Shown: piece after piece, positions 1 to 64,000 of the stretch
How the letters are laid out: each line of letters begins with the position of its first letter
How positions within the stretch are numbered: position 1 is the stretch's first letter
NCBI RefSeq assembly: GCF_024266585.1
Contig: NZ_CP100647.1
Location: 1,531,001 to 1,595,000, forward strand
Direction: 5' to 3'
Length of the DNA: 64,000 nucleotides
From: Xanthomonas sacchari
Lineage (GTDB): Bacteria > Pseudomonadota > Gammaproteobacteria > Xanthomonadales > Xanthomonadaceae
Program-made: the position numbers and the translations under genes
Notes under the pieces: generated by a model
The model's input: only the letters and a program-made list of their open reading frames with translations
Databases searched by the model: none
What the model was told of the DNA's origin: nothing

Positions 1-770
1 CACTGCGTCTGGACTGAAGTCCCTCCCACAGTGCCCCAGCCAGCTCGCCGCAAGCCCCTGTGGGAGCGGCTTCAGCCGCGACGAGCGAAGCGGTGCGCTC
101 GCCGATGGCGTACTGCGTCGGGACTGAAGTCCCTCCCACAGTGCCTCGGGCAACTCGCCGCAAGCCCCTGTGGGAGCGGCTTCAGCCGCGACGAGCGAAG
201 CGGTGCGCTCGCCGATGGCGTACTGCGTCGGGACTGAAGTCCCTCCCACAGTGCCTCAGGCAACTCGCCGCAAGCCCCTGTGGGACCGGCTTCAGCCGCG
301 ACGAGCGAAGCGGTGCGCTCACCGATGGTGCACTGCGTCGGGACTGAAGTCCCTCCCACAGTGCCTCAGCCAGCTCGCCACAAGCCCCTGTGGGAGCGGC
401 TTTAGCCGCGACGAGCGAAGCGGTGCGCTCACCGATGGCGCACTGCGTCGGGACTGAAGTCCCTCCCACAGTGCCCCAGGCAGCTCGCCGCAAGCCCCTG
501 TGGGAGCGGCTTCAGCCGCGACGAGCGAAGCGGTCCGCTCGCCGATGGCGCACTGCGTCGGGACTGAAGTCCCTCCCACAGTGCCTCAGGCAACTCGCCG
601 CAAGCCCCTGTGGGAGCGGCTTCAGCCGCGACGAGCGAAGCGGTCCGCTCGCCGATGACGCACTGCGTCGGGACTGAAGTCCCTCCCACAGTGCCCCAGG
701 CAGCTCGCCGCAAGCCCCTGTGGGAGCGGCTTCAGCCGCGACGAACGCAGCGCTGTGCTTTCCGACGACG
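1..770. repeat. seven tandem copies of a 110-bp unit carrying REP palindromes
   Basis: Units begin at 1, 111, 221, 331, 441, 551 and 661, an exact 110-bp period. Each holds the palindrome GGGACTGAAGTCCC followed by TCCCACAG, then CTGTGGGAGCGGCTTCAGCC. CCCACAG and CTGTGGG face each other, so each unit can fold into a long hairpin. Copies differ by a few substitutions and the seventh decays after about 742. The same palindromes occur singly elsewhere in the window. Overlapping open frames cross the array on both strands, but they arise from the repetition and I do not read them as genes. The array continues beyond the left edge or starts at it. Confidence 0.9.
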
Positions 771-866
771 CGATGGGTCGGGCCGAAGCCTCCTTGTCGT
801 GCATCCGGCTGACGCGCCGCCATGGCGTGACGACGCGGCTGCATCCCCGCGTCGCCACGACGACGC

Positions 867-1826
867 TTACGGCAGCCCGGCCAGCCAGTCGTCGTCGCTG
901 CCTTCGTTGATGTCGGCGAACAGCGGCGTGGAGAAGTAGCGCTCGCCGGTGTCCGGCAGCATTGCCAGGATCACCGCACCGGGCGCGGCGGTCTCGGCCA
1001 CGCGCAGCGCGGTGGCGACCGTGCCGCCGCCGGAGATGCCGGTGAAGATGCCTTCCTCGGCGGCGAGGCGGCGCGACACCGCGATGGCGTCGGCGTCGTC
1101 CACGCTCAGCACTTCGTCGTAGACCTCGCGGTTGAGCACTTCGGGCACGAAGTCCGGGGTCCAGCCCTGGATCTTGTGCGGCTTCCACTCCTGGCCCTGC
1201 AGCAGGGCCGCGCCGGCCGGCTCGGTGGCGGTGATGCGCACCTCCGGGCGGGCCAGCCGCAGCACTTCGCCGACGCCGGTAAGGGTGCCGCCGGTGCCCC
1301 AGCCGCTGACGAAATGGTCGAGCCGGCGGCCGGCGAAGTCGCGCAGGATCTCCGCGGCGGTGGTGCTGCGGTGATAGGCCGGGTTGGCCGGGTTGGCGAA
1401 CTGCCGGGCCAGGAACCAGCCGTGCTGCTTGGCCAGTTCCTCGGCCTTGCGCACCATGCCGCTGCCGCGCTCGGCAGCCGGGGTCAGGATCACCTTGGCG
1501 CCGTAGGCGCGCATCAGCTTGCGGCGCTCGATCGAGAAGGTCTCCACCATCGTCGCCACGAACTTGTAGCCGCGCGCGGCGGCGACCATCGCCAGCGCCA
1601 CGCCGGTGTTGCCCGAGGTCGCCTCGACGATGGTGTCGCCGGGCTTGAGCAGGCCGCGCGCCTCGGCGTCGAGCACGATCGCCAGGGCCAGGCGGTCCTT
1701 GACCGAGCCGCCGGGATTGAAAGCCTCGACCTTGACGTACAGGTCCACGTGCGCCGGGGCCAGGCGCTGCAGCTTGACGATCGGGGTGTGGCCGATGGTG
1801 TCGAGGATGTTGTCGTAGATGGCCAT
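867..1826 (-). CDS. cysK: cysteine synthase A (O-acetylserine sulfhydrylase)
   Basis: PLP-dependent enzyme, 319 residues, that makes L-cysteine from O-acetylserine and sulfide in the cytoplasm, the last step of sulfate assimilation. It starts MAIYDNILDTIGHTPIVKL, has the PLP lysine context NPGGSVKDR near residue 40, the substrate loop EATSGNTG near 70, and the phosphate-binding GTGGTLTG near 175. I chose the ATG at 1826, preceded by GGAG about nine bases upstream; a TTG two codons earlier is less likely. It lies 27 bases downstream of cysG on the same strand, consistent with co-transcription. The motif spacing fits CysK better than the thiosulfate-using CysM, though I could not align it. Confidence 0.93.
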   Translation of the reverse strand: MAIYDNILDTIGHTPIVKLQRLAPAHVDLYVKVEAFNPGGSVKDRLALAIVLDAEARGLLKPGDTIVEATSGNTGVALAMVAAARGYKFVATMVETFSIERRKLMRAYGAKVILTPAAERGSGMVRKAEELAKQHGWFLARQFANPANPAYHRSTTAAEILRDFAGRRLDHFVSGWGTGGTLTGVGEVLRLARPEVRITATEPAGAALLQGQEWKPHKIQGWTPDFVPEVLNREVYDEVLSVDDADAIAVSRRLAAEEGIFTGISGGGTVATALRVAETAAPGAVILAMLPDTGERYFSTPLFADINEGSDDDWLAGLP

Positions 1827-1853
1827 GCGCAATGTCTCCGGGAAGAAGGCGGG

Positions 1854-3050
1854 TCAGGCGGCGTGGGCCAGGGTAGGCGCCGCCGGCGTCGGGGAAGGTG
1901 AGGACGGCGCGCGCAGCGGCGCGGCGCCGAACCAGTGCAGGGTGTCGGCCAGCGCGGCCACCTCGCCGAGGATCAGCAGCGCCGGCGCACGTACCGCATG
2001 CGCGCGGGCGGTGTCGGGCAGGTCGGCGAGGGTGCCGAGCACCACCCGCTGTTCCGCGCGCGAGCCGTTCTCCACCAGCGCGAACGGCGTGCTGGCGGCA
2101 CGGCCGGCGGCGAGCAGGCGCGTGCGCACCGTGTCCAGGCCGGCCACGCCCATGTACACCGCCAGGGTCTGCCGCTCCTGCGCCAGCGCCGCCCAGTCCA
2201 GGGTGTCCAGCGAGGCCTTGCAGTGCGCGGTGACCAGGCGCAGCGATTGCGCGTGGTCGCGATGGGTCAGCGGGATGCCGGCATAGGCGGCGCAGGCCAG
2301 CGCCGCGGTGATGCCGGGCACCACGGCGTAGTCGACGTCGTGGGCGCGCAGGTATTCCAGTTCCTCGCCGCCGCGGCCGAACACGAACGGGTCGCCGCCC
2401 TTCAGCCGCACCACCCGGCGCCCGCGCCGCGCGTGCTCCAGCAGCAGGGCATGGATCCGGTCCTGGGCCACGCTGTGGCCATCGGCCGACTTGCCGACGG
2501 CGATGCGCTCGGTGCCGGCCGGCAGCAACTGCAGGATCGCGGCGCTGACCAGGCGATCGTGCAGGACCACGTCGGCCTGGCGCAGGGCCTGCAGCGCGTG
2601 GCCGGTGAGCAGGCCGGGATCGCCGGGGCCGGCGCCGACCAGGGTCACGCTGCCGGGGCGCAGCGGCAGCGCCTGGCCCGCGGCGGCCTCGCCGGCATCA
2701 TCGGGGGGCGCGACCGCGGATGCCGGCTCGGCCGGCACGGCCTGCGCCAATACGCGCCGGGTGGCGGCGGCCTGCAGCGCCTGCCGGTTGGCCGCCGGAT
2801 CCTCGCTGGCGGCGAACAGGAACCACACGCTCTCCAGCCAGGCGCTGTCGAACGCATCGCGCAGCCAGGCCAGCCGGCCCTGTGCGGCCAGCGCGTGCAA
2901 GGCCGGGGTCAGGGTCGGGGCCGCCACCCGCGGCACCGCACCGGCGGCCAGCAGCGCCTGCACCTGGCGCTCGGCGGCCGCACCGCCGCCGATCACCAAT
3001 ACGGCCCGGTCGCGCAGGTCCGGATACAGGGCAATCGGGGCAGGGCTCAC
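1854..3050 (-). CDS. cysG: siroheme synthase with degenerate N-terminus; uroporphyrinogen-III C-methyltransferase half intact
   Basis: About 398 residues. Residues from about 134 on are a typical uroporphyrinogen-III methyltransferase ([51 protein letters not shown]), which makes precorrin-2 for siroheme, the cofactor of sulfite reductase. The first ~110 residues resemble the CysG NAD-binding domain (VLVIGGG at 17-23). The dimerisation/ferrochelatase segment, residues ~115-215 in enterobacterial CysG, is replaced by a ~20-residue Ala/Pro-rich linker. The position of the catalytic Asp of the Salmonella enzyme (NVVD) reads QAVP here. The start is uncertain: GTG at 3050 or TTG at 3065, neither with a clear ribosome site. 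Divergent from cysB and upstream of cysK. Confidence 0.88.
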
Positions 3051-3217
3051 AGGGACGGCTCGCAACGCGGGGAAGGGCGGAGCGACGACCGTAGCGCCGG
3101 CTCATAGCCCCAGGAAATGACTTCATACCCAAGACAGATAGCTTTCGGTTATAAGGTGGAAGGCCGAATTCCACTACAGTCGAGCGTCCCGCCAGGCGGC
3201 GCCTCGCCCTCGTCCCG
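3051..3217. promoter_or_regulatory. divergent cysG/cysB promoter region
   Basis: This 167-base gap separates the outward-reading cysG and cysB genes, so it must contain both promoters. It includes an AT-rich stretch around 3118-3160 (ATGACTTCATACC, then TTCGGTTATAAGGTGG) that stands out from the GC-rich surroundings and is a plausible site for CysB binding and RNA polymerase. A GGTTAT motif is shared with the cysJ/cysD divergent region. No exact -35/-10 boxes are asserted. Confidence 0.5.
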
Positions 3218-4201
3218 ATGACGCTGACCCAACTCCGCTACCTCGTCGCCATTGCCGATGCCGATCTGAACATCACCCTGGCGGCGGCGCGCGTGCATGC
3301 CACCCAGCCAGGGCTGTCCAAGCAGCTCAAGCAACTGGAGGACGAACTGGGCTTCCTGCTGTTCGTGCGCAAAGGCCGCAGCCTGGAGACGGTGACGCCG
3401 GCCGGGCGCGAGGTCATCGAACGCGCGCGGGCGGTGCTGGCCGAGGCCAACAACATCCGCACCTACGCGGCCAACCAGCGCCGCGAGAGCCAGGGCCAGC
3501 TGACCCTGACCACCACCCACACCCAGGCGCGCTTCGTGCTGCCGCCGGCGGTGGCGCAGATCAAGCAGGCCTACCCGCAGGTCAGCGTGCACCTGCAGCA
3601 GGCCGCCGAGAGCGCGGCGCTGGACCTGCTCAGCCAGGGCGATGCCGACATCGCCATCGTCAGCACCGCCGGCAGCGCGCCGGCCGCCGGCATCGCCGTG
3701 CCGCTGTACCGCTGGCGGCGGCTGGTGCTGGTGCCGCGCGGGCATGCGCTGGACGTGCCCAAGCGGGTGCCGGACATGGCCGCGCTGGCGGCGCAGCCGC
3801 TGATCAGCTACGAATCCTCGACCCGCGCCGGCTCCTCGCTGCAGCGCGCCTTCGGCCGGCTCGGGCTGGAGCCGCGGATCGCGCTGACCGCGCTGGACGC
3901 GGACCTGATCAAGACCTACGTGCGCACCGGGCTGGGCGTGGGCCTGCTCGCGGAAATGGCGGTCAGCGCCAACGACACCGACCTGCGCGCCTGGCCGGCG
4001 CCGCCGGAGATTCCCGAATGCATCGCCTGGGCGGTGTTGCCGCGCGACCGGGTGCTGCGCGACTACGCGCTGGAACTGGTGCACGTGCTGGCGCCGCAGA
4101 TCGACACCCGCGACCTGCGCCGGGTGATGGAAGGCAACCAGCAGCCGGACTGGCCGGCGCCGCCGAGTTGGGAGGCGTTGACCCAGACCATTACCAGTTA
4201 G
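3218..4201 (+). CDS. cysB: LysR-family sulfur regulator CysB-like
   Basis: 327-residue LysR-type regulator. The N-terminal winged helix-turn-helix (residues ~1-60) has the CysB pattern MTLTQLRYLVAIADADLNIT followed by ATQPGLSKQLKQLEDELG. The effector domain includes the CysB-typical TTTHTQARFVLPP near residue 105. In enterobacteria CysB activates sulfate-assimilation genes in response to N-acetylserine or O-acetylserine and represses its own gene. Placement divergent from cysG and within 13 kb of cysJIH and cysDN fits that role. The operator sites are not demonstrated from sequence. Confidence 0.9.
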   Translation: MTLTQLRYLVAIADADLNITLAAARVHATQPGLSKQLKQLEDELGFLLFVRKGRSLETVTPAGREVIERARAVLAEANNIRTYAANQRRESQGQLTLTTTHTQARFVLPPAVAQIKQAYPQVSVHLQQAAESAALDLLSQGDADIAIVSTAGSAPAAGIAVPLYRWRRLVLVPRGHALDVPKRVPDMAALAAQPLISYESSTRAGSSLQRAFGRLGLEPRIALTALDADLIKTYVRTGLGVGLLAEMAVSANDTDLRAWPAPPEIPECIAWAVLPRDRVLRDYALELVHVLAPQIDTRDLRRVMEGNQQPDWPAPPSWEALTQTITS

Positions 4202-4800
4202 AAGCTGGGAGTCGGGAATCGGGATTGGGGAATCGCGACAGCGGCGCGCCGTGCTCGATGCGCCGATCGGCTTCAGGCAGATGTCGGAACAAAAGACGCG
4301 TGGGCAACGACACCGCGGCCTGTACTGGATGCTGGAAGGAAGACCTCGCAGCGACGTGGCCGCTTGGCGCGACTGAGCAGACCATCGCTGGCTAAGGCGC
4401 GCAGCGCGATAAAGCCGGGAGTCGGGAATCGGGATTGGGGAATCGCAACAGCGGCGCGCCGCGATTGATGCGCCGATTGGCTTCAGACAGGCGTCCGAGC
4501 AAAAGACGCGTGGGCAACGACTGCGCGGCCTGTACTGGATGCTGGAAGGAAGACTACGCAGCGACGTGGCCGCTTGGCGTGGCTGAGCAGACCATCACTG
4601 GTTAAGGCGCGCAGCGCGATGAAGCTGGGAGTCGGGAATCGGGATTGGGGAATCGCGACAGCGGCGTTCCGTGCTCGATGCGCCGATCGGCTTCAGGCAG
4701 ATGTCGGAACAAAAGACGCGTGGGCAACGACACCGCGGTCTGTACTGGAATTGCTGGAACGAAGACCACGCAACGACGTGGCCGCTTGGCGCGGCAGGGC
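4202..4800. repeat. three imperfect ~210-bp direct repeats, each led by a GGGAATCGGGATTGGGG element
   Basis: Copies start near 4201, 4411 and 4621. Each opens with GAAGCTGGGAGTCGGGAATC or a close variant, continues through GGCTTCAGGCAGATGTCGGA and AAAAGACGCGTGGGCAACGA, and ends in GCGCAGCGCGAT. The third copy is cut short near 4800 and has small insertions. Short open frames cross the copies on both strands but none has a ribosome site or a recognisable product. The block fills the gap between cysB and the LURP-one gene; 4801-4956 shows nothing beyond the likely promoter of the latter. Confidence 0.85.
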
Positions 4801-4956
4801 CGCGTGCGTTGCCGTCGCCCCAGCCGCCCCCTATCATGCGGCCCGCTCTGCCACCCGGCAGACCGCGCCCCTGGACGTGCCGGCGGCTGCCGGCCATGCG
4901 CCGTCGCTGCGGCCGGTGTCTCGCGCGCGTCGACTTTCCCAACGCAAGGACGCCCG

Positions 4957-5544
4957 ATGCATCCTGTTCTCCAGCACAACCTGTTCTTCGTCAAGGAACA
5001 GGTCGGCATGTTCAAGGCCGCCAACAACTACGACGTGTTCGATCCGCACAGCAACCGCAAGCTGCTGGAATGCCGCGAGCCGAACCTGGGCGTGTTCACC
5101 AGGATCTTTCGTTTCAGCGACTACAAGCGCATGACCCCGTTCCATGTGGAAGTGCGCACCCCGGACGGACAGAAGGTGCTGACGGTCAAGCGCGGATTCT
5201 CGCTGTTCCTGTCCACGGTCGAGGTGCTGGACGAGCACGACCGGCGCGTGGGTTCCTTCAGCCAGAAGTTCTTCTCCATCGGCGGCAAGTTCGATGTGCT
5301 CGATGCCCAGGGCGCGCCGGTGTGCACCCTGCGCGGCAAGTGGACCAGCTGGGATTTCCGCTTCGTGCAGGGCGAGCGCGAACTGGCGCAGGTGGCCAAG
5401 AAGTGGGCCGGGCTGGGCAAGGAGCTGTTCACCAGTGCCGACAACTACATGCTGGCGATCGCCGACAGCGTGCCGGCCGAGGATCCGCGGCGGATCCTGA
5501 TCATGGCGGCGGTGCTGTGTATCGACATGGTGTTGAAGGAATGA
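4957..5544 (+). CDS. LURP-one-related / scramblase-like protein
   Basis: 195-residue protein beginning MHPVLQHNLFFVKEQVGMFK. Successive beta-strand segments (NYDVFDPHSNRKLLECREP, HVEVRTPDGQKVLTVKRGF, VLDEHDRRVGSF, KFDVLDAQGAPVCTLRGKW) are the pattern of the LURP-one / phospholipid scramblase-like fold, a 12-stranded barrel around a central helix. No signal peptide is seen; a hydrophobic stretch (RILIMAAVLCIDMVL) closes the protein. The ATG at 4957 follows AAGGAC. Bacterial members have no settled function, so I do not assign one. It stands alone between repeat blocks. Confidence 0.65.
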   Translation: MHPVLQHNLFFVKEQVGMFKAANNYDVFDPHSNRKLLECREPNLGVFTRIFRFSDYKRMTPFHVEVRTPDGQKVLTVKRGFSLFLSTVEVLDEHDRRVGSFSQKFFSIGGKFDVLDAQGAPVCTLRGKWTSWDFRFVQGERELAQVAKKWAGLGKELFTSADNYMLAIADSVPAEDPRRILIMAAVLCIDMVLKE

Positions 5545-5858
5545 TGGGGGTGAAGCCGGGATTGGGGAATCGGGATTGGGGAATCGCAAAAGCTGGATTC
5601 CTGCGGCTGCTGCAACCCGGCTCCTCACGCTGAGCGGGAGGGGACGTTGTGGGAGGGACTTCAGTCCCGACTGCAGGCTGCAGGAAGACTCCGGTACTTC
5701 ACTGGTTGCCCGGTAGGAGCGGCTTCAGTCGCGACCGGCCTGCCTGTAGCGCATCGCCTCGGCGCGCTCCGCCGCCGTGCCGGCGACGCTCCCTTCTCCC
5801 CCCGGGAGAAGCTGCCCCGAAGGGGCGGATGAGGGGCGGGCGGCCGCGGCCGCCCGGC
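5545..5858. repeat. intergenic repeat cluster
   Basis: This 314-base gap has no gene. It contains a GGGATTGGGGAATCGGGATT element (about 5555-5588), a TGTGGGAGGGACTTCAGTCCC palindrome (about 5648-5668), a GTAGGAGCGGCTTCAGTCGC REP (about 5714-5733), and a GGGAGAAGCTGCCCCGAAGG element near 5800-5830. All except the last recur elsewhere in the window. Confidence 0.75.
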
Positions 5859-7058
5859 TCAGGCGTTCGCTGCCGCCGGCAGCAGCACGCTGAAGCGGGT
5901 GCCCTGGCCCGGCTGGCTGCGCACTTCGACGCTGCAGCCCAGGGTCTCGGCGGCGCGGCGCACGATCCACAGGCCCAGGCCGAGGCCGTCGCTGCGCGGG
6001 TCGGCCTGTTGGAAGGCCTGGAACAGCGTGCGCAGGCCATCTTCGTCCATGCCGATGCCGCGGTCGATGATCTCCACCGCCACGCGGTCGCCACGGCGCC
6101 GGCAGCCGATCAGCACCTTGCCCTGCGCGGTGTACTTGACCGCGTTGCCGAGCAGATTGCCGAGCAACGTGGACAGCAAGGGCGCGCTGCTGCGCACGCG
6201 CAGGGAGGTCGCCACGCTGCGCAGCTGCACGCCCTTGGCCACGGCCTGCGGCTGCCAGGTCGCCAGGATCGGCGCCAGCACGTCGGCCAGGGCCAGGTTC
6301 TGCAGCGCCGGCAGGCGCAGTTCGCCGGCGGCGGCGTTGGTGGCGAGCTGGTCGAGCCCGCTGGCGACCTGGTTCAGGGCGACGCGTGCGGTCTCCAGCG
6401 GGCCATCCAGCGTGGCGTCGTGCTGGCGCTGCAGCTTGCTCAGCGCGTAGGACGCGGTGCGCAGCGGTGTCTTCAGGTCGTGGCCGGCGATGGCCATCAG
6501 GCGGGTGCGGTAGTGGTTGGACTCCTGCGCCAGGTACAGCGCCTTGCGCAGTTCCAGTTGGCCCATCGCCTGCCGCGCCAGCGCGCGCAGCGCTTCGATC
6601 TGCTCGTAGCTGAGCTGGCGCGGGCGCCGGTCGAGCACGCACACGGTGCCCAGGGCCAGGCCATCGGAGGTCTTCAGCAGCGCGCCGGCGTAGAAGTGCA
6701 GGCGCATGTCGCCGGTGACCAGCGGGTTGCAGGCGAAGCGCGGATCCTCGCGGGTGTCCGGCACCAGCAGCAGGTCGTCCTCGAGCAGGGCATGCGCGCA
6801 CAGCGAGGTCGCCAGCGGCGTTTCGCGCGTGCCCAGCCCGATCTCGCTCTTGAACCACTGGCGCTCGCTGTCGATCAGGTTGACCACCGCGATCGGCGCC
6901 TGGCAGATCAGCGCCGCCAGCCGGGTGATGTCGTCGAACGCCGGCTCGCGCGGCGTGTCCAGGATCGCGTAGCTGTGCAGCGCGTCCAGGCGCAGCGCTT
7001 CGTTGCGTGGCTTGGCCGCGCAGTAGACCGGGTCGGCGGCGGGTTCGGCAGTGGACAT
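5859..7058 (-). CDS. GAF-domain sensor histidine kinase (orphan)
   Basis: 399-residue cytoplasmic kinase without membrane segments. Residues ~20-165 are a GAF domain (AILDTPREPAFDDITRLAAL, VNLIDSERQWFKS). The phosphoacceptor H-box reads GHDLKTPLR near residue 190. The ATPase domain follows, with an N-box (LLGNLLGNAVKYTAQGK), G1 (DRGIGMDEDG) and G2 (SDGLGLGLWIV). The ATG at 7058 is preferred because the upstream in-frame extension is Arg-rich and lacks domain similarity. No response regulator is adjacent, so its partner and signal are unknown. The GAF type resembles those in small-molecule or redox-sensing kinases, which is only a family-level inference. Confidence 0.85.
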   Translation of the reverse strand: MSTAEPAADPVYCAAKPRNEALRLDALHSYAILDTPREPAFDDITRLAALICQAPIAVVNLIDSERQWFKSEIGLGTRETPLATSLCAHALLEDDLLLVPDTREDPRFACNPLVTGDMRLHFYAGALLKTSDGLALGTVCVLDRRPRQLSYEQIEALRALARQAMGQLELRKALYLAQESNHYRTRLMAIAGHDLKTPLRTASYALSKLQRQHDATLDGPLETARVALNQVASGLDQLATNAAAGELRLPALQNLALADVLAPILATWQPQAVAKGVQLRSVATSLRVRSSAPLLSTLLGNLLGNAVKYTAQGKVLIGCRRRGDRVAVEIIDRGIGMDEDGLRTLFQAFQQADPRSDGLGLGLWIVRRAAETLGCSVEVRSQPGQGTRFSVLLPAAANA

Positions 7059-7194
7059 GCAGCGCGACTCGGGCAGGAAGGCGCGCAGTTTATGGCAACT
7101 GTCACGGTTTTTGCCGACGCCGCGTTCACGCCGCGCTCGCGTGGGTTGCACCCGCGCTTAGCGAACCCGACGCGGCGGCAGGCCGCGCCGCGGT

Positions 7195-7620
7195 TCAGCC
7201 GACCCAGCGGCCCTGGGCGTCGACCAAGGGCGTGCCGTCTTCCTTGGCGAAGGCGCCGCGCTGCGGCGACGGCAGGATGTCCAGCACGGTTTCCGACGGC
7301 CGGCACAGGCGCGTGCCCAGCGGCGTGACCACGATCGGCCGGTTGAGCAGGATCGGATGCTGCAGCATGGCGTCCAGCAACGCGTCCTCGCCCAGCGTCG
7401 GGTCGTCCAGTCCCAGCTCGGCATACGGCGTGCCCTTCTGCCGGATCAACGCGCGCAGCGGCAGCCCGCTGGCCGCCGCCAGCGCCTGCAGGGTGGCGCG
7501 GTCCGGCGGCGTCTTCAGGTACTCGATCACGGTGGGCTCGACGCCGCTGTTGCGGATCAGCCCCAGCACGTTGCGCGAGGTGCCGCAGGCGGGGTTGTGG
7601 TAGAGGGTGATGGTGGGCAT
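7195..7620 (-). CDS. arsC: glutaredoxin-type arsenate reductase (ArsC family)
   Basis: 141-residue thioredoxin-fold protein. The active site is HNPACGTSRN with the catalytic Cys at residue 12, exactly as in plasmid R773 ArsC, and conserved Arg residues occur in TPLGTRLCRPSE near residue 105. Family members reduce arsenate to arsenite using glutathione and glutaredoxin. The ATG at 7620 begins MPTITLYHNP. There is no arsB, acr3 or arsR next to it, so a role in arsenic resistance cannot be read from context. The cofactor-less neighbourhood leaves a general ArsC/Spx-like function possible. Confidence 0.85.
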   Translation of the reverse strand: MPTITLYHNPACGTSRNVLGLIRNSGVEPTVIEYLKTPPDRATLQALAAASGLPLRALIRQKGTPYAELGLDDPTLGEDALLDAMLQHPILLNRPIVVTPLGTRLCRPSETVLDILPSPQRGAFAKEDGTPLVDAQGRWVG

Positions 7621-7902
7621 CGGGGCGGTCGTCGAAGGAAAAGAGGGCGGTGCATCGCGGTGGCGGGCATCGCCGGCCGCGTGGCCGCCCATGGTTCGGT
7701 ATCCGCGGCCTGCGCACAAGCCAGGGTCGCGCCGGGCGTGCAGCGCCTGGGCGGCGCACTTCCGCTCATCGGCTGCACGTCGCCCCGCGCCCGCCGTCCC
7801 GGATCGCGCGGCGCGCGTGCCTTGCGGGCTGGCACCTGGCGCCGTGCCTTGCGGCGGCCGGGGACGCGCCGCGCGCCGCGTCGCACGCTCTAGAATGCGC
7901 GG

Positions 7903-8307
7903 ATGTTCCGTCTCCGCCAGCCGTCATCGCCCTGGGCCGCGCTCGCCGCGCTGGCGCTCGGCCTGTTGCTGCTGGCGCCGCCGATCAGCCAGTGGCGGCA
8001 GGCGCAGGCTGCAGCGACGGGATTGCAGGACCAGGCGCTGTGCAGCGGCGGCGGCCTGCGCCTTTCGGGGCTGGCCGGCGCCGCGCTGGCGGCGCATGGC
8101 GGACACCACGACGATGCCGGCCTGGCGCACGCGCCGGCCTGCGATTACTGCCTGCTCGCCGCGCGGCTGCTGCCGTGGGTGGCGCTGTTGCTGGCGCTGC
8201 TGCCCTGGCGGTGTCCGCCGGCGCCGGTGGCGGCGCTGCGTTCCCGCGTCGTCTCGGCCATCCCGCGCCGTGCACACCCGGCACGCGGGCCCCCGCTGCG
8301 CTCCTGA
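7903..8307 (+). CDS. DUF2946-like small membrane protein
   Basis: 134 residues. An N-terminal hydrophobic segment (ALAALALGLLLLAPPI, residues ~12-27), a His/Cys-containing middle (GGHHDDAGLAHAPACDYCLLAA, quoted in part: HAPACDYCLLAA) and a second hydrophobic helix (LLPWVALLLALLPW) match the DUF2946 family, whose hallmark is a CxxC just before a transmembrane segment. Such genes often sit beside TonB receptors and PepSY proteins, as here. Function is unestablished; the CxxC and His residues suggest metal contact, which is inference. The C-terminal tail is Arg/Pro-rich. Confidence 0.6.
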   Translation: MFRLRQPSSPWAALAALALGLLLLAPPISQWRQAQAAATGLQDQALCSGGGLRLSGLAGAALAAHGGHHDDAGLAHAPACDYCLLAARLLPWVALLLALLPWRCPPAPVAALRSRVVSAIPRRAHPARGPPLRS

Positions 8308-8377
8308 TCCACGGGTTGTCGTTTCCGTGCCGCGGCGCCGCTGCGGCATGTCCTCGTGCCGATGGAGTTCCACCACC

Positions 8378-10432
8378 ATGATCCGTTTTCCTGCCATGCC
8401 GCCCGTGGCGGCGTGCTGCTGCGTGTGTGTCGCAGCGGCCGCGCCCGTCCATGCCGCCGATGCACCCCCGGGCGCCACCGGCGATTCCGTACTGACCCTG
8501 GGCAAGGTCCAGGCCACCTCGCCGCTCGCCGCCGGTTCCAGCGCGCGCAGCGTGTTCAGTTCCGTCGACATCCTCGGCGGCGATCTGCTGCAGGACCAGC
8601 ACGTGGACTACAGCTGGGAACTGTTGATGCGCGCGCCCGGCGTGCAGGTGACGCAGTTCAAGATGGGCACCGACGCCGGGCGTTTTTCCTTCCGCGGCTT
8701 CAACGGCGAAGGTCGGGTCAATGCGGTCAAGCTGCTGATCGACGGCGTGCCCAGCAACGACAACGCCGGCGCCATGCCGTACCTGGATGCGGTGTTCCCG
8801 CTGGACATCGCCGCGATCGAGATCGTGCGCGGCACCAACGACCCGCGCTACGGCCTGAACGCGATCGCCGGCGACGTCGACGTGCTGACCCGCAGCGGCG
8901 GCAACGACGGCCGCGCCAGCGTCACCGTCGGCAGCTTCGGCACCCGCGAGGTGCAGGCGACGCAGGGCATCGAACGCGGCGCCTGGAGCCAGAACTACGT
9001 CGCCGCCTGGCGCGACAGCGACGGCTACCGCGACCATGCCGACGCGCGCAAGCATGCGTTCTCCGGCAAGTGGTTCTATACCGATCCGGACGGGCGTTGG
9101 CGCGCCGGGCTCAGCGCGCGCGATTACCGCAACACGGCGCTGGAGGCGGGGTACCTGGACTACGCCACGGCGCAGCGCGCACCGCGCAGCTCCCCCGATT
9201 ACGCGCGCGACGATCGCAGCCAGCGCCACACCACGCAGGTGTCGCTGCATCTGGATGCGCGGCTGGCCGACAGCGTGCAGGGCAGCGCCAAGGCGTATTG
9301 GAACCGCTACGACAATCAGCGCTGGGTGCGCTTCACCGCCGCCGGCGCGCAGCAGGAGCGCGACACCGACGAGCGCCAGCGCGGCGTGCTGGCCAGGCTC
9401 AGCTGGCGCCCGGCGCTGGCCCGCGCCGACGCCTTCGCGCTGGAGGGCGGGGTCGACGCGCAGTGGCAGGACAACGTCTCGCAGCGCTACCGCACGGTGG
9501 CGCGGGTGCGCACCGCGCCGCTGCGCGACTGGGACTTCGATCTGCACACCGAAGGCGCCTACGTGCAGGCGGTGCTGCGCCCGACCGCGCGCCTGCAACT
9601 GGTGCCGGGCTACCGGGTGGATCGGGTCGGCGGGCAGTTCCGCGACGTCGCCAGCGGCGCGCGCTATCCCACCTACGCCTACGGCACGATCCGCCAACCC
9701 AAGTTCAGCGCGGTGTATGCGCTGACCGCGCAGGCCAGCCTGTATGCCAACATCGGCCGCACCTTCCAGATCGGCAGCGGCAACGGCGCCTACCGCACCC
9801 AGGCGCGCAACCTGGCGCCGTCGTTCAACGATGGCTGGGAGACCGGCCTCAAGTTCGCCGGCGCGCAACAGCGCTGGGACGCACGCCTGGCCTACTGGGA
9901 ACAGCGCGCCTCCGACGAGGTGGCCACCATCCTCGGCGTGAACGGCAGCGTCGGCACCGGCGAGGTCGGCAACGTCGGCAAGACCTTGCGCCGCGGCTGG
10001 GATGCGCAACTGAACCTGCGTCCGGATGAGCGCTGGACGCTGTGGCTGGCCTATTCCCGGCAACGCGCGCTGATCGTCACGCCGGATCCGAGCGCGCCGG
10101 CCACCCGCGGCAAGGAGATCGAGAACGTGCCGCACTACCTGGCCACCGCCGGTGTCGACTGGCAGGCCACGCCGCGGCTGACGCTGTCGGCCTGGGGCAA
10201 TGCGCAGGGCGACTACTACGTGGAGCGCAGCAACACCCTGGGCCGCTACGGCGGCTATGCGCTGGCCAACCTCGGTGCGACCTGGCAATGGCGCGCGCAG
10301 CGCGCGCTGTCGCTGCAACTGAAGAACCTGACCGACCGGCACTACGTCTACGCCTGGTACGACAGCGGGTCTTCCGGCTACTCGCCCGGCGACGGCCGCG
10401 CGCTGTACGCCACGCTGAGCTGGGGCTGGTGA
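8378..10432 (+). CDS. TonB-dependent outer membrane receptor
   Basis: 684 residues. A signal peptide with an odd Cys cluster (VAACCCVC) ends at about VHA-A. The plug domain follows (LLMRAPGVQVTQF, RGFNGEGRVNAVKLLIDGV, IEIVRGTNDPRYG), then a beta-barrel rich in aromatic/polar strands, ending in the outer membrane terminus ATLSWGW. No TonB box is obvious. I chose the ATG at 8378 because it gives the signal peptide and has GGAG upstream. Its stop overlaps the start of the PepSY gene (TGATG), so the two are translationally coupled. The partnership suggests uptake of a siderophore or metal complex; the substrate is unknown. Confidence 0.88.
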   Translation: MIRFPAMPPVAACCCVCVAAAAPVHAADAPPGATGDSVLTLGKVQATSPLAAGSSARSVFSSVDILGGDLLQDQHVDYSWELLMRAPGVQVTQFKMGTDAGRFSFRGFNGEGRVNAVKLLIDGVPSNDNAGAMPYLDAVFPLDIAAIEIVRGTNDPRYGLNAIAGDVDVLTRSGGNDGRASVTVGSFGTREVQATQGIERGAWSQNYVAAWRDSDGYRDHADARKHAFSGKWFYTDPDGRWRAGLSARDYRNTALEAGYLDYATAQRAPRSSPDYARDDRSQRHTTQVSLHLDARLADSVQGSAKAYWNRYDNQRWVRFTAAGAQQERDTDERQRGVLARLSWRPALARADAFALEGGVDAQWQDNVSQRYRTVARVRTAPLRDWDFDLHTEGAYVQAVLRPTARLQLVPGYRVDRVGGQFRDVASGARYPTYAYGTIRQPKFSAVYALTAQASLYANIGRTFQIGSGNGAYRTQARNLAPSFNDGWETGLKFAGAQQRWDARLAYWEQRASDEVATILGVNGSVGTGEVGNVGKTLRRGWDAQLNLRPDERWTLWLAYSRQRALIVTPDPSAPATRGKEIENVPHYLATAGVDWQATPRLTLSAWGNAQGDYYVERSNTLGRYGGYALANLGATWQWRAQRALSLQLKNLTDRHYVYAWYDSGSSGYSPGDGRALYATLSWGW

Positions 10433-11865
10433 TGGCCACGCATACCCTCGCGGCCACTGCGGCGCCGGCACGCTTCTACCGCGCGGTGTGGCGCTGGCAT
10501 TTCTACGCCGGCCTGCTGGTGCTGCCGCTGTTGGTGTGGCTGGCGCTGACCGGCGCGGCCTTCGTCTACCAGCAGCCGATCGACGGCTATTTCCACCGCG
10601 CGCTGAAGACCGTGGCGGTGCCGGAGCACACGCAGGCGCTGGCGCCGCAGCGGCTGCTGCAGGCGGCGCTGGCCGCGCAGCCGGGCCAGGCGCTGCGCTA
10701 CACCACGCCGCCGCGGCGCGATGCCTCGGCGGAAGTGACCATCGTCACCGCCGACGGTCGCCATGAGGTCGTGTACGTGGATCCGTACCGCGCACGGGTG
10801 CTGGGCCAGTTGCCCGAGCACGGAACCGTGGCCTGGACGATCCGCCGCCTGCACAGCCTGGACTACGTCGGCTGGTTCGCCAACGCGATGATCGAGGTGG
10901 CCGCCGGCTGGGCGATCCTGCTGGTGCTGACCGGGGTGTACCTGTGGTGGCCGCGCGGGCGCCGCGGCGGCGTGACCACGGTGCGCGGGCGGCCGGCGCA
11001 GCGCGTGTTCTGGCGCGACCTGCATGCGCTCACCGGCAGCGTGGTCGGCGCGGCGCTGCTGTTCCTGGCGCTGACCGGGATGCCGTGGTCGTGGTTCTGG
11101 GGCGCGCAGGTCAACCGCCTGGCCAATGGGCATCACTACGGCTATCCGTCCGGGCTACGGGTGGACGTGCCGATGTCGACGCAGCGGCTGAGCGACAGCG
11201 AAGTGCCGGCGTGGTCGTTGCGGCAGGCGCGCCTGCCGCAGTCGTCGCTACCGGCCGCGGACCCGCATGCGGCGCACGACGGCCACGGCGAACACGGCGA
11301 ACACGGCGGCATGGCCGACATGCCGGACGCCGCGCCGGCGGCGGGCGCGATCGGCCTGGATGCGGCGGTGACGCGGTTTGCGGCGCGCGGCATCGCGCCG
11401 GGCTACAGCGTGGCGCTGCCGCGCGGCGCGCGCGGGGTCTATACCGCCTCGGTGTATCCGCCCGACCTTGCGCAGCAGCGGGTGATCCATCTGGACCAAT
11501 ACAGCGGCCAGGTGCTGCTGGACATGCGCTACGCCGACTACGGCCCGCTGGCCAAGGCGCTGGAGTGGGGTATCAACGTGCACCTGGGCCAGGAGTACGG
11601 CGTGCTCAACCAGCTCGTGCTGATCGGCGCCTGCCTGGGCATCGTGCTGCTGTGCGTGAGCGCGGCGGTGATGTGGTGGAAGCGGCGCCCGCAGGGCGGG
11701 CTCGGCGTGCCGCCGTTGCCGGCGGACCGGCGCACGCTGCGCGGCGTGGTCGCGCTGCTGGCGCTGGGCGGGCTGCTGTTTCCGCTGGTGGGGCTGTCCT
11801 TGCTGCTGATGCTGGCGCTGGACTGGATGCTGGTGCTGCGGCGCGAGCCCGCGGTGGGGGCTTAG
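10432..11865 (+). CDS. PepSY-associated membrane protein (PiuB-like) with His-rich loop
   Basis: 477-residue inner membrane protein of the PepSY_TM family, typically found with siderophore receptors and thought to act as a periplasmic-facing reductase or uptake helper. Transmembrane segments lie near residues 20-45, 150-175 (AAGWAILLVLTGVYLWWPRG), 200-225, 385-410 and 430-470. Between helices, around residues 278-300, is a His/Asp/Glu-rich run (DPHAAHDGHGEHGEHGG) that looks metal-binding. Its start overlaps the receptor stop by one base. The His run suggests a transition metal handled by this uptake group, but iron versus copper cannot be decided from sequence. Confidence 0.85.
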   Translation: MATHTLAATAAPARFYRAVWRWHFYAGLLVLPLLVWLALTGAAFVYQQPIDGYFHRALKTVAVPEHTQALAPQRLLQAALAAQPGQALRYTTPPRRDASAEVTIVTADGRHEVVYVDPYRARVLGQLPEHGTVAWTIRRLHSLDYVGWFANAMIEVAAGWAILLVLTGVYLWWPRGRRGGVTTVRGRPAQRVFWRDLHALTGSVVGAALLFLALTGMPWSWFWGAQVNRLANGHHYGYPSGLRVDVPMSTQRLSDSEVPAWSLRQARLPQSSLPAADPHAAHDGHGEHGEHGGMADMPDAAPAAGAIGLDAAVTRFAARGIAPGYSVALPRGARGVYTASVYPPDLAQQRVIHLDQYSGQVLLDMRYADYGPLAKALEWGINVHLGQEYGVLNQLVLIGACLGIVLLCVSAAVMWWKRRPQGGLGVPPLPADRRTLRGVVALLALGGLLFPLVGLSLLLMLALDWMLVLRREPAVGA

Positions 11866-11929
11866 GACGTCAGTGCTGGAATTCACTGTGATTCTGTGGC
11901 GATAAGCGACGCCATCGGTGCATCCGACT

Positions 11930-11962
11930 TGGCTGCAGTCGGGACTGAAGTCCCTCCCACAA
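11930..11962. repeat. single REP palindrome
   Basis: GTCGGGACTGAAGTCCCTCC followed by CACAAG, in the gap between the PepSY gene and cysH. It has the same core as the 110-bp array at the left end. The two genes converge here, so it may also act in transcript termination. Confidence 0.7.
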
Positions 11963-12052
11963 GAAGGTGCACGTGGTCGGCGCTGGGGTCAGGGCTTGCA
12001 CAGGAGACACGGGGCTGCGCTCCTACGAAGGCCGAGCGCGTGCTTGAGCGCG

Positions 12053-12793
12053 TCACAGATCCTCGTGGATCCCGCACTCGCGCTTGAGGCCGAAGAAGCG
12101 CGTGTCTTCGTCGCGCATGCCCGGTTCCCAGCGGCGGGTGGTGTGGAAATCGCCGATGGAGACGTAGCCCTGTTCCCACAGCGGGTGATAGGGCAGGTCG
12201 TGCTGCTGCATGTATTGCCACAGGTCGCGATCACTCCAGTCGGCGATCGGGTTGATCTTGTAGCGGTCGCCGCGCTTCTGCACGAACGGGGTCTGCGCGC
12301 GGCTGTCGGACTGGCTGCGGCGCAGGCCGGTGAACCAGGTGCCGACCTTCAGTTCGTCCAGGGCGCGGCGCATCGGCTCGACCTTGCGCAGGTTGTTGTA
12401 CTGCTCGATGCCGACCATGCCCTGTTCCCACAGGCGGCCGTGGCGCGCTTCCATCCAGGCGCGGCTGACCAGCGGACGGTAGATCTTGAGATTGAGCTTG
12501 AGCCGCTCGGTGAGCGCGTCGGCGAAGCGGTAGGTCTCGGCGAACAGGTAGCCGGTGTCGATCAGGATCACCGGGATGTCCGGGCGCTGCCGGGTCAGCA
12601 GGTGCAAGGTGGCTGCCGATTGCGCGCCGAAGCTGGACGACAGCGCCGCTTCGGCCGGGCCGTGCTGCAACGCCCAGGCCACGCGCTCCGGCGCGGACAG
12701 CGTCGCCAGCAGCGCATTGGCGGCATCGAGATCCAGGGCTGGCACCGGTGCGTTGGCGGAGGCGTTTTGGGAGGCGGCGGGCAAAGCGCTCAT
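12053..12793 (-). CDS. cysH: phosphoadenosine phosphosulfate (PAPS) reductase
   Basis: 246-residue cytoplasmic enzyme that reduces PAPS to sulfite and PAP with thioredoxin. Visible motifs: a PP-loop-type nucleotide site ([15 protein letters not shown] near residue 55), [16 protein letters not shown], and the C-terminal [10 protein letters not shown] carrying the catalytic Cys. Only the single terminal Cys motif is present, without the paired Cys of iron-sulfur APS reductases, so PAPS is the expected substrate, consistent with the APS kinase domain in CysNC. The ATG overlaps the cysI stop by four bases (ATGA), placing it last in cysJIH. Confidence 0.92.
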
Positions 12794-14514
12794 GCGTGCA
12801 GTTCCGACGGAAGCAGGTGACGGTGGGTGGGATAGGCGGGCAGGGCGACCAGGCCGGTGCGGTGCAGGAAGTCGCCGAAGCGCTCGTCCTCGTCCCGCTC
12901 GTGGGCGTAGCGCGCGAACAGCGGCTCGAGCGCGGCGAGGATCTCCGGCTCGGCGATGTTCTCGCGGTACAGGGTATTCAGGCGCTGGCCGCGGTGGTCG
13001 CCGCCGAGCATCAGGTTGTAGCGGCCCGGCGCCTTGCCGACCAAGGCGATCTCGGCCAGGTACGGCCGCGAGCAGCCGTTCGGGCAGCCGGAGATGCGCA
13101 GCAGGATCGGCGCGTCCTCCAGGCCGTGGCGGGCCAGCAACGGATGCAGTCGTGCGGCGAAGGCCGGCAGGTAGCGTTCGGCCTCGGCCATCGCCAGGCC
13201 GCAGGTGGGCAGCGCCACGCAGGCCATCGCCGCGCGCGCCAGCGCGGTCGGCGCGCGGTTGCCGGCATCCAGCGCATGCGCGCGCACCAGCGCGTCGATC
13301 GTCTCGCGCTGCGCGGCGGGGATGCCGGCGATCACCAGGTTCTGGTTGGCGGTCATGCGGAAGTGCGCGCCGTCGCCGGCGTCGCGGAGTTGCGCGGCGA
13401 TGGCGCGCAGGCCGCTCAGGTGCTGCGCGCCATCGGCGTGGTCGGCGATGCGCCCGGCCGGCAGCGACAGGGTCAGGTGCCAGCGGCCGTCCTCGCCGGC
13501 GTGCCAGCCCTCGCGGTCGCCGTTGTGCTCGAAGGTGACGTCGCGCGTCGCCTGCAGGCGCACGCCGGCGCGGCGCTCGATCTCCGCCACCACTGTCTCC
13601 AGGCCGTGGTCGTCGATGGTGTACTTGAAGCGCGCGCGCTTGCGCACGGTGCGGTTGCCCAGGTCGCGCTGGGTGGTGACCACCGCGGTGGCGACGTCGA
13701 GCAGTTGCGCGCGGTCGATGAAACCGATCACGTTGGCCACGCGCGGGTAGGTCTCCGCATCGCCATGGCTGGCGCCCATGCCGCCGCCGATGCTGACGTT
13801 GTAGCCGGCCAGCGTGCCGTCGGCGTCGAGCACGCCGATGAAGCCCAGGTCGTTGGCGAACACGTCGACGTCGTTGACCGGCGGCAGCGCGAAGCCGATC
13901 TTGAACTTGCGCGGCAGGTAAGCGTTGCCGTAGATCGGCTCGTCCTCCTGGCCGCTGCCGGCGACCCGCTCCTCGTCCAGCCAGATTTCGTAGTAGGCGC
14001 GGGTGTTGGGCAGCAGGTGTTCGGACACGCGCGCGGCATCGGCGTAGAGCGTGGCGTGCGCCTGCGAGGCCAGCGGGTTGGCGGCGACCTGCACGTTGCG
14101 ATTGACGTCGCCGCAGGCGGCGAGGGTGTCGATCAGCGCGGCGTTGATCGCCTGCATGGTCGCCTTCAGCTCGCGCTTGATCACCCCGTGGAACTGGAAC
14201 GCCTGGCGCGTGGTCACGCGCAGCGAGTGGTTGCCGTAGGTGGTGGCGATGGCGTCGAGCTTGAGCCACTGCGCCGGATCGACCACCCCGCCCGGGGTGC
14301 GCGTGCGGATCATGAACTGGTAGGCCGGCTCCAGCTTCTGCCGGCGCCGCTCCTCGCGCAGGTCGCGGTCGTCCTGCTGGTAGCTGCCGTGGTACTTGAT
14401 CAGGGTCTGGTCGTCCTCGCGCAGCGCCCCGGTGACCGGATCGGCCAGGCTCTGCAGCAGCGACCCGCGCAAGCGCTGGCTGTTGTGCTTGATGTCTTCG
14501 ACGGAGTGGGACAT
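12790..14514 (-). CDS. cysI: sulfite reductase hemoprotein beta subunit
   Basis: 574 residues, close to the 570 of E. coli CysI. It reduces sulfite to sulfide by six electrons using siroheme and a [4Fe-4S] cluster. The four cluster cysteines are in [20 protein letters not shown] and [16 protein letters not shown]. The N-terminal ferredoxin-like half has [19 protein letters not shown] and [13 protein letters not shown], where Arg residues contact siroheme carboxylates. It lies 116 bases downstream of cysJ, a gap filled by a repeat pair, and overlaps cysH. Confidence 0.95.
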
Positions 14515-14630
14515 TGGGGAGGAATCGAGAATGGGGAATGGGGAATGGCAGGGCGGCGGCGTCGGGTTACGGAACGCCTGTCGGAGCCGGCTGTTCCCGA
14601 TTCCCGATTCCCGTTTCCCCACTCCCGGCT
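14515..14630. repeat. inverted GGGAATGGGGAATGG / CCGATTCCCGATTCC pair inside the cysJI operon
   Basis: The cysJ-cysI gap holds GAATGGGGAATGGGGAATGG at about 14528-14548 and, 45 bases on, CCGATTCCCGATTCCCG at about 14595-14613 in inverted orientation. The arms could form a stem in the cysJI transcript. The same paired arrangement occurs at 17613-17730 and 40175-40300. Confidence 0.75.
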
Positions 14631-16511
14631 TCAATACACATCGCGCGCATACCGCCCCTCCTGCTGCAACTGGCTGAGGTAGGCCGCGGCGTCCTCGGGG
14701 CTGCGGGCGCCGTGTTCGGCGACGATCTGCAGCAGGGTGGCGTGCACGTCCTTGCCCATGGCGATGGCGCCGCACACGTACAGGTGCGCGCCGTTCTGCA
14801 GCCAGTCGTAGACCGCGCGGCCGTGTTCGCGCAGGCGCTGCTGCACGTAGATCTTGGACGGCGCGGCGGTGCCGCGCAGCGGCTGCACGTCGCGCGAGAA
14901 CGCCAGGTCCAGCCGGTGCAGTTCGCCGCTGCGCAGCGCCTGTTGCCATTCGGCCTGGTAGAGGAAGTCGCGGTTGAAGTGGCGGGCGCCGAAGAACAGC
15001 CAGTTGCGGCCGCTGGCGCCGCTCTCGGCGCGCTCCTGGACGAAGCCGCGGAACGGCGCCACGCCGGTGCCGGGGCCGATCATCAGGATGTCGCGGCTGC
15101 CGTCGACCGGAACCCGGAAGCGTTCGTTGGGTTCGATGTAGACGGGCGCGCTGTCGCCTTCGGCCAGCGCGGCCAGGTAGCCGCTGGCGGCACCGCCGTG
15201 GGCATGGCCGTGGGCGTCGTAGGCCAGCACGTCGACGGTGAGGTGGGCCTCGTCGCCGACCCGCTTGCGACTGGAGGCGATCGAGTACAGGCGCGGGACC
15301 ATTGGTCGCAGCGCCTGCAGCAGCGCAGCGTGGTCCCAATCCGCCGGCCAGCGACGCAGCACGTCGATCACTTGGTGATCGGCGAGCAACGCCGCCAGGC
15401 CGGCGGTCTGGGTGGGGGCGAGCAACTCGGCCAGCGCCGCGGCGCCGGCGCGTTCGGCCACCGCGGCGAGCAACGGGCGCGAGGCCCGGGTCAGTTCGCG
15501 ATGGCCGGCGAGCCACTCGTGCAGGGACAGAGTCTGCCCATCGGCAGTGAGTTCGACGTGACCGTCCAGTCGCGTCGCGGTCAACACCGCCTCGACCAGC
15601 GCGGGCGAATTGCGATGGCGCACGCCCAGGGCGTCGCCGGGTTCGTAGTGCAGGCCGCTGCCGGCCAGCGACAGTTCCAGGTGGCGCACGTCCTTGTCGG
15701 CCTGGCCGTGCGCGGCGTAGCGCGGTCCCTTGAAGTCGCGGCCGCTGATCGCCTGGTTCGCCACGACCTCGGCGGCGAACGGCTGGGTGCGGCTCCAGGT
15801 CGCCGCGGCGGCGCCACGCAGCGGCGTCACCGTGGCCGACGGCGTCGCGGGCGTGCGGCCCAGGATGTCGCGTGCCTGCGCCAGCGCCTGTGCGCGCCAC
15901 GGCGCCGCCACCGTCTCGATCTCCAGGTCGGCCTCGCCCAGCGGCAGCAGCCGCTGCGCGCCGAGCTCGGCCAGGCGCGCGTCCAGGCGCCGGGCGATGC
16001 CGCAGAAGTCGGCGTAGCTGGAATCGCCCAGGCCGAGCACGGCGTACTGCAACTGCGGCAGCTTCGGCGCGCGCCGGCCCTGCAGGAACTCGACGAAGCC
16101 GATCGCATCGTCCGGTGGGTCGCCCTCGCCCTGGGTGCTGATGACCACGTACAGCAGGCGTTCGTTGCCCAGCTCGCGGGTGGGATAGGCGTCGGCGCGC
16201 AGCAGGCGCACCGCCAGCCCGGCCGCCTCGGCCTCGGCGGCCACCTGTTCGGCGGCGCGGCGCGCATTGCCGGTCTGGCTGCCGTAGACAATCGTCAGCT
16301 GCGGTGCGGGCGCGGGCGCGGGCGCCGCGGCGGCGCCGGCGACCACGGCCAGGGCCGGCATCGCCGGGCCCTGCGCCTGGGCCAGGCCGGCGGCGTAGCC
16401 GGACAGCCACCACAGGCCGGCCGCGTCCAGGCCCTCCACGGTCCGCGCCAGCAGTGCCTTGCGCTCCTCGGGCAAGGGGCTGGGCGGCAACGCGGGTGAG
16501 GCGGCGGTCAT
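14631..16511 (-). CDS. cysJ: sulfite reductase flavoprotein alpha subunit
   Basis: 626 residues (E. coli CysJ is 599). It passes electrons from NADPH through FAD and FMN to CysI. Residues ~70-210 are the flavodoxin-like FMN domain ([28 protein letters not shown]). The FAD-binding domain follows ([15 protein letters not shown]), then the NADPH-binding domain ([32 protein letters not shown]), ending YARDVY as in the family. First gene of cysJIH, divergent from cysD. The N-terminal extension (residues ~1-60) contains [13 protein letters not shown], also seen in other CysJ. Confidence 0.95.
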
Positions 16512-16702
16512 GGCCGGTCCGGGAATGAGGAAGGGATGACCGATGTTAGGGATTCGTTGGGCGCCACAGAAAGGAACAGGGGTTATCGGCTCATGCCCTG
16601 GGCTTATTTCTGTGGCCGGTAGACGCCGCGCACACTGCCGCCCCGATCGCCGCGACCGCTGTTACGCTTCGGTCCGATCTCCTACCGCCTGCCGCCGTCT
16701 CG
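16512..16702. promoter_or_regulatory. divergent cysJ/cysD promoter with inverted repeat
   Basis: This 191-base region drives cysJIH leftward and cysDNC rightward. CCACAGAAA (16564-16572) and TTTCTGTGG (16607-16615) form a perfect 9-bp inverted repeat around a 34-base AT-richer centre with GGTTATCGGCTCATG. The symmetry and location suggest a shared regulator site, most likely CysB, but CysB sites are degenerate and this is inference. Confidence 0.5.
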
Positions 16703-17611
16703 ATGAGTTCGTCCCCCCTGTCCCACCTCGACCGCCTCGAGGCCGAGAGCATCCACATCCTGCGCGAGGTCGCCGCCGAGTTCCGCAACCCGGTGCTGCT
16801 GTATTCGGTGGGCAAGGACAGCTCGGTGCTGCTGCACCTGCTGCTCAAGGCGTTCGCGCCGGCGCCGCCGCCGATCCCGCTGCTGCACGTGGATACGCGC
16901 TGGAAGTTCCGCGAGATGATCGCCTTCCGCGATCGCCGCGCCGCCGAGACCGGGGTGGAGCTGCGCGTGCACATCAATCCCGATGGTGTCGCCCAGGACG
17001 TCGGCCCGTTCAGCCACGGCGCCAGCGTGCATACCGACGTGATGAAGACCCAGGCGCTGAAACAGGCGCTGGACCTGTGGAAGTTCGATGCGGCCATCGG
17101 CGGCGCGCGCCGCGACGAGGAGAAGGCGCGGGCCAAGGAGCGGGTGTTCTCGTTCCGCAACGCGCACCACCGCTGGGATCCGAAACAGCAGCGTCCGGAG
17201 TTGTGGAACCTGTACAACCCGCGGATCCATCCCGGCGAGAGCGTGCGCGTGTTCCCGCTATCCAACTGGACCGAGCTGGACATCTGGCTGTACATCTACC
17301 GCGAGGCGATTCCGGTGGTGCCGCTGTACTTCGCCGCCGAACGCCCGGTGGTGGAGCGCGACGGCGCGCTGATCATGGTCGACGACGCGCGCCTGCCGCT
17401 GCGTCCCGGCGAAACCCCGCAACTGCGGCGCGTGCGCTTCCGCACCCTCGGCTGCTACCCGCTGACAGGCGCGATCGAATCGCAGGCCGACACCCTGGAG
17501 ACGATCATCGCCGAGATGCTGCAGGCCACCACCTCCGAACGCCAGGGCCGGATCATCGACCAGGACCCGGGCGCGTCGATGGAGCAGAAGAAGGTGGAGG
17601 GGTATTTCTGA
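16703..17611 (+). CDS. cysD: sulfate adenylyltransferase small subunit
   Basis: 302 residues, the same length as E. coli CysD. With CysN it converts sulfate and ATP to APS. The PP-loop is [16 protein letters not shown] near residue 35; other family blocks are [36 protein letters not shown] and [17 protein letters not shown]. The ATG at 16703 has no strong ribosome site but matches family starts. Its stop overlaps the start of cysNC by one base, indicating coupled translation. Confidence 0.95.
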
Positions 17612-19605
17612 TGGGCCGGGATTCGAGAGTCGGGAATCGGGAATCGCAAGTGCCAAAGCAAGCATCGCAGCCACTGGACGCGTCGCAGGAGACCGCTGTT
17701 TCCATTCCCGATTCCCCAGTCCCCATTCCCGCAGGCGGCGACGCCGTCGCCGCCTACCTGCAGCAACACGAACACAAGCCGCTGCTGCGCTTCATCACCT
17801 GCGGCAGCGTCGACGACGGCAAGAGCACGCTGATCGGGCGCTTGCTGTACGACAGCAAGCGGCTGTTCGACGACCAACTGGCCGCGCTCGGCGCCGACAG
17901 CAAGCGCCACGGCACCCGCGGCGGTGCGATCGACTATGCGTTGCTGCTGGATGGCCTGGCCGCCGAGCGCGAGCAGGGCATCACCATCGACGTGGCCTAC
18001 CGCTACTTCGATACCGACCGGCGCAAGTTCATCGTCGCTGACTGCCCCGGGCATGCGCAGTACACCCGCAACATGGCCACCGGCGCCTCCACCGCCGACG
18101 TGGCGGTGGTGCTGGTCGATGCCGCCAAGGGCGTGCTCACCCAGACCCGCCGGCACAGCTACATCGTCGCGCTGTTGGGCATCCGCCACGTGGTGCTGGC
18201 GGTCAACAAGATGGACCTGGTCGACTTCGCGCAGGACACGTTCGAGGCGATCGTCGCCGAGTACCGCGCGCTCGCCGCGCAGCTGGGCATCGCGAACGTG
18301 CAGTGCATCCCGCTGTCGGCGCTGGAGGGCGACAACCTGTCGCAGCGCTCGGCGCGCACGCCCTGGTATGCCGGTCCGGCGCTGCTCGAACATCTGGAGG
18401 AGGTGCAGCTGGACGCGCGCGGCGGCGACAGCGGCCTGCGCCTGCCGGTGCAGTGGGTCAACCGCCCGCACGCGCAGTTCCGCGGCTTCGCCGGCACCGT
18501 GGCCGCCGGCGCGGTGCAGCCCGGCGATGCGGTGGTGGTGCTGCCGTCGGCGCGGCGCGCGCAGGTCGCGCAGGTGCTGGTCGGCGCCACGCCGGTGCCG
18601 CGGGCGGTGGCCGGACAGGCGGTGACGCTGACCCTGACCGAGGAAATCGACATCAGCCGCGGCGACGTGATCGCTGCCGCCGGCGATCCGCCGGAAGTGG
18701 CCGACCAGTTCGCCGCGCACGTGCTGTGGATGGACGATGCCGCGCTGCTGCCCGGCCGCCCGTACTGGCTGAAGATCGGCGCGCGCACCGTGGCCGCCAG
18801 CGTCACCGAGATCAAGCACCGCATCGACGTCAACACGCAGGAGCGGCTGGCGGCCAAGCGGCTGGAACTCAACGAGGTCGGCTACTGCAACCTGGCGCTG
18901 GACCAGCCGATCGCCTTCGCCCCGTACGCGCAGGACCGCACGCTCGGCGGCTTCATCCTGATCGACCGCCACAGCAACGCCACCGTCGCCGCCGGCACCC
19001 TGGATTTCGCGCTGCGCCGCGCCGGCAACGTGCACTGGCAGCACCTGGACGTGGACAAGGCCGCACGCGCGCGGATCAAGGGACAGACGCCGAAGGTGCT
19101 GTGGTTCACCGGCCTGTCCGGCGCCGGCAAGTCGACCATCGCCAACCTGGTCGACAAGCGCCTGCACGCGCTGGGCTACCACACTTTCATCCTCGACGGC
19201 GACAACGTCCGCCATGGCCTCAACCGCGACCTGGGCTTCACCGCCGAGGACCGGGTCGAGAACATCCGCCGCGTCGCCGAAGTGGCCAAGTTGATGACCG
19301 ACGCCGGCCTGATCGTGCTGGTCAGCTTCATCTCGCCGTTCCGCGCCGAGCGGCAACTGGCGCGCGAGCGCTTCGGCGAGGGCGAATTCCTCGAGGTGTT
19401 CGTCGACGTGCCGCTGCCGGTGGCCGAGGCGCGCGACGTCAAGGGCCTGTACGCCAAGGCCCGCGCCGGCCTGATTCCGAACTTCACCGGCATCGATTCG
19501 CCGTACGAGGCGCCGGAGCGGCCGGAGCTGCACCTGCAGGCCGACGGCGACAACGTCGAAGCGCTGGCCGCGCAGGTGCTGGCGGCGCTGGGGCTGCAGG
19601 ACTGA
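17611..19605 (+). CDS. cysNC: bifunctional sulfate adenylyltransferase subunit 1 / APS kinase
   Basis: 664 residues. Residues ~57-470 are the CysN GTPase: P-loop GSVDDGKST (65-73), [11 protein letters not shown] and NKMD, coupling GTP hydrolysis to APS formation by CysD. Residues ~490-664 are APS kinase (CysC): P-loop [22 protein letters not shown], and [13 protein letters not shown], which phosphorylates APS to PAPS. The first ~45 residues are unusual. They are encoded by an inverted pair of the dispersed GGGAATCGGGAATCG repeat (residues 5-12 read SRVGNRES, residues 31-39 read SIPDSPVPI) and have no counterpart in CysN families I know. Confidence 0.94.
17613..17732. repeat. inverted GGGAATCGGGAATCG / GATTCCCCAGTCCCC repeat pair within cysNC
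   Basis: GAGAGTCGGGAATCGGGAAT lies at about 17624-17643 and CCATTCCCGATTCCCCAGTC at about 17702-17721, inverted and roughly 60 bases apart, inside the first 40 codons of cysNC. It is the same element found in non-coding DNA at 14515-14630 and 40175-40300. Confidence 0.8.
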
Positions 19606-19674
19606 GACAGGATCGCGGCGGTGCAACTGCCGCGGCCGCTGTCGATCGCCTCGCCGCGCCACCGCACAGCTACC

Positions 19675-19742
19675 GTAGGAGCGGCGTCAGCCGCGACCGG
19701 GCATTCCCGGTGCAGCCCGGTCGCGGCTGAAGCCGCTGCTAC
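19675..19742. repeat. REP hairpin downstream of cysNC
   Basis: GTAGGAGCGGCGTCAGCCGC faces GCGGCTGAAGCCGCTGCTAC across a short spacer, giving a long near-perfect stem extended by GACCGGGC/GCCCGGTC. It sits 70 bases after the cysNC stop and could protect or end the cysDNC transcript. There is no T tract. Confidence 0.8.
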
Positions 19743-19832
19743 GAGAACTCGCGGGCCTGCTGGCGTCGTCACGTGACAGTCGCTGCCGCGCATGCTTAAG
19801 TCGTCGCCCTCCTCACCGGCGAAGGCTCCTTC

Positions 19833-22511
19833 ATGCCAGTTCTGTCCCGTCGCATGCTGTTCTCCGTTCTCGCGCTGTGCTGCGGCGCGGCCTGCGCGCA
19901 GGCGCCCGATGCGGTGCCGACCGGGCGCCTGCCGGGCTGGGCGGTTCCCGAACACTATGCGCTGGACCTGAAGATCGACCCGGAGCGCAGCGGCTTCGAT
20001 GGCACCGCCACCGTGCGCGTGCGCCTGCAGCGCGCGTCCGACCATCTGTGGTTGCACGGCAAGGAATTGCAGGTGAGCAAGGCCACCGTGCGCACCGCCG
20101 AGGGTGCCTCTTTCCCGGTGCGCTACACCCAGGCCGACGCGCAGGCCGGCGTGGCCCGCATCGCGTTCGGGCGCACCCTGCAGCCGCAGGAGCTGACCCT
20201 GACCATCGCCTACACGGCGCCGTTCAACCAGCAGTTGCAGGGCCTGTACCAGGTCAAGGCGCAGGGGCGCGCCTATGCGCTGACGCAGATGGAGCCGATC
20301 AGCGCGCGCTACGCCTTTCCCGGCTTCGACGAGCCGGCGCTGAAGACCCCATTCGCGCTGCGCCTGACCGTGCCCGAGGGCGAGCAGGCGCTGGCCAATA
20401 CCCGTGCCGTGTCGACCGAACCGGCCGGCAAGGGCTGGAAGACCGTGCGCTTTGCCGAGACCGTGCCGCTGCCGACCTACCTGGTGGCCTATGCGGTCGG
20501 GCCGTGGGACGTGGTCGACGGGCCGGCGTTGCCGGCCACGCCGCAGCGCCCGCAGTCGATCCCGCTGTGCGGCGTGGCCGCGCACGGGCAGGGGCCGCGC
20601 ATCCAGCGCGCGCTGCAGCAGACGCCGGCGATCATCGCCGCGCTGGAGGACTACTACGACTTCGGCTATCCGTTCGACAAGCTGGACCTGGTGGCCGCGC
20701 CGGACTTCTCCGCCGGCGCGATGGAGAACCCCGGCTTGGTCACCTTCCGCGACTGGCTGTTGTTGCTCGACGACGCGTCGCCGCGGCACAACGTCGAAGG
20801 CTCGTTCAACGTCACCGCGCACGAACTGGCGCACCAGTGGACCGGCGACACGGTGACCATGGCCTGGTGGGACGACCTGTGGCTCAACGAGGCCTTCGCC
20901 ACCTGGATGCAGCAGAAGATCACCATGCGCCTGCGTCCGCAGTACCGCGCCGACCTGGACCGCATCCGTGCCGCGCAGGACGCGATGGACAACGACAGCC
21001 TGGTCAGCGCGCGCAAGATCCGCCAGCCGATCACCGGCAACGGCGACATCGAGACCGCTTTCGACAGCATCACCTATCGCAAGGGCGCCGCGGTGCTGGG
21101 CATGTTCGAGCAGTTCGTCGGCGAGGACACCTTCCGCCGCGGCATGCGCACCTACATCCGCGCGCACCGTTTCGGCAACGCCACCGCCGACGACCTGGTC
21201 GATGCCATCGCCAGCGCGGCCGGCAAGGGCGAGGACTTCAAGGCCGCGTTCCGCAGCTTCCTCGATCAGCCGGGCGTGCCCTCCCTGCAGGCACGCTTGC
21301 AGCCGGAAGCGGGCGCTGCGGTGCTGCAACTGCATCAGCAGCGCTTCCTGCCGCTGGGCTCGCGCGGCAACGCCGCGCAGACCTGGGGTGTGCCGGTATG
21401 CGTCAAGTACGGCACGCGCCAGGGCGTGCGCCGCGCCTGCCAGATGCTGTCCGCCAGCGACGGCCGCCTCGCGCTCGCCGGCGCCGATGCCGACAGCTGG
21501 GTGATGCCCAACGCCGGCGGCACCGGCTACTACCGCTTCAGCCTGCCCAAGCCGCAGTTGGCCGCACTCGGCCGCCACCTCGATGCGCTCGACGATGCGG
21601 AGAAACTGGCCTACGCGGACGCGATCGACAGCGCCTTCCGCACCGGCGAGGCCGACACCGCCGAGGTGATCGCGGCGATGCAACAGCTGGCGCCGGCCAA
21701 GGCCACGGCGGTGGCCACCGCGCTGAACGAGCGCATCGGCTGGATCTGGCGGGTGCTGGCGCGCGACGACGCGCAGCGCGCGATGCTGCGCCAGGCCACC
21801 GAGGCCGCGTTCGGCGCGCGCCTGCAGGCGCTGGGCGATCAACGCCGTGCCGGCGACAGCGACGACGACGTGGCGTTGCGCTCCAGCCTGGCCGAGCTGC
21901 TCGGGGTGACCATGGGCGTGCCGGCGGTGCGCCAGGCCTTGCTGGCCCAGGGCGATGCGGTGCTGGCCGGCAAGGACGGCGCGCTGGCGTTCGCCGCCGC
22001 CAACCCGGATCTGCTCGGCGCGGCGCTGACCGTGGCGGTGCAGGAGCGCGGTGCGCCGGCGGTGGAGGCGCTGATCGCGGCGCTGCGCCGCCATGGCGAG
22101 CCGGCGCAGCGCAACGCGATGATCGCCGCACTCGGCGCCGTGCGCGATCCGCAGCAGTTGCAGAAGGTGCGCGATTTCGCCCTGACCGATGCGATCAAGG
22201 TCGGCGAGATGAACCGCCTGCTGATGGGCGCGCATGCCGAGCCGGCCACGCATGCCTCGATGTGGCCCTGGTATACCGCCCACTTCGATCGCATCGTGGC
22301 GCGCTCCGGGTCCTTCGACGGCGGCCGCTTGCCGGCGCTGGGGGCCTCCGGCGGCTGCGACCCGGCTGAAGCCGATCGGCTGGAGGCGTTCTTCACGCCG
22401 CGCCTGCAGGCGCTCAGCGGCGCCGACCGCGGCCTGGCGCAGACCGCCGAAACGATTCGCCTGTGCAGTGCGCTGAAAGCCCGGCAAAGCGCCGCGTTCC
22501 CGCCGCGCTGA
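19833..22511 (+). CDS. secreted M1-family aminopeptidase
   Basis: 892 residues with a signal peptide (RRMLFSVLALCCGAACAQA). Family hallmarks of M1 zinc aminopeptidases: substrate motif GAMENPG near residue 295, zinc site HELAHQW near 330 with the third ligand in LWLNEAFATW about 20 residues later, and a C-terminal ERAP1_C-like helical domain. It removes N-terminal residues from peptides, presumably in the periplasm. The ATG at 19833 gives the signal peptide. It is a single gene between a REP hairpin and a 291-base gap. I avoid the symbol pepN because cytoplasmic PepN lacks a signal peptide. Confidence 0.88.
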   Translation: MPVLSRRMLFSVLALCCGAACAQAPDAVPTGRLPGWAVPEHYALDLKIDPERSGFDGTATVRVRLQRASDHLWLHGKELQVSKATVRTAEGASFPVRYTQADAQAGVARIAFGRTLQPQELTLTIAYTAPFNQQLQGLYQVKAQGRAYALTQMEPISARYAFPGFDEPALKTPFALRLTVPEGEQALANTRAVSTEPAGKGWKTVRFAETVPLPTYLVAYAVGPWDVVDGPALPATPQRPQSIPLCGVAAHGQGPRIQRALQQTPAIIAALEDYYDFGYPFDKLDLVAAPDFSAGAMENPGLVTFRDWLLLLDDASPRHNVEGSFNVTAHELAHQWTGDTVTMAWWDDLWLNEAFATWMQQKITMRLRPQYRADLDRIRAAQDAMDNDSLVSARKIRQPITGNGDIETAFDSITYRKGAAVLGMFEQFVGEDTFRRGMRTYIRAHRFGNATADDLVDAIASAAGKGEDFKAAFRSFLDQPGVPSLQARLQPEAGAAVLQLHQQRFLPLGSRGNAAQTWGVPVCVKYGTRQGVRRACQMLSASDGRLALAGADADSWVMPNAGGTGYYRFSLPKPQLAALGRHLDALDDAEKLAYADAIDSAFRTGEADTAEVIAAMQQLAPAKATAVATALNERIGWIWRVLARDDAQRAMLRQATEAAFGARLQALGDQRRAGDSDDDVALRSSLAELLGVTMGVPAVRQALLAQGDAVLAGKDGALAFAAANPDLLGAALTVAVQERGAPAVEALIAALRRHGEPAQRNAMIAALGAVRDPQQLQKVRDFALTDAIKVGEMNRLLMGAHAEPATHASMWPWYTAHFDRIVARSGSFDGGRLPALGASGGCDPAEADRLEAFFTPRLQALSGADRGLAQTAETIRLCSALKARQSAAFPPR

Positions 22512-22802
22512 GCGCGACGGCGGCGCCGGCACCGGCGACGCTGTGCTTGCCATGCCGGCGAGACGCGCGCAGGCCGCCGGCGCCGGTCTCGACGCGCGCC
22601 TGCGGCCTGGCCGACCAGGGCGACGGCCGCTGCCGCTGCGCACTGGCCTGAACACGCGCAGCCACGGCGCCGCGCGTGTGCCGCATCGCAGACGGCGGCA
22701 TCCGCGCCGGCCGGCAAGGGTCGTCGGTCATGGTCGTGGCGTGTCAACGGCCGTCACGCCGGGCCGTTAGACTGCATCGAACTCCACGCGTCCGGGATCT
22801 CC

Positions 22803-23897
22803 ATGCCGCACCGACCACGCGCCGGCGTCCGCCTGGTGTGCCTCTTGTTGTCCTCGATCGTGCTTGCCGGCTGCGACAAGCCGCCGGCGCCGGCCACGGC
22901 CAGTGCCGCGATTCCGGTGACGCTGCAGACGGTGCAGCCCCGCGAGTGGAACGACAGCCTGTCTTCGCTGGGCACGGTCAAGGCCCGCGAGTCGGTGACG
23001 CTGACCGCCAAGGTCAGCGAGATCGTCGAGCGTGTGCATTTCGACAGCGGCCAGGAAGTGGCGGCCGGCGCGCCGCTGGTGACGCTGCGCGGGCAGGGCC
23101 AGCAGGCGGCGTTGCGCGCGGCCGAGGCCACCTACACCGAGGCCGAGCAGCTGTATCGGCGGCAGAGCGAGCTGGTCGGGCGGCAACTGGTGTCACGCGC
23201 GCAGCTGGACACGCAACGCGCCCTGCGCGACGCCGCGCAGGCGCGGGTGCTGCAGATGCGCGCGGAGATCGGCGACCGCAGCGTGCGCGCGCCGTTCGCC
23301 GGCGTGCTCGGCCTGCGCCAGGTCAGCCCCGGCGCGCTGCTGACGCCGGACGCCACCATCGCCACGCTCGACGACATCGCCCAGGTCTACGTGGATTTCC
23401 AGGTGCCGGAGGCGGCGCTGTCGACGGTGCAGGCGGGCGCTGCGGTCGGTGGCCGCAGCGTGGCCTATCCGGGGCGCGCCTTCGACGGCAAGGTGACCAC
23501 CGTGGACGCGCGCGTGGACAGCGCCACCCGCGCGGTCACCGTGCGCGCCGCCTTCGACAACGCCGACCGCGCGCTGCGCCCAGGCATGCTGATGGACGTG
23601 CGCCTGTACCGGCCGGCGCGGCAGGCGCTGGTGATCCCCGAGATCGCGGTGGTGCAGGTGGGACGCGACGCCTTCGTCTACCGCGTCGGCGCCGACGCCA
23701 CCGTGGCCCGCGCCGACGTGCGCACCGGCGCGCGCCGCGACGGCCTGGTCGAGATCGTCGAGGGGCTGCAGCCCGGCCAGCGCATCGTGGTCGAGGGCAC
23801 CGGCAAGCTGCGTCCCGGCGTGGCGGTGGTCGATGCCGGTGTCAGCGCCGGCGGCGGCGCGCGCAACGGCCGCGCCGCGGCGGACCTGGCGCGATGA
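22803..23897 (+). CDS. RND efflux periplasmic adaptor lipoprotein
   Basis: 364-residue membrane-fusion protein. The signal ends in a lipobox (VLAGC near residue 23), so it is lipid-anchored in the inner membrane facing the periplasm. The order is barrel-sandwich hybrid half (LGTVKARESVTLTAKVSEIV), an alpha-helical hairpin (residues ~95-140), the second lipoyl half (VRAPFAGVLGLRQVSPGALL), a beta-barrel and a membrane-proximal domain. It bridges the RND pump to an outer membrane channel. The next gene, overlapping by four bases, is the pump. No channel gene is present, so a shared TolC-like channel is inferred. Confidence 0.92.
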   Translation: MPHRPRAGVRLVCLLLSSIVLAGCDKPPAPATASAAIPVTLQTVQPREWNDSLSSLGTVKARESVTLTAKVSEIVERVHFDSGQEVAAGAPLVTLRGQGQQAALRAAEATYTEAEQLYRRQSELVGRQLVSRAQLDTQRALRDAAQARVLQMRAEIGDRSVRAPFAGVLGLRQVSPGALLTPDATIATLDDIAQVYVDFQVPEAALSTVQAGAAVGGRSVAYPGRAFDGKVTTVDARVDSATRAVTVRAAFDNADRALRPGMLMDVRLYRPARQALVIPEIAVVQVGRDAFVYRVGADATVARADVRTGARRDGLVEIVEGLQPGQRIVVEGTGKLRPGVAVVDAGVSAGGGARNGRAAADLAR

Positions 23898-26800
23898 AGC
23901 TGTCCGACGTCTCCATCACCCGGCCGGTGTTCGCCGCGGTGATGAGCCTGTTGCTGGTGGTGCTGGGGGTGATGGCGTACAGCCGGCTGACCCTGCGCGA
24001 ACTGCCGGCGATCGACCCGCCGATCGTGTCGGTGGAGGTGCGCTACCCCGGCGCCTCGGCAGCGGTGGTGGAAAGCCGCATCACCCAGGTGCTGGAGGAT
24101 GCGCTGGCCGGCATCGAAGGCATCGAGACGATCCAGGCGCGCAGTTCCAACGGCGTGGCCGACATCAGCATCGAGTTTCGTGCCACCCGCGACATCGAGG
24201 CCGCCGCCAACGACGTGCGCGACGCGGTCAGCCGCGTGCTCGACCGCCTGCCCGACAAGGCCGACGCGCCGGAGATCGCCAAGGTCGAGGCCGATGCCGA
24301 CGCCATCCTGTGGCTCAACATGAGCTCCAGCACGATGGACGCGCTGCAGCTGTCCGACTACGCCGAACGCTATGTGGTGGATCGCCTGTCCAGCATCGAC
24401 GGCGTCGCCCAGGTGCGCCTGGGCGGGCGCCAGCGCTACGCGATGCGGATCTGGCTGGACCGCGACCAGCTGGCCGCGCGCGACCTCACCGTGACCGACG
24501 TGGAGAACGCCCTGGCCCGCGAGAACGTCGAACTGCCGGCTGGCCGCCTGGAGTCGACCGACCGCGACTTCACCCTGCGGGTGGAGCGCAGCTATCGCGC
24601 GCCGGCGGATTTCGCCGCGATCCCGCTGGGCAAGGGCCGCGACGGCTACGTGGTGCGGCTGGGCGACGTGGCCAAGGTGGAACTGGCCTCGGCCGAGCGC
24701 CGCGCCTACTTCCGCAGCAACGGCGTGCCCAACGTCGGCCTGGGCATCGTCAAGACCTCCACCGCCAACAGCCTGGACGTGGCCCGCGCCGCGCGCGCGG
24801 CCGCGCAGCAGATCCAGCAGACCCTGCCCAAGGGCACGCAGATCTTCGTCGCCTTCGATTCCACCGTGTTCATCGATGCCTCGGTGGAGCGGGTCTACCA
24901 CACCCTGATCGAGGCGGTGGTGCTGGTGCTGGTGGTGATCTGGCTGTTCCTGGGCAGCGTGCGCGCGGCGTTGATCCCGGCAGTGACGGTGCCGGTGTGC
25001 CTGGTGGCCGCGTTCATCGCCCTGTATGCCTTCGGCTTCTCGATCAATCTGCTGACCCTGCTGGCCCTGGTGCTGTGCATCGGCCTGGTGGTGGACGATG
25101 CGATCGTGGTGGTGGAGAACATCCAGCGCCGCGTCGACCTCGGCGAACCGGCGCTGGTGGCGGCGCGGCGCGGCACCGCACAGGTCGCCTTCGCGGTGAT
25201 CGCCACCACCGCGGTGCTGGTGGCGGTGTTCCTGCCGGTCGGCTTCCTCGAAGGCAACACCGGGCGCCTGTTCCGCGAGCTGGCGGTGGCGCTGGCCGCG
25301 GCGGTGGCGATCTCCGCCTTCGTCGCGCTGACCCTGACCCCGATGATGTCGTCCAAGCTGCTCAAGGCGCATGCGCGCGAGCAGCCCAACCGCGTGCATG
25401 GCTGGGTCGAGGCGCGGCTGCAGGGGCTCAGTGCGCGCTACCGGCGCGTGCTCGAGCGCCACGTCGGCCGCGCCTGGCTGTTCGGCGCGCTGATGCTGGC
25501 GGCGCTGGCGGCCAGTGCGCTGCTGGCGCGGATCATCCCGTCGGAACTGGCGCCGGCCGAGGACCGCGGCTCGTTCCAGGTGATGATCGATGCGCCGGAA
25601 GGCGCCGGCTTCGACTACACGGTGGGGCAGATGCACCAGGTCGAGGCCATCCTCGACCGCTACCGCGGCGACGGCCAGCCGATCGCGCGGGCCAATCCGC
25701 GCGTGCCCGGCAGCTTCGGCGCCAGCGAGGAGATGCACACCGGCCGGGTCAGCGTGTTCCTGCGCGACTGGAGCGAGCGCGACGTGGCCACCGCCGACGT
25801 CGCCGCGACGCTGCAGGACGAACTGCGCGCCTTGCCTGGCGTGCGTGCGCGCACCCAGGTCGGCGGCGGCCTGGTCAACGGCCGCGGGCAGCCGTTCCAG
25901 ATCGTGCTCGGCGGCCCCGACTACGCCGAGATCGCGCAATGGCGCGACCGCCTGCTGGCGCGCATCGCCGACAATCCCGGCCTGGTCGGCGCCGACTCGG
26001 ACTACAAGGAAACCCGGCCGCAGATGCGCGTGGAGATCGACCGCCAGCGCGCGGCCGACCTCGGCGTGCCGGTGACCGAGATCGGCCGTGCGCTGGAAAC
26101 GCTGATGGGCGCGCGCCAGGTCACCACCTTCGTCGACAACGGCGAGGAATACGACGTGATGCTGCAGGCCAGCCGCGACGGCCGCGCCGATCCGGCCGAC
26201 CTGGCGGCGATCCGGGTGCGCGCCGACAGCGGCCAGCTGATCCCGCTGTCCAATCTGGTGAGCCTGCGCGAGGTCGCCGAGCCCGGCAACCTGCACCGCT
26301 TCAACCGCCTGCGCGCGATCACCATCAATGCCGGCCTGGCCCCGGGCTATCCGCTGGGCGAGGCGATCGCGTGGGCGCAGCAGGTGGCGCGCGAGGAACT
26401 GCCCGACTACGCGCAGCTCGACTGGAAGGGCGAATCGCGCGAGTACCAGCAGGCCGGCGGCGCGGTGCTGCTGACCTTCGCCCTGGCGCTGCTGATCGTG
26501 TACCTGGTGCTGGCGGCGCAGTTCGAGAGCTTCATCCACCCGCTGGTGATCATGCTGACCGTGCCGCTGGGGGTGCTGGGCGCACTGATCGGCCTGGCGA
26601 TCAGCGGCGGCACGCTCAACCTGTTCAGCCAGATCGGCATCGTGATGCTGGTCGGGCTGGCGGCCAAGAACGGCATCCTGATCGTCGAGTTCGCCAACCA
26701 GTTGCGCGACGCCGGGCGCAGCGTGCGCGATGCCATCGTCGAAGCCTCGGCGGTGCGGCTGCGGCCGATCCTGATGACCTCGCTGGCCACCGTGGTCGGC

Positions 26801-27019
26801 GCGATCCCGCTGGTGGTCGCCGGCGGTCCCGGTTCGGCCAGCCGCGCCACCATCGGCATCGTGGTGATCTTCGGCGTGTCGGTGTCCACGCTGCTGTCGC
26901 TGTTCGTGGTGCCGGCGTTCTACGCGCTGCTGGCGCCGTACACGCGCTCGCCGGATGCGGTGCAGCAGCGCCTGCAGCAACTGGAAGCGCAGACCCCGTC
27001 GGTCGGCGGCCACGCCTGA
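23894..27019 (+). CDS. RND multidrug efflux permease (HAE1 type)
   Basis: 1041-residue proton-driven pump. It starts MKLSDVSITRPVFAAVMSLL, as in the MexK/MdtB-like class. Twelve transmembrane segments are expected. The proton-relay pair Asp-Asp in TM4 is in GLVVDDAIVVVENIQRR near residue 405, followed by the conserved ATTAVLVAVFLPVGFLEG. The second half has FALALLIVYLVLAAQFESF and GLAAKNGILIVEFANQ. Substrates of HAE1 pumps are typically hydrophobic drugs, dyes and detergents; the sequence does not say which. It is translationally coupled to the adaptor. Confidence 0.93.
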   Translation: MKLSDVSITRPVFAAVMSLLLVVLGVMAYSRLTLRELPAIDPPIVSVEVRYPGASAAVVESRITQVLEDALAGIEGIETIQARSSNGVADISIEFRATRDIEAAANDVRDAVSRVLDRLPDKADAPEIAKVEADADAILWLNMSSSTMDALQLSDYAERYVVDRLSSIDGVAQVRLGGRQRYAMRIWLDRDQLAARDLTVTDVENALARENVELPAGRLESTDRDFTLRVERSYRAPADFAAIPLGKGRDGYVVRLGDVAKVELASAERRAYFRSNGVPNVGLGIVKTSTANSLDVARAARAAAQQIQQTLPKGTQIFVAFDSTVFIDASVERVYHTLIEAVVLVLVVIWLFLGSVRAALIPAVTVPVCLVAAFIALYAFGFSINLLTLLALVLCIGLVVDDAIVVVENIQRRVDLGEPALVAARRGTAQVAFAVIATTAVLVAVFLPVGFLEGNTGRLFRELAVALAAAVAISAFVALTLTPMMSSKLLKAHAREQPNRVHGWVEARLQGLSARYRRVLERHVGRAWLFGALMLAALAASALLARIIPSELAPAEDRGSFQVMIDAPEGAGFDYTVGQMHQVEAILDRYRGDGQPIARANPRVPGSFGASEEMHTGRVSVFLRDWSERDVATADVAATLQDELRALPGVRARTQVGGGLVNGRGQPFQIVLGGPDYAEIAQWRDRLLARIADNPGLVGADSDYKETRPQMRVEIDRQRAADLGVPVTEIGRALETLMGARQVTTFVDNGEEYDVMLQASRDGRADPADLAAIRVRADSGQLIPLSNLVSLREVAEPGNLHRFNRLRAITINAGLAPGYPLGEAIAWAQQVAREELPDYAQLDWKGESREYQQAGGAVLLTFALALLIVYLVLAAQFESFIHPLVIMLTVPLGVLGALIGLAISGGTLNLFSQIGIVMLVGLAAKNGILIVEFANQLRDAGRSVRDAIVEASAVRLRPILMTSLATVVGAIPLVVAGGPGSASRATIGIVVIFGVSVSTLLSLFVVPAFYALLAPYTRSPDAVQQRLQQLEAQTPSVGGHA

Positions 27020-27043
27020 GCGGGGCCGCGCACGCCGGCTCGC

Positions 27044-28165
27044 TCAGGCCGGGTCGGTGCGCGACGAGGCCAGCGGCCGCGGCGCGCAGCGCGGCTGCTG
27101 CAGCAGGTGCACGAACTGCGCGGCGATCACCGCGCCGCCGAAATGGCGCTCCACGAACTCGCGCCCGGCCTGACCCATGCGCTGGCGCCGTTCGCTGTCG
27201 CACAGGCGCAGGATCGCGTCGCGCCAGCTGTCCACGTCGCCGGGCGTGAGCAGTTCGCCGCTGACGCCGGGGTCCAGCGTCTCCGCGGTACCGCCGACGT
27301 GGCTGGCCAGCACCGGCACCGCGCTGGCCTGCGCTTCCACCGAGACCCGGCCGAAGGTTTCCGGCGCCAGCGACGGGAACGCCAGCATCGACATCGCGTT
27401 GTAGTACGGGGTGGTGTCGTTGACCCAGCCGACGAAGCGGTGGCGTTCGCCATGCGGCTGGGCCTGCGCCTGCGCCTGCAACTGCGCCGCGTCCGGGCCG
27501 TCGCCCAGCCACAGGCAGTGCAGCCGCGGCTCCTGCGCCATCGCCGCGCCCGCGGCTTCCAGCAACGGGAAGATGCCCTTGCCGGCATGCATGCGCCCGC
27601 TGTAGCCGAGCACGATCGCATCCTCGGGCAAGCCCTGCGCGGCGCGGATGGCGCGGCCGCGTTCCGGATCCGGGCGCAGCCGTTCCATGGTCACCGGGTT
27701 GTACAGCACCTGCACCAGCGCCTCGGGCACGCCGCGCTCCAGGTAGGCCTGCCGCGCGTAGTGCGACACCGCGAAGAAGCGCGCCGCCAGCCGCGGGATG
27801 GCATAGCCGGACAGTGCGCTCATCGCCGGGGTGCGGTGGCGGAACAGCGTGACGGGGATGCCCAGGGCGCGCCCGGCCAGCAGCAGCGGCCAGTATTCCT
27901 TGCCGAAGTTGCCGACCAGCCAGTCCGGCCGGTTGTGCCGCGCCATCCGCAGCAACGGCCCGTAGCCGGCCGGATCCAGCACGTTGCGGAAGTGCCCGAC
28001 GTGCACGCGGATGCCGCTGCGGCGCAGCTCGTCGGCGATCAGGCCGCCTTCGCAGGCGATCACGTCGACCTGGTGGCCGACGCCGGCCAGGGCCTGCGCC
28101 AGGGCCACGAAATGCGTGGCCGCGCCGGTGTTTTCGGGATTGGTCCCGACGAATAGGAATTTCAT
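27044..28165 (-). CDS. family 4-like glycosyltransferase
   Basis: 373 residues with the GT-B fold. The N-terminal Rossmann half begins MKFLFVGTNPENTGAATHFV; the C-terminal donor-binding half contains LGYSGRMHAGKGIFPLLEA, LWLGDGPD and the EX7E region PETFGRVSVEAQASAVPVL. It probably transfers a sugar from a nucleotide donor to a cell-surface glycan; donor and acceptor are unknown. It overlaps the preceding polysaccharide deacetylase by four bases, so the two are likely to act on the same glycan. Confidence 0.85.
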   Translation of the reverse strand: MKFLFVGTNPENTGAATHFVALAQALAGVGHQVDVIACEGGLIADELRRSGIRVHVGHFRNVLDPAGYGPLLRMARHNRPDWLVGNFGKEYWPLLLAGRALGIPVTLFRHRTPAMSALSGYAIPRLAARFFAVSHYARQAYLERGVPEALVQVLYNPVTMERLRPDPERGRAIRAAQGLPEDAIVLGYSGRMHAGKGIFPLLEAAGAAMAQEPRLHCLWLGDGPDAAQLQAQAQAQPHGERHRFVGWVNDTTPYYNAMSMLAFPSLAPETFGRVSVEAQASAVPVLASHVGGTAETLDPGVSGELLTPGDVDSWRDAILRLCDSERRQRMGQAGREFVERHFGGAVIAAQFVHLLQQPRCAPRPLASSRTDPA

Positions 28166-28905
28166 CCGCGCCGGTCCTCGTAGGCGGTGAAGGCGCGCAG
28201 CGCGAACTGCGGCAGCAGGTGGTGGCGCGCGACCTGGATGCGCGGGTAGCGCATCGGGTCCGAGCCGGCGGGGGCACGGCCGCGGCGGGTGCTGGTGGCG
28301 GCGGTGTAGCCGGCCTCGCGCACCGCGTCGGCGACGCGGTCGTCGACGTCGCCGTAGGGGTAGCAGAACTGCGGCACCGCCTCGCCGAGCAGGTCCTCCA
28401 GTTCGCGCTTGCAGCCGCCGATCTCCTCGCGCAGGGCCGCATCGCTGCAGCCGGTCAGGTGCGGGTGCGAGCGGGTGTGCGCGCCAATCTCCATGCCGCC
28501 GGCGCGCCACTGGCGCAGCTCGGCGAGGTTCATCAGCGGCTTTTCGATGCCCAGCTTCTGCGCATCCCACACGTTGTGGCGGCCGATGCAGCCGCTGACC
28601 ATGTACACCGTGGCGGTGAAGCCCAGCCGCTGCAGCACCGGCAGCGCCGCGTGCAGGTTGTCCAGGTAGCCGTCGTCCAGGGTGACCACCGCGACCTTGC
28701 CCTGGCGCTCGCCGCGCAGGTACGGCATGGCGTCGGACATGGACACGCCGCGGTAGCCCAGCCGCTGCAGCAGGCGCATCTGCCGGGCGAAGCGGCCCGG
28801 GCTGACGTACAGGCTGCGGTACACCTGCAGGTGGCGCGGCGCCTCGGCCACGTTGTGGTACATGAAGATCGGAATGCGGGCCGTGGCGGCGGTGTCGGAG
28901 GGCAT
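28162..28905 (-). CDS. polysaccharide deacetylase (NodB-like, CE4)
   Basis: 247 residues with the NodB homology core: the catalytic/metal Asp pair in VVTLDDGYLDNL near residue 76, the metal His motif HTRSHPHL near 145, and QFCYPYGDVDDRV near 180. CE4 enzymes remove N- or O-acetyl groups from glycans such as peptidoglycan, chitin or poly-GlcNAc. No signal peptide is seen, so an intracellular precursor or a membrane-associated substrate is likely. First gene of a two-gene unit with a glycosyltransferase; divergent from the acetyltransferase gene. Confidence 0.85.
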   Translation of the reverse strand: MPSDTAATARIPIFMYHNVAEAPRHLQVYRSLYVSPGRFARQMRLLQRLGYRGVSMSDAMPYLRGERQGKVAVVTLDDGYLDNLHAALPVLQRLGFTATVYMVSGCIGRHNVWDAQKLGIEKPLMNLAELRQWRAGGMEIGAHTRSHPHLTGCSDAALREEIGGCKRELEDLLGEAVPQFCYPYGDVDDRVADAVREAGYTAATSTRRGRAPAGSDPMRYPRIQVARHHLLPQFALRAFTAYEDRRG

Positions 28906-29058
28906 CGGGGAACGGCTCTTGGGACGGATGGGCGACGTGCGGCGCGGGAGTCTAGCGGTGCTGGCTTTCGCTGGTCTGTCAGGGAAAACCCTCAGCCGTA
29001 GACGATCGCGCGCCGCCGGCGGCTATGCTGGGCGCCCCCGCCAGCACAGGAGCCGCCG

Positions 29059-29616
29059 ATGTCCGAGACCGCCGCTGCCGACCCCTGGCGCGACCTGCAA
29101 CTGCATCTGGATGGCATCGTGCTGCGGCGCTGGCGTGCCAGCGACCTGGACGCGCTGGTTTGTCACGCCGACGATGCCCAGGTGGCACGCTGGGTGAGCC
29201 GACGCTTCCCGCATCCGTACACACGTGCCGACGGCGAGGCCTTCCTGGGCGGGCAGGTGATCGATCTGAACAATCCGGTGCTGGCGATTGAAATCGGCGG
29301 CGAGGCCTGCGGTGGGATCGGCTTGCATGCCGCGGCGCAACCGGCGCCGGAACTGGCCGAGCTCGGCTACTGGCTCGGCAGTGCGCACTGGGGGCAGGGG
29401 CGGATGACCCGCATCGTTGCCGCCTACCTGGACTGGGCGGCGCCGGCCCTAGGCTTGCAGCGGATCGAGGCGTTGACGCTGCCGGACAATCACGGCTCGG
29501 CGCGGGTGCTGCAGAAGAACGGGTTTGCCGAGATCGGCACGCGCCGCGAGCTGGCGGTGCGCGATGGACAGGCGCGCGACCTGCGATGGTTCGCGCGGAC
29601 CTGGCCGGCGGCCTGA
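29059..29616 (+). CDS. GNAT N-acetyltransferase (RimJ/RimL-like)
   Basis: 185 residues of the RimJ/RimL-type GNAT family. It has LRRWRASDLDALVCHADD near the N-terminus, the acetyl-CoA region ELGYWLGSAHWGQGRMTRIV near residue 108, and the closing block RIEALTLPDNHGSARVLQKNGF near 138. Family members acetylate protein N-termini, amino acids or antibiotics; the substrate here cannot be told. AGGAG lies about seven bases upstream of the ATG at 29059. Confidence 0.85.
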   Translation: MSETAAADPWRDLQLHLDGIVLRRWRASDLDALVCHADDAQVARWVSRRFPHPYTRADGEAFLGGQVIDLNNPVLAIEIGGEACGGIGLHAAAQPAPELAELGYWLGSAHWGQGRMTRIVAAYLDWAAPALGLQRIEALTLPDNHGSARVLQKNGFAEIGTRRELAVRDGQARDLRWFARTWPAA

Positions 29617-29658
29617 GCCGCGCGTCGCCCCTGGGAGCGACGCGCGGGGGCCACGGCG

Positions 29659-30717
29659 TCAGTACGAAATGGTGGCCGAGGTCGCGGTGGTGTCCACCGC
29701 GTAGTTGCATTGCACATCCAGGCCGGAGCTCTCGCTGTAGGACTGCCACGCCGGCGACGTCACCCGCTGCATGCGGTAGTCGTACACGCCGATCGCGTCG
29801 AAGGTGATGCGGCCATCGGGCGGATACTGGTCGCAGCTGTCCACCGCATAGACTTCCAGCGCGCCGCCCACCACCAGGTGCCTGGTCGAATCGATGTCGT
29901 AGGTGGTGCTCAGCCGCACGCTCTGGCCGGTGGTGAGGTTGCGCGTGTCCACGTTCCAGTTCGTGCAGGGCTGGCCGTTGTTGCAGGTCGCGTAGGTGTC
30001 GCCCACGATCTGGTCGCCGGCGCTGGCCGCAATGAAATCGCTGTGCCACACCATGCCGTCCTGGCAGCAGTTCCAGCTGCTCAGGTCCCAGCTGTTGTTG
30101 TAGCCGCGGTAGCCCAGCACCGGTTGCAGGATCGTCGGATCGTCGCTCTGCAACCCCGGGAAGAAGTACACCGTCTGCTGCGCCACGTTGGTCGGGTTGT
30201 GCGGCACCGTCCAGCGCGCGACGATGCGGCCCATCTTGTTGCCGGTCACGTCGATGGCCGACTGTACCCAGGCGTAGGTGATCGGCGGCGGCACCGCGCC
30301 GCGCGCGCCCGATGCCCGCAGCGCGGCGCCAGCGCGGATAGGCCGCCCATCCAGGCCGTGTCCGTCAGGGTGCACCCGGGTGCCGTTGGGCAGGAAGTTG
30401 TCCTGGGCGCAGGTCTGCGCCGCTTCGCGTACGCCATCGGCACGCTGCAGGCGGCCGTCGGCGAGCACGCGTTCGTTGCGATGGACTTGGCGCACGCAGG
30501 TCGGCGCGAAATAGCCGAAGGGCGTCTGCACGTAGTCGTCGGGGACATTGGCGGGCTTGTGCGCGGCGTTCAGGGCGCCGACCCGGGCCAGGCGGGCGTC
30601 GGGCGCGGCGGTCTGCGCCAGGGCGCTGGCGCCCAGGCCCAGCAGGGGCAGCACCAGCAGCAGCGCGGCACCCAGGCGGCGCGCGGACGAGGAAAACGGA
30701 TGGAGGTCGGAGTGCAT
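29659..30717 (-). CDS. secreted protein of unknown function
   Basis: 352 residues. A signal peptide (RRLGAALLLVLPLLGLGASALAQ) directs export. After a ~110-residue Cys-containing N-terminal region comes a beta-rich domain (AWVQSAIDVTGNKMGRIVAR, WTVPHNPTNVAQQTVYFFPG, ILQPVLGYRGYNNSWDLSSW, GDQIVGDTYATC). The pattern recalls secreted concanavalin-like proteins of fungi and bacteria in which TVPxxP is followed by FFPGLQ and ILQPVL; I recall no experimental function, and this resemblance is from memory. Six to eight Cys suggest disulfides outside the cytoplasm. It stands alone with a 483-base upstream region. Confidence 0.7.
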   Translation of the reverse strand: MHSDLHPFSSSARRLGAALLLVLPLLGLGASALAQTAAPDARLARVGALNAAHKPANVPDDYVQTPFGYFAPTCVRQVHRNERVLADGRLQRADGVREAAQTCAQDNFLPNGTRVHPDGHGLDGRPIRAGAALRASGARGAVPPPITYAWVQSAIDVTGNKMGRIVARWTVPHNPTNVAQQTVYFFPGLQSDDPTILQPVLGYRGYNNSWDLSSWNCCQDGMVWHSDFIAASAGDQIVGDTYATCNNGQPCTNWNVDTRNLTTGQSVRLSTTYDIDSTRHLVVGGALEVYAVDSCDQYPPDGRITFDAIGVYDYRMQRVTSPAWQSYSESSGLDVQCNYAVDTTATSATISY

Positions 30718-31200
30718 GGGAATCGCCTTGTCGTGAGAATGCGAAGTGCGTTCTCGGGACGCCGCGGAGCGCTGCGCGTTGCGCCGGCGCAGGCCATCGC
30801 AGGTGTCCCGTCTGCGAAGCGCGTGGCACGGTGATGGCGGGTCGATGGGCACCTGTTTGGTGGCGGAAGAAGCCGCGACGATGGACCGGATGCGCAGGCC
30901 GCGCTTGTCGGATTTGCGCATCCGACACCGCGAATTCCGCATGGTGCGCGGCAAGTGCGAAAATCTTCACGGTTTCGGTCGGAATGCAGTTCGCGCCTTG
31001 CGTTGCGCGGTGTAGACAAGTCGCGTCACCGGGGTGCGTCACGCCGGGGCAGCCGTCGGCGCGCGGATGAGCGAAAATCCCCGCAGCGCGCCGTCCCTGG
31101 CGCGCGCCCCCGCGTGTTTCCAGGAGATTCCCATGCGTTGTGCCCTTCGTTCCTGCTGCGCCGCTGCGGCGTGGCGCGCCTGCGCCGCGGGCGTGCGCCC
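30718..31200. promoter_or_regulatory. long divergent intergenic region with an inverted repeat
   Basis: This 483-base region lies between the secreted-protein gene and the methyltransferase gene and must hold both promoters. TGTCGGAT (30906-30913) and ATCCGACA (30920-30927) form a perfect 8-bp inverted repeat around six bases, a plausible operator. Short open frames in this region have no ribosome site and no recognisable product. Nothing else stands out. Confidence 0.4.
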
Positions 31201-32043
31201 ATGACCTCGCCGTGGGGCAACCGCCCGCGCGGGGGCCGTCCCCCCGCTCCGCCCGCGAGAGGAGCCGGAGGTGAGGGGGCGGCGGCGGCCGGCACCCGCA
31301 ACGAACTGCGCCTGTACGGCCTCAACGCGGTGCGCGCGGTATACGCGCGGCGGCCGGAGGCGATCCGCAAGCTGTACCTGAGCGAGGCGCGGATCCCGGC
31401 GCTGCAGCCGCTGCTGAAGTGGTGCGTGGCCAATCGGGTCGGCTACCGCGTCGTGGACGAGGCCGACCTGCACAAGCTCGCCGCCAGCAGCCACCACGAA
31501 GGCGTGGTCGCCGACGTGCTGCGCGCCGCGCCGCTGGCCTTGGCCGACTGGCTGCAGACGCTGGCGCCGGGGCCGGCGGTGGCGCTGTGGCTGGATGGCG
31601 TGGGCAACCCGCACAACCTCGGCGCGATCCTGCGCTCGGCGGCGCATTTCGGCGTGGGCGCGATCCTGCTGCCGGAGCAGGCCGCGCTGGCGCTGTCCGG
31701 CGCCGCCGCGCGCGTGGCCGAGGGCGGCGCCGAGGCGGTGCCGCTGGTGCGGCTGCCGCCCGCGGCGCAGGCGCAGGCGCAACTGCGCGCGGCCGGCTTC
31801 GCCCTGGCGGCGACGCTGGTGGCCGGCGGCGACGATCTGTTCGCCGCCGCGCTGCCGCAACGCCTGGTCTACGTGATGGGCGCCGAGAGCGACGGCATGG
31901 ACCGCGGCTTCGCGCAGGCCTGCGACCTGCGCCTGTCGATCCCGGGCAGCGGGGCGGTGGAAAGCCTCAACGTCGCCGCCGCCACGGCGGTGTTGCTGGG
32001 AACCTGGCGCAGCCGGCATCCGCACGCGCACGCGGTGCGCTGA
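31201..32043 (+). CDS. SpoU/TrmH-family RNA 2'-O-methyltransferase
   Basis: 280 residues. Residues ~35-105 are the substrate-binding domain (LRLYGLNAVRAVYARRPEAI); residues ~120-275 are the SPOUT knot with motif 1 LDGVGNPHNLGAILRSA, motif 2 YVMGAESDGMDRG and motif 3 SIPGSGAVESLNVAAATAVLL, which bind S-adenosylmethionine. It methylates a ribose in rRNA or tRNA; RlmB-like activity is possible but not certain. The first ~30 residues are low-complexity Gly/Pro/Ala. The ATG at 31201 has no clear ribosome site. Confidence 0.88.
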   Translation: MTSPWGNRPRGGRPPAPPARGAGGEGAAAAGTRNELRLYGLNAVRAVYARRPEAIRKLYLSEARIPALQPLLKWCVANRVGYRVVDEADLHKLAASSHHEGVVADVLRAAPLALADWLQTLAPGPAVALWLDGVGNPHNLGAILRSAAHFGVGAILLPEQAALALSGAAARVAEGGAEAVPLVRLPPAAQAQAQLRAAGFALAATLVAGGDDLFAAALPQRLVYVMGAESDGMDRGFAQACDLRLSIPGSGAVESLNVAAATAVLLGTWRSRHPHAHAVR

Positions 32044-32150
32044 GCACGGCGTCACGGACTGAGGGCGGGCTGCATTTGGCTACGCGAGAGTGTGCGCGGC
32101 GGCCGGTTTCGGGTTTGCGGGGCGCGCGTTGGCGGCGTAGCGTCCCGCAG

Positions 32151-32186
32151 GCGCATCGCCACGAGGCCGCGCCTCGTGCGATGCGC
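32151..32186. promoter_or_regulatory. strong hairpin upstream of the precursor-peptide gene
   Basis: GCGCATCGCCACGAGGC (32151-32167) and GCCTCGTGCGATGCGC (32171-32186) pair over 16 bases with a single bulged C and a three-base loop. It lies 62 bases before the AWYIWY peptide start. No T tract follows, so it is a weak terminator candidate for the methyltransferase gene; it may instead be a regulatory stem or a REP-like element. Confidence 0.6.
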
Positions 32187-32248
32187 ACCAGCACGACTGT
32201 GCAGTTCCCCCCGAAAGGGCCATCGTCACTCCTGCGGAGATGTCGCTC

Positions 32249-32329
32249 ATGAAGCTGCTGTTCTCCCTCAAGCACCTGCTGTCGTCGAAGAAGCCGCTGA
32301 AGTCGTACGCCTGGTACATCTGGTACTGA
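32249..32329 (+). CDS. atropopeptide (tryptorubin-type) RiPP precursor, 26 residues ending AWYIWY
   Basis: ATG at 32249 preceded by GGAG at 32236-32239 (nine bases away); 26 codons then TGA at 32327. The product starts MKLLFSLKHLL, has a Lys-rich middle (SSKKPLKSY) and ends AWYIWY. From memory, AWYIWY is the hexapeptide scaffold of tryptorubin A, an actinomycete atropopeptide whose Trp and Tyr side chains are cross-linked by one P450. The next gene, 88 bases on, is a P450, matching the two-gene minimal locus of that family. The Lys/Leu-rich leader is probably removed by a host protease. The gene is far too short for default callers. Expression and modification are inferred, not shown. Confidence 0.85.
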   Translation: MKLLFSLKHLLSSKKPLKSYAWYIWY

Positions 32330-32417
32330 GCGCCGTGTGCGTTGCCGCGCGGCGTGCCGTGCGGCCGGGGCCCGGCGGATGCGCTGCGCCGGGCGCCGTT
32401 CCTCCAGGAGACTCGCG

Positions 32418-33464
32418 ATGTCCGCCACCATGGTCGAGCGCCACGCACGCGCCACGGTCTTCGCGCCGCGTCTGCAGGCGTTGCTGCGCACGCATCTGGG
32501 GCAGGAGGCGTTCCGCCTGGATGCCGATACGGTCGGCGTCGCCGGCGCCGCGCTGAGCGATCGCCTGCTCGCGGCGCGGCCCGCCACCGAACACGAACGG
32601 CCGACCTTCAAGCCGCTGCACGGCCGCTCGATCGCGCGCAGCGAGGCGGCCAAGCTGATGCAGGCGATCGGCCGCGATGTGCGCGAGGCGCTGCAGCGGC
32701 CGCCGCCGACCCGCGACCTGTCCGGTCCATGGCCGCACGTCGGCCACGTCTATCTGCGCGACCTGCTGCTCGGCGGCGACCCGTGGCGCCTGCGCCTGCT
32801 GATGGACCGCGCCCTGGAACTGACGCCGCGCCTGACCTGGGCGGTGATCGCCGCCGGCGCGCTCGCGCCGCTGGCGCCGGACGCGGAGGCCTCGGCGTTG
32901 GCCAGGCTGCTGTCCACGGCCGACGGCTACCGCGCGCGCCGCGATGCGATGGGTCTGTACCGGCGCACCGCCGCGCCGGTGTGCTTCACCATTTCCACGC
33001 TGGTCGCCAACGCGCTGTGGCTGGGATCGCCGTTCGACGCGCACGTCTCCAACCGCAACCTCCTCTACGAAACCCTGCGCCTGCTGCCGCCGTCCTGGAA
33101 CATCCTGCGCAACGCCTCGCCGGAGTACGGCGCGCTGGATCCGCGCATCGGCGCCGCCGACGACGTGCTGGTGCTGCCCTTGCTCAGCCATCGCGATCCG
33201 GCGTTGTGGGAAGCGCCGGAGGCGTTCCGCCCGGAGCGCTGGGATGGCCTGGATCCCGATGCGCTGCCCGGCTACCTGCCGTTCGGGCATGCCTCCGAAC
33301 GCTGCTGGGGGCGGCACATGGTCATGCCGCTGGCGGAGCGGTTGCTGGACCTGCTGCGTGCGCAGAAGCTGGTGGCGAGTCCGCGGCAGCGCCGCGCCGC
33401 GGTGCCGCTGACCGGGCTGCTCGGCGTGGCCCAGGTCGACGTGGTCCGGCAAGCGCACGCCTGA
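32418..33464 (+). CDS. cytochrome P450, probable atropopeptide cross-linking enzyme
   Basis: 348 residues, shorter than the usual ~400. The K-helix ExxR is ETLR (218-221), the PERF region is FRPERW (~270-275), and the heme-thiolate loop is FGHASERCWG (289-298) with the Cys ligand at 296. Two loop positions deviate from FxxGxRxCxG: Ala replaces the Gly and Glu the Arg. AGGAG precedes the ATG at 32418. It follows the AWYIWY peptide gene directly, so I infer that it forms the Trp/Tyr cross-links. No ferredoxin or reductase gene is adjacent, so electrons must come from elsewhere. No protease or exporter is present either. Confidence 0.85.
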   Translation: MSATMVERHARATVFAPRLQALLRTHLGQEAFRLDADTVGVAGAALSDRLLAARPATEHERPTFKPLHGRSIARSEAAKLMQAIGRDVREALQRPPPTRDLSGPWPHVGHVYLRDLLLGGDPWRLRLLMDRALELTPRLTWAVIAAGALAPLAPDAEASALARLLSTADGYRARRDAMGLYRRTAAPVCFTISTLVANALWLGSPFDAHVSNRNLLYETLRLLPPSWNILRNASPEYGALDPRIGAADDVLVLPLLSHRDPALWEAPEAFRPERWDGLDPDALPGYLPFGHASERCWGRHMVMPLAERLLDLLRAQKLVASPRQRRAAVPLTGLLGVAQVDVVRQAHA

Positions 33465-33491
33465 GCGGTGGCGTGCGCGCCATCGCCGCGC

Positions 33492-34538
33492 TCAGCGCCG
33501 CGGCGGCGCGGTGGACCCGCGCGTGACCAGGGTGTAGTCCAGCACCTGGTGGGTGCCGCGGCTGGGCAGGCCGTCGCGGCGCTGGCGGATCTCGGCGAGC
33601 AGCAGCGTCACCGCCGCTCCGCCCATCGCCGTGACCGGCTGGTGGATGGTGGTCAGCTCCGGCCAGATCGTGGTCGCCACCGGCGTGTCGTCGAAACCGG
33701 CGATCGACAGGTCCTCGGGCACGCGCAGGCGCAGCCCGTGCGCGATCGCCAGCGCCGCCGCGGCCATGTCGTCGTTGCTGCACAGGATCGCGCTGGGGCG
33801 CGGCGTGGCCTGCAGCAGCGTGGTGGCCGCGAGCAGCCCGGAGCGGTAGGTGAACAGTCCTTCGGCCACGCGCTGCGGCGCCACCGTCAGCCCGGCCTGG
33901 GCCATGGTGTCGAAGAACGCGCGGCTGCGCAGCGCGCTGGGCGTGTGGCCGGGATCGCCGCTGATGAAGCCGATGTCGCGGTGGCCCAGGTCGAGCAGGT
34001 ACCGGGTGAGCGCGCACGCGGCCTGGTAGTCGTCGATGCGCACCGAGCTGACCCTGGGCATCGGCGCGCCGGTGGCCACCGCCACCAGCGGAATGCCGCG
34101 CGCCTCCAGTTCGGCGATGGTCTGCCGCGCATCGCACAGCGGCGGCGGCAGGATCAGGCCGTCGGCGCCGGCATCGAGCAGGCGTTCGGTGGCGGCGCGC
34201 TGGCTGTCGCTGTCCTCGCTCTTCTCCACCAGCACCTGGCAGCCTTCCAGGCTGCTCTGCTCCAGCACGCCGAGCATGAACTGGTTGAGGTAGGCCGCGC
34301 TGGGATTGCTGTACAGCACGCCGATGCGCGCCAGTCCGGCGGTGCGCAGCGAGCGGCCGGCGAGGTTGGGGCGGTAGCCGAGCGCCTGGATCGACGCTTC
34401 GACGCGTTCGCGCATGGTCGCGCTCACGCGCGGGTGGCGGTTGATCACGCGCGAGGCGGTCATCGGCGACACGCCGGCATGGCGGGCCACATCCAGCAAC
34501 GTCACCGCTGAGCCCGCGCGGCGTTGCCGTATGCCCAT
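33492..34538 (-). CDS. LacI-family transcriptional regulator
   Basis: 348 residues. The N-terminal helix-turn-helix is VTLLDVARHAGVSPMTASRV followed by INRHPRVSATMRERV, and the hinge is LGYRPNLAGRSLRT. The periplasmic-binding-protein-like effector domain runs from residue ~65 (IGVLYSNPSAAYLNQFM; ILCSNDDMAAAALAIA; IAGFDDTPVATTIWPELTTI). It resembles GntR/gluconate-type LacI members that control sugar catabolism, but no sugar genes are adjacent. It converges on the P450 gene with a 27-base gap and is followed upstream by a peptidase gene in the same direction. Confidence 0.9.
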   Translation of the reverse strand: MGIRQRRAGSAVTLLDVARHAGVSPMTASRVINRHPRVSATMRERVEASIQALGYRPNLAGRSLRTAGLARIGVLYSNPSAAYLNQFMLGVLEQSSLEGCQVLVEKSEDSDSQRAATERLLDAGADGLILPPPLCDARQTIAELEARGIPLVAVATGAPMPRVSSVRIDDYQAACALTRYLLDLGHRDIGFISGDPGHTPSALRSRAFFDTMAQAGLTVAPQRVAEGLFTYRSGLLAATTLLQATPRPSAILCSNDDMAAAALAIAHGLRLRVPEDLSIAGFDDTPVATTIWPELTTIHQPVTAMGGAAVTLLLAEIRQRRDGLPSRGTHQVLDYTLVTRGSTAPPRR

Positions 34539-34602
34539 CAAAGGTCCTGGCACTGCTGCGGAAGGGAACCCCTGCGCGCGTCCTGCGCAGGGGCGGTGCA
34601 CT

Positions 34603-36018
34603 TTACTCCTTGGGCGGTTCCACTGTCTTGGCCTGGCTGCCGAAACCGCCATCGGCCTGTGCCGCCAGATATGCGAACACCGCATACGCGGCGACGTTCT
34701 GCGCCAGCGCCTTCGGGTCGATCTTGTCCAGGGTGTCGTCGGCGGTGTGGTGCAGATCGAAGTAGTCGCTGCCGTCCTGCGCCAGCCAGGCCCAGGCAGC
34801 GCCCTTGGCGGCCAGCGGACCGACGTCCGGGCCGGGGCCGCCGGCGTCCGGCGCATAGGCGATGCCGAGCGGCGCCAGCGCCTCGGCGATCTGCCGGGTC
34901 GCTTCGCGCGAGCCGGCGGCGTCGCCGGAGCCGGTGTTGAAGGCATAGATGCGGCCGGCGCCGAAGTCGCTTTCGGCGGCGATCTGATGCCGTGCCACGT
35001 CCTGCGCATGCGCCTGCGCGTAGGCCTTGCCGCCGTACAGGCCCTGCTCCTCGTTGGCGAAGGCGACCACGCGGATGCTGCGCTTGGGCGCCTGCTTGAG
35101 CTGGCCGATCAGATGCCCGGCGGCCATGCTGATGGCGACGCCGGCGCCGTCGTCGATCGCGCCGGTGCCCAGGTCCCACGAATCCAGGTGGCCGCCGATC
35201 AGCACGACCTCGTCGGGCAGCGTGCGCCCGGTGATCTGCCCGATCACGTTGTAGGAGGTGGCGGTGCCGTCCCAGCCGCAGTCCAGCGCCAGGCGCAGGC
35301 GCACCGGGCCGCGCGCCAGCAGGCGCGCCAACTGGTTGGCGTCGGGTACCGACAGCGCCGCAGAAGGCACCGGCGTCAGTCCCTCGTCGAAGCGGGTGAT
35401 GCCGGTATGCGGCACACGGTGCGAATCGGTGCCGGCCGAGCGCATCACGAAGCCGACGGCGCCCTTGCGGATCGCTTCGGACGGCCCCTTGCTGCGCACC
35501 GCGCCGCCATTGCCGTAGTCCTTGCCGTCGCGGGTGCGCAGCATCTGGTAATCGACGAAGGCGATCTTGCCGCGCAGCGCGTCGGCCGGCGCCGCCCGCA
35601 ACGCGGCCAGGTCGGCAAAGCGCACCACCTCGGCCTCGACCGTGCCGCCGGGGCTGCCGCCCAGCGCGGTGACGGTCAGCGGTTGTGCGTGCGCGCCGAG
35701 CACCTGGGCGTGTTCGCTGCGCCGCTCCCACTTCGGGAACGTCACCGGCTCGGTCCACACCTTGTCGAAGCCCAGCGCCTTGAACTTCGCCGTGGCCCAG
35801 GCCACCGCGCGCGCATCGGCGTCGCTGCCGGCCAGGCGCGGACCGATCTCGGTGGTCAGCGACTCGACCACCTTCCAGCCGGTGTCGTCGGCCAGCGCCC
35901 GCTCCCGCAGCGTCGCCGCATCGCGCAACGCTGCCTCCGGAATGCGCGTGGCCTCGGCGGCGACGGCAGGGGAGGACAGGCTCAGGACGGCAGCGATGAC
36001 GACGGCGAGACGGCGCAT
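34603..36018 (-). CDS. secreted M28-family zinc metallopeptidase
   Basis: 471 residues with a signal peptide (RRLAVVIAAVLSLSSPAVAA). A PA-like insert spans residues ~130-250, and the M28 catalytic domain holds the metal ligands in LIGGHLDSWDLGTGAIDDGAG, where His, Asp and Asp are visible, then FANEEQGLYGG with the catalytic Glu pair, and FDLHHTADDTLDKID near the end. It resembles plasma glutamate carboxypeptidase / carboxypeptidase Q, releasing amino acids from peptides in the periplasm. The ATG at 36018 gives a clean signal peptide. It probably forms its own transcription unit. Confidence 0.88.
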   Translation of the reverse strand: MRRLAVVIAAVLSLSSPAVAAEATRIPEAALRDAATLRERALADDTGWKVVESLTTEIGPRLAGSDADARAVAWATAKFKALGFDKVWTEPVTFPKWERRSEHAQVLGAHAQPLTVTALGGSPGGTVEAEVVRFADLAALRAAPADALRGKIAFVDYQMLRTRDGKDYGNGGAVRSKGPSEAIRKGAVGFVMRSAGTDSHRVPHTGITRFDEGLTPVPSAALSVPDANQLARLLARGPVRLRLALDCGWDGTATSYNVIGQITGRTLPDEVVLIGGHLDSWDLGTGAIDDGAGVAISMAAGHLIGQLKQAPKRSIRVVAFANEEQGLYGGKAYAQAHAQDVARHQIAAESDFGAGRIYAFNTGSGDAAGSREATRQIAEALAPLGIAYAPDAGGPGPDVGPLAAKGAAWAWLAQDGSDYFDLHHTADDTLDKIDPKALAQNVAAYAVFAYLAAQADGGFGSQAKTVEPPKE

Positions 36019-36112
36019 GGAAGACTCCGCGGACAGGAACGGCGAGCTTAGCAGCGCCTCGCCGCCGTGCACGGCGCGGCCTCCATGGCGGAGGCCGCGC
36101 GCGCCGTCGTGC

Positions 36113-36532
36113 TTACTCCGGGCGCGGCTCGGGCTTGAGCGAATCGCGGATCTCGCGCAGCAGCAGCACTTCCTCGCTCGGGGCCTTCGGCGCCGGCGGT
36201 TCCTTGCGGGCGATGCGGTTGATCGCCTTGACCAGCATGAAGATGGCGAAGGCCACGATCACGAACTGGATGATGGTGTTGAGGAAATCGCCGATGCCGA
36301 TCGCCACCGCCGGCACCGGCTTGCCCGCGGCGTCCACCGTGGCCGCCCTCAGCGTCCACGCCCAGCGCGAGAAATCCACGCCGCCCACGAGCAGTCCGAT
36401 CGGCGGCATGATGATCTTCTCCACCAGCGCGGTGACGATCTTGCCGAACGCGGCGCCGAGCACCACGCCGACCGCCAGGTCGAGCACGTTGCCGCGCATG
36501 GCGAATTCCTTGAATTCGCGGATCATGCTCAT
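36113..36532 (-). CDS. mscL: large-conductance mechanosensitive channel
   Basis: 139 residues, near-identical in plan to E. coli MscL (136). The N-terminal helix [20 protein letters not shown] leads into TM1 ([20 protein letters not shown]), then a periplasmic loop, TM2 ([20 protein letters not shown]) and a charged C-terminal bundle ([14 protein letters not shown]). It forms a pentameric inner membrane pore that opens at high tension to release solutes on osmotic downshock. A strong ribosome site (AAAGGAG, five bases upstream) supports the ATG at 36532. Confidence 0.96.
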
Positions 36533-36646
36533 CGGAACTCCTTTCTTGTCAGTGCGGGCCTGTCGCCGCGGCGTTAGCCTAGCGCAGTGGCCGTGGTGTT
36601 CAGATCACGGGCATGCATCCGCCGCGCGACCGGCACGCGCGGCCTC

Positions 36647-37354
36647 TCAGCCGACGATGCGGCCGTGGCGCTCGGCGACGTTCTCCAGGCGCGCGCTGAA
36701 ACGGTCGCCCGGGCGCAGCGCGGCCACGCCGGCCGGCGTGCCCATGAACACCAGGTCGCCGGCGCGCAGCGCGAACAGCTTGGACAATTCGTGCAGGATC
36801 TCCGGCACGTTCCAGATCATCTGCTCCAGCAGCGACTGCTGGCGCACCTCGCCATTGACCTCCAGCGACAGGTTCAGCGCTTCCAGCGCACCGACCTCGC
36901 CGGCCGGGATCAGCTCGCTGATCGGCGCGGACGCGTCGAAGCCCTTGGCGATGTCCCACGGCAGGCCCTTGGCCTTGGCGGCGGCCTGCAGGTCGCGACG
37001 GGTCAGGTCCAGGCCCACGCCATAGGCCAGGACCAGCGCCTCGGCGGCGTCGACCGGCAGCACGCCGGCCGGCGCGTCCTGGCCCAGCGCCACCACCAGT
37101 TCCACCTCGTGGTGCAGCTCCTGGGTCGCGGACGGGTAGGGGATGGCCTCGTCGCCGATCACCAGCGCATCGGCCGGTTTCATGAAGAAGGTCGGCTGGC
37201 CGCGCTCGGCCTTCGAGGCCGGTGCGCTGGCGCCCATCTCGCGCGCATGGTCGGCGAAGTTGCGGCCCACGCAGTAGATGCGATGCACCGGGAACAGACC
37301 CAGGCCGCGCACGGGAACGCGCGGAGCCTCGGCAGCGGCGAACAGGTCTTTCAT
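36647..37354 (-). CDS. fumarylacetoacetate hydrolase family protein
   Basis: 235 residues with the FAH core: IYCVGRNFADHAREMG, the metal-binding Glu residues in LHHEVELVVALG, and LVFMGTPAGVAALRPGD near the C-terminus. Small stand-alone FAH members act as acylpyruvases, oxaloacetate decarboxylases or 2-hydroxyhepta-2,4-diene-1,7-dioate isomerases, so the exact substrate is open. The length and motif order are closest to the FAHD1/YcgM type. It is not in an aromatic degradation cluster. Confidence 0.85.
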   Translation of the reverse strand: MKDLFAAAEAPRVPVRGLGLFPVHRIYCVGRNFADHAREMGASAPASKAERGQPTFFMKPADALVIGDEAIPYPSATQELHHEVELVVALGQDAPAGVLPVDAAEALVLAYGVGLDLTRRDLQAAAKAKGLPWDIAKGFDASAPISELIPAGEVGALEALNLSLEVNGEVRQQSLLEQMIWNVPEILHELSKLFALRAGDLVFMGTPAGVAALRPGDRFSARLENVAERHGRIVG

Positions 37355-37435
37355 GGGCGTGCATCCAACGAGAAGGGGATGCAGCAGTCTACCGCGATGG
37401 GTTCAACCCAAATCCAACAGGCATACGGAATCCGC

Positions 37436-37473
37436 TCTTGCGATTCCCCAATCCCGATTCCCCATTCCCCGCT
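37436..37473. repeat. CGATTCCCCAATCCCGATTCC repeat element
   Basis: GATTCCCCAATCCCGATTCC followed by CCATTCCCCGC, between the small membrane protein and the FAH gene. It belongs to the same family as the elements at 4202, 5555, 14515, 17613 and 40175. It is a single arm here, without a nearby inverted partner. Confidence 0.75.
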
Positions 37474-37746
37474 CTAAAGCGGCAAGGCCGGCTTGCGCAC
37501 CACCCGGTACTCGCCATCGACGACATGGCGGCGCGCGGTGGCCGGACGCTTGCCGCGCTGGCTCAGCAGCTTCATGGCGATGCCGCCCAGGATCATCGCC
37601 GCGCCCACGAACACGCTGACGAATACCAACCCGGCCAGGATCGCCAGGCCGAGCAGGCCCACCGCCAGCTTGACCAGCGGATGGCGCGGCTTGCGCGGCG
37701 CGAAGACGTGCCGGAATTGGTCGAAATTGAAGAGGCGAGCGCGCAT
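37474..37746 (-). CDS. small membrane protein, function unknown
   Basis: 90 residues starting MRARLFNFDQFRHVFAPRKP. One long hydrophobic segment (LVKLAVGLLGLAILAGLVFVSVFVGAAMIL, residues ~24-53) probably forms one or two inner membrane passes. The C-terminal tail is Arg/Lys-rich and cytoplasmic by the positive-inside rule. I do not recognise the family. The neighbouring genes are unrelated. The clear hydrophobic profile and dedicated upstream region make it a likely real gene. Confidence 0.7.
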   Translation of the reverse strand: MRARLFNFDQFRHVFAPRKPRHPLVKLAVGLLGLAILAGLVFVSVFVGAAMILGGIAMKLLSQRGKRPATARRHVVDGEYRVVRKPALPL

Positions 37747-37948
37747 GGCAGAACTCTGTTTCAGTTTGAACCGAAGGGGCGCAGTATCGGCGCTGTTTTA
37801 TGTGACGGAGTGAAAACTTCGTTAAGCGAAAAATTAACACTTTGCGTTCAGGGGCTTGCATGTCCTTGAGGAGTGAAGAGGGCGCCGCGCCGCGGGGGCG
37901 AGCGCCCATGCGAAAATGGCGATCTCCTCGTTGCCCGTGCTGCGCGCC

Positions 37949-38287
37949 ATGACCGAATCTCCCGCCGTGCTGGCATCGCTGCACGATCTCGTCCCCGGCG
38001 AACTGGCCGAGGCCGGGGCGGTGCTCGGTGGCGAGTCCGAGTCGTTGCTGCTGTACCGCGAGGGCGACGCCGTGCGCGCCTGGTTGAACGTGTGCCCGCA
38101 CGCCGGGCGCCGCCTGGACTGGGCGCCGGGGCAGTTCCTGAAGAGCCGCGAGGGCCATGTGGTGTGCGCCGCGCACGGCGCCGCCTTCGAACTGCAGGGC
38201 GGCCTGTGCGTGTCCGGCCCATGCCGCGGCCAGAGCCTGCATGCGGTGCCGGTGGATGTGCGGGCAGGGCAGGTGGTGCTGGTCTAG
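37949..38287 (+). CDS. Rieske [2Fe-2S] protein
   Basis: About 112 residues from ATG 37949; an in-frame ATG at 37916 would add eleven residues, and neither has a clear ribosome site. The Rieske cluster ligands are Cys/His pairs in NVCPHAGRRLDW and VVCAAHGAAFELQGG. The second pair reads CAAH rather than the usual CPxH, which is a tolerated change. Small soluble Rieske proteins act as ferredoxins for oxygenases. It might in principle supply electrons to a redox enzyme in this genome, but no partner is adjacent. Confidence 0.8.
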   Translation: MTESPAVLASLHDLVPGELAEAGAVLGGESESLLLYREGDAVRAWLNVCPHAGRRLDWAPGQFLKSREGHVVCAAHGAAFELQGGLCVSGPCRGQSLHAVPVDVRAGQVVLV

Positions 38288-38302
38288 CGCGCAGGGCGTG
38301 CG

Positions 38303-40171
38303 CTACAGCGCGTGCCACCAGTCCATCGACATCAGGTTGACCATCAGCACCACCACCAGCGTGTAGATCAGCGACAGCGGGCCGCCGACCCGCCACAGTT
38401 CGCGCGGCTGGTAGTTGGCCGGGCCGGTGATCATCGAGATCACCGGATTGGACGCGGTCATCAGGTTGTTGGACGCCGACAGCGCCACGATCAGCGCGAA
38501 CGCGGTGGGATTGCCGCCGGCCGCCAGCGCCAGGTTGACCGCGATCGGCACCATCACGATGGTCGCGCCGACGTGGCTGATCACCAGCGAGAACGCGGTG
38601 GTGAGCAGGCCCAGGGCGATCTCCAGTGCCCATACCGGGATGCCCTCGGGCAAGCGCGCGATGGTGTGGCCGGCGACCCAGGCCGCCGCGCCGCTGCTGT
38701 CCATCGCCCAGCCCAGCGGGATCAGCCCGGCCATCAGGAACACGGTCTTCCAGTTGATCGCCGCATAGGCCTCGTCCATGCGCAGCACGCCGGTCAGCAG
38801 CATGCCGGCGACGCCGGTCATCAGGGTCAGCGCCACCGGCAGCTTGGAGGTGAGCGCGATCAGGATGGTCAGGGCGAAGATCGTCATCGCGATCTTGAAC
38901 TTGTGCGGGCGGTGCTCGCCCTTGGGGTAGTCGGTGACCACCACGAAGTCGCGGCTTTCCGAGGCCTGCGCCAGGTCCTGCCAGATGCTGTGGAACACCA
39001 GCATGTCGCCGGCGCGCAGCGGCACCTTGCGCACGTCCTCGCGGATCACCTGCTTGTCGCGGTTGATCGCCAGCAGGCTGATCCCGGCCTGCTTGCGCAG
39101 GCGCAGTTCGGCCGCGCTCTTGCCGATGAAGCGCGAGGTCGGCGGGATCACCGCTTCGGAGATGCCGGCGCGGCTGGGATTGAACAGGTCGCCCAGGTTG
39201 CGCAGGCGCGAGGACAGGCGCAGGAACTGGTTCTGCGCGAAATCGGCGACCTGCTGGCGCGCGCCCATCACCCCGAGCACGCTGCCGACCCAGATGCGCA
39301 TGTCCGCCGGCGGCGCCAGCCGGGTGTCGTTGCCGGTCTTCAGCGCCAGCAGCAGCGGCGCGTCGTGCACGGTCTCGGCCTCGCCCAGGGTCATGCCGAC
39401 CAGCGGGCTGTCGGCGCTGACGATCAGCTCGAACACGTCGCCTTCGATGCCGTAGGTACGCGCGAAGTAGCTCTCGGTGCGCGCCGGGGTGACGCCATCG
39501 TTGATCAGCCGCTCCTCTTCGGCCAGCGCCTTGTCGCCGCGCACGCGGAAGTAGATCAGCGAGGCCAGCAGCAGCGCCACGCCGATCGGCAGCGGCGCGA
39601 ACATGCGCAGCGGCTCGATGGTGGCCATGCCCGAGGGTAGGTTGTTGTTGGCCGACTGCAGCAGGTCGTTGAGCAGGATCAGCGGCGAGTTGCCGACCAT
39701 GGTCAATGCGCCGCCCATCACGATGGCCGCGGCGATCGGCAGCAGCAGCCGCTGCAGGGTGAGCCCGGTGCGCCCGGCCAGGCGCGAGGCCACCGGCAGG
39801 TACAGCGCCATCACCGAGGGGTTCTGCATGAACGAGGAGTTGAGCCCGGCGATGGCGGTGGTCAGCAGCATCAGCCGTTCCTCCACCCCGCGCGCGCGCC
39901 GCAGCAGCCACGACGCCAGCCGGTTCAGCGCGCCGGTGCGCTCCAGCCCGGCGCCGAGGATGGTGGTGGCGATGATGCTCATCACCGCGTTGCCGGAGAA
40001 GCCGCTGAACAGCTCTTCCGGCGCGATCAGCCCGGTGACGCCGAGCACCACCAGCACCACCAGCGCCACCACGTCGGCGCGGATCCGCTCGAACACGAAC
40101 ATCGCCATGGTGAAGCCGACCAGCCCGAGCACGAGCTTCATATCGGTGGTCAGCGTCAGCGCGGTGTCCAT
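38303..40171 (-). CDS. SLC13/DASS-type anion transporter with TrkA-C domains
   Basis: 622 residues, about eleven membrane segments in two halves. Between them, residues ~215-400 hold two TrkA-C (RCK-C) regulatory domains (ELIVSADSPLVGMTLGEAE; AVIPPTSRFIGKSAAELRLR). The transporter halves carry the DASS signatures LNSSFMQNPSVMALYLP and ALSASNNLMTASNPVISM. This architecture is common in sulfate or dicarboxylate permeases. Sulfate is attractive given the sulfur island, but that lies 20 kb away, so the substrate is unassigned. It lies downstream of trmB behind a repeat pair. Confidence 0.85.
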   Translation of the reverse strand: MDTALTLTTDMKLVLGLVGFTMAMFVFERIRADVVALVVLVVLGVTGLIAPEELFSGFSGNAVMSIIATTILGAGLERTGALNRLASWLLRRARGVEERLMLLTTAIAGLNSSFMQNPSVMALYLPVASRLAGRTGLTLQRLLLPIAAAIVMGGALTMVGNSPLILLNDLLQSANNNLPSGMATIEPLRMFAPLPIGVALLLASLIYFRVRGDKALAEEERLINDGVTPARTESYFARTYGIEGDVFELIVSADSPLVGMTLGEAETVHDAPLLLALKTGNDTRLAPPADMRIWVGSVLGVMGARQQVADFAQNQFLRLSSRLRNLGDLFNPSRAGISEAVIPPTSRFIGKSAAELRLRKQAGISLLAINRDKQVIREDVRKVPLRAGDMLVFHSIWQDLAQASESRDFVVVTDYPKGEHRPHKFKIAMTIFALTILIALTSKLPVALTLMTGVAGMLLTGVLRMDEAYAAINWKTVFLMAGLIPLGWAMDSSGAAAWVAGHTIARLPEGIPVWALEIALGLLTTAFSLVISHVGATIVMVPIAVNLALAAGGNPTAFALIVALSASNNLMTASNPVISMITGPANYQPRELWRVGGPLSLIYTLVVVLMVNLMSMDWWHAL

Positions 40172-40174
40172 GCG

Positions 40175-40300
40175 AGGCCGGGAATGGGGAATCGGGAATG
40201 GAGAATGGCAGAAGCGGCCGGTCGTCGCAGGTCGTCGCTATCGGGGAGGGGCGGGCGAGGGCGCTTCCGATTCCCGATTCCCCGTTCCCGATTCCCGGTC
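40175..40300. repeat. inverted GGGAATGGGGAATCGGG / CCGATTCCCGATTCCCC pair
   Basis: CCGGGAATGGGGAATCGGGA at about 40177-40196 and CCGATTCCCGATTCCCCGTT at about 40269-40288 are inverted and ~70 bases apart. The second arm lies within the trmB coding sequence and provides its last codons. Confidence 0.8.
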
Positions 40301-41023
40301 GTACAGCAAATCCCACACCCCATGCCCCAACTTCTGGCCGCGGGTCTCGAAGTGGGTCTGGGGGCGCCAGTCCGGGCGCGGCACGTGGCCGCGCGGGCCG
40401 GCGCGGTTGACCAGGCCGGGGGTGGCGTCGAGCACGTCCCACATCTGCTCGGCGTAGTCGGCCCAGTCGGTGGCGCAGTGCAGGCGCCCGCCGTCGCGCA
40501 GCTTGCGTACCAGCAGCGCGGCGAACGCCGGCTGCAGCAGGCGCCGCTTGTTGTGGCGCTTCTTGTGCCAGGGATCGGGGAAGTAGATGCGCACCTCGTC
40601 CAGGCTGCCGTCGGCGATCTCGTGCTGCAGCACCTCCACCGCATCGTGGTGGTACAGGCGCACGTGGTCGGCGCTGTCCTCGGCCAGCGCGTTGAGCAGG
40701 CGGCCGACGCCGGGCGCGTGCACCTCGATGCCGATGTAGTCGCGGCTCGGGTCGTGTTGCGCGGCATGGCGCAACGCGGCGCCGTTGCCGAAGCCGATCT
40801 CCAGCACCTTGGGCGCGTTGCGGCCGAAGGTGGCGTCCAGGTCGCGCGGCTGGCCGCTGTAATCCAGGCCGAAGCGCGGCCACAGCGCGTCGAACGCGCG
40901 CTGCTGGGCCGGGGTGAAGCGGCCCTGGCGCAGCACGAAGCTGCGCACCTGGCGGTGCCCTTCCTCGACGGTGAAGGGTTTCGGCGGGGTCTTGGCGCCG
41001 GCGCTGGAGAACGGGTCGGTCAT
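40238..41023 (-). CDS. trmB: tRNA (guanine-N7-)-methyltransferase
   Basis: 261 residues (E. coli TrmB is 239). It methylates G46 of tRNA with S-adenosylmethionine. Motifs: [20 protein letters not shown] near residue 91, [16 protein letters not shown], and the signature [18 protein letters not shown] near 150. After the conserved end ([10 protein letters not shown]) the protein carries ~20 residues ([19 protein letters not shown]) encoded by a dispersed GATTCCCGATTCCCC repeat, so the native stop has probably been displaced. It starts ten bases after thiG, making a thiS-thiG-trmB run. Confidence 0.93.
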
Positions 41024-41033
41024 GCCTGCAGCC

Positions 41034-41828
41034 TCACCCGATCAGCCCGTCGACCGGCGAGGAGGCGCTGGCGTAGCGCTTGCGCGGGATGCGCCCGGCC
41101 AGGAACGCCTCGCGGCCGGCCTCCACCGCCTTGCGCATGGCGCTGGCCATCAGCACCGGATTGCGCGCGCCGGCGATGGCGGTGTTCATCAATACGCCGT
41201 CGCAGCCCAGCTCCATCGCGATCGCCGCGTCCGAGGCGGTGCCGACGCCGGCGTCGACGATGATCGGCACCTTGGCGTTGTCGATGATCTCCAGCAGGTT
41301 GTAGCGGTTCTGGATGCCCAGGCCGGAGCCGATCGGCGCGGCCAGCGGCATCACCGCCACGCAGCCGATCTCTTCCAGGCGCTTGGCCAGGATCGGGTCG
41401 TCGCTGGTATAGACCATCACCTCGAAGCCGTCGGCCACCAGGATTTCGGCGGCCTTGAGGGTCTGCACCACGTCCGGGAACAGGGTGCGCTGGTCGCCCA
41501 GCACTTCCAGCTTGGTCAGGTTGTGGCCGTCGAGCAGTTCGCGCGCCAAGCGGCAGGTGCGCACCGCGTCCTCGGCGGTATAGCAGCCGGCGGTGTTGGG
41601 CAGGATGGTGTACTGCTCGGGCGGCAGCACGTCGAGCAGGTTGGGCTCGCCCGGGTTCTGGCCGATGTTGCTGCGGCGGATCGCCACGGTGACGATCTGC
41701 GCGGCGGCGGCCTCGGTGGCCAGGCGGGTCTGTTCGAGGTCGGCGAACTTGCCGGTGCCGGTGAGCAGGCGCGAACGGTAGGGTTTGCCGGCGATCACCA
41801 GCGCATCGTGGGGGGCGGGAGCGTTCAT
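41034..41828 (-). CDS. thiG: thiazole synthase
   Basis: 264 residues. It builds the thiazole phosphate of thiamine from deoxyxylulose phosphate, dehydroglycine and ThiS-thiocarboxylate. A TIM-barrel with the conserved [40 protein letters not shown], the Schiff-base lysine region [17 protein letters not shown], and the phosphate-binding [11 protein letters not shown] plus [13 protein letters not shown] chose ATG 41828; another ATG six codons upstream (41846) is possible. It follows thiS by 63 bases. Confidence 0.94.
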
Positions 41829-41891
41829 CGGCGGATTATCGCCCATCGCACCGGCCCTGCCGAGTCCGGCCGCGGCGCGCGGCGGCCCGAT

Positions 41892-42092
41892 TCAGCCGCC
41901 GCCCAGCGCGTGCACGATCTCGACCCGGTCGCCGGCGTGCAGTTCGTGTTCGGCGTGCGCGCCGCGCGGCACGATCTCGCCGTTGACCTCGACCGCCACC
42001 CGCCGCTGCCCCAGCCCCTCGGCCTGCAGCAGCGTGGCCACCGTGGTGGCCGGCGCCAGCGTGCATTGTCTGCCGTTCAATTCGATGTTCAT
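41892..42092 (-). CDS. thiS: sulfur carrier protein ThiS
   Basis: 66-residue ubiquitin-fold protein ending LGGG. The C-terminal Gly-Gly is adenylated by ThiF and converted to a thiocarboxylate that delivers sulfur to ThiG. It starts MNIELNGRQCTLAPATTVAT and includes VAVEVNGEIVPR, both typical. ThiF, ThiO and ThiC are not in the window. I see no TPP riboswitch in the 173 bases upstream. Confidence 0.93.
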   Translation of the reverse strand: MNIELNGRQCTLAPATTVATLLQAEGLGQRRVAVEVNGEIVPRGAHAEHELHAGDRVEIVHALGGG

Positions 42093-42265
42093 GCCATCAT
42101 TGTGCAATGCGCGCCACTGGCGTGCGAGTCGTGATTCTTGCGGCAGTGCAACGTGAGCGTGCCCGGCAGAGGTGAAATGATGTCGGCCATGCGGCGACGT
42201 ATGGAGCTGCCGCTCCCCAGTTTCGTTCGATTTCTTGTGTTCCATTTCTGCCCGGGAGGGCTTCC

Positions 42266-44089
42266 ATGACTTCGTCCATCCGTCCGCTCCGCTCGCTGCT
42301 TGCCGCGGCGATCGTGCTCGCCGCCGCGCCCGCGTTCGCGCAGTCCACCACCTATAGCCGCACCGTGTTCTTCGGCGACAGCCTGACCGACGCCGGCTAC
42401 TACCGTCCGCTGCTGCCGGCCTCGGTGCGTGCGGTGACCGGCCAGTTCACCACCAACCCGGACTTCGTCTGGGCGCAGTACGTGGCCGAGTACTACGGCA
42501 CCAACGCCGCCGCCAACGGCAACGGCCAGATCGGCGACGACTATGCCGCCGGCAACGCCCGCGTCGGCGTGGCCAACGCCAGCGCCCTGGGCGTGGCGCC
42601 GTCGCTGGCGACCCAGGCCAGCAACTACCTGGCCGCCAACGGCGGCAAGGCCGACCCGAATGCGCTGTACTCGGTGTGGGGCGGCGCCAACGACCTGTTC
42701 GCCATCGCCGGCGGTGCGCCGGTGCAGGCCACCATCGGCAATGCGGTGACCGCCGAGGTGGGCATCGTCGCGAGCTTGCAGAACGCCGGCGCGCGCTATG
42801 TCATGGTCAACAACCTGCCCGACGTCGGCATCACCCCGCGCTTCCGCGCCGGCGGCGCCGCGGCGATGGCGCAGGGCACCGCGCTGGCCACCGCGTACAA
42901 CACCGCGCTGTTCTCCGGCCTGAAGAGCGCCGGGCTGCGGGTGATCCCGGTCGACACCTTCCACCTGCTGCAGGAAGTGGTGGCCAATCCCGGTACCTAC
43001 GGCTTCAGCAACGTCACCGGCACCGCCTGCCAGCCGCAGATCACCGCGCAGTCGCTGACCTGCAACCCGACCAGCTACGTCAGTGCCGACGCCGCCGACA
43101 CCTATGTGTTCGCCGACGGCGTGCACCCGACCGGTCGCACCCACGAACTGCTGGCGCAGTACGCGCTGTCGATCCTGGAAGGCCCGCGCACCCAGCAGAT
43201 CCTGACCCACTCGGCGCAGATGGTCGGCCGCTCGCGCGCCGACCAGGTTGCCTGGCACGTCGACGGCCGCCCGGAGGCGGACGGTGTGCGCTGGTGGGGC
43301 AACCTGCGCGGCGACATGCAGCGCTACCAGCACGGCGACCTGTACGACGGCATGGCCCCGGCCGGCCTGTTCGGCGTGGACTGGTCGCGTGGCGAGTGGG
43401 TGTTCGGCGGCTTCGGCGGTTTCGGTCGTACCGATGCCGACTTCGGCAACCGCGGCGGCGACTACACCCAGGACGACAGCACCCTGGGCGGCTTCGCCGG
43501 CTGGTACGGCGAGCATGCCTGGGTCAACGCCCAGGTCAGCTACACCTGGCTGAGCTACGACGTCACCCGCAAGGTCAACCTCGGCCCGGCGACCATCGAA
43601 CACAAGGGCTCGCCGGACGGCAGCAACCTGACCGCGGCGCTGCAGGGCGGCTACGAATTCGGCGAAGGCAGCTTCAAGCACGGCCCGGTGGCCGCGGCGA
43701 TCTGGCAGAAGGTCAAGCTCGACGGTTACACCGAGAGCAACCCCAACTCCAGCGCGCTGGGCTACAGCGACCGCGACGTCGAGTCGATGGTCGGCCGCAT
43801 CGGCTGGAAGGCCAGCCTCGATGCCGGCATGGTGAAGCCCTACCTGCAGGCCACCTACGACCACGAGTTCAAGAAGAACCAGGAAGCCACCGCGTGGCTG
43901 CAGACCATGTCCGACCTGGGCGAGTACGCGGTGCCGGGCATCAACTTCGACCGCAACTACGCGTCGGTGGTGCTGGGCGCGCGGACCAAGCTGTGGGGCT
44001 TCGAGAGCAACGTCGGCATCGCCACCACCACCGGCCAGTCGCGCGCGCACGACACCTCGCTGTTCGTGAACTTCGGCGGCAGCTTCTAA
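42266..44089 (+). CDS. GDSL-type autotransporter esterase
   Basis: 607 residues with a signal peptide (LLAAAIVLAAAPAFAQ). Residues ~30-310 are a GDSL lipase domain: FFGDSLTD with the nucleophile Ser39, WGGANDLF (block III) and DGVHPTGRTHEL supplying Asp and His. Residues ~330-607 are an autotransporter beta-barrel ending FVNFGGSF, which places the esterase on the outer membrane surface. It resembles EstA of Pseudomonas aeruginosa and EstP/LipA-type xanthomonad enzymes that hydrolyse esters. A purine-rich ribosome site (GGGAGGG) precedes the ATG. Confidence 0.92.
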   Translation: MTSSIRPLRSLLAAAIVLAAAPAFAQSTTYSRTVFFGDSLTDAGYYRPLLPASVRAVTGQFTTNPDFVWAQYVAEYYGTNAAANGNGQIGDDYAAGNARVGVANASALGVAPSLATQASNYLAANGGKADPNALYSVWGGANDLFAIAGGAPVQATIGNAVTAEVGIVASLQNAGARYVMVNNLPDVGITPRFRAGGAAAMAQGTALATAYNTALFSGLKSAGLRVIPVDTFHLLQEVVANPGTYGFSNVTGTACQPQITAQSLTCNPTSYVSADAADTYVFADGVHPTGRTHELLAQYALSILEGPRTQQILTHSAQMVGRSRADQVAWHVDGRPEADGVRWWGNLRGDMQRYQHGDLYDGMAPAGLFGVDWSRGEWVFGGFGGFGRTDADFGNRGGDYTQDDSTLGGFAGWYGEHAWVNAQVSYTWLSYDVTRKVNLGPATIEHKGSPDGSNLTAALQGGYEFGEGSFKHGPVAAAIWQKVKLDGYTESNPNSSALGYSDRDVESMVGRIGWKASLDAGMVKPYLQATYDHEFKKNQEATAWLQTMSDLGEYAVPGINFDRNYASVVLGARTKLWGFESNVGIATTTGQSRAHDTSLFVNFGGSF

Positions 44090-44179
44090 GCACCGTCCGC
44101 CTTCACCCACCTTGCCCGGCTGCGTGCCGGGCAGGGTAGGGCAGACGATGGTGAGGTAAGCCAAAGGCAGTGGATGCCT

Positions 44180-44245
44180 GTTGTGGGAGGGGCTTCAGCC
44201 CCGACGCCTCGGATCCCGAGCCGTCGGGACTGAAGCCCTTCTGCA
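44180..44245. repeat. REP pair upstream of tRNA-Gly
   Basis: TGTGGGAGGGGCTTCAGCCC and, inverted, GTCGGGACTGAAGCCCTTCT surround a short spacer. It has the same REP core as at the left end of the window and may act as a terminator of the esterase transcript. Confidence 0.7.
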
Positions 44246-44354
44246 TTTCCGGGGTACGCTGCTGGGTAGTGCCGGGCTCGTCCGTGCGCTCCGGCCCGCA
44301 GCACGCCGCTTTCTTGCGCAACCCCCGGCCCAGCGCATAGACTGCACCGGCAAC

Positions 44355-44428
44355 GCGGGCGTAGCTCAATGGTAGAGCTGTAGCTTCCCAAGCTACTGAC
44401 GTGGGTTCGATTCCCATCGCCCGCTCCA
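44355..44428 (+). tRNA. tRNA-Gly (anticodon CCC)
   Basis: 74 bases including encoded CCA. The acceptor arms GCGGGCG and CGCCCGC pair fully. The D-arm is GCTC...GAGC, the anticodon arm GTAGC-TTCCCAA-GCTAC puts CCC at positions 34-36, and the T-arm has TTCGATT. The discriminator base is T, normal for tRNA-Gly. It reads GGG codons. No integrase or attachment-site duplication is seen at its 3' end. Confidence 0.95.
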
Positions 44429-44807
44429 GCTTGCCTTCAAGCGCATAAGTGATTGAAGCCGCACGGCGGCCAGCGCGAGATGACAGCTTCGAACGATCCC
44501 TCTTCGGAGTATCGGTCAAGGTGTCGAATATCCCGAATCCTTCGCTGTCGCGCCGCTCTGGCCCCTCTGCACGCGTTTTTGTCGCGCTACCTGCAACGGC
44601 GGCTCGGCTCACATTTTCCTCGTTCACCCTCTCTGGCCCCGGCGGCGACGCTGCGCGTGTGGTGCGGGTCTGTATGCGGGCGGCGCTATCGAACGTCTCC
44701 ATGCATGCGGACGGGGCGCTCGTGGGTCTGGCCGATGGTGCTGACCGGGTAGCAGTCCTCCGCGCGGCAACGCCTTCCGACGCTGCAGACACGGGCGCCG
44801 GATAGCA
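44429..44807. other. gap of 379 bases with no supported gene
   Basis: Open frames exist on both strands, but none has a ribosome site or recognisable motif. The minus-strand frame that runs through the tRNA antisense (MGIEPTSVAWEATALPLSYA) is a known annotation artefact. The DNA may be the remains of a gene or the tRNA's downstream region; I see no repeats in it. Confidence 0.5.
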
Positions 44808-45428
44808 CTAGATGCGAAGGCCGAGCGTGTGATGGGTTTCGTTGAGGCGATGCAGCGTGAAGGTGCTTTCTTCGATCACGATTTCATTCACGCAGCACGG
44901 CTCCTGCTTGATGCGCCAGTAGCGCGCCAGCGGCAGCCCGAGGCATTGCAGGAGGAGGACCCGGTTGATGCTGTCGTGGCCAACCAGGACGACGGTCTGG
45001 CCGCTGTGATCTTGCAGGATCCTGTGCAGCACCTTCATTGCGCGAACCAGCACGTCCGCCAGCGTTTCGCCTTCCGGTATCAGCGCGAGGTCCGGCATCG
45101 CAAACCAGGTCCGCGCGAGATCGGGCCAGCGCGCAGCCACCTCGTCGTGCGTCAGCCCCTGCCACTGGCCGTAATCGATGTCGGACAGGTCGTCCAGGAC
45201 CTTGGCCGGCACGCCGGTCGCCTGTGCGATCGCGTCGCCGGTCCGTACGCACCGCGACAGTGGGCTGGTGTAGATCGCGTCCGGCGCCCAGCTTTGGGCC
45301 ACTCGTGCCGCCAGCGCTGCAGCCTGCAATTCGCCAAGCTGCGATAGCGGCAGTTCCGCACGCCCGCGAAACCGCTCGGGGGCAATCCAGTCGACATGCC
45401 CATGGCGGGCGAGGATCAGGGTGGTCAT
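44808..45428 (-). CDS. histidine phosphatase family protein (CobC / phosphoglycerate mutase-like)
   Basis: 206 residues. The catalytic RHG motif is LILARHGHVDWI near residue 9 and the second catalytic His is in VVLVGHDSINRVLLLQCLG near residue 152; YTSPLSRCVRTGDAI and EGETLADV complete the site. Family members are phosphoglycerate mutase, alpha-ribazole phosphatase (CobC) or broad acid phosphatases. No cobalamin genes are nearby, so a general phosphatase is the safest reading. The ATG at 45428 gives the standard N-terminus. Confidence 0.85.
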   Translation of the reverse strand: MTTLILARHGHVDWIAPERFRGRAELPLSQLGELQAAALAARVAQSWAPDAIYTSPLSRCVRTGDAIAQATGVPAKVLDDLSDIDYGQWQGLTHDEVAARWPDLARTWFAMPDLALIPEGETLADVLVRAMKVLHRILQDHSGQTVVLVGHDSINRVLLLQCLGLPLARYWRIKQEPCCVNEIVIEESTFTLHRLNETHHTLGLRI

Positions 45429-45613
45429 GCGGCCTTTCTCGCATTGTCTTGTCGAACCAGCGCTGAGCGAGGAGACGGCGCCGCGTCCTCGATGCGCTGG
45501 GGCTGGTGGCGAGCTGGTCGCGACAGTCGGCGGCATGCTGTCAAACCCGCTTCATCGACCAGCGCTAGGCTGGCCGATGCCTGAGCGTTTGCTCGTTGCT
45601 GGTCCTGCTTCCT

Positions 45614-47704
45614 GTGATCGATCACAGCCGTCGTCGTTTTCTCGCCCGCGCGTCCCTGGCCCTGGGGGCCGGCGCGGCCATGCCGCTGGTGCCGGGCGTC
45701 ATCCGCAGTGCGCTGGCGGTGCCGCCGGCGCGCGTCACCGGCACGCTGCAGGACGTGCAGCACGTGGTGATCCTGATGCAGGAGAACCGCTCCTTCGATC
45801 ATTACTTCGGCTGCCTGCGCGGGGTGCGCGGCTATGGCGATCCGCGGCCGTTGCGGCTGCCCAGCGGCAAGCCGGTCTGGTACCAGCCCGAGCGCAAGGG
45901 CAGCGACCGTTACGTGCTGCCGTTCCGGCTCAACAGCCAGACCAGCAGCGCGCAGTGGATGAAGGATCTCAACCACGACTGGAAGGGCTCGCACGAGACC
46001 TGGAAGCACCACGACGCCTGGATCGCGCAGAAGAGTGCGATGAGCATGGGCCACTTCCAGCGCGAGGACCTGCCGTTCTACTACGCGCTGGCCGACGCCT
46101 TCACCCTCTGCGACGGCTACCACGCCTCGCTGTTCGGCCCGACCAATCCCAACCGCATGTACATGTTCACCGGCACCAGCGGCCTGAGCGTGGGCAACGA
46201 CGGCGAGCAGGCGGTGAACAACCGCGACGACGGCAACTGGACCGCGGACATGGCGCGCGACAATCCGCGCTTCCCCGGCTATACCTGGAGTACCTACTCC
46301 GAGCGCCTGCAGGCCGCGGGCATCAGTTGGCAGGTGTATCAGGAGTTCGACAACTACGGCGACAACAGCCATCCGTACTTCGCCAACTTTCGCAAGCTGG
46401 ACCGCGCCTCGCCGCTGTACCGCCGCGGCCGCGCGATCGTGCCCGGTTCCACTGCCGACAACGCCAAGGCCTCGCGCGGCGAGCACCTGGTCGCGGCGTT
46501 CGCGCGCGACGTGCGCGCCGGCACGCTGCCGCAGGTGTCGTGGATCGTCGCGCCGTACCTGCTCAGCGAGCATCCCGAAGCCACGCCGGCCTACGGCGAA
46601 TCCTTGAGCGCGCGCCTGCTGGAAGTGCTGGCGGCCTCGCCGGAGGTCTGGTCGAAGACGGTGTTCCTGATCAACTACGACGAGAACGACGGCTTCTTCG
46701 ACCACGTGCCGCCGGCGTTGCCGGCGATCCGGCCGGACCTGGGCGCCAGCAACGTGGACCTGCATGGCGAGGACTATCACGGCGTGCCGGTCGGCCTGGG
46801 GCCGCGGGTGCCGATGCTGGTGGTGTCGCCGTGGAGCCGCGGCGGCTGGGTGAACTCGCAGGTGTTCGACCACACCTCGGTGCTGCGTTTCCTCGAACGC
46901 CGTTTCGGCGTGATGGAGCCGAACATCAATCCGTGGCGCCGCGCCGTCGCCGGCGATCTGACCTCCACGCTGGATTTCGTCGGCCACGATCCGGCACCGG
47001 TGGCGTTGCCGGACACCCGCGACTACATCGCCCGTATCGACGCGACCGCGACGTTGCCGCCGCCGCAGCGTCCCGCGCAGCAGGTGCTGCCGGTGCAGGA
47101 ACCCGGCCAGCGCCCGGCGCGTGCGTTGCCCTACGATTTCGACGTGCGGCTGCAGGTGCAGGCGGATGCGCGGGTGCTGCGCATGCGCAACCGCGGCGAC
47201 GCTGGCGTGGCGCTCAATGCCTATGCCGACGATGGCATGGCCGGGCCCTGGTTCTACACGCTCGCCGCCGGCAGCGAGCTGCAGGATGCGCGCGCGTGGC
47301 GCGGCGATGCCGCCGATGCCGGCTACGCGTTGCGCTTGCACGGGCCCAACGGGTTTCTGCGCGAGTTCCATGGCGACGGGATCGGCGATGCCGGGCTGCA
47401 GGCGGAGGCCGACTACGATGCCGCTGCGCAGTGCCTGCTGCTGACGCTCGGCAATGCCGGCACGCAGCCGTGCACGCTGCGCGTGCGCGACGGGTATCGC
47501 GGCGATGGCGCCGAGCAGACGCTCACGCTGGCCGCCGGGGATCGCACCGTGCTGCGTCTGCCGTTGCAGGCGCAGCACCACTGGTACGACCTGACCATCG
47601 ACAGCGAGGCGTTTCCGCACTGGCGGCGGCGCCTGGCCGGGCATGTCGAAACCGGCCGTCCGAGCATGAGCGACCCGGCGATCGGCCGCGCGGTCGACGT
47701 GTAG
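45614..47704 (+). CDS. Tat-exported phosphocholine-specific phospholipase C
   Basis: About 696 residues from a GTG at 45614 (a TTG at 45596 would add six); neither start has a good ribosome site. The N-terminus SRRRFLARASLALG is a twin-arginine signal. Residues ~45-480 are the phosphoesterase domain (VVILMQENRSFDHYFG; NYDENDGFFDHVPP; TSVLRFLERRFGVMEPNINP), and residues ~510-696 contain two DUF756 repeats, the plan of PlcH/PlcN. These enzymes hydrolyse phosphatidylcholine to diacylglycerol and phosphocholine in the periplasm or outside. Possibly involved in phosphate acquisition. Confidence 0.9.
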   Translation: MIDHSRRRFLARASLALGAGAAMPLVPGVIRSALAVPPARVTGTLQDVQHVVILMQENRSFDHYFGCLRGVRGYGDPRPLRLPSGKPVWYQPERKGSDRYVLPFRLNSQTSSAQWMKDLNHDWKGSHETWKHHDAWIAQKSAMSMGHFQREDLPFYYALADAFTLCDGYHASLFGPTNPNRMYMFTGTSGLSVGNDGEQAVNNRDDGNWTADMARDNPRFPGYTWSTYSERLQAAGISWQVYQEFDNYGDNSHPYFANFRKLDRASPLYRRGRAIVPGSTADNAKASRGEHLVAAFARDVRAGTLPQVSWIVAPYLLSEHPEATPAYGESLSARLLEVLAASPEVWSKTVFLINYDENDGFFDHVPPALPAIRPDLGASNVDLHGEDYHGVPVGLGPRVPMLVVSPWSRGGWVNSQVFDHTSVLRFLERRFGVMEPNINPWRRAVAGDLTSTLDFVGHDPAPVALPDTRDYIARIDATATLPPPQRPAQQVLPVQEPGQRPARALPYDFDVRLQVQADARVLRMRNRGDAGVALNAYADDGMAGPWFYTLAAGSELQDARAWRGDAADAGYALRLHGPNGFLREFHGDGIGDAGLQAEADYDAAAQCLLLTLGNAGTQPCTLRVRDGYRGDGAEQTLTLAAGDRTVLRLPLQAQHHWYDLTIDSEAFPHWRRRLAGHVETGRPSMSDPAIGRAVDV

Positions 47705-48041
47705 CGGCTGCACTGGCATTCCGATACGTGGCCAGTTACTGGCTGAGCATGGATATTGCTGGAGCAGGACCTATAGGTAACGTGGCCGCTGCGGGGGCCG
47801 CTGTGATCCGGGTTCGCCAAGCGAGGCCATCGGCGCTTTGACCTTTCTGCAGTCGGGACTGAAGTCCCTCCCACAAGGATGGGGGCGGCCTTCGACGTCG
47901 CCGCCAGCAGGTGCGCATGACGCCCGGCGATGCACCGGCGGTGGCAGCAGATTCGGCTGCGATCCGTTCGAGTGCATGCGATTCTGGAACGATGGCCAGT
48001 GCTGCATGGTCATCCTCGCGCCCTGCATGTTCGCCGCGCTC
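47705..48041. repeat. gap with a REP palindrome, no gene
   Basis: Between the phospholipase gene and the TonB receptor terminator there is no supported gene. GCAGTCGGGACTGAAGTCCC followed by TCCCACAAGG at about 47850-47879 is a REP copy. Nothing else is visible. Confidence 0.7.
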
Positions 48042-48080
48042 CCAAAAACAAACGCCGCCGCTGCAAGAGCAGCGGCGGCG
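48042..48080 (-). terminator. Rho-independent terminator of the TonB receptor gene
   Basis: Read on the minus strand, a 12-bp GC stem (CGCCGCCGCTGC / GCAGCGGCGGCG, loop TCTT) is followed by TTTGTTTTTGGG. It begins 32 bases after the receptor stop. Confidence 0.9.
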
Positions 48081-48112
48081 CGTGATGCCTTCCCTGGCAG
48101 TGTCGCGTCGGC

Positions 48113-50422
48113 TCAGAACTTGCCGCTGAAGGTGACGAAGAACTGGCGCGGCGCGCCGGCCATCAGCGTCTGGTTGTAGCCGTTGGGGTCGGAGACGACG
48201 TAGCCGTTGGTGCCGACGGTGGCGAAGTAGCGCTTGTCGAACAGGTTGGTGACGTTCGCGCTCAGGCCCAGGTTCTGGAACATGCCGACCTGGCCGAAGT
48301 CGTAGCCGGCGCTCAGGTCGAAACGCCAGTAGCTGGGCACCGACGAATCGTTGAGGTAGCTGATGTAGCGGCGGCCGGTGTACTTGCCGTCCAGCGAGGC
48401 GTGCCAGCCGGCGTTCTCGTAGGCCAGGCTGCTGGAGAACATCCACTCGGGGATGCCGACCACGCGCTTGCCGGAGGTGGCCACCACGCCGCCGTTGAGG
48501 TAGTCGTCCTGGTAGGTCGAGTCGTCGTAGGACAGCGAGTTCAGCCAGCGCAGCTGTTCGATCGGGCGCCAGATCACCGCCAGGTCGGCACCCTGGCTAC
48601 GCACCGAACCGACGTTGTTGAGCGTGGCCGAGCAGGTCTGGATCGCGCTGCACGGCGAGGTCACCAGCAGGCGGTCGTCGAAGGTGGTGTGGTACAGCGC
48701 CAGCGACGCTTCCACGCCGGCGCCGCGCACGCGGTAGCCCAGCTCGTAGGTCTGCGCGGTCTCCGGCTCCAGCGAGCCCTTGATCGCGTTGAAGGCGGCC
48801 TGCGATTCCTGGAACGGGGTGAAGCCGAAGCCGGCCATGTTCTTGTTGTAGGAGGCGTAGACCTCCTGGTGCTCGTCGATCTTGAAGTTCGCGCCCACCT
48901 GCGGCAGCAGGTCCGAGTCGGCCTTGATCTCGCCGGCGGCATTGGACGCGGACGGCACCTGCGACTGCGCGGTGGTGTCGACGATCAGCTTCTTGGCGCC
49001 GAAGTTCAGGGTCAGGCGCTCGTCCAGCAGGTGCAGCGTGTCCTGCGCGTACACCATGGTGGTGTCGGTGTCGTAGTGCTGGGCGAAGCCGCGCGCGAAC
49101 AGGGTGCCGTTCTTGTTGAAGTAGTACAGATCGGTGAACGGACCGTCGAGCAGGAAGTAGTTGCGCTCCTGCACGGTCTTGGCGTTCTGGTACCAGCCGC
49201 CGATCTCGATCTCGTTGCCGGCCACGGTGAAGTTCAGCGAGCCGGTGACGCCATGGCGGTTGAGGCGGTAGTCGGTGGTGCGCATCGACAGCGGCACGCT
49301 GGCCGAGGACGCGACGTACGGCGTGGTCCACTGACCTTCGCCGTTGTTGTCGTGGTAATAGCCGGTCAGGTTCAGCGTGGCGCTGCCGCCGAGGTTGAAC
49401 GTGCCGCTGAGCGCGGCCAGGTTGTCGCGGCGCAGGCCGGCACCGGAGTAGTAGGACGCATCGGCCTTGCTGTAATCGGCGGGCAGGCCATTGAGGCTGG
49501 CCGGGTAGCTGCCGTTGCCGTTGAGCGCGTTGGCGATCTGCACCGCGCTGTTCCAGTCCGGCATCAGGTAGTCCCAGTCCCAGCCGAGGACCCGCTGCGA
49601 GGTCAGCGACAGGTCCATGATGTCGTATTCCTTGCGGTGCGAGCTGTCCAGGTACAGGCTGACCCGGTTGCCGTCGCCCCACTGGTACAGCGCCTTGGCG
49701 TTGGCCTGGTTGTACTCGTTGTTGCCGTAGCCCTTCCACTTGTCCATTTCGCCGTGCACCAGCGAGGTGTACAGCGAGAAGCCGTGGATGTCGCCGGTGT
49801 CGCCACGCAGGTAGGTGCGGCGGGTGCTGTCGGAGCCGAGGGTCTGGCTGAAGCGGAAGCCGGCGTCGGCATCCGGATCGGCGGAGTAGTAGCGCACGGT
49901 GCCGCCGAGGTTGCTGCTCGAGGGCGTGCCCAGCCCGCCGGCGCCCTGCGCCAGTTCCACCGAGGCCACGTTCTCGGAAATGATCGCGCGGGTCACCTGC
50001 AGGCCGTCGCTGACGCTGTAGCTCATGTTGCCCAGCGGCACGCCGTCCAGGGTGAAGCCGAGCCGGCTCTGGTCGAAGCCGTGCAGGCTGATCGCGGTGG
50101 ACCATTCGTAGGCGCCGAACGGGTCGGCCGACTGGAACTGCACGCCGGGCAGCTTGTCCAGCACCTTCAGCGCGCTGGTGCCCGGGGTGGCGATTCCGAT
50201 GTCCTCACGGGTGATGCGCTGCACCTGGCGGGTGGTGCCGCTGGACACGACGGTGATCGCGTCGAGCATCGTGGCATCGTTGCCGCTCGCACTGGCCGCC
50301 GCATCGGCGGTGGCGGTGGCGGCGGCCGGGGCGGTCTCGGCCAGCGCGGCGAAGGCCGGCAGGGCGGACGCGACGGCGAGCACCAGCGCGTGCGGGCGCA
50401 AGGATCTGGAAGTGGGGGTCAT
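48113..50422 (-). CDS. TonB-dependent outer membrane receptor
   Basis: 769 residues. Signal peptide ([17 protein letters not shown]), then an Ala/Thr-rich stretch and a TonB-box-like DAITVVSSG near residue 55. The plug ([37 protein letters not shown] read in part as [10 protein letters not shown]) is followed by a 22-strand barrel ending [10 protein letters not shown], with aromatic terminal residue as required for barrel assembly. [20 protein letters not shown] resembles receptors for carbohydrates or siderophores; the ligand is unknown. Convergent with the phospholipase gene and ended by a clear terminator. Confidence 0.92.
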
Positions 50423-50703
50423 CGAAAGTCACCAATCATGAGGGAGAGACGTTCCGGACCTGCCGCGCGGGGCGCGGGCAGCCGGCACCGGGCCGGTACG
50501 CGGCCCGCCCGCCACGATGCAACGGTTTTGTGAAGGTTTCGGGGCGGTTCGGTGTCGGCTGTAGGACAGCGCGCGGACCGCGGGTGATGGCGATCACCGC
50601 GTGTCCCGGCCTTGCCGTGCGGTGGGTACTTGCGACGACGTGCGGCATCGCGGCGCCGGTGGCGCGACGTATGATGCCGGGCCTGCCACCGCCGCCGCCT
50701 TCG

Positions 50704-51597
50704 ATGAAGCTCGCCATCCTGTCCCGCAACACCAAGCTGTACTCGACCCGGCGCCTGGTCGAGGCCGGCCGCGAACGCGGGCACACGGTGCGGGTGCTGG
50801 ACCCGCTGCGCTGCTACATGCGCATCGCCGCCGGCGCCTTCACCATGCATTACAAGGGCAAGCCGATCACCGGCTACGACGCGGTGATCCCGCGCATCGG
50901 CAATTCGGTGACCCGCTACGGCACCGCGGTGCTGCGGCAGCTGGAGATGATGGGGGTGTGCACGCCCAACCCGTCCGACGCGATCCTGCGCGCGCGCGAC
51001 AAGCTGCGCGCGCACCAACTGCTGGCGGCCAAGGGCATCGACATGCCGATGACCGTGTTCGGCGACAACCCGGACGACACCGGCGACCTGCTGTCCATGC
51101 TCGGCCCGCCGCCGCATGTGGTGAAGTTGAACGAGGGCACCCAGGGCACCGGGGTGATCCTGACCGAGAAGGCCAGCGCCTCGCGCGGCGTGGTCGAGGC
51201 GTTGCGCGGGCTGTATGCGAATTTCCTGGTGCAGGAGTTCATCGGCGAGGCCGAGGGCGCCGACCTGCGCTGCTTCGTGGTCGGCAACCAGGTGGTGGCT
51301 GCGATGCGCCGCACCGCGCCGGAGGGCGACTTCCGCTCCAACCTGCATCTGGGCGGCACCGCCGAGCGCACCGCGGCCAGCCGCGGCGAGCAGGAGGTAG
51401 CGGTGCGCTCGGCCAAGGCGCTGGGCCTGGGCGTGGCCGGCGTGGACCTGATCCGCTCGCGGCGCGGCCCGCTGGTGCTGGAGGTCAACTCCACGCCGGG
51501 CCTGGAGGGCATCGAGACGGTGTGCGGGCTGGATATCGCCGGCAAAGTCATCGAGCACCTGGAAGCCTGCCTGAAGCGAAAGAAATCAGTGGCTTAG
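50704..51597 (+). CDS. rimK: RimK-like ATP-grasp glutamate ligase
   Basis: 297 residues, the size of E. coli RimK (300), which adds glutamates to the C-terminus of ribosomal protein S6 and can make poly-alpha-glutamate. The ATP-grasp fold shows [59 protein letters not shown] (nucleotide and metal region) and [20 protein letters not shown]. Regulation is not visible. It is followed by a short region with a terminator. Confidence 0.9.
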
Positions 51598-51661
51598 TCG
51601 CGACTTTGGCCGCCTGTTCTGGCTTAACGCCGGTTTAATTCGGCGCTGCGTATGCTTCATC

Positions 51662-51745
51662 GGACCGCAGCTCTGCCCTCCTCAGCAGGAACGGTCATCG
51701 GGATAGAACTTTCGGCCCAGGCAGCCCTGCTGCCTGGGTCTTTTT
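51662..51745 (+). ncRNA. candidate small RNA upstream of the terminator after rimK
   Basis: Between the rimK stop and the terminator lies ~80 bases with a TATGCT -10-like box at 51651-51656 and a C-rich hairpin loop (CTGCCCTCCTCAGCAG). This could be a short stand-alone transcript. The -35 spacing is poor, so it may just be the rimK 3' end. Confidence 0.25.
51716..51745 (+). terminator. Rho-independent terminator
   Basis: CCCAGGCAG (51716-51724), loop CCCTG, CTGCCTGGG (51730-51738), then TCTTTTT. It ends the rimK transcript or the candidate small RNA. Confidence 0.92.
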
Positions 51746-51847
51746 GTTGGGTGATCCCCCCGTTCTCCCCCTCGCGGCCGCTGCTTGCGGCGGTGTTTGA
51801 GCGGGGGCTACATTGCCGAGGTGCGTCCAATCTGCGAGGGGAAGGGG

Positions 51848-52306
51848 ATGAAACGGTCGATGGCGTTGGTGCTGGGCATGTTCCTGGCGTGCGCGGCGGT
51901 GGCTGCGCCCAAAGGTGAGGCGCCCATGAACGTGAAGAAAGCGTTCGCGCAGCAACTCAGTACAATTCGGCAGCAGTTGAACGACGGCAAGACCTATTCC
52001 GAAATCAATGCTGACGATCGCAGCAAGGTCGAAGCGGCATTGGCGCGGATGGCTGCGATACTCGATGCCCACCCGGACGTGGAGACCTTGAAAGAGGAGC
52101 AGAAGGTTGCGTTGTTCAACGATCAGGAAACGGTGAATACGTTGTTGACCAAGGCGGCAGCGGACAGCCGGATGGTGTGCAGGCGCGAGGCGGTCACCGG
52201 CTCGCTGCGCACCACCACGCAATGCAGGACCGTGGCGGAGCGCCGCCGCGACAACGAGGATGCGCAGGAACTGATGCGGCGCAATCCAACTGGCAAGTAC
52301 GACTGA
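51848..52306 (+). CDS. small secreted protein of unknown function
   Basis: 152 residues with a signal peptide (MKRSMALVLGMFLACAAVAA). The mature part is helical and charged, with residues ~30-100 rich in Lys/Glu/Ala (FAQQLSTIRQQLNDGKTYSE; ALARMAAILDAHPDVETLKE) and two Cys (MVCRREAV, TTQCRTVAE) that may form a disulfide. I do not recognise the family; the sequence suggests a xanthomonad-restricted periplasmic protein. AAGGGG precedes the ATG. It lies eight bases before the response regulator gene, so it is probably in its operon and may take part in sensing. Confidence 0.75.
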   Translation: MKRSMALVLGMFLACAAVAAPKGEAPMNVKKAFAQQLSTIRQQLNDGKTYSEINADDRSKVEAALARMAAILDAHPDVETLKEEQKVALFNDQETVNTLLTKAAADSRMVCRREAVTGSLRTTTQCRTVAERRRDNEDAQELMRRNPTGKYD

Positions 52307-52314
52307 CGGGGTAA

Positions 52315-52998
52315 ATGTTGGTGCGAATTCTAGTGATCGAAGACAACAGCGACATCGCTGCCAATCTCGGCGACTACCTCGAGGATCGCGGTCATACCGT
52401 CGATTTCGCCGCCGATGGCGTCACTGGCCTGCATCTGGCGGTGGTGCACGAGTTCGATGCGATCGTGCTCGATCTCAACCTGCCGGGCATGGACGGGATC
52501 GAGGTCTGTCGCAAGCTGCGCAACGAAGCGCGCAAGCAGACCCCGGTGCTGATGCTCACCGCGCGCGATTCGCTGGACAACAAGCTCGCCGGCTTCGATT
52601 CCGGCGCCGACGACTATCTGATCAAGCCGTTCGCGCTGCAGGAAGTGGAAGTGCGGCTCAACGCGCTGTCGCGCCGCGGCAAGGGCGTGCATACCCGGGT
52701 GCTGGAGACCGGCGACCTGGAATACAACCTGGATACGCTGGAAGTGCGCCGCCAGGGCAAGCTGCTGCAGCTCAACCCCACCGCGCTGAAGATCCTGCAG
52801 GCGCTGATGGAAGCCGCCCCCGCGGTGGTGACCCGGCAGGAGCTGGAAACCCGCGTGTGGGGCGAGGAACTGCCCGATTCCGATTCCCTGCGCGTGCACA
52901 TCCACGGCCTGCGCGCGGTGGTGGACAAGCCGTTCGACGTGCCGATGATCCAGACCCGCCACGGCATCGGCTACCGCATCGCCGCGCCCGATGCCTGA
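52315..52998 (+). CDS. OmpR-family response regulator
   Basis: 227 residues. Receiver domain with the acidic pocket at ED (9-10), phosphoacceptor Asp53 (IVLDLNLPGMD) and Lys104 (LIKPFAL). Residues ~130-225 are a winged-helix DNA-binding domain (LNPTALKILQALMEAAPAVV; RVHIHGLRAVVDKPFD; TRHGIGYRIA). It is phosphorylated by the next gene's kinase, whose start overlaps by eight bases. The pairing near the pil locus resembles ColRS of Xanthomonas citri as I remember it, but I do not name it on that basis. Confidence 0.92.
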   Translation: MLVRILVIEDNSDIAANLGDYLEDRGHTVDFAADGVTGLHLAVVHEFDAIVLDLNLPGMDGIEVCRKLRNEARKQTPVLMLTARDSLDNKLAGFDSGADDYLIKPFALQEVEVRLNALSRRGKGVHTRVLETGDLEYNLDTLEVRRQGKLLQLNPTALKILQALMEAAPAVVTRQELETRVWGEELPDSDSLRVHIHGLRAVVDKPFDVPMIQTRHGIGYRIAAPDA

Positions 52999-54325
52999 AG
53001 CGCCGGCGTTGCCGCGGGTGGTACGGCGGCGCGGGCGCTACCGCCGCCGCCTCCGCAGCCGCATCATCCTCTCCTTCGTGCTGTTGGGCTTCGGCCTGAC
53101 CGCGCTGTTCGCGTTCGCCACCAACTGGGCGCGCGCGCGCGTGGAGAACCAGCTGGTCGAGGATGTGATGAACCGCAATCTGGAAGCGTCCTGGCGCAGC
53201 TACGTGGCCAGCGGTGGGCGCAACCTGGCGATTCCGGTCCAGCAGATGAAGGGCTTTGTCTATCGCCCCGACAAGCTGGATGGCCTGCGTCGCGATTTCC
53301 CGGAGTGGGAGCGTCTGAGCGACGGCATCCACATGATGTCGGGCACCGACGCGGACGGCAAAGCGTTCGCCTACAAGGTCGGCGTGCGCAAGACCCCGGA
53401 CGCCTGGTTCTTCATGGCCTACGATCTGACCCAGACCATGCAGGGCGAGGTGCAGCTCAAGCGCACCCTGATCCTGTCGGTGCTGGTGTTCAGCGCATTG
53501 TCGCTGGTGATCGGCTGGTGGTCGGCGTCGCGGGTGATGCGGCCGGTGTCGGACCTGGCCGCGCGCTTGCGCGCCTATCGCGGCAGCAGCGATCCCAAAC
53601 CGCTGGCGCCGCACTTTCCCGACGATGAGGTCGGCCAGCTGGCCGAGGCGCTGGACGACTATTCGGCGCGCCTGACCGAGGTGGTGCAACGCGACCGCGA
53701 GTTCAACGCCGACGTCAGCCACGAGTTGCGCACGCCGCTGGCGGTGATCCGTGGCGCCACCGAACTGCTGCTGACCCGTCCCAACCTCGACGAGAAGGTG
53801 CTGCAGCGCCTGCAACGCATCCAGCGCGCCGAACAGCAATGCAGCGACCTGATCGGGTCGCTGCTGTTGCTGTCGCGCAACGAGCGCGGGCAGGGGCACA
53901 GCAACGTCGCCAAGGTCGCCGAGCAACTGATCGACTCGCATCGCGCGCAGCTGGGCGGCAAGCCGTTGCAACTGCTGCTGGAGGGCGAGCGCAACCTGAC
54001 CATCGACGCGCCGGAATCGGCGTTGTCGGTGGCGCTGGGCAATCTGATCGGCAATGCGGTCAAGTACACACAGGAAGGCCAGGTCGTGGTGCGCGTCCTG
54101 AGCGATGCGGTGCAGGTGATCGACTCCGGCCCCGGCCTGAGCGAGGAGGACGCGGCCAAGCTGTTCCAGCGCGGCTATCGCGGCACCCATGCCGGGCATT
54201 CGCAGGGCGGCGGCATCGGCCTGTCGATCGTCAGTCGCCTGTGCGACCTGTACGGCTGGCAGGTCAACGTGCGCCCGGGCGCCACCAAGGGCGTGGTGGC
54301 GACGCTGTGGTTCAAACCGGCGTGA
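52991..54325 (+). CDS. membrane sensor histidine kinase
   Basis: 444 residues. TM1 (IILSFVLLGFGLTALFAFAT, residues ~25-44), a periplasmic sensing domain of ~120 residues, TM2 (LILSVLVFSALSLVIGWW), a HAMP linker (SASRVMRPVSDLAARLRAYR), the H-box DVSHELRTPLAVIRG and an ATPase domain with N-box GNLIGNAVKYTQEG and G-boxes VIDSGPGLSEED and GGGIGLSIVSRL. It pairs with the upstream regulator. The signal is unknown; the periplasmic domain has no ligand motif I recognise. Confidence 0.92.
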   Translation: MPEAPALPRVVRRRGRYRRRLRSRIILSFVLLGFGLTALFAFATNWARARVENQLVEDVMNRNLEASWRSYVASGGRNLAIPVQQMKGFVYRPDKLDGLRRDFPEWERLSDGIHMMSGTDADGKAFAYKVGVRKTPDAWFFMAYDLTQTMQGEVQLKRTLILSVLVFSALSLVIGWWSASRVMRPVSDLAARLRAYRGSSDPKPLAPHFPDDEVGQLAEALDDYSARLTEVVQRDREFNADVSHELRTPLAVIRGATELLLTRPNLDEKVLQRLQRIQRAEQQCSDLIGSLLLLSRNERGQGHSNVAKVAEQLIDSHRAQLGGKPLQLLLEGERNLTIDAPESALSVALGNLIGNAVKYTQEGQVVVRVLSDAVQVIDSGPGLSEEDAAKLFQRGYRGTHAGHSQGGGIGLSIVSRLCDLYGWQVNVRPGATKGVVATLWFKPA

Positions 54326-54362
54326 GCCGACGCCTCCTCAGGATGACCGTAGGAGTCAACTG

Positions 54363-55286
54363 TCATGCCCCAGCGATAACCGGAGGAGCGTACGGTGCCT
54401 GATCGCGCGCGATGGCATTGAGCCAGCGCAGGAACTTGTGCATGCAGGCGACGATGGCGACCTTGGCCGGCTTGCCGGCCGCGCGCAAGCGCGCGTAGGT
54501 GTTGGCCAAGGGGGATTTGGCGCGGATGCTGGCCCAGGTGGCCATGTACAGCACGCCTCGCACGTCGGCACGGCCGCCTTTGATGCGACGTTGGCCTTTC
54601 CAGCAGCCGCTGTCGTGATTGAACGGGGCCAGCCCGACCAGGGCGGCGAGCTTGCGTGGCGGCAGCGTGCCCAGCTCTGGCAACCGCGCGGCCAGCACTG
54701 CGCGCAGGATCGTGCCGAGCCCAGGTACCTTGGGCAAGCTCGAGCAGGTCTTGCCCTGCTGCTCGATCTCCTGCGTCAATGTCTGGATCTGCTGGTTCAG
54801 CAGGGCGATCACCTCTCGGCAGCGGTGTTGCACCTTGGCGCTGGTGATGTGTTCCAGGCGCCGCCGATGGGCATCGCGCTGGCCCACCAGGGTGGCACGC
54901 AGGTCCAACAGTTCGCGAAGAGACTGCTGGTGCTCGGGCACCACGGTCGTGGGCGTGGTCGGGATGTGCTGGGCGGCGATGGCCAGCAGGCGCGCGTCCA
55001 GGGCGTCGGTCTTGGCCTGCAGGCCCAAGGCTTGGGCTAGCTTGCGCGGACGATCGGCGGCCATCCGTACTGCCGGCAGGGCCGCCTCTCGGAGCACCCG
55101 CAGCACGGCATGTTCGTAGCCGCCACTGGCTTCCAGCAAGATCCGCTCGCAGCCCAGCTCCACCAGGCGTTGGGCCAGCACACGCTGCCCCTGTGGCGTA
55201 TTGGGTTGGGTCCAGGCCTGCTCGTCCGGCAGGACATGAATGACCAGTTCGGCCTTGGATACATCGATCCCGACATAGCGCCGCAT
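54363..55286 (-). CDS. IS110-family DEDD transposase (serine-dependent recombinase)
   Basis: 307 residues. The N-terminal RuvC-like DEDD domain shows YVGIDVSKAELVIHV, LLEASGGYEHAV and TDALDARLLAIAA. The C-terminal Transposase_20 domain has KVPGLGTILRAVLAARLPEL, LAALVGLAPFNHDSGCWKGQ with the catalytic Ser, and GGRADVRGVLYMATWASI. In the family it catalyses RNA-guided excision and insertion. The ATG at 55286 follows an AACGT context without a strong ribosome site. The gene looks intact, so the element may be active. Confidence 0.93.
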   Translation of the reverse strand: MRRYVGIDVSKAELVIHVLPDEQAWTQPNTPQGQRVLAQRLVELGCERILLEASGGYEHAVLRVLREAALPAVRMAADRPRKLAQALGLQAKTDALDARLLAIAAQHIPTTPTTVVPEHQQSLRELLDLRATLVGQRDAHRRRLEHITSAKVQHRCREVIALLNQQIQTLTQEIEQQGKTCSSLPKVPGLGTILRAVLAARLPELGTLPPRKLAALVGLAPFNHDSGCWKGQRRIKGGRADVRGVLYMATWASIRAKSPLANTYARLRAAGKPAKVAIVACMHKFLRWLNAIARDQAPYAPPVIAGA

Positions 55287-55501
55287 AGACGTTCTCCGCA
55301 GTAGACTCAGGAACGAGAGCACTCCTGCCGATGCCCATGCTTGTGGAGTTCGAGCTCGCGACTCGGGCAACTGTTCGGGCTGATGAGGCAGGAGATACGG
55401 GGTGCGGCGGCGCTGACTCCTACTCGTGCTTGCTGGCACTGCGGCTAAACGGCCTGCCGCACTCCGCTCTCACCTATAACGATAGACCCTCATTTGACAC
55501 A
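55287..55501 (-). ncRNA. candidate bridge RNA region of the IS110 element
   Basis: The 215 bases between the 5' end of the element and the transposase start are where IS110-group elements encode their bridge RNA. Read on the minus strand this segment contains GTAGGAGTCA (from 55423 down to 55414). Its first seven bases match the left half of the interrupted REP target, and all ten match the left junction at 54349-54358. Guide loops were not folded. Confidence 0.45.
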
Positions 55502-55503
55502 AG

Positions 55504-55560
55504 CGGCTTCAGCCGCGACCACAGGCCAGTGACGGGTCGCGGCTGAAGCCTCTCCTACCT
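55504..55560. repeat. REP pair interrupted on its left by the IS110 element
   Basis: CGGCTTCAGCCGCGACC (55504-55520) faces GGGTCGCGGCTGAAGCC (55534-55550), followed by TCTCCTAC. The TAG stop of coaE lies in the outer edge of this repeat. Confidence 0.85.
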
Positions 55561-56178
55561 AGAAGACTTCGCTGCGGCCAAGGCGCGATACCGCCGGTCC
55601 AGGGTCTCCACCGCGTCCTGCAGCGCCGCTGCAGCACCATCGTTGAGCACCACGTCGTCGGCGATGGCCAGGCGCGCCGCACGGGTGGCCTGCGCTGCCA
55701 GCATGCGCTGCGCCAGGTCGGTGGTGATGCCGTCGCGTTGCATCAGGCGGGCGTGTTGCAGCGCCTCGGGGGCGTCGATCACCAGGATCTGGTCGAGCCA
55801 GGGATAGGCGGCGCGTGCGCCGACCTCGGTCAACAGCGGAATGGCCGCGATCGCATACGGTCCTGCGGCCGCGCGGCACTGTGCCTGCAGCAACTGGCGA
55901 ATGGCCGGATGGGTGATCGCTTCCAGGTCGCGGCGTGCCGCCGCGTCCTCGAAGATCCGCTGGCGCAGGCCGGCGCGGTCGAGTTGTCCATCGGCTTGCA
56001 GGATCTGCGGCCCGAACCGCGCCACGATCTGCGCCAACGCCGGGTGGCCGGGCGCGACCACCGCGCGTGCCGCGAGGTCGGCATCGGCGACGACGATGCC
56101 GATGGCCTCGAAGCGGCGGCTCAGTTCGCTCTTGCCGGAGGCTACGCCTCCGGTCAGGCCGACGACGAAATCGGTCAA
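55555..56178 (-). CDS. coaE: dephospho-CoA kinase
   Basis: 207 residues. It phosphorylates dephospho-CoA to CoA, the last step of CoA synthesis. P-loop GLTGGVASGKSEL near residue 10, DADLAARAVVAPGHPAL, and LLTEVGARAAYPWLDQILVI. The start is TTG at 56178, supported by AAGGAG eight bases upstream and by the match to the family N-terminus. It follows pilD by 13 bases, the usual xanthomonad pilD-coaE order. Its stop overlaps a REP. Confidence 0.93.
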   Translation of the reverse strand: MTDFVVGLTGGVASGKSELSRRFEAIGIVVADADLAARAVVAPGHPALAQIVARFGPQILQADGQLDRAGLRQRIFEDAAARRDLEAITHPAIRQLLQAQCRAAAGPYAIAAIPLLTEVGARAAYPWLDQILVIDAPEALQHARLMQRDGITTDLAQRMLAAQATRAARLAIADDVVLNDGAAAALQDAVETLDRRYRALAAAKSSR

Positions 56179-56191
56179 GCCCTTGGCTCCT

Positions 56192-57055
56192 TCAGCGCAG
56201 TCCCGACCAGCGCATGTAGGTTTCGACGATCTCCGTGCCCCAGAAGAAGGTGATCCAGCCAGCGATGGCCAGATAGGGACCGAACGGAATCGGCGTGGCG
56301 CGGTCGCGGCCCTTGGCCGCCAGCCACAGCGATCCCAGGATCGCACCGACCAGCGAGGAGATGAGGATGGTCGGCAGGATCCCCTTCAGGCCGCACCAGG
56401 CGCCGATCGCGGCCAGCAGCTTGAAATCGCCATGGCCCATGCCTTCCTTGCCGGTGATCTGCTTGAACAGCCACCACACCGACCATAGCGAGAAATAGCC
56501 GACCGCAGCGCCGAGCAGGGCGGGCTTGGCCGGCATGTACAGGTTGTCCATGCTGCCGATCAGGCCTAGCCACATCAGCGGCAGGGTCAACTGGTCCGGC
56601 AACAGGCGCGTGCGCAGGTCGATGCCCGACAGCGCCACCAGGAAACAGCTGAACACGATCGCGCCGAAGCCCTGCCAGCCGAAGCCGAAGCGCCACACGC
56701 TGGCGACCACCAGCAGGCTGGTGAGCAGTTCCACCAGCGGGTACTGCGGCGAGATCGGCGCATGGCAGTAGCGGCACTTGCCGCGCAGCGCCAGCCAGCT
56801 GAACAGCGGGATGTTTTCGAACCAGGCCAGCTTGTGCTTGCAGTGCGGGCAGTGCGACGGCTCCACCACGATTCCGGGCGGCGGCGGATCGTAGATGTCT
56901 GGCAGCTCCAGGATCTCGCGCGAATCGCGCTTCCACTGCCATTCCATGCGCTTGGGCAGGCGCAGGATCACCACATTGAGGAAGCTGCCTACCAGCAGGC
57001 CCAGCCCGGCCGCGGCCGGGTAGCCGAGGCCGGGATGTTGATCGAGAAATGCCAT
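56192..57055 (-). CDS. pilD: type IV prepilin peptidase / N-methyltransferase
   Basis: 287 residues, eight predicted membrane segments. The N-terminal methylase part has two zinc-type CxxC pairs (HCPHCKHK and CRYCHAP). The aspartate protease residues are in SGIDLRTRLLPD and GMGHGDFKLLAA. It cleaves the leader of PilA and type II secretion pseudopilins and methylates the new N-terminal Phe at the inner membrane. Six bases after pilC, in a pilC-pilD-coaE operon. Confidence 0.95.
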   Translation of the reverse strand: MAFLDQHPGLGYPAAAGLGLLVGSFLNVVILRLPKRMEWQWKRDSREILELPDIYDPPPPGIVVEPSHCPHCKHKLAWFENIPLFSWLALRGKCRYCHAPISPQYPLVELLTSLLVVASVWRFGFGWQGFGAIVFSCFLVALSGIDLRTRLLPDQLTLPLMWLGLIGSMDNLYMPAKPALLGAAVGYFSLWSVWWLFKQITGKEGMGHGDFKLLAAIGAWCGLKGILPTILISSLVGAILGSLWLAAKGRDRATPIPFGPYLAIAGWITFFWGTEIVETYMRWSGLR

Positions 57056-57061
57056 TAATGC

Positions 57062-58321
57062 TTATCCAACGACGGAGGCCAGCTTGAAGATCGGCAGGTA
57101 CATGCCGATGACCATGCCGCCGACGATGGTGCCGATGAACACCATGATCAACGGCTCGATCAGGCTGCTCAAGGCGTCGACCGCATTGTTCACTTCCTGC
57201 TCGAAGTATTCGGCCACCTTGAACAGCATCGCATCCAGCGCGCCGGCCTCTTCGCCGATCGCGGTCATCTGGATGACCATGTGCGGGAACAGGTTGGTCT
57301 GCTTCATCGCCACATTGACAGGGTAGCCGACCGCCACGTCGTCGCGCATGCGCAGTACGGCAGATTCGTAGACGCTATTGCCGGTGGCGCCGGCGACGAT
57401 GTCCAGCGCCTCCACCAGCGGCACGCCGGCGCGGAAGGTGACCGCCAGGGTGCGCGAGAAACGCGCGACCGAGCTGTTGTGCATGATCTGGCCGATGATC
57501 GGCACTTTGAGCACCAGTCGGTCCATCCCATGCTGCATTGCGGGCGAGCGTTTGTAGGCGAAGATGAAGCCGCCGATGCTGCCGATCAGCAAGAGCAACA
57601 GCATCCACCAGTACGACACCATGAAACGCGATGCCGCGACGATCATCTGGGTGAAGGCCGGCAGTTCCGCGCCGAAGCCCTTGAACACGTCTTCGAACTG
57701 CGGAACGACCCAAACCAGCAGGATCGAGGTAACGATCAGGGCGACCGCCATCACCATGGCCGGGTAGAACAGGGCCTTCTTGATCTTGCCCTTCAGTGCC
57801 TCGATGTTCTCCTTATAAGTGGCAACCGTCTCCAGCACCGTCTCGAGCACGCCGGCGCCTTCGCCGGCCTTGACCAGATTGCGGTACAGCTCGTCGAACT
57901 GCACCGGATGCTTGCTGACCGCCTCGTAGAGCGAGGAGCCGCCCTCGATGTCGGTGCGGATCTGGTCGACCATCTTCTTCATCCGCGGGTTCTTGTGCCC
58001 GCTGGCGATGATTTCCAGCGAACCCACGATCGGGACGCCTGATTTCATCATGGTCGCCATCTGGCGACTGAAGAAGGCAATGTCCTTGGGGCTGATCTTG
58101 CTGCCGGCAGCTCCGAACAAAGGCTTGGGCTTGGGCTTGACCACCGACGGCGTGATGCCCTGGCGACGCAGTTCGGCACGCAGCAGGTTGGCGTTCTTGG
58201 CGATCTGCTCGCCCTTCATCTTGATGCCGCGCTTGTCGGTGCCCTCCCAGACGAAGGGCACCTGTTGGCTGGTATTGCGCGCGACCGGCTCTTTCTTGAC
58301 TGCGCTGCGAGTTGCGGACAT
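57062..58321 (-). CDS. pilC: type IV pilus inner membrane platform protein
   Basis: 419 residues with two GspF/T2SSF domains (around residues 85-208 and 290-410) and three transmembrane helices (LFYPAMVMAVALIVTSILLV; VSYWWMLLLLLIGSIGGFIF; PLIMVFIGTIVGGMVIGMYL). It is the platform that couples the PilB/PilT motors to pilin assembly. GGGGAG precedes the ATG at 58321. Divergent from pilA. Confidence 0.95.
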   Translation of the reverse strand: MSATRSAVKKEPVARNTSQQVPFVWEGTDKRGIKMKGEQIAKNANLLRAELRRQGITPSVVKPKPKPLFGAAGSKISPKDIAFFSRQMATMMKSGVPIVGSLEIIASGHKNPRMKKMVDQIRTDIEGGSSLYEAVSKHPVQFDELYRNLVKAGEGAGVLETVLETVATYKENIEALKGKIKKALFYPAMVMAVALIVTSILLVWVVPQFEDVFKGFGAELPAFTQMIVAASRFMVSYWWMLLLLLIGSIGGFIFAYKRSPAMQHGMDRLVLKVPIIGQIMHNSSVARFSRTLAVTFRAGVPLVEALDIVAGATGNSVYESAVLRMRDDVAVGYPVNVAMKQTNLFPHMVIQMTAIGEEAGALDAMLFKVAEYFEQEVNNAVDALSSLIEPLIMVFIGTIVGGMVIGMYLPIFKLASVVG

Positions 58322-58434
58322 CAGGTCGTCTCCCCCGTCCGGCCATCCCCGGGCGGACATGCCAGCATGGTATCGGTTTCCTGAGCGTCTGACACCCGCG
58401 GGTGCCGCGCAGGTGTGGCTCCCTGCTCATCGAC

Positions 58435-58451
58435 GTGACGTCTGACGTCAC
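58435..58451. promoter_or_regulatory. perfect 7-bp palindrome between pilC and pilA
   Basis: GTGACGT, spacer CTG, ACGTCAC. It lies in the 365-base divergent region, ~115 bases before the pilC start and ~135 upstream of the pilA sigma-54 site. The position fits an operator for either gene; the binding protein is unknown. Confidence 0.5.
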
Positions 58452-58570
58452 TTTTTGCCGCAATAGGGCAGATGGTCCATTCTGTCGCAAATTGCTGATT
58501 TATCTGCCGCTTGCCCGGCGCGCTAGGGCATGATGCGCCACGAGGCATGGGGCCGGATGGCGTGAGAAGT

Positions 58571-58586
58571 TGGCACGCAGTCTGCT
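58571..58586 (+). promoter_or_regulatory. sigma-54 promoter of pilA
   Basis: TGGCACG-CAGT-CTGCT matches the RpoN consensus TGGCACG-N4-TTGC with correct GG/GC spacing, 101 bases before the pilA start. pilA in pseudomonads and xanthomonads is RpoN/PilR dependent. PilR sites probably lie in 58455-58560 but are not defined. Confidence 0.85.
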
Positions 58587-58686
58587 TCCCTCACCTCGCA
58601 CGTGGCACTCCGCCGCGGCGCTCGGGGAGTAGAATCCGCGGGCGAGTGCCTACCACCACCTCACATTCCATCTCTAGGGGTATGTT

Positions 58687-59079
58687 ATGAAGAAGCAGCA
58701 GGGCTTTACCCTGATCGAACTGATGATCGTGGTTGCGATCATCGCCATCCTGGCCGCCATCGCGTTGCCGATGTACCAGGACTACGTTGCCAAGTCGCAG
58801 GCCACCGCTGGTCTGGCGGAAATCACCCCGGGCAAGACGCAGTTCGAGGTGAAGAAGAACGAAGGCAGTACCCTCAGCACGCCGGCCCAGATCGGTCTGG
58901 CTGCAAGCACGACCCGTTGCACCATCACCGTGACCGACACCACGATTGCCTGCACCCTGAAGGGCAATGCTGCGAAGATCGCAAACAAGAACGTCACCCT
59001 GACCCGTACCGCCAGCACCGGCACCTGGGCTTGCTCCTCGTCGGTGGATGCCAAGTACAAGCCGACCGGCTGCAGCTGA
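58687..59079 (+). CDS. pilA: major type IV pilin
   Basis: 130 residues. Leader MKKQQG, PilD cleavage before Phe7, then [20 protein letters not shown] with Glu at mature position 5. Four Cys in the C-terminal half (RCTITV, IACTLKG, WACSSS, TGCS) can form the two disulfides typical of xanthomonad pilins. It polymerises into the pilus fibre used for twitching, adhesion and DNA uptake. Driven by the sigma-54 promoter and closed by a strong terminator. Confidence 0.95.
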
Positions 59080-59094
59080 TCCGATTCTGGTGTA

Positions 59095-59127
59095 CAAAAA
59101 AGCCCCGGAAACCGGGGCTTTTTTTTT
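59095..59127. terminator. bidirectional Rho-independent terminator after pilA
   Basis: AAAAAAGCCCCGG, loop AAA, CCGGGGCT followed by nine T in total. The A run on the other side makes it work in either direction. Confidence 0.96.
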
Positions 59128-59183
59128 GCGCTGCGGTTCTGGCAGGTGGTGGTGGCCACCTATGAGCGCATCGTGGGGAGAAG

Positions 59184-59609
59184 ATGAAGAGACGTGCATT
59201 GAATGGTTTTACCTTGATCGAGTTGATGGTTGTCGTGGCCGTCATCGCGGTCTTGTCTGCCATCGCTTTGCCTATCTATATGGATTATTTGGCAAAAGCG
59301 CAGGCGGTTGCTGCTTTGCGCGAAATTGCAATTGGGAAAGCTGCGTATGAGTCGTTGGTAGCAAGGGGCGCTGGAGTTGATGAATATAGTGCCCAGGGGG
59401 TGAGTCTTCAGGCGAATAGCGTGCGCTGCAGTGCGGTCGTGGTAACCGCGCCAGCGGAGGGGGTGACGCGTGCGATTGCGTGCAGGATGAATGGTGGGTC
59501 TGATATTCAGGATAGGGAGATTCGCTGGGATCGTTCGGCAGAAGGTGGGTGGATGTGTAGTAGTTCGGCTCGGCAGAAATATATTCCGGTGGAATGCAGG
59601 GCTGATTGA
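59184..59609 (+). CDS. second type IV pilin
   Basis: 141 residues. Leader MKRRALNG, cleavage before Phe9, then FTLIELMVVVAVIAVLSAIA with Glu5. Four Cys (VRCSAV, IACRMN, WMCSSS, VECRAD) match the pattern of the first pilin, but the head domain differs strongly. The gene is visibly AT-richer than pilA and its codon use is different, suggesting acquisition. It lies after the pilA terminator, so it must have its own promoter, which I could not identify. It overlaps nothing and is 32 bases before the GT-C gene. Confidence 0.92.
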   Translation: MKRRALNGFTLIELMVVVAVIAVLSAIALPIYMDYLAKAQAVAALREIAIGKAAYESLVARGAGVDEYSAQGVSLQANSVRCSAVVVTAPAEGVTRAIACRMNGGSDIQDREIRWDRSAEGGWMCSSSARQKYIPVECRAD

Positions 59610-59641
59610 GTGGGTTCTCTATTTTTGATTCGGGCTACATA

Positions 59642-61474
59642 ATGAAGCGCCTGCACTTCTTGTCCTTGTTGAGCTTGGTGGCCGTCTTGGCATGCGCTTT
59701 GTTCCTGCCAGGATTGTCTGGGGGATTCTTGTTCGACGATTACCAGGCGGTTGTCGAAAACAGCTCCATCATGCTCAAGGCCATCAACCCCCATGGATTG
59801 TGGGAGGCGGCGCATGCCTATGGAGGTCCAATCGGGCGGCCCGTCGCAACCTTGAGTCTGGCACTCGGGTATTGGATGCATGGGATGGATCCCAGCGCCT
59901 ACAAAGAAGGGAATCTATTGCTCCACGCCGTCAACATCGTGCTGGTGGGGGTGCTTCTGCGGCGCCTTTTCGCGCTTGCGTGGCCGGCCGAGTCCGATCG
60001 AAGTCAAGCTATCGCCAGTATTTTGGTGTCATTGGCCTGGGGGCTGCATCCCCTGCAGGTCTCCTCCGTTCTTTATGTTGTCCAAAGAATGGAGCTGCTG
60101 GGGAACTTTTTTCTTCTTCTGTCGCTGATTGCATATGTTTCGGCGCGCACTCGCCAAATGGCCGGAGTTCGCGGTTTCGTTATGCTCTTGCTGTCTTGCG
60201 TGTTCCTTTTGTTAGGGGTTCTCTCCAAAGAAAATGCCGCTCAGATGCCGGTCTATGCCTTTGTGATCGAGTTGTCGTTGATGCGGTTTAGTGCGCGGGA
60301 GTGCCGTCTGCAGCAAGCAATAAAGGTGGCATACGGTTCGATTTTTTTCATTGGTGCAGTGGCTTTCGTTGGCCTCTTGCTGCCAAGCATTTCCGGGCAG
60401 TTCGCTATGCGCGACTTCACTATGTGGGAACGGGTGATGACGCAATTTCGTATTCTTCCCGATTATCTATATTGGATGATCTGGCCTTCTCCCGAGAACC
60501 TAACGTTCTATCACGATGATGTTGTCCCCTCGCACGGCTTATTTCAGCCCGTTACGACGTTTATCGGGTTGGTGTTCTTGGGGGGCTTGGTCTTGGTTGG
60601 TGTTTTGGCGCGTCGAAAGGCGCCTTTGGTGAGTTTGGGGATAGGATTTTTTTTCGCGTCACACGTCATTACCAGCGCGCCTTTGGCCTTGGAGCTTGCG
60701 TTTGAGCATCGAAACTATCTTGCGTTGCTCGGGCCATTGTTGGTGGCGGCAGAGCTGGTTCGGTGGCTGGTTAGCATTCGGAAGCATGCGGTTGCATTCG
60801 TTCTTGTTGGTGCGTGCATCGTCGGGCTTGCCTTTGCGACCTTTTTGCGGAGTTCGGTATGGGGAAGCTCGGCACTTTTCGCGAACTCTGCAGTGATCGA
60901 CAACAAGAATTCCTCGCGGGCATCATATGAGCTGGCCAGCATCTATATGGAGCGCTCTGGCGGTGAAGTCGATTCCATTAACTACACCTTGGCCATGGCA
61001 GAGTTGGCAAGGGCATCTGCACTGCCTCGGTCTTCGCCATTGCCCGAGCAGGCCATGATCCTGATCAACGCAAAGGCCGGTAGGCCAGTCAATCCGGAAT
61101 GGCAAACCAGGATTGTGCAGAAGTTCGAGACCAGGCCGCTAGGGCCGCAGGAATTCAGTGCGTTCTATGCGTTGCATAGTGAGCGCATGGACGGCACGCC
61201 GGTACCAGATCAACTTCTGAGGGCGATCAGCGAAATTTATGTGCGCCGGCAGCCAGGCCTGCTGGATGCTCATTTGTTGTATGCCGATTATGCGGGCCGA
61301 ATTTTGCGTGATCCCCGCTTGGCGTCGAGAGAATACTGCGCCGCGGTCCAGATAAAAAATGATCTCGCTTATGACGAGCGTCTCGTCGCGTCGCTAGTCG
61401 AGCAGGGGCGGGTCGAAGAAGCAAGGCTTCTCGCACCGTGTATCGCTAGGAAAAATGCCCTGGCCAACCGGTAA
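59642..61474 (+). CDS. TMTC-like GT-C membrane glycosyltransferase, possible pilin glycosylation
   Basis: 610 residues, about ten transmembrane segments then a soluble C-terminal third of helical repeats. The first loop has FLFDDYQAVVENS, the acidic motif of GT-C enzymes; the later GRPVATLSLALGYWMHGMDP and LAWGLHPLQVSSVLYVVQRM match TMTC/O-mannosyltransferase-like bacterial proteins. These use polyprenyl-phosphate sugars on the periplasmic side. Placement directly after a pilin recalls TfpW and other pilin glycosyltransferases, so pilin is the likely acceptor; this is inference. The ATG at 59642 is preferred to a TTG at 59606. Confidence 0.75.
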   Translation: MKRLHFLSLLSLVAVLACALFLPGLSGGFLFDDYQAVVENSSIMLKAINPHGLWEAAHAYGGPIGRPVATLSLALGYWMHGMDPSAYKEGNLLLHAVNIVLVGVLLRRLFALAWPAESDRSQAIASILVSLAWGLHPLQVSSVLYVVQRMELLGNFFLLLSLIAYVSARTRQMAGVRGFVMLLLSCVFLLLGVLSKENAAQMPVYAFVIELSLMRFSARECRLQQAIKVAYGSIFFIGAVAFVGLLLPSISGQFAMRDFTMWERVMTQFRILPDYLYWMIWPSPENLTFYHDDVVPSHGLFQPVTTFIGLVFLGGLVLVGVLARRKAPLVSLGIGFFFASHVITSAPLALELAFEHRNYLALLGPLLVAAELVRWLVSIRKHAVAFVLVGACIVGLAFATFLRSSVWGSSALFANSAVIDNKNSSRASYELASIYMERSGGEVDSINYTLAMAELARASALPRSSPLPEQAMILINAKAGRPVNPEWQTRIVQKFETRPLGPQEFSAFYALHSERMDGTPVPDQLLRAISEIYVRRQPGLLDAHLLYADYAGRILRDPRLASREYCAAVQIKNDLAYDERLVASLVEQGRVEEARLLAPCIARKNALANR

Positions 61475-61533
61475 TGGCCGGCGAATGGGAAGGTCGACCT
61501 AGCATTTTTTTAGAGCTGGCGAACTAGCCTGCG

Positions 61534-62742
61534 CTAGAGGTCCGTATGCGCGCCGGATTGCATCAAGTACTGCCAGCGCATGGCGATTTGCGATGGTCCG
61601 AGATACTTTCGGTAGTACATTGGTCCTGCGTCCGCCAATGAAGAGCGCAGCGTCACATCGGCGGCCAGCGTTTTCAAGCCTGCGGCAATCTCTTCCGGTA
61701 TGGGTGACGTGAAAAATGCGGGGATAGGGGGCACAGAATCAGGTAGGCCATGATCTCGCTGTGTGATGATGGCCTTGCCGGCGGCTAGCGCGATGTAGAT
61801 TTTGAAGGGGAGTACGCGAGCGGACTTTCCGGGGCCGCCAAATACGCCAAGGCAAATATCGGAATCCTCGATCTGTTGCATCAGTTCTTCAGTTGCCAGC
61901 CACTCGCGTATCCACCTGACATTTGGGTTTTGGGCCAGATAGGGTTCCGCTTCATGAGCGGCCTGTCCGTCCCCAATCAATATGAACTCCATGTCGTTGC
62001 GGTCGCGCAACAGTGCGATCGTCTGCGCGATCTTGGTCGTGCCCTGCAAGGGGACGAACGTACCAAAAAAGATGATCCTGGTAGTACGAGGTGCGTTCCG
62101 CGCACTAGTCATGGAAGGGCTGGGCTTGGAGATCTCTTCCATGGCGAGCGGAAGCGTATGGATGCGCCTGCGTTCTACGCCGAACGTCGCTGCGATATGG
62201 TCGGCATTCTCGTTGGTGTCGACAATGAGTCCGTTGGCGCATCTCAGGGCGCGTGATTCGAATCGATGCACCAGGTTCGACAGCCACCCTCCTGCTCTTC
62301 CGCCCAGTCCGCGATCCTGATAAAGGGTGTCCCATATGGTGATGTAGGCGTCGCATAGGCAAGGCGGCCGTAAGCGCTTCGGGACCCAGGAGAGCATCCA
62401 TAGCAATAATGCTCCTGGATAGGGAATGTAGACCAGGTCATTGCGCCGCGTGCCCAGCAAGATCTTGATGACCGATGTTATGTTCAGAATCGCGAGTTTG
62501 CTTAGGGCGATGGCTGCTTGCCAGAGTGGGAGTCGCGTTAGTTTCCACAGATGAAAGTCTTCCGGGAGCCAATGGCATAAGTCAACGATGTCCATGCCGG
62601 CTTCTCTAAGAATACGTAGCGTGTTCCATGCATTGGGATAGCCACTACCACGAAGCGCGACGCCGCCAACAACAAGTCTCCGCCGGGTGTTGCCGGTGCC
62701 AGGCGACGCGGCGTCTTCGCTTGGGGCGTAGGAAGATTTCAC
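61534..62742 (-). CDS. GT-B glycosyltransferase (family 4-like)
   Basis: 402 residues from a GTG at 62742 that overlaps the upstream stop (GTGA). N-terminal RRRLVVGGVALRGSGYPNAW; donor half with IIFFGTFVPLQGTTKIAQTI, FILIGDGQAAHEAEPYL, and GVFGGPGKSARVLPFKIYIA in place of a classic EX7E. It probably acts in a surface glycan or polysaccharide pathway with the next two genes. Donor and acceptor are unknown. The DNA is AT-richer than the window average. Confidence 0.8.
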   Translation of the reverse strand: MKSSYAPSEDAASPGTGNTRRRLVVGGVALRGSGYPNAWNTLRILREAGMDIVDLCHWLPEDFHLWKLTRLPLWQAAIALSKLAILNITSVIKILLGTRRNDLVYIPYPGALLLWMLSWVPKRLRPPCLCDAYITIWDTLYQDRGLGGRAGGWLSNLVHRFESRALRCANGLIVDTNENADHIAATFGVERRRIHTLPLAMEEISKPSPSMTSARNAPRTTRIIFFGTFVPLQGTTKIAQTIALLRDRNDMEFILIGDGQAAHEAEPYLAQNPNVRWIREWLATEELMQQIEDSDICLGVFGGPGKSARVLPFKIYIALAAGKAIITQRDHGLPDSVPPIPAFFTSPIPEEIAAGLKTLAADVTLRSSLADAGPMYYRKYLGPSQIAMRWQYLMQSGAHTDL

Positions 62743-63689
62743 TGAATACGGTTCTCTTCGCGCATGGAGCGATGTGTGGCTAGCGAAAGCATGAACACAA
62801 GCAGGTCTCCCAGTACACTGGCCGCCCTGGTCAGGAGTACAAGCAGTAGGATCTTTTCCTGATTGTGCTGGTTCTCCAGAATCAGCAGCATGACGCCTTC
62901 TCGTGCGCCCAGTCCTGCTGGCGCGCCCGGAGCTAGGAAACCAAGCGTCCAGGAAAGCGCGAAGGCTGCGGTCGCCATGGCAAGGTCAACATCCGCTCCC
63001 AGGCTCCGAGACAACAGCCATATTCCAGTTCCGACGGCGAGAAAGTTGGCGGCGTAGGCTGACAGGGCGGTCAAGGCAGCGGTTGGCCCTGGGAGGCCTC
63101 CCATCCTTCCAAGCATTCTGAGTATCCAGCGATTGCTTCGTTCAAGCGATGCTGCTGGAAGGTCGAGACAGAGCAGGGCTGCGCCTATAAAGGCTGCACA
63201 CGTCAGAGCGTAGAGAGTCCGGGTGTGGCCATGCGAGTCCAGTGCCTGCATCCCACTTGGCGATATCGCCAGTGCAGCACTGCCTACGCACAGGCTTGCC
63301 GCCACCGTAAGAAGTGCTTCTTGGCCGGCGCTCGCAACATAGCCCTTGGTGGTGATGCCTGCCCTTATTGCCAAAGCGGCGCGCGAGGCGTGTTGAAGGA
63401 CATTGCCGGGAACGTACTTGGCCAGCTGGGTCAAGCCGATGATTCGCATGAGCAGAACTGCTGGATATGACTGGTTCTGTCTTGCCAGCAATTGCTTCCA
63501 TGCAAAGCCTGTCAGTGGATAGATCATGCAATAGCAGACAGTGGCGACAAGGACGCCAATCACGACCTCTTGATTCGATAGGGCTTGTCCGATTTCCCGG
63601 ATGTCAAGATTCGCTGTCGCAAACCACAGCACATAGAGCGCCAACGCTACCGCCAGCAGCCTCGATGTCCAGCGCCACAGGGATTTCAT
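62739..63689 (-). CDS. YbhN/AglD-like (LPG synthase TM-domain) membrane protein
   Basis: 316 residues with about eight transmembrane segments. Typical features: ANLDIREIGQALSN near the N-terminus, LTQLAKYVPGNVLQHASRAA, and FLAPGAPAGLGAREGVMLLI near the C-terminus, the G-x-G-x-R-E motif of the UPF0104 / lysylphosphatidylglycerol synthase TM family. Members near glycosyltransferases are thought to aid glycolipid flipping or synthesis. It overlaps genes on both sides by four bases, so it is part of one operon. Confidence 0.8.
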   Translation of the reverse strand: MKSLWRWTSRLLAVALALYVLWFATANLDIREIGQALSNQEVVIGVLVATVCYCMIYPLTGFAWKQLLARQNQSYPAVLLMRIIGLTQLAKYVPGNVLQHASRAALAIRAGITTKGYVASAGQEALLTVAASLCVGSAALAISPSGMQALDSHGHTRTLYALTCAAFIGAALLCLDLPAASLERSNRWILRMLGRMGGLPGPTAALTALSAYAANFLAVGTGIWLLSRSLGADVDLAMATAAFALSWTLGFLAPGAPAGLGAREGVMLLILENQHNQEKILLLVLLTRAASVLGDLLVFMLSLATHRSMREENRIQ

Positions 63690-64000
63690 CGCTTCCTGGC
63701 GGCGACCAAGTAGCCGCTGCCCCAGTCCGTGTTGCGTGCAAGCGACTGCATCGCCATGGCTACGCGCAAACCGAGACGGCCAGGCGTTGATGCAATCAGC
63801 CTGGCTACGCGAGAATAATCGCGCCGGTCGATACCGCTGGCATGGGTGGCTGCCAGTTTTGACAGATTGCCGCGCTCATGGATCATTCTTCGATAGCTGA
63901 ATTCCCCGGCCCATTCGGTCAGGTTTGCGACCGGGAAGCCGTAGCACTCGAAATGCACGCAGTCCAAGTTCTGCGATTCGAGCAGGCGCATGAAACCATC
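63686..64000 (-). CDS. class I SAM methyltransferase, C-terminal part (runs off the window)
   Basis: Only the last ~104 residues are in the window; the gene begins beyond position 64000. The end WGSGYLVAARKR is typical of small SAM-dependent methyltransferases in polysaccharide clusters, and VHFECYGFPVANLTEWAGEF fits the late part of that fold. The SAM-binding motif is outside, so the call is provisional. It overlaps the following gene by four bases. Confidence 0.55.
   Translation of the reverse strand, partial: DGFMRLLESQNLDCVHFECYGFPVANLTEWAGEFSYRRMIHERGNLSKLAATHASGIDRRDYSRVARLIASTPGRLGLRVAMAMQSLARNTDWGSGYLVAARKR

Follow-up and report, generated by a model that had tools for sequence, protein, structure and literature searches.

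The core of tryptorubin A is AWYIWY, and the locus described here raises the question of whether a 26-codon gene whose product ends in the same six residues, and which is followed by a P450 gene, makes up a cluster of the same family in a Gram-negative host and, if so, whether it is new, how it came to be there and what it would make. The locus lies in a stretch of 64,000 nucleotides (hereafter the window), which covers positions 1531001-1595000 of a 4.89 Mb single-contig Xanthomonas genome. We are highly confident that it is an atropopeptide (tryptorubin-type) cluster, formed by a precursor and the P450 for its core, with the following features:

32210..32219, plus strand: CCCGAAAGGG, which may pair (by inspection) into a small hairpin ahead of the precursor gene, 39 bases from its start
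32236..32239, plus strand: likely ribosome binding site of the precursor, GGAG (from the sequence)
32249..32329, plus strand: gene for the atropopeptide precursor of 26 aa, made up of the leader MKLLFSLKHLLSSKKPLKSY, which contains the KPLK motif, and the predicted core AWYIWY (from NF038372, relatives and a published motif list)
32406..32410, plus strand: likely ribosome binding site of the P450, AGGAG (from the sequence)
32418..33464, plus strand: atropopeptide-modifying cytochrome P450 gene, 348 aa (from Pfam p450, the predicted fold and a clade paired with precursors)
34603-36072, minus strand: M28 peptidase next to LacI, a neighbouring gene and probably a bystander

The precursor, the P450 and their family

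The precursor frame starts with an ATG at 32249 and runs over 26 codons to a TGA, encoding MKLLFSLKHLLSSKKPLKSYAWYIWY; the GGAG lies 9 bases before the ATG, as it does in an alignment of 7 members of the window's genus. An alternative in-frame ATG at 32240, three codons upstream, would give a 29-aa product, but 32249 is the better start because a one-base difference in the relative L007 shifts the place of the upstream codon out of frame. The peptide matches the curated NCBI model NF038372 (tryptorubin family RiPP precursor) with 54 bits (E=1.5e-14; cut-off 33), and its only match in the genome is at its own locus. This bears out the first-pass annotation, which had read a small gene with a good ribosome site and a product ending in AWYIWY. 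Both the length and the KPLK motif are those of atropopeptide precursors (10-40 aa, K[SP]LK-type motif), and the second core residue is a Trp with other aromatic residues close to it, W2 being the only core residue that is conserved according to PMC11450843. Across the 7 genus members, 95% of the columns are invariant in the precursor, 63% in the spacer to the P450 and 76% at the P450 start, while further upstream the values are 84% for 32200-32248, 55% for 32044-32200 and 82% for the end of the upstream gene. When the precursor (32249-32326) is compared with 8 near relatives, of which 6 are distinct, each comparison shows at most one synonymous difference (0-1), with a pS of 0.17-0.26 for the P450; an RNA-level constraint is possible, though 26 codons are too few for certainty.

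The possible hairpin falls within the 49-base block 32200-32248, where CCCGAAAGGG could by inspection form a three-pair stem with a GAAA loop. It occurs once in the window (0.09 exact copies expected), and in 11 of the 14 Xanthomonas loci compared an exact copy precedes the ATG by 36 to 40 bases (the window, L002-L007, L090, L016, L019 and L089), seven of them close kin. L014 and L081 have CCCATCAGGG instead, with the same stem and another loop, L015 has neither, and the exact form is absent from the six loci compared from other hosts (L017, L024, L029, L040, L018 and L020). An Rfam search of 30900-34600 returned no family, and a scan of 31950-33560 returned neither a sigma-70-like promoter nor a terminator. 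The hairpin is a possible mRNA leader element which, because it is small, we treat as a lead only.

The P450 gene begins 88 bases after the precursor, and its ExxR (E218, R221) and heme ligand (C296), both noted in the first pass, are invariant in 36 aligned sequences, the window's included. Its match to Pfam p450 (43.1 bits, cut-off 22.8) spans only residues 215-301 and raised the possibility of a truncated enzyme, which is answered by a predicted fold that covers residues 16-348 and by the lengths of the relatives: of 90 locus rows, which include repeats of the same genomes, 86 have an enzyme of 343-376 aa, the exceptions being L088 (328 aa) and the broken L013, L087 and L089. The enzyme shares 94% of its residues with the one from Xanthomonas sp. 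F10, whose sequence also occurs unchanged in genome G006 of the window's genus, and 91% with the one from Xanthomonas sp. NCPPB 1128; with dN/dS values of 0.15-0.23 (14 pairwise comparisons, 11 distinct), it is under purifying selection. No close relative was found among solved structures, where sequence matches cover only about residues 204-338. Two other P450s that likewise cross-link RiPPs were considered: biarylitide P450Blt is absent among the 50 structural matches listed for the predicted fold, an absence that excludes nothing, and ApyO, the aminopyruvatide P450 (NF050147), is the best NCBIfam P450 match but reaches only 64.9 bits against a cut-off of 525, over residues 214-322 only, so that the window enzyme is not an ApyO.

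Open frames are common in GC-rich DNA (12 frames of at least 20 aa overlap 601 bases here), and the pair could in principle be a short frame standing by chance beside a catabolic P450. The chance of this is negligible in view of the curated profile, of the conservation of the 26-codon frame beside the P450 in relatives, and of the precursor found just upstream in 79 of 80 P450 loci, these being the best 80 of 97 relatives found with the window query and therefore favouring near ones. The nearest relatives of the enzyme in the tree described below are atropopeptide P450s and not catabolic CYPs, and the same pair is found in other xanthomonad genomes, including 8 of 20 in the window's genus. With the profile, the relatives and the tree in agreement, the membership in the atropopeptide family proposed in the first pass is near certain.

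The tryptorubin A/B cluster of Streptomyces has the same two-gene layout, a precursor of about 26 aa, a K[SP]LK leader motif and the same core; in contrast, the host here is Gram-negative and the product is so far a prediction from the genes. The leader differs from actinobacterial leaders at many positions, and the P450 is 54-73% identical to the actinobacterial P450s among the best 80 of 97 relatives. It had been proposed that the locus might represent a new subfamily, but PMC11450843 already describes atropopeptide clusters from Pseudomonadota, mainly from Xanthomonas, where they are abundant, and lists KPLK among the leader motifs; as the leader carries this motif, it is no new subfamily, and the locus clearly belongs to a family that Xanthomonas was already known to have. 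Host group and motif type are those of the Pseudomonadota clusters in PMC11450843 and of the precursors XaaA, XamA1, XamA2 and others in PMC12352619. While the ScaB products from Pseudomonadota precursors reported in PMC12352619 are mainly of the Trp-x-x-Tyr type, the core of the window precursor is of the Trp-x-x-Trp tryptorubin type. According to the same paper, of 2025, Pseudomonadota had so far yielded no reported atropopeptide, and in the titles and abstract openings listed for open-access papers we found no product of any Xanthomonas atropopeptide cluster. New here are the downstream synteny and clade, the independence of the M28 peptidase, the states of the site in relatives and the hairpin before the precursor.

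Distribution, neighbours and ancestry

At the family level, a precursor match was found in 13 of the 297 genomes drawn, from 2 of 54 genera. In the window's genus there is one in 8 of 20 genomes, 7 with AWYIWY and 1 more with two other precursors; a complete P450 with at least one precursor is likewise present in 8 of the 20, and a ninth genome, G004, has only a P450 fragment. We compared the site in 11 stretches from genomes without a complete P450, in three of which (L118, L120 and L124) the upstream gene was not found. Eight have both the methyltransferase-like gene, which stands upstream in the window's group, and LacI: two of them have about 335 and 226 bases between the matches, five (L119, L122, L123, L126 and L127) have a 501-510-codon frame where the window has the cluster, which by eye looks like a carboxylesterase, and one has a P450 fragment. 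No precursor remnant was found in the 11 stretches. The P450 fragment that remains in G004 shows loss in that genome; the empty and refilled sites would fit either original absence or later loss.

In the second Xanthomonas genus, a P450 match was found in 12 of 35 genomes, the match being broken or partial in three of these (G303, G228 and G108). A single TAG was flagged in G309, G310 and G315, and is probably their own terminal stop, since tblastn shows no stop inside them. Across several Xanthomonas, broken or partial P450 copies are seen in L013/L108, L087/L115, L089/L116-L117 and L128, with the precursor still present in L013 and L089. A different arrangement is seen in L009/L010 and L090, where two tandem precursors with the cores SWPHWY and AWEGYISY precede one P450; the published WPHWY and WEGYIS products fit these two precursors, which may correspond to XamA1 and XamA2, and this is perhaps the published double-precursor clade.

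Downstream of the P450, genes for LacI, MscL and an FAH-type protein are found in all 12 named Xanthomonas loci. Upstream, the methyltransferase-like gene is present in the window's group (L001-L012 and L090) and was not found in the other Xanthomonas loci L013-L016, L019, L081 and L087-L089, L087 reaching only about 2 kb upstream. Also upstream lies a 431-residue frame (29662-30954, minus strand), which is 74-76% identical in L011 and L012 and has no Pfam match at 0.001; a tRNA scan of 27000-38000 found none.

The M28 peptidase gene is the neighbour most likely to be taken for part of the cluster, as the protease that removes the leader: it lies near the P450 in 11 of the 12 named loci, the exception being L090, and PMC11450843 reports proteases as frequent beside atropopeptide P450s in Xanthomonas and suggests a role for them. 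However, its presence shows no association with that of the P450. Within the window's genus, 18 of 20 genomes have it: 7 of the 8 that carry a complete P450 and 11 of the 12 that lack one, in one of these 11 as a gene in pieces (Fisher p 1.0). The second genus has it in 32 of 35 genomes, namely in all 12 that show a P450 match and in 20 of the other 23 (p 0.54); both tests ignore relatedness. G012 carries the P450 together with two precursors, yet a search at E 1e-60 found no such peptidase in it, and in the 6 other Pseudomonadota and 62 actinobacterial loci compared, some of them short, no homologue was found at E 1e-15. That the neighbours, and the M28 peptidase above all, belong to the cluster is thus very unlikely; as it is found with or without the P450, the peptidase is probably a conserved neighbour and bystander. 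This bears on the protease suggestion made in PMC11450843, since the association reported in Xanthomonas may reflect synteny, and a nearby protease need not be the leader protease.

Whether the locus was transferred, as the first-pass annotation had considered, depends on the time scale. Arrival from an actinomycete in recent times would be in line with a wider P450 family that is mostly actinobacterial (62 of the 85 rows of our tree), with a precursor GC of 54.3% in a window of 68.9%, although over 81 bases only, and with an upstream neighbour that is not common to both Xanthomonas groups; PMC11450843 suggests recent transfers for two clades, neither of which could be matched to the window locus. 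On the other hand, in a quick, midpoint-rooted tree of 85 rows (82 distinct; the repeats L001, L008 and L010 and the broken or partial L013, L087 and L089 left out), the 17 Xanthomonas P450s all cluster together (99 SH-aLRT), nested within a single Pseudomonadota group (98 SH-aLRT) that excludes all the actinobacterial rows; the downstream genes are shared by 12 of 12 loci, and the GC of the P450 (73.6%) is close to that of its neighbours (73.1% and 76.8%). We therefore reject a recent transfer into this strain as highly improbable, and the common downstream neighbours and single P450 clade speak for vertical inheritance within Xanthomonas. An older transfer into Pseudomonadota is likely: our tree, together with a rooted published one in which the Pseudomonadota enzymes of tested precursors lie furthest from the root (PMC12352619), suggests one old entry of the P450 from Actinomycetota.

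The AWYIWY core is found in both Xanthomonas genera and also in Dyella and Collimonas, which suggests that it is the ancestral core of the Xanthomonas loci and that the Trp-x-x-Tyr type (SWGLYM, AWSNYM and AWEGYISY) is derived. Over the whole tree, at least 14 changes between AWYIWY and other cores are needed on the 82 distinct rows; this, and the suggestion in PMC11450843 that the core arose several times, speak against simply reading it as ancestral.

Product and bond pattern

Leader docking, the formation of three oxidative bonds by one P450 and the removal of the leader by an unlinked protease are known, in outline, from tryptorubin work (PMC11450843 and PMC12352619). For the conserved gene pair described here we infer a similar course of production, in which the 26-residue precursor would be translated and its KPLK leader docked on the P450, which would then couple aromatic side chains within AWYIWY by oxidation. 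If the pattern is that of tryptorubin A, three bonds would form and six hydrogens be lost, with one C-C and one C-N bond between aromatic side chains and one C-N bond to the backbone. A protease from elsewhere in the cell would free the hexapeptide, from which the Ala might later be lost; the expected [M+H]+ is about 895.377 with the Ala in place and 824.340 once it is gone (calculated from the published 830.3871 for WYIWY). The product of the window locus is probably tryptorubin A or a crosslink isomer of it.

One core can be cross-linked in different ways, as the monocyclic Trp-Trp products of ScaB acting on LauA show (PMC12352619), so that the core does not reveal which bonds are made. An alternative is that the product of the Xanthomonas P450 is simpler than a tryptorubin-like tricycle, namely a peptide of 4 to 6 residues with a single Trp-x-x-Trp ring: ScaB yields monocycles from several precursors, the WYIWY core included, the Pseudomonadota P450s are a group of their own (98 SH-aLRT), and PMC12352619 states that no atropopeptide from their phylum was on record. 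Yet LauB1 puts three modifications on the same WYIWY core, and the jum and amyxirubin P450s, only 59% identical, make the same compound (both in PMC11450843), so we consider the monocycle rather unlikely and keep tryptorubin A or its isomer as the probable product. A bolder reading, by which a long-separated Pseudomonadota P450 clade has its own bond pattern on an unchanged core, the hairpin controls translation, and Xanthomonas has a crosslink isomer of tryptorubin with a plant- or microbe-associated role, is distinctly unlikely.

The cluster is kept beside the same downstream genes in some Xanthomonas and is absent or broken in others, a pattern by which the genus lends itself well to studying the role of atropopeptides. 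Because the locus pairs a tryptorubin core with a Pseudomonadota P450, co-expression of the two would tell whether it is the core or the enzyme that sets the bonds.
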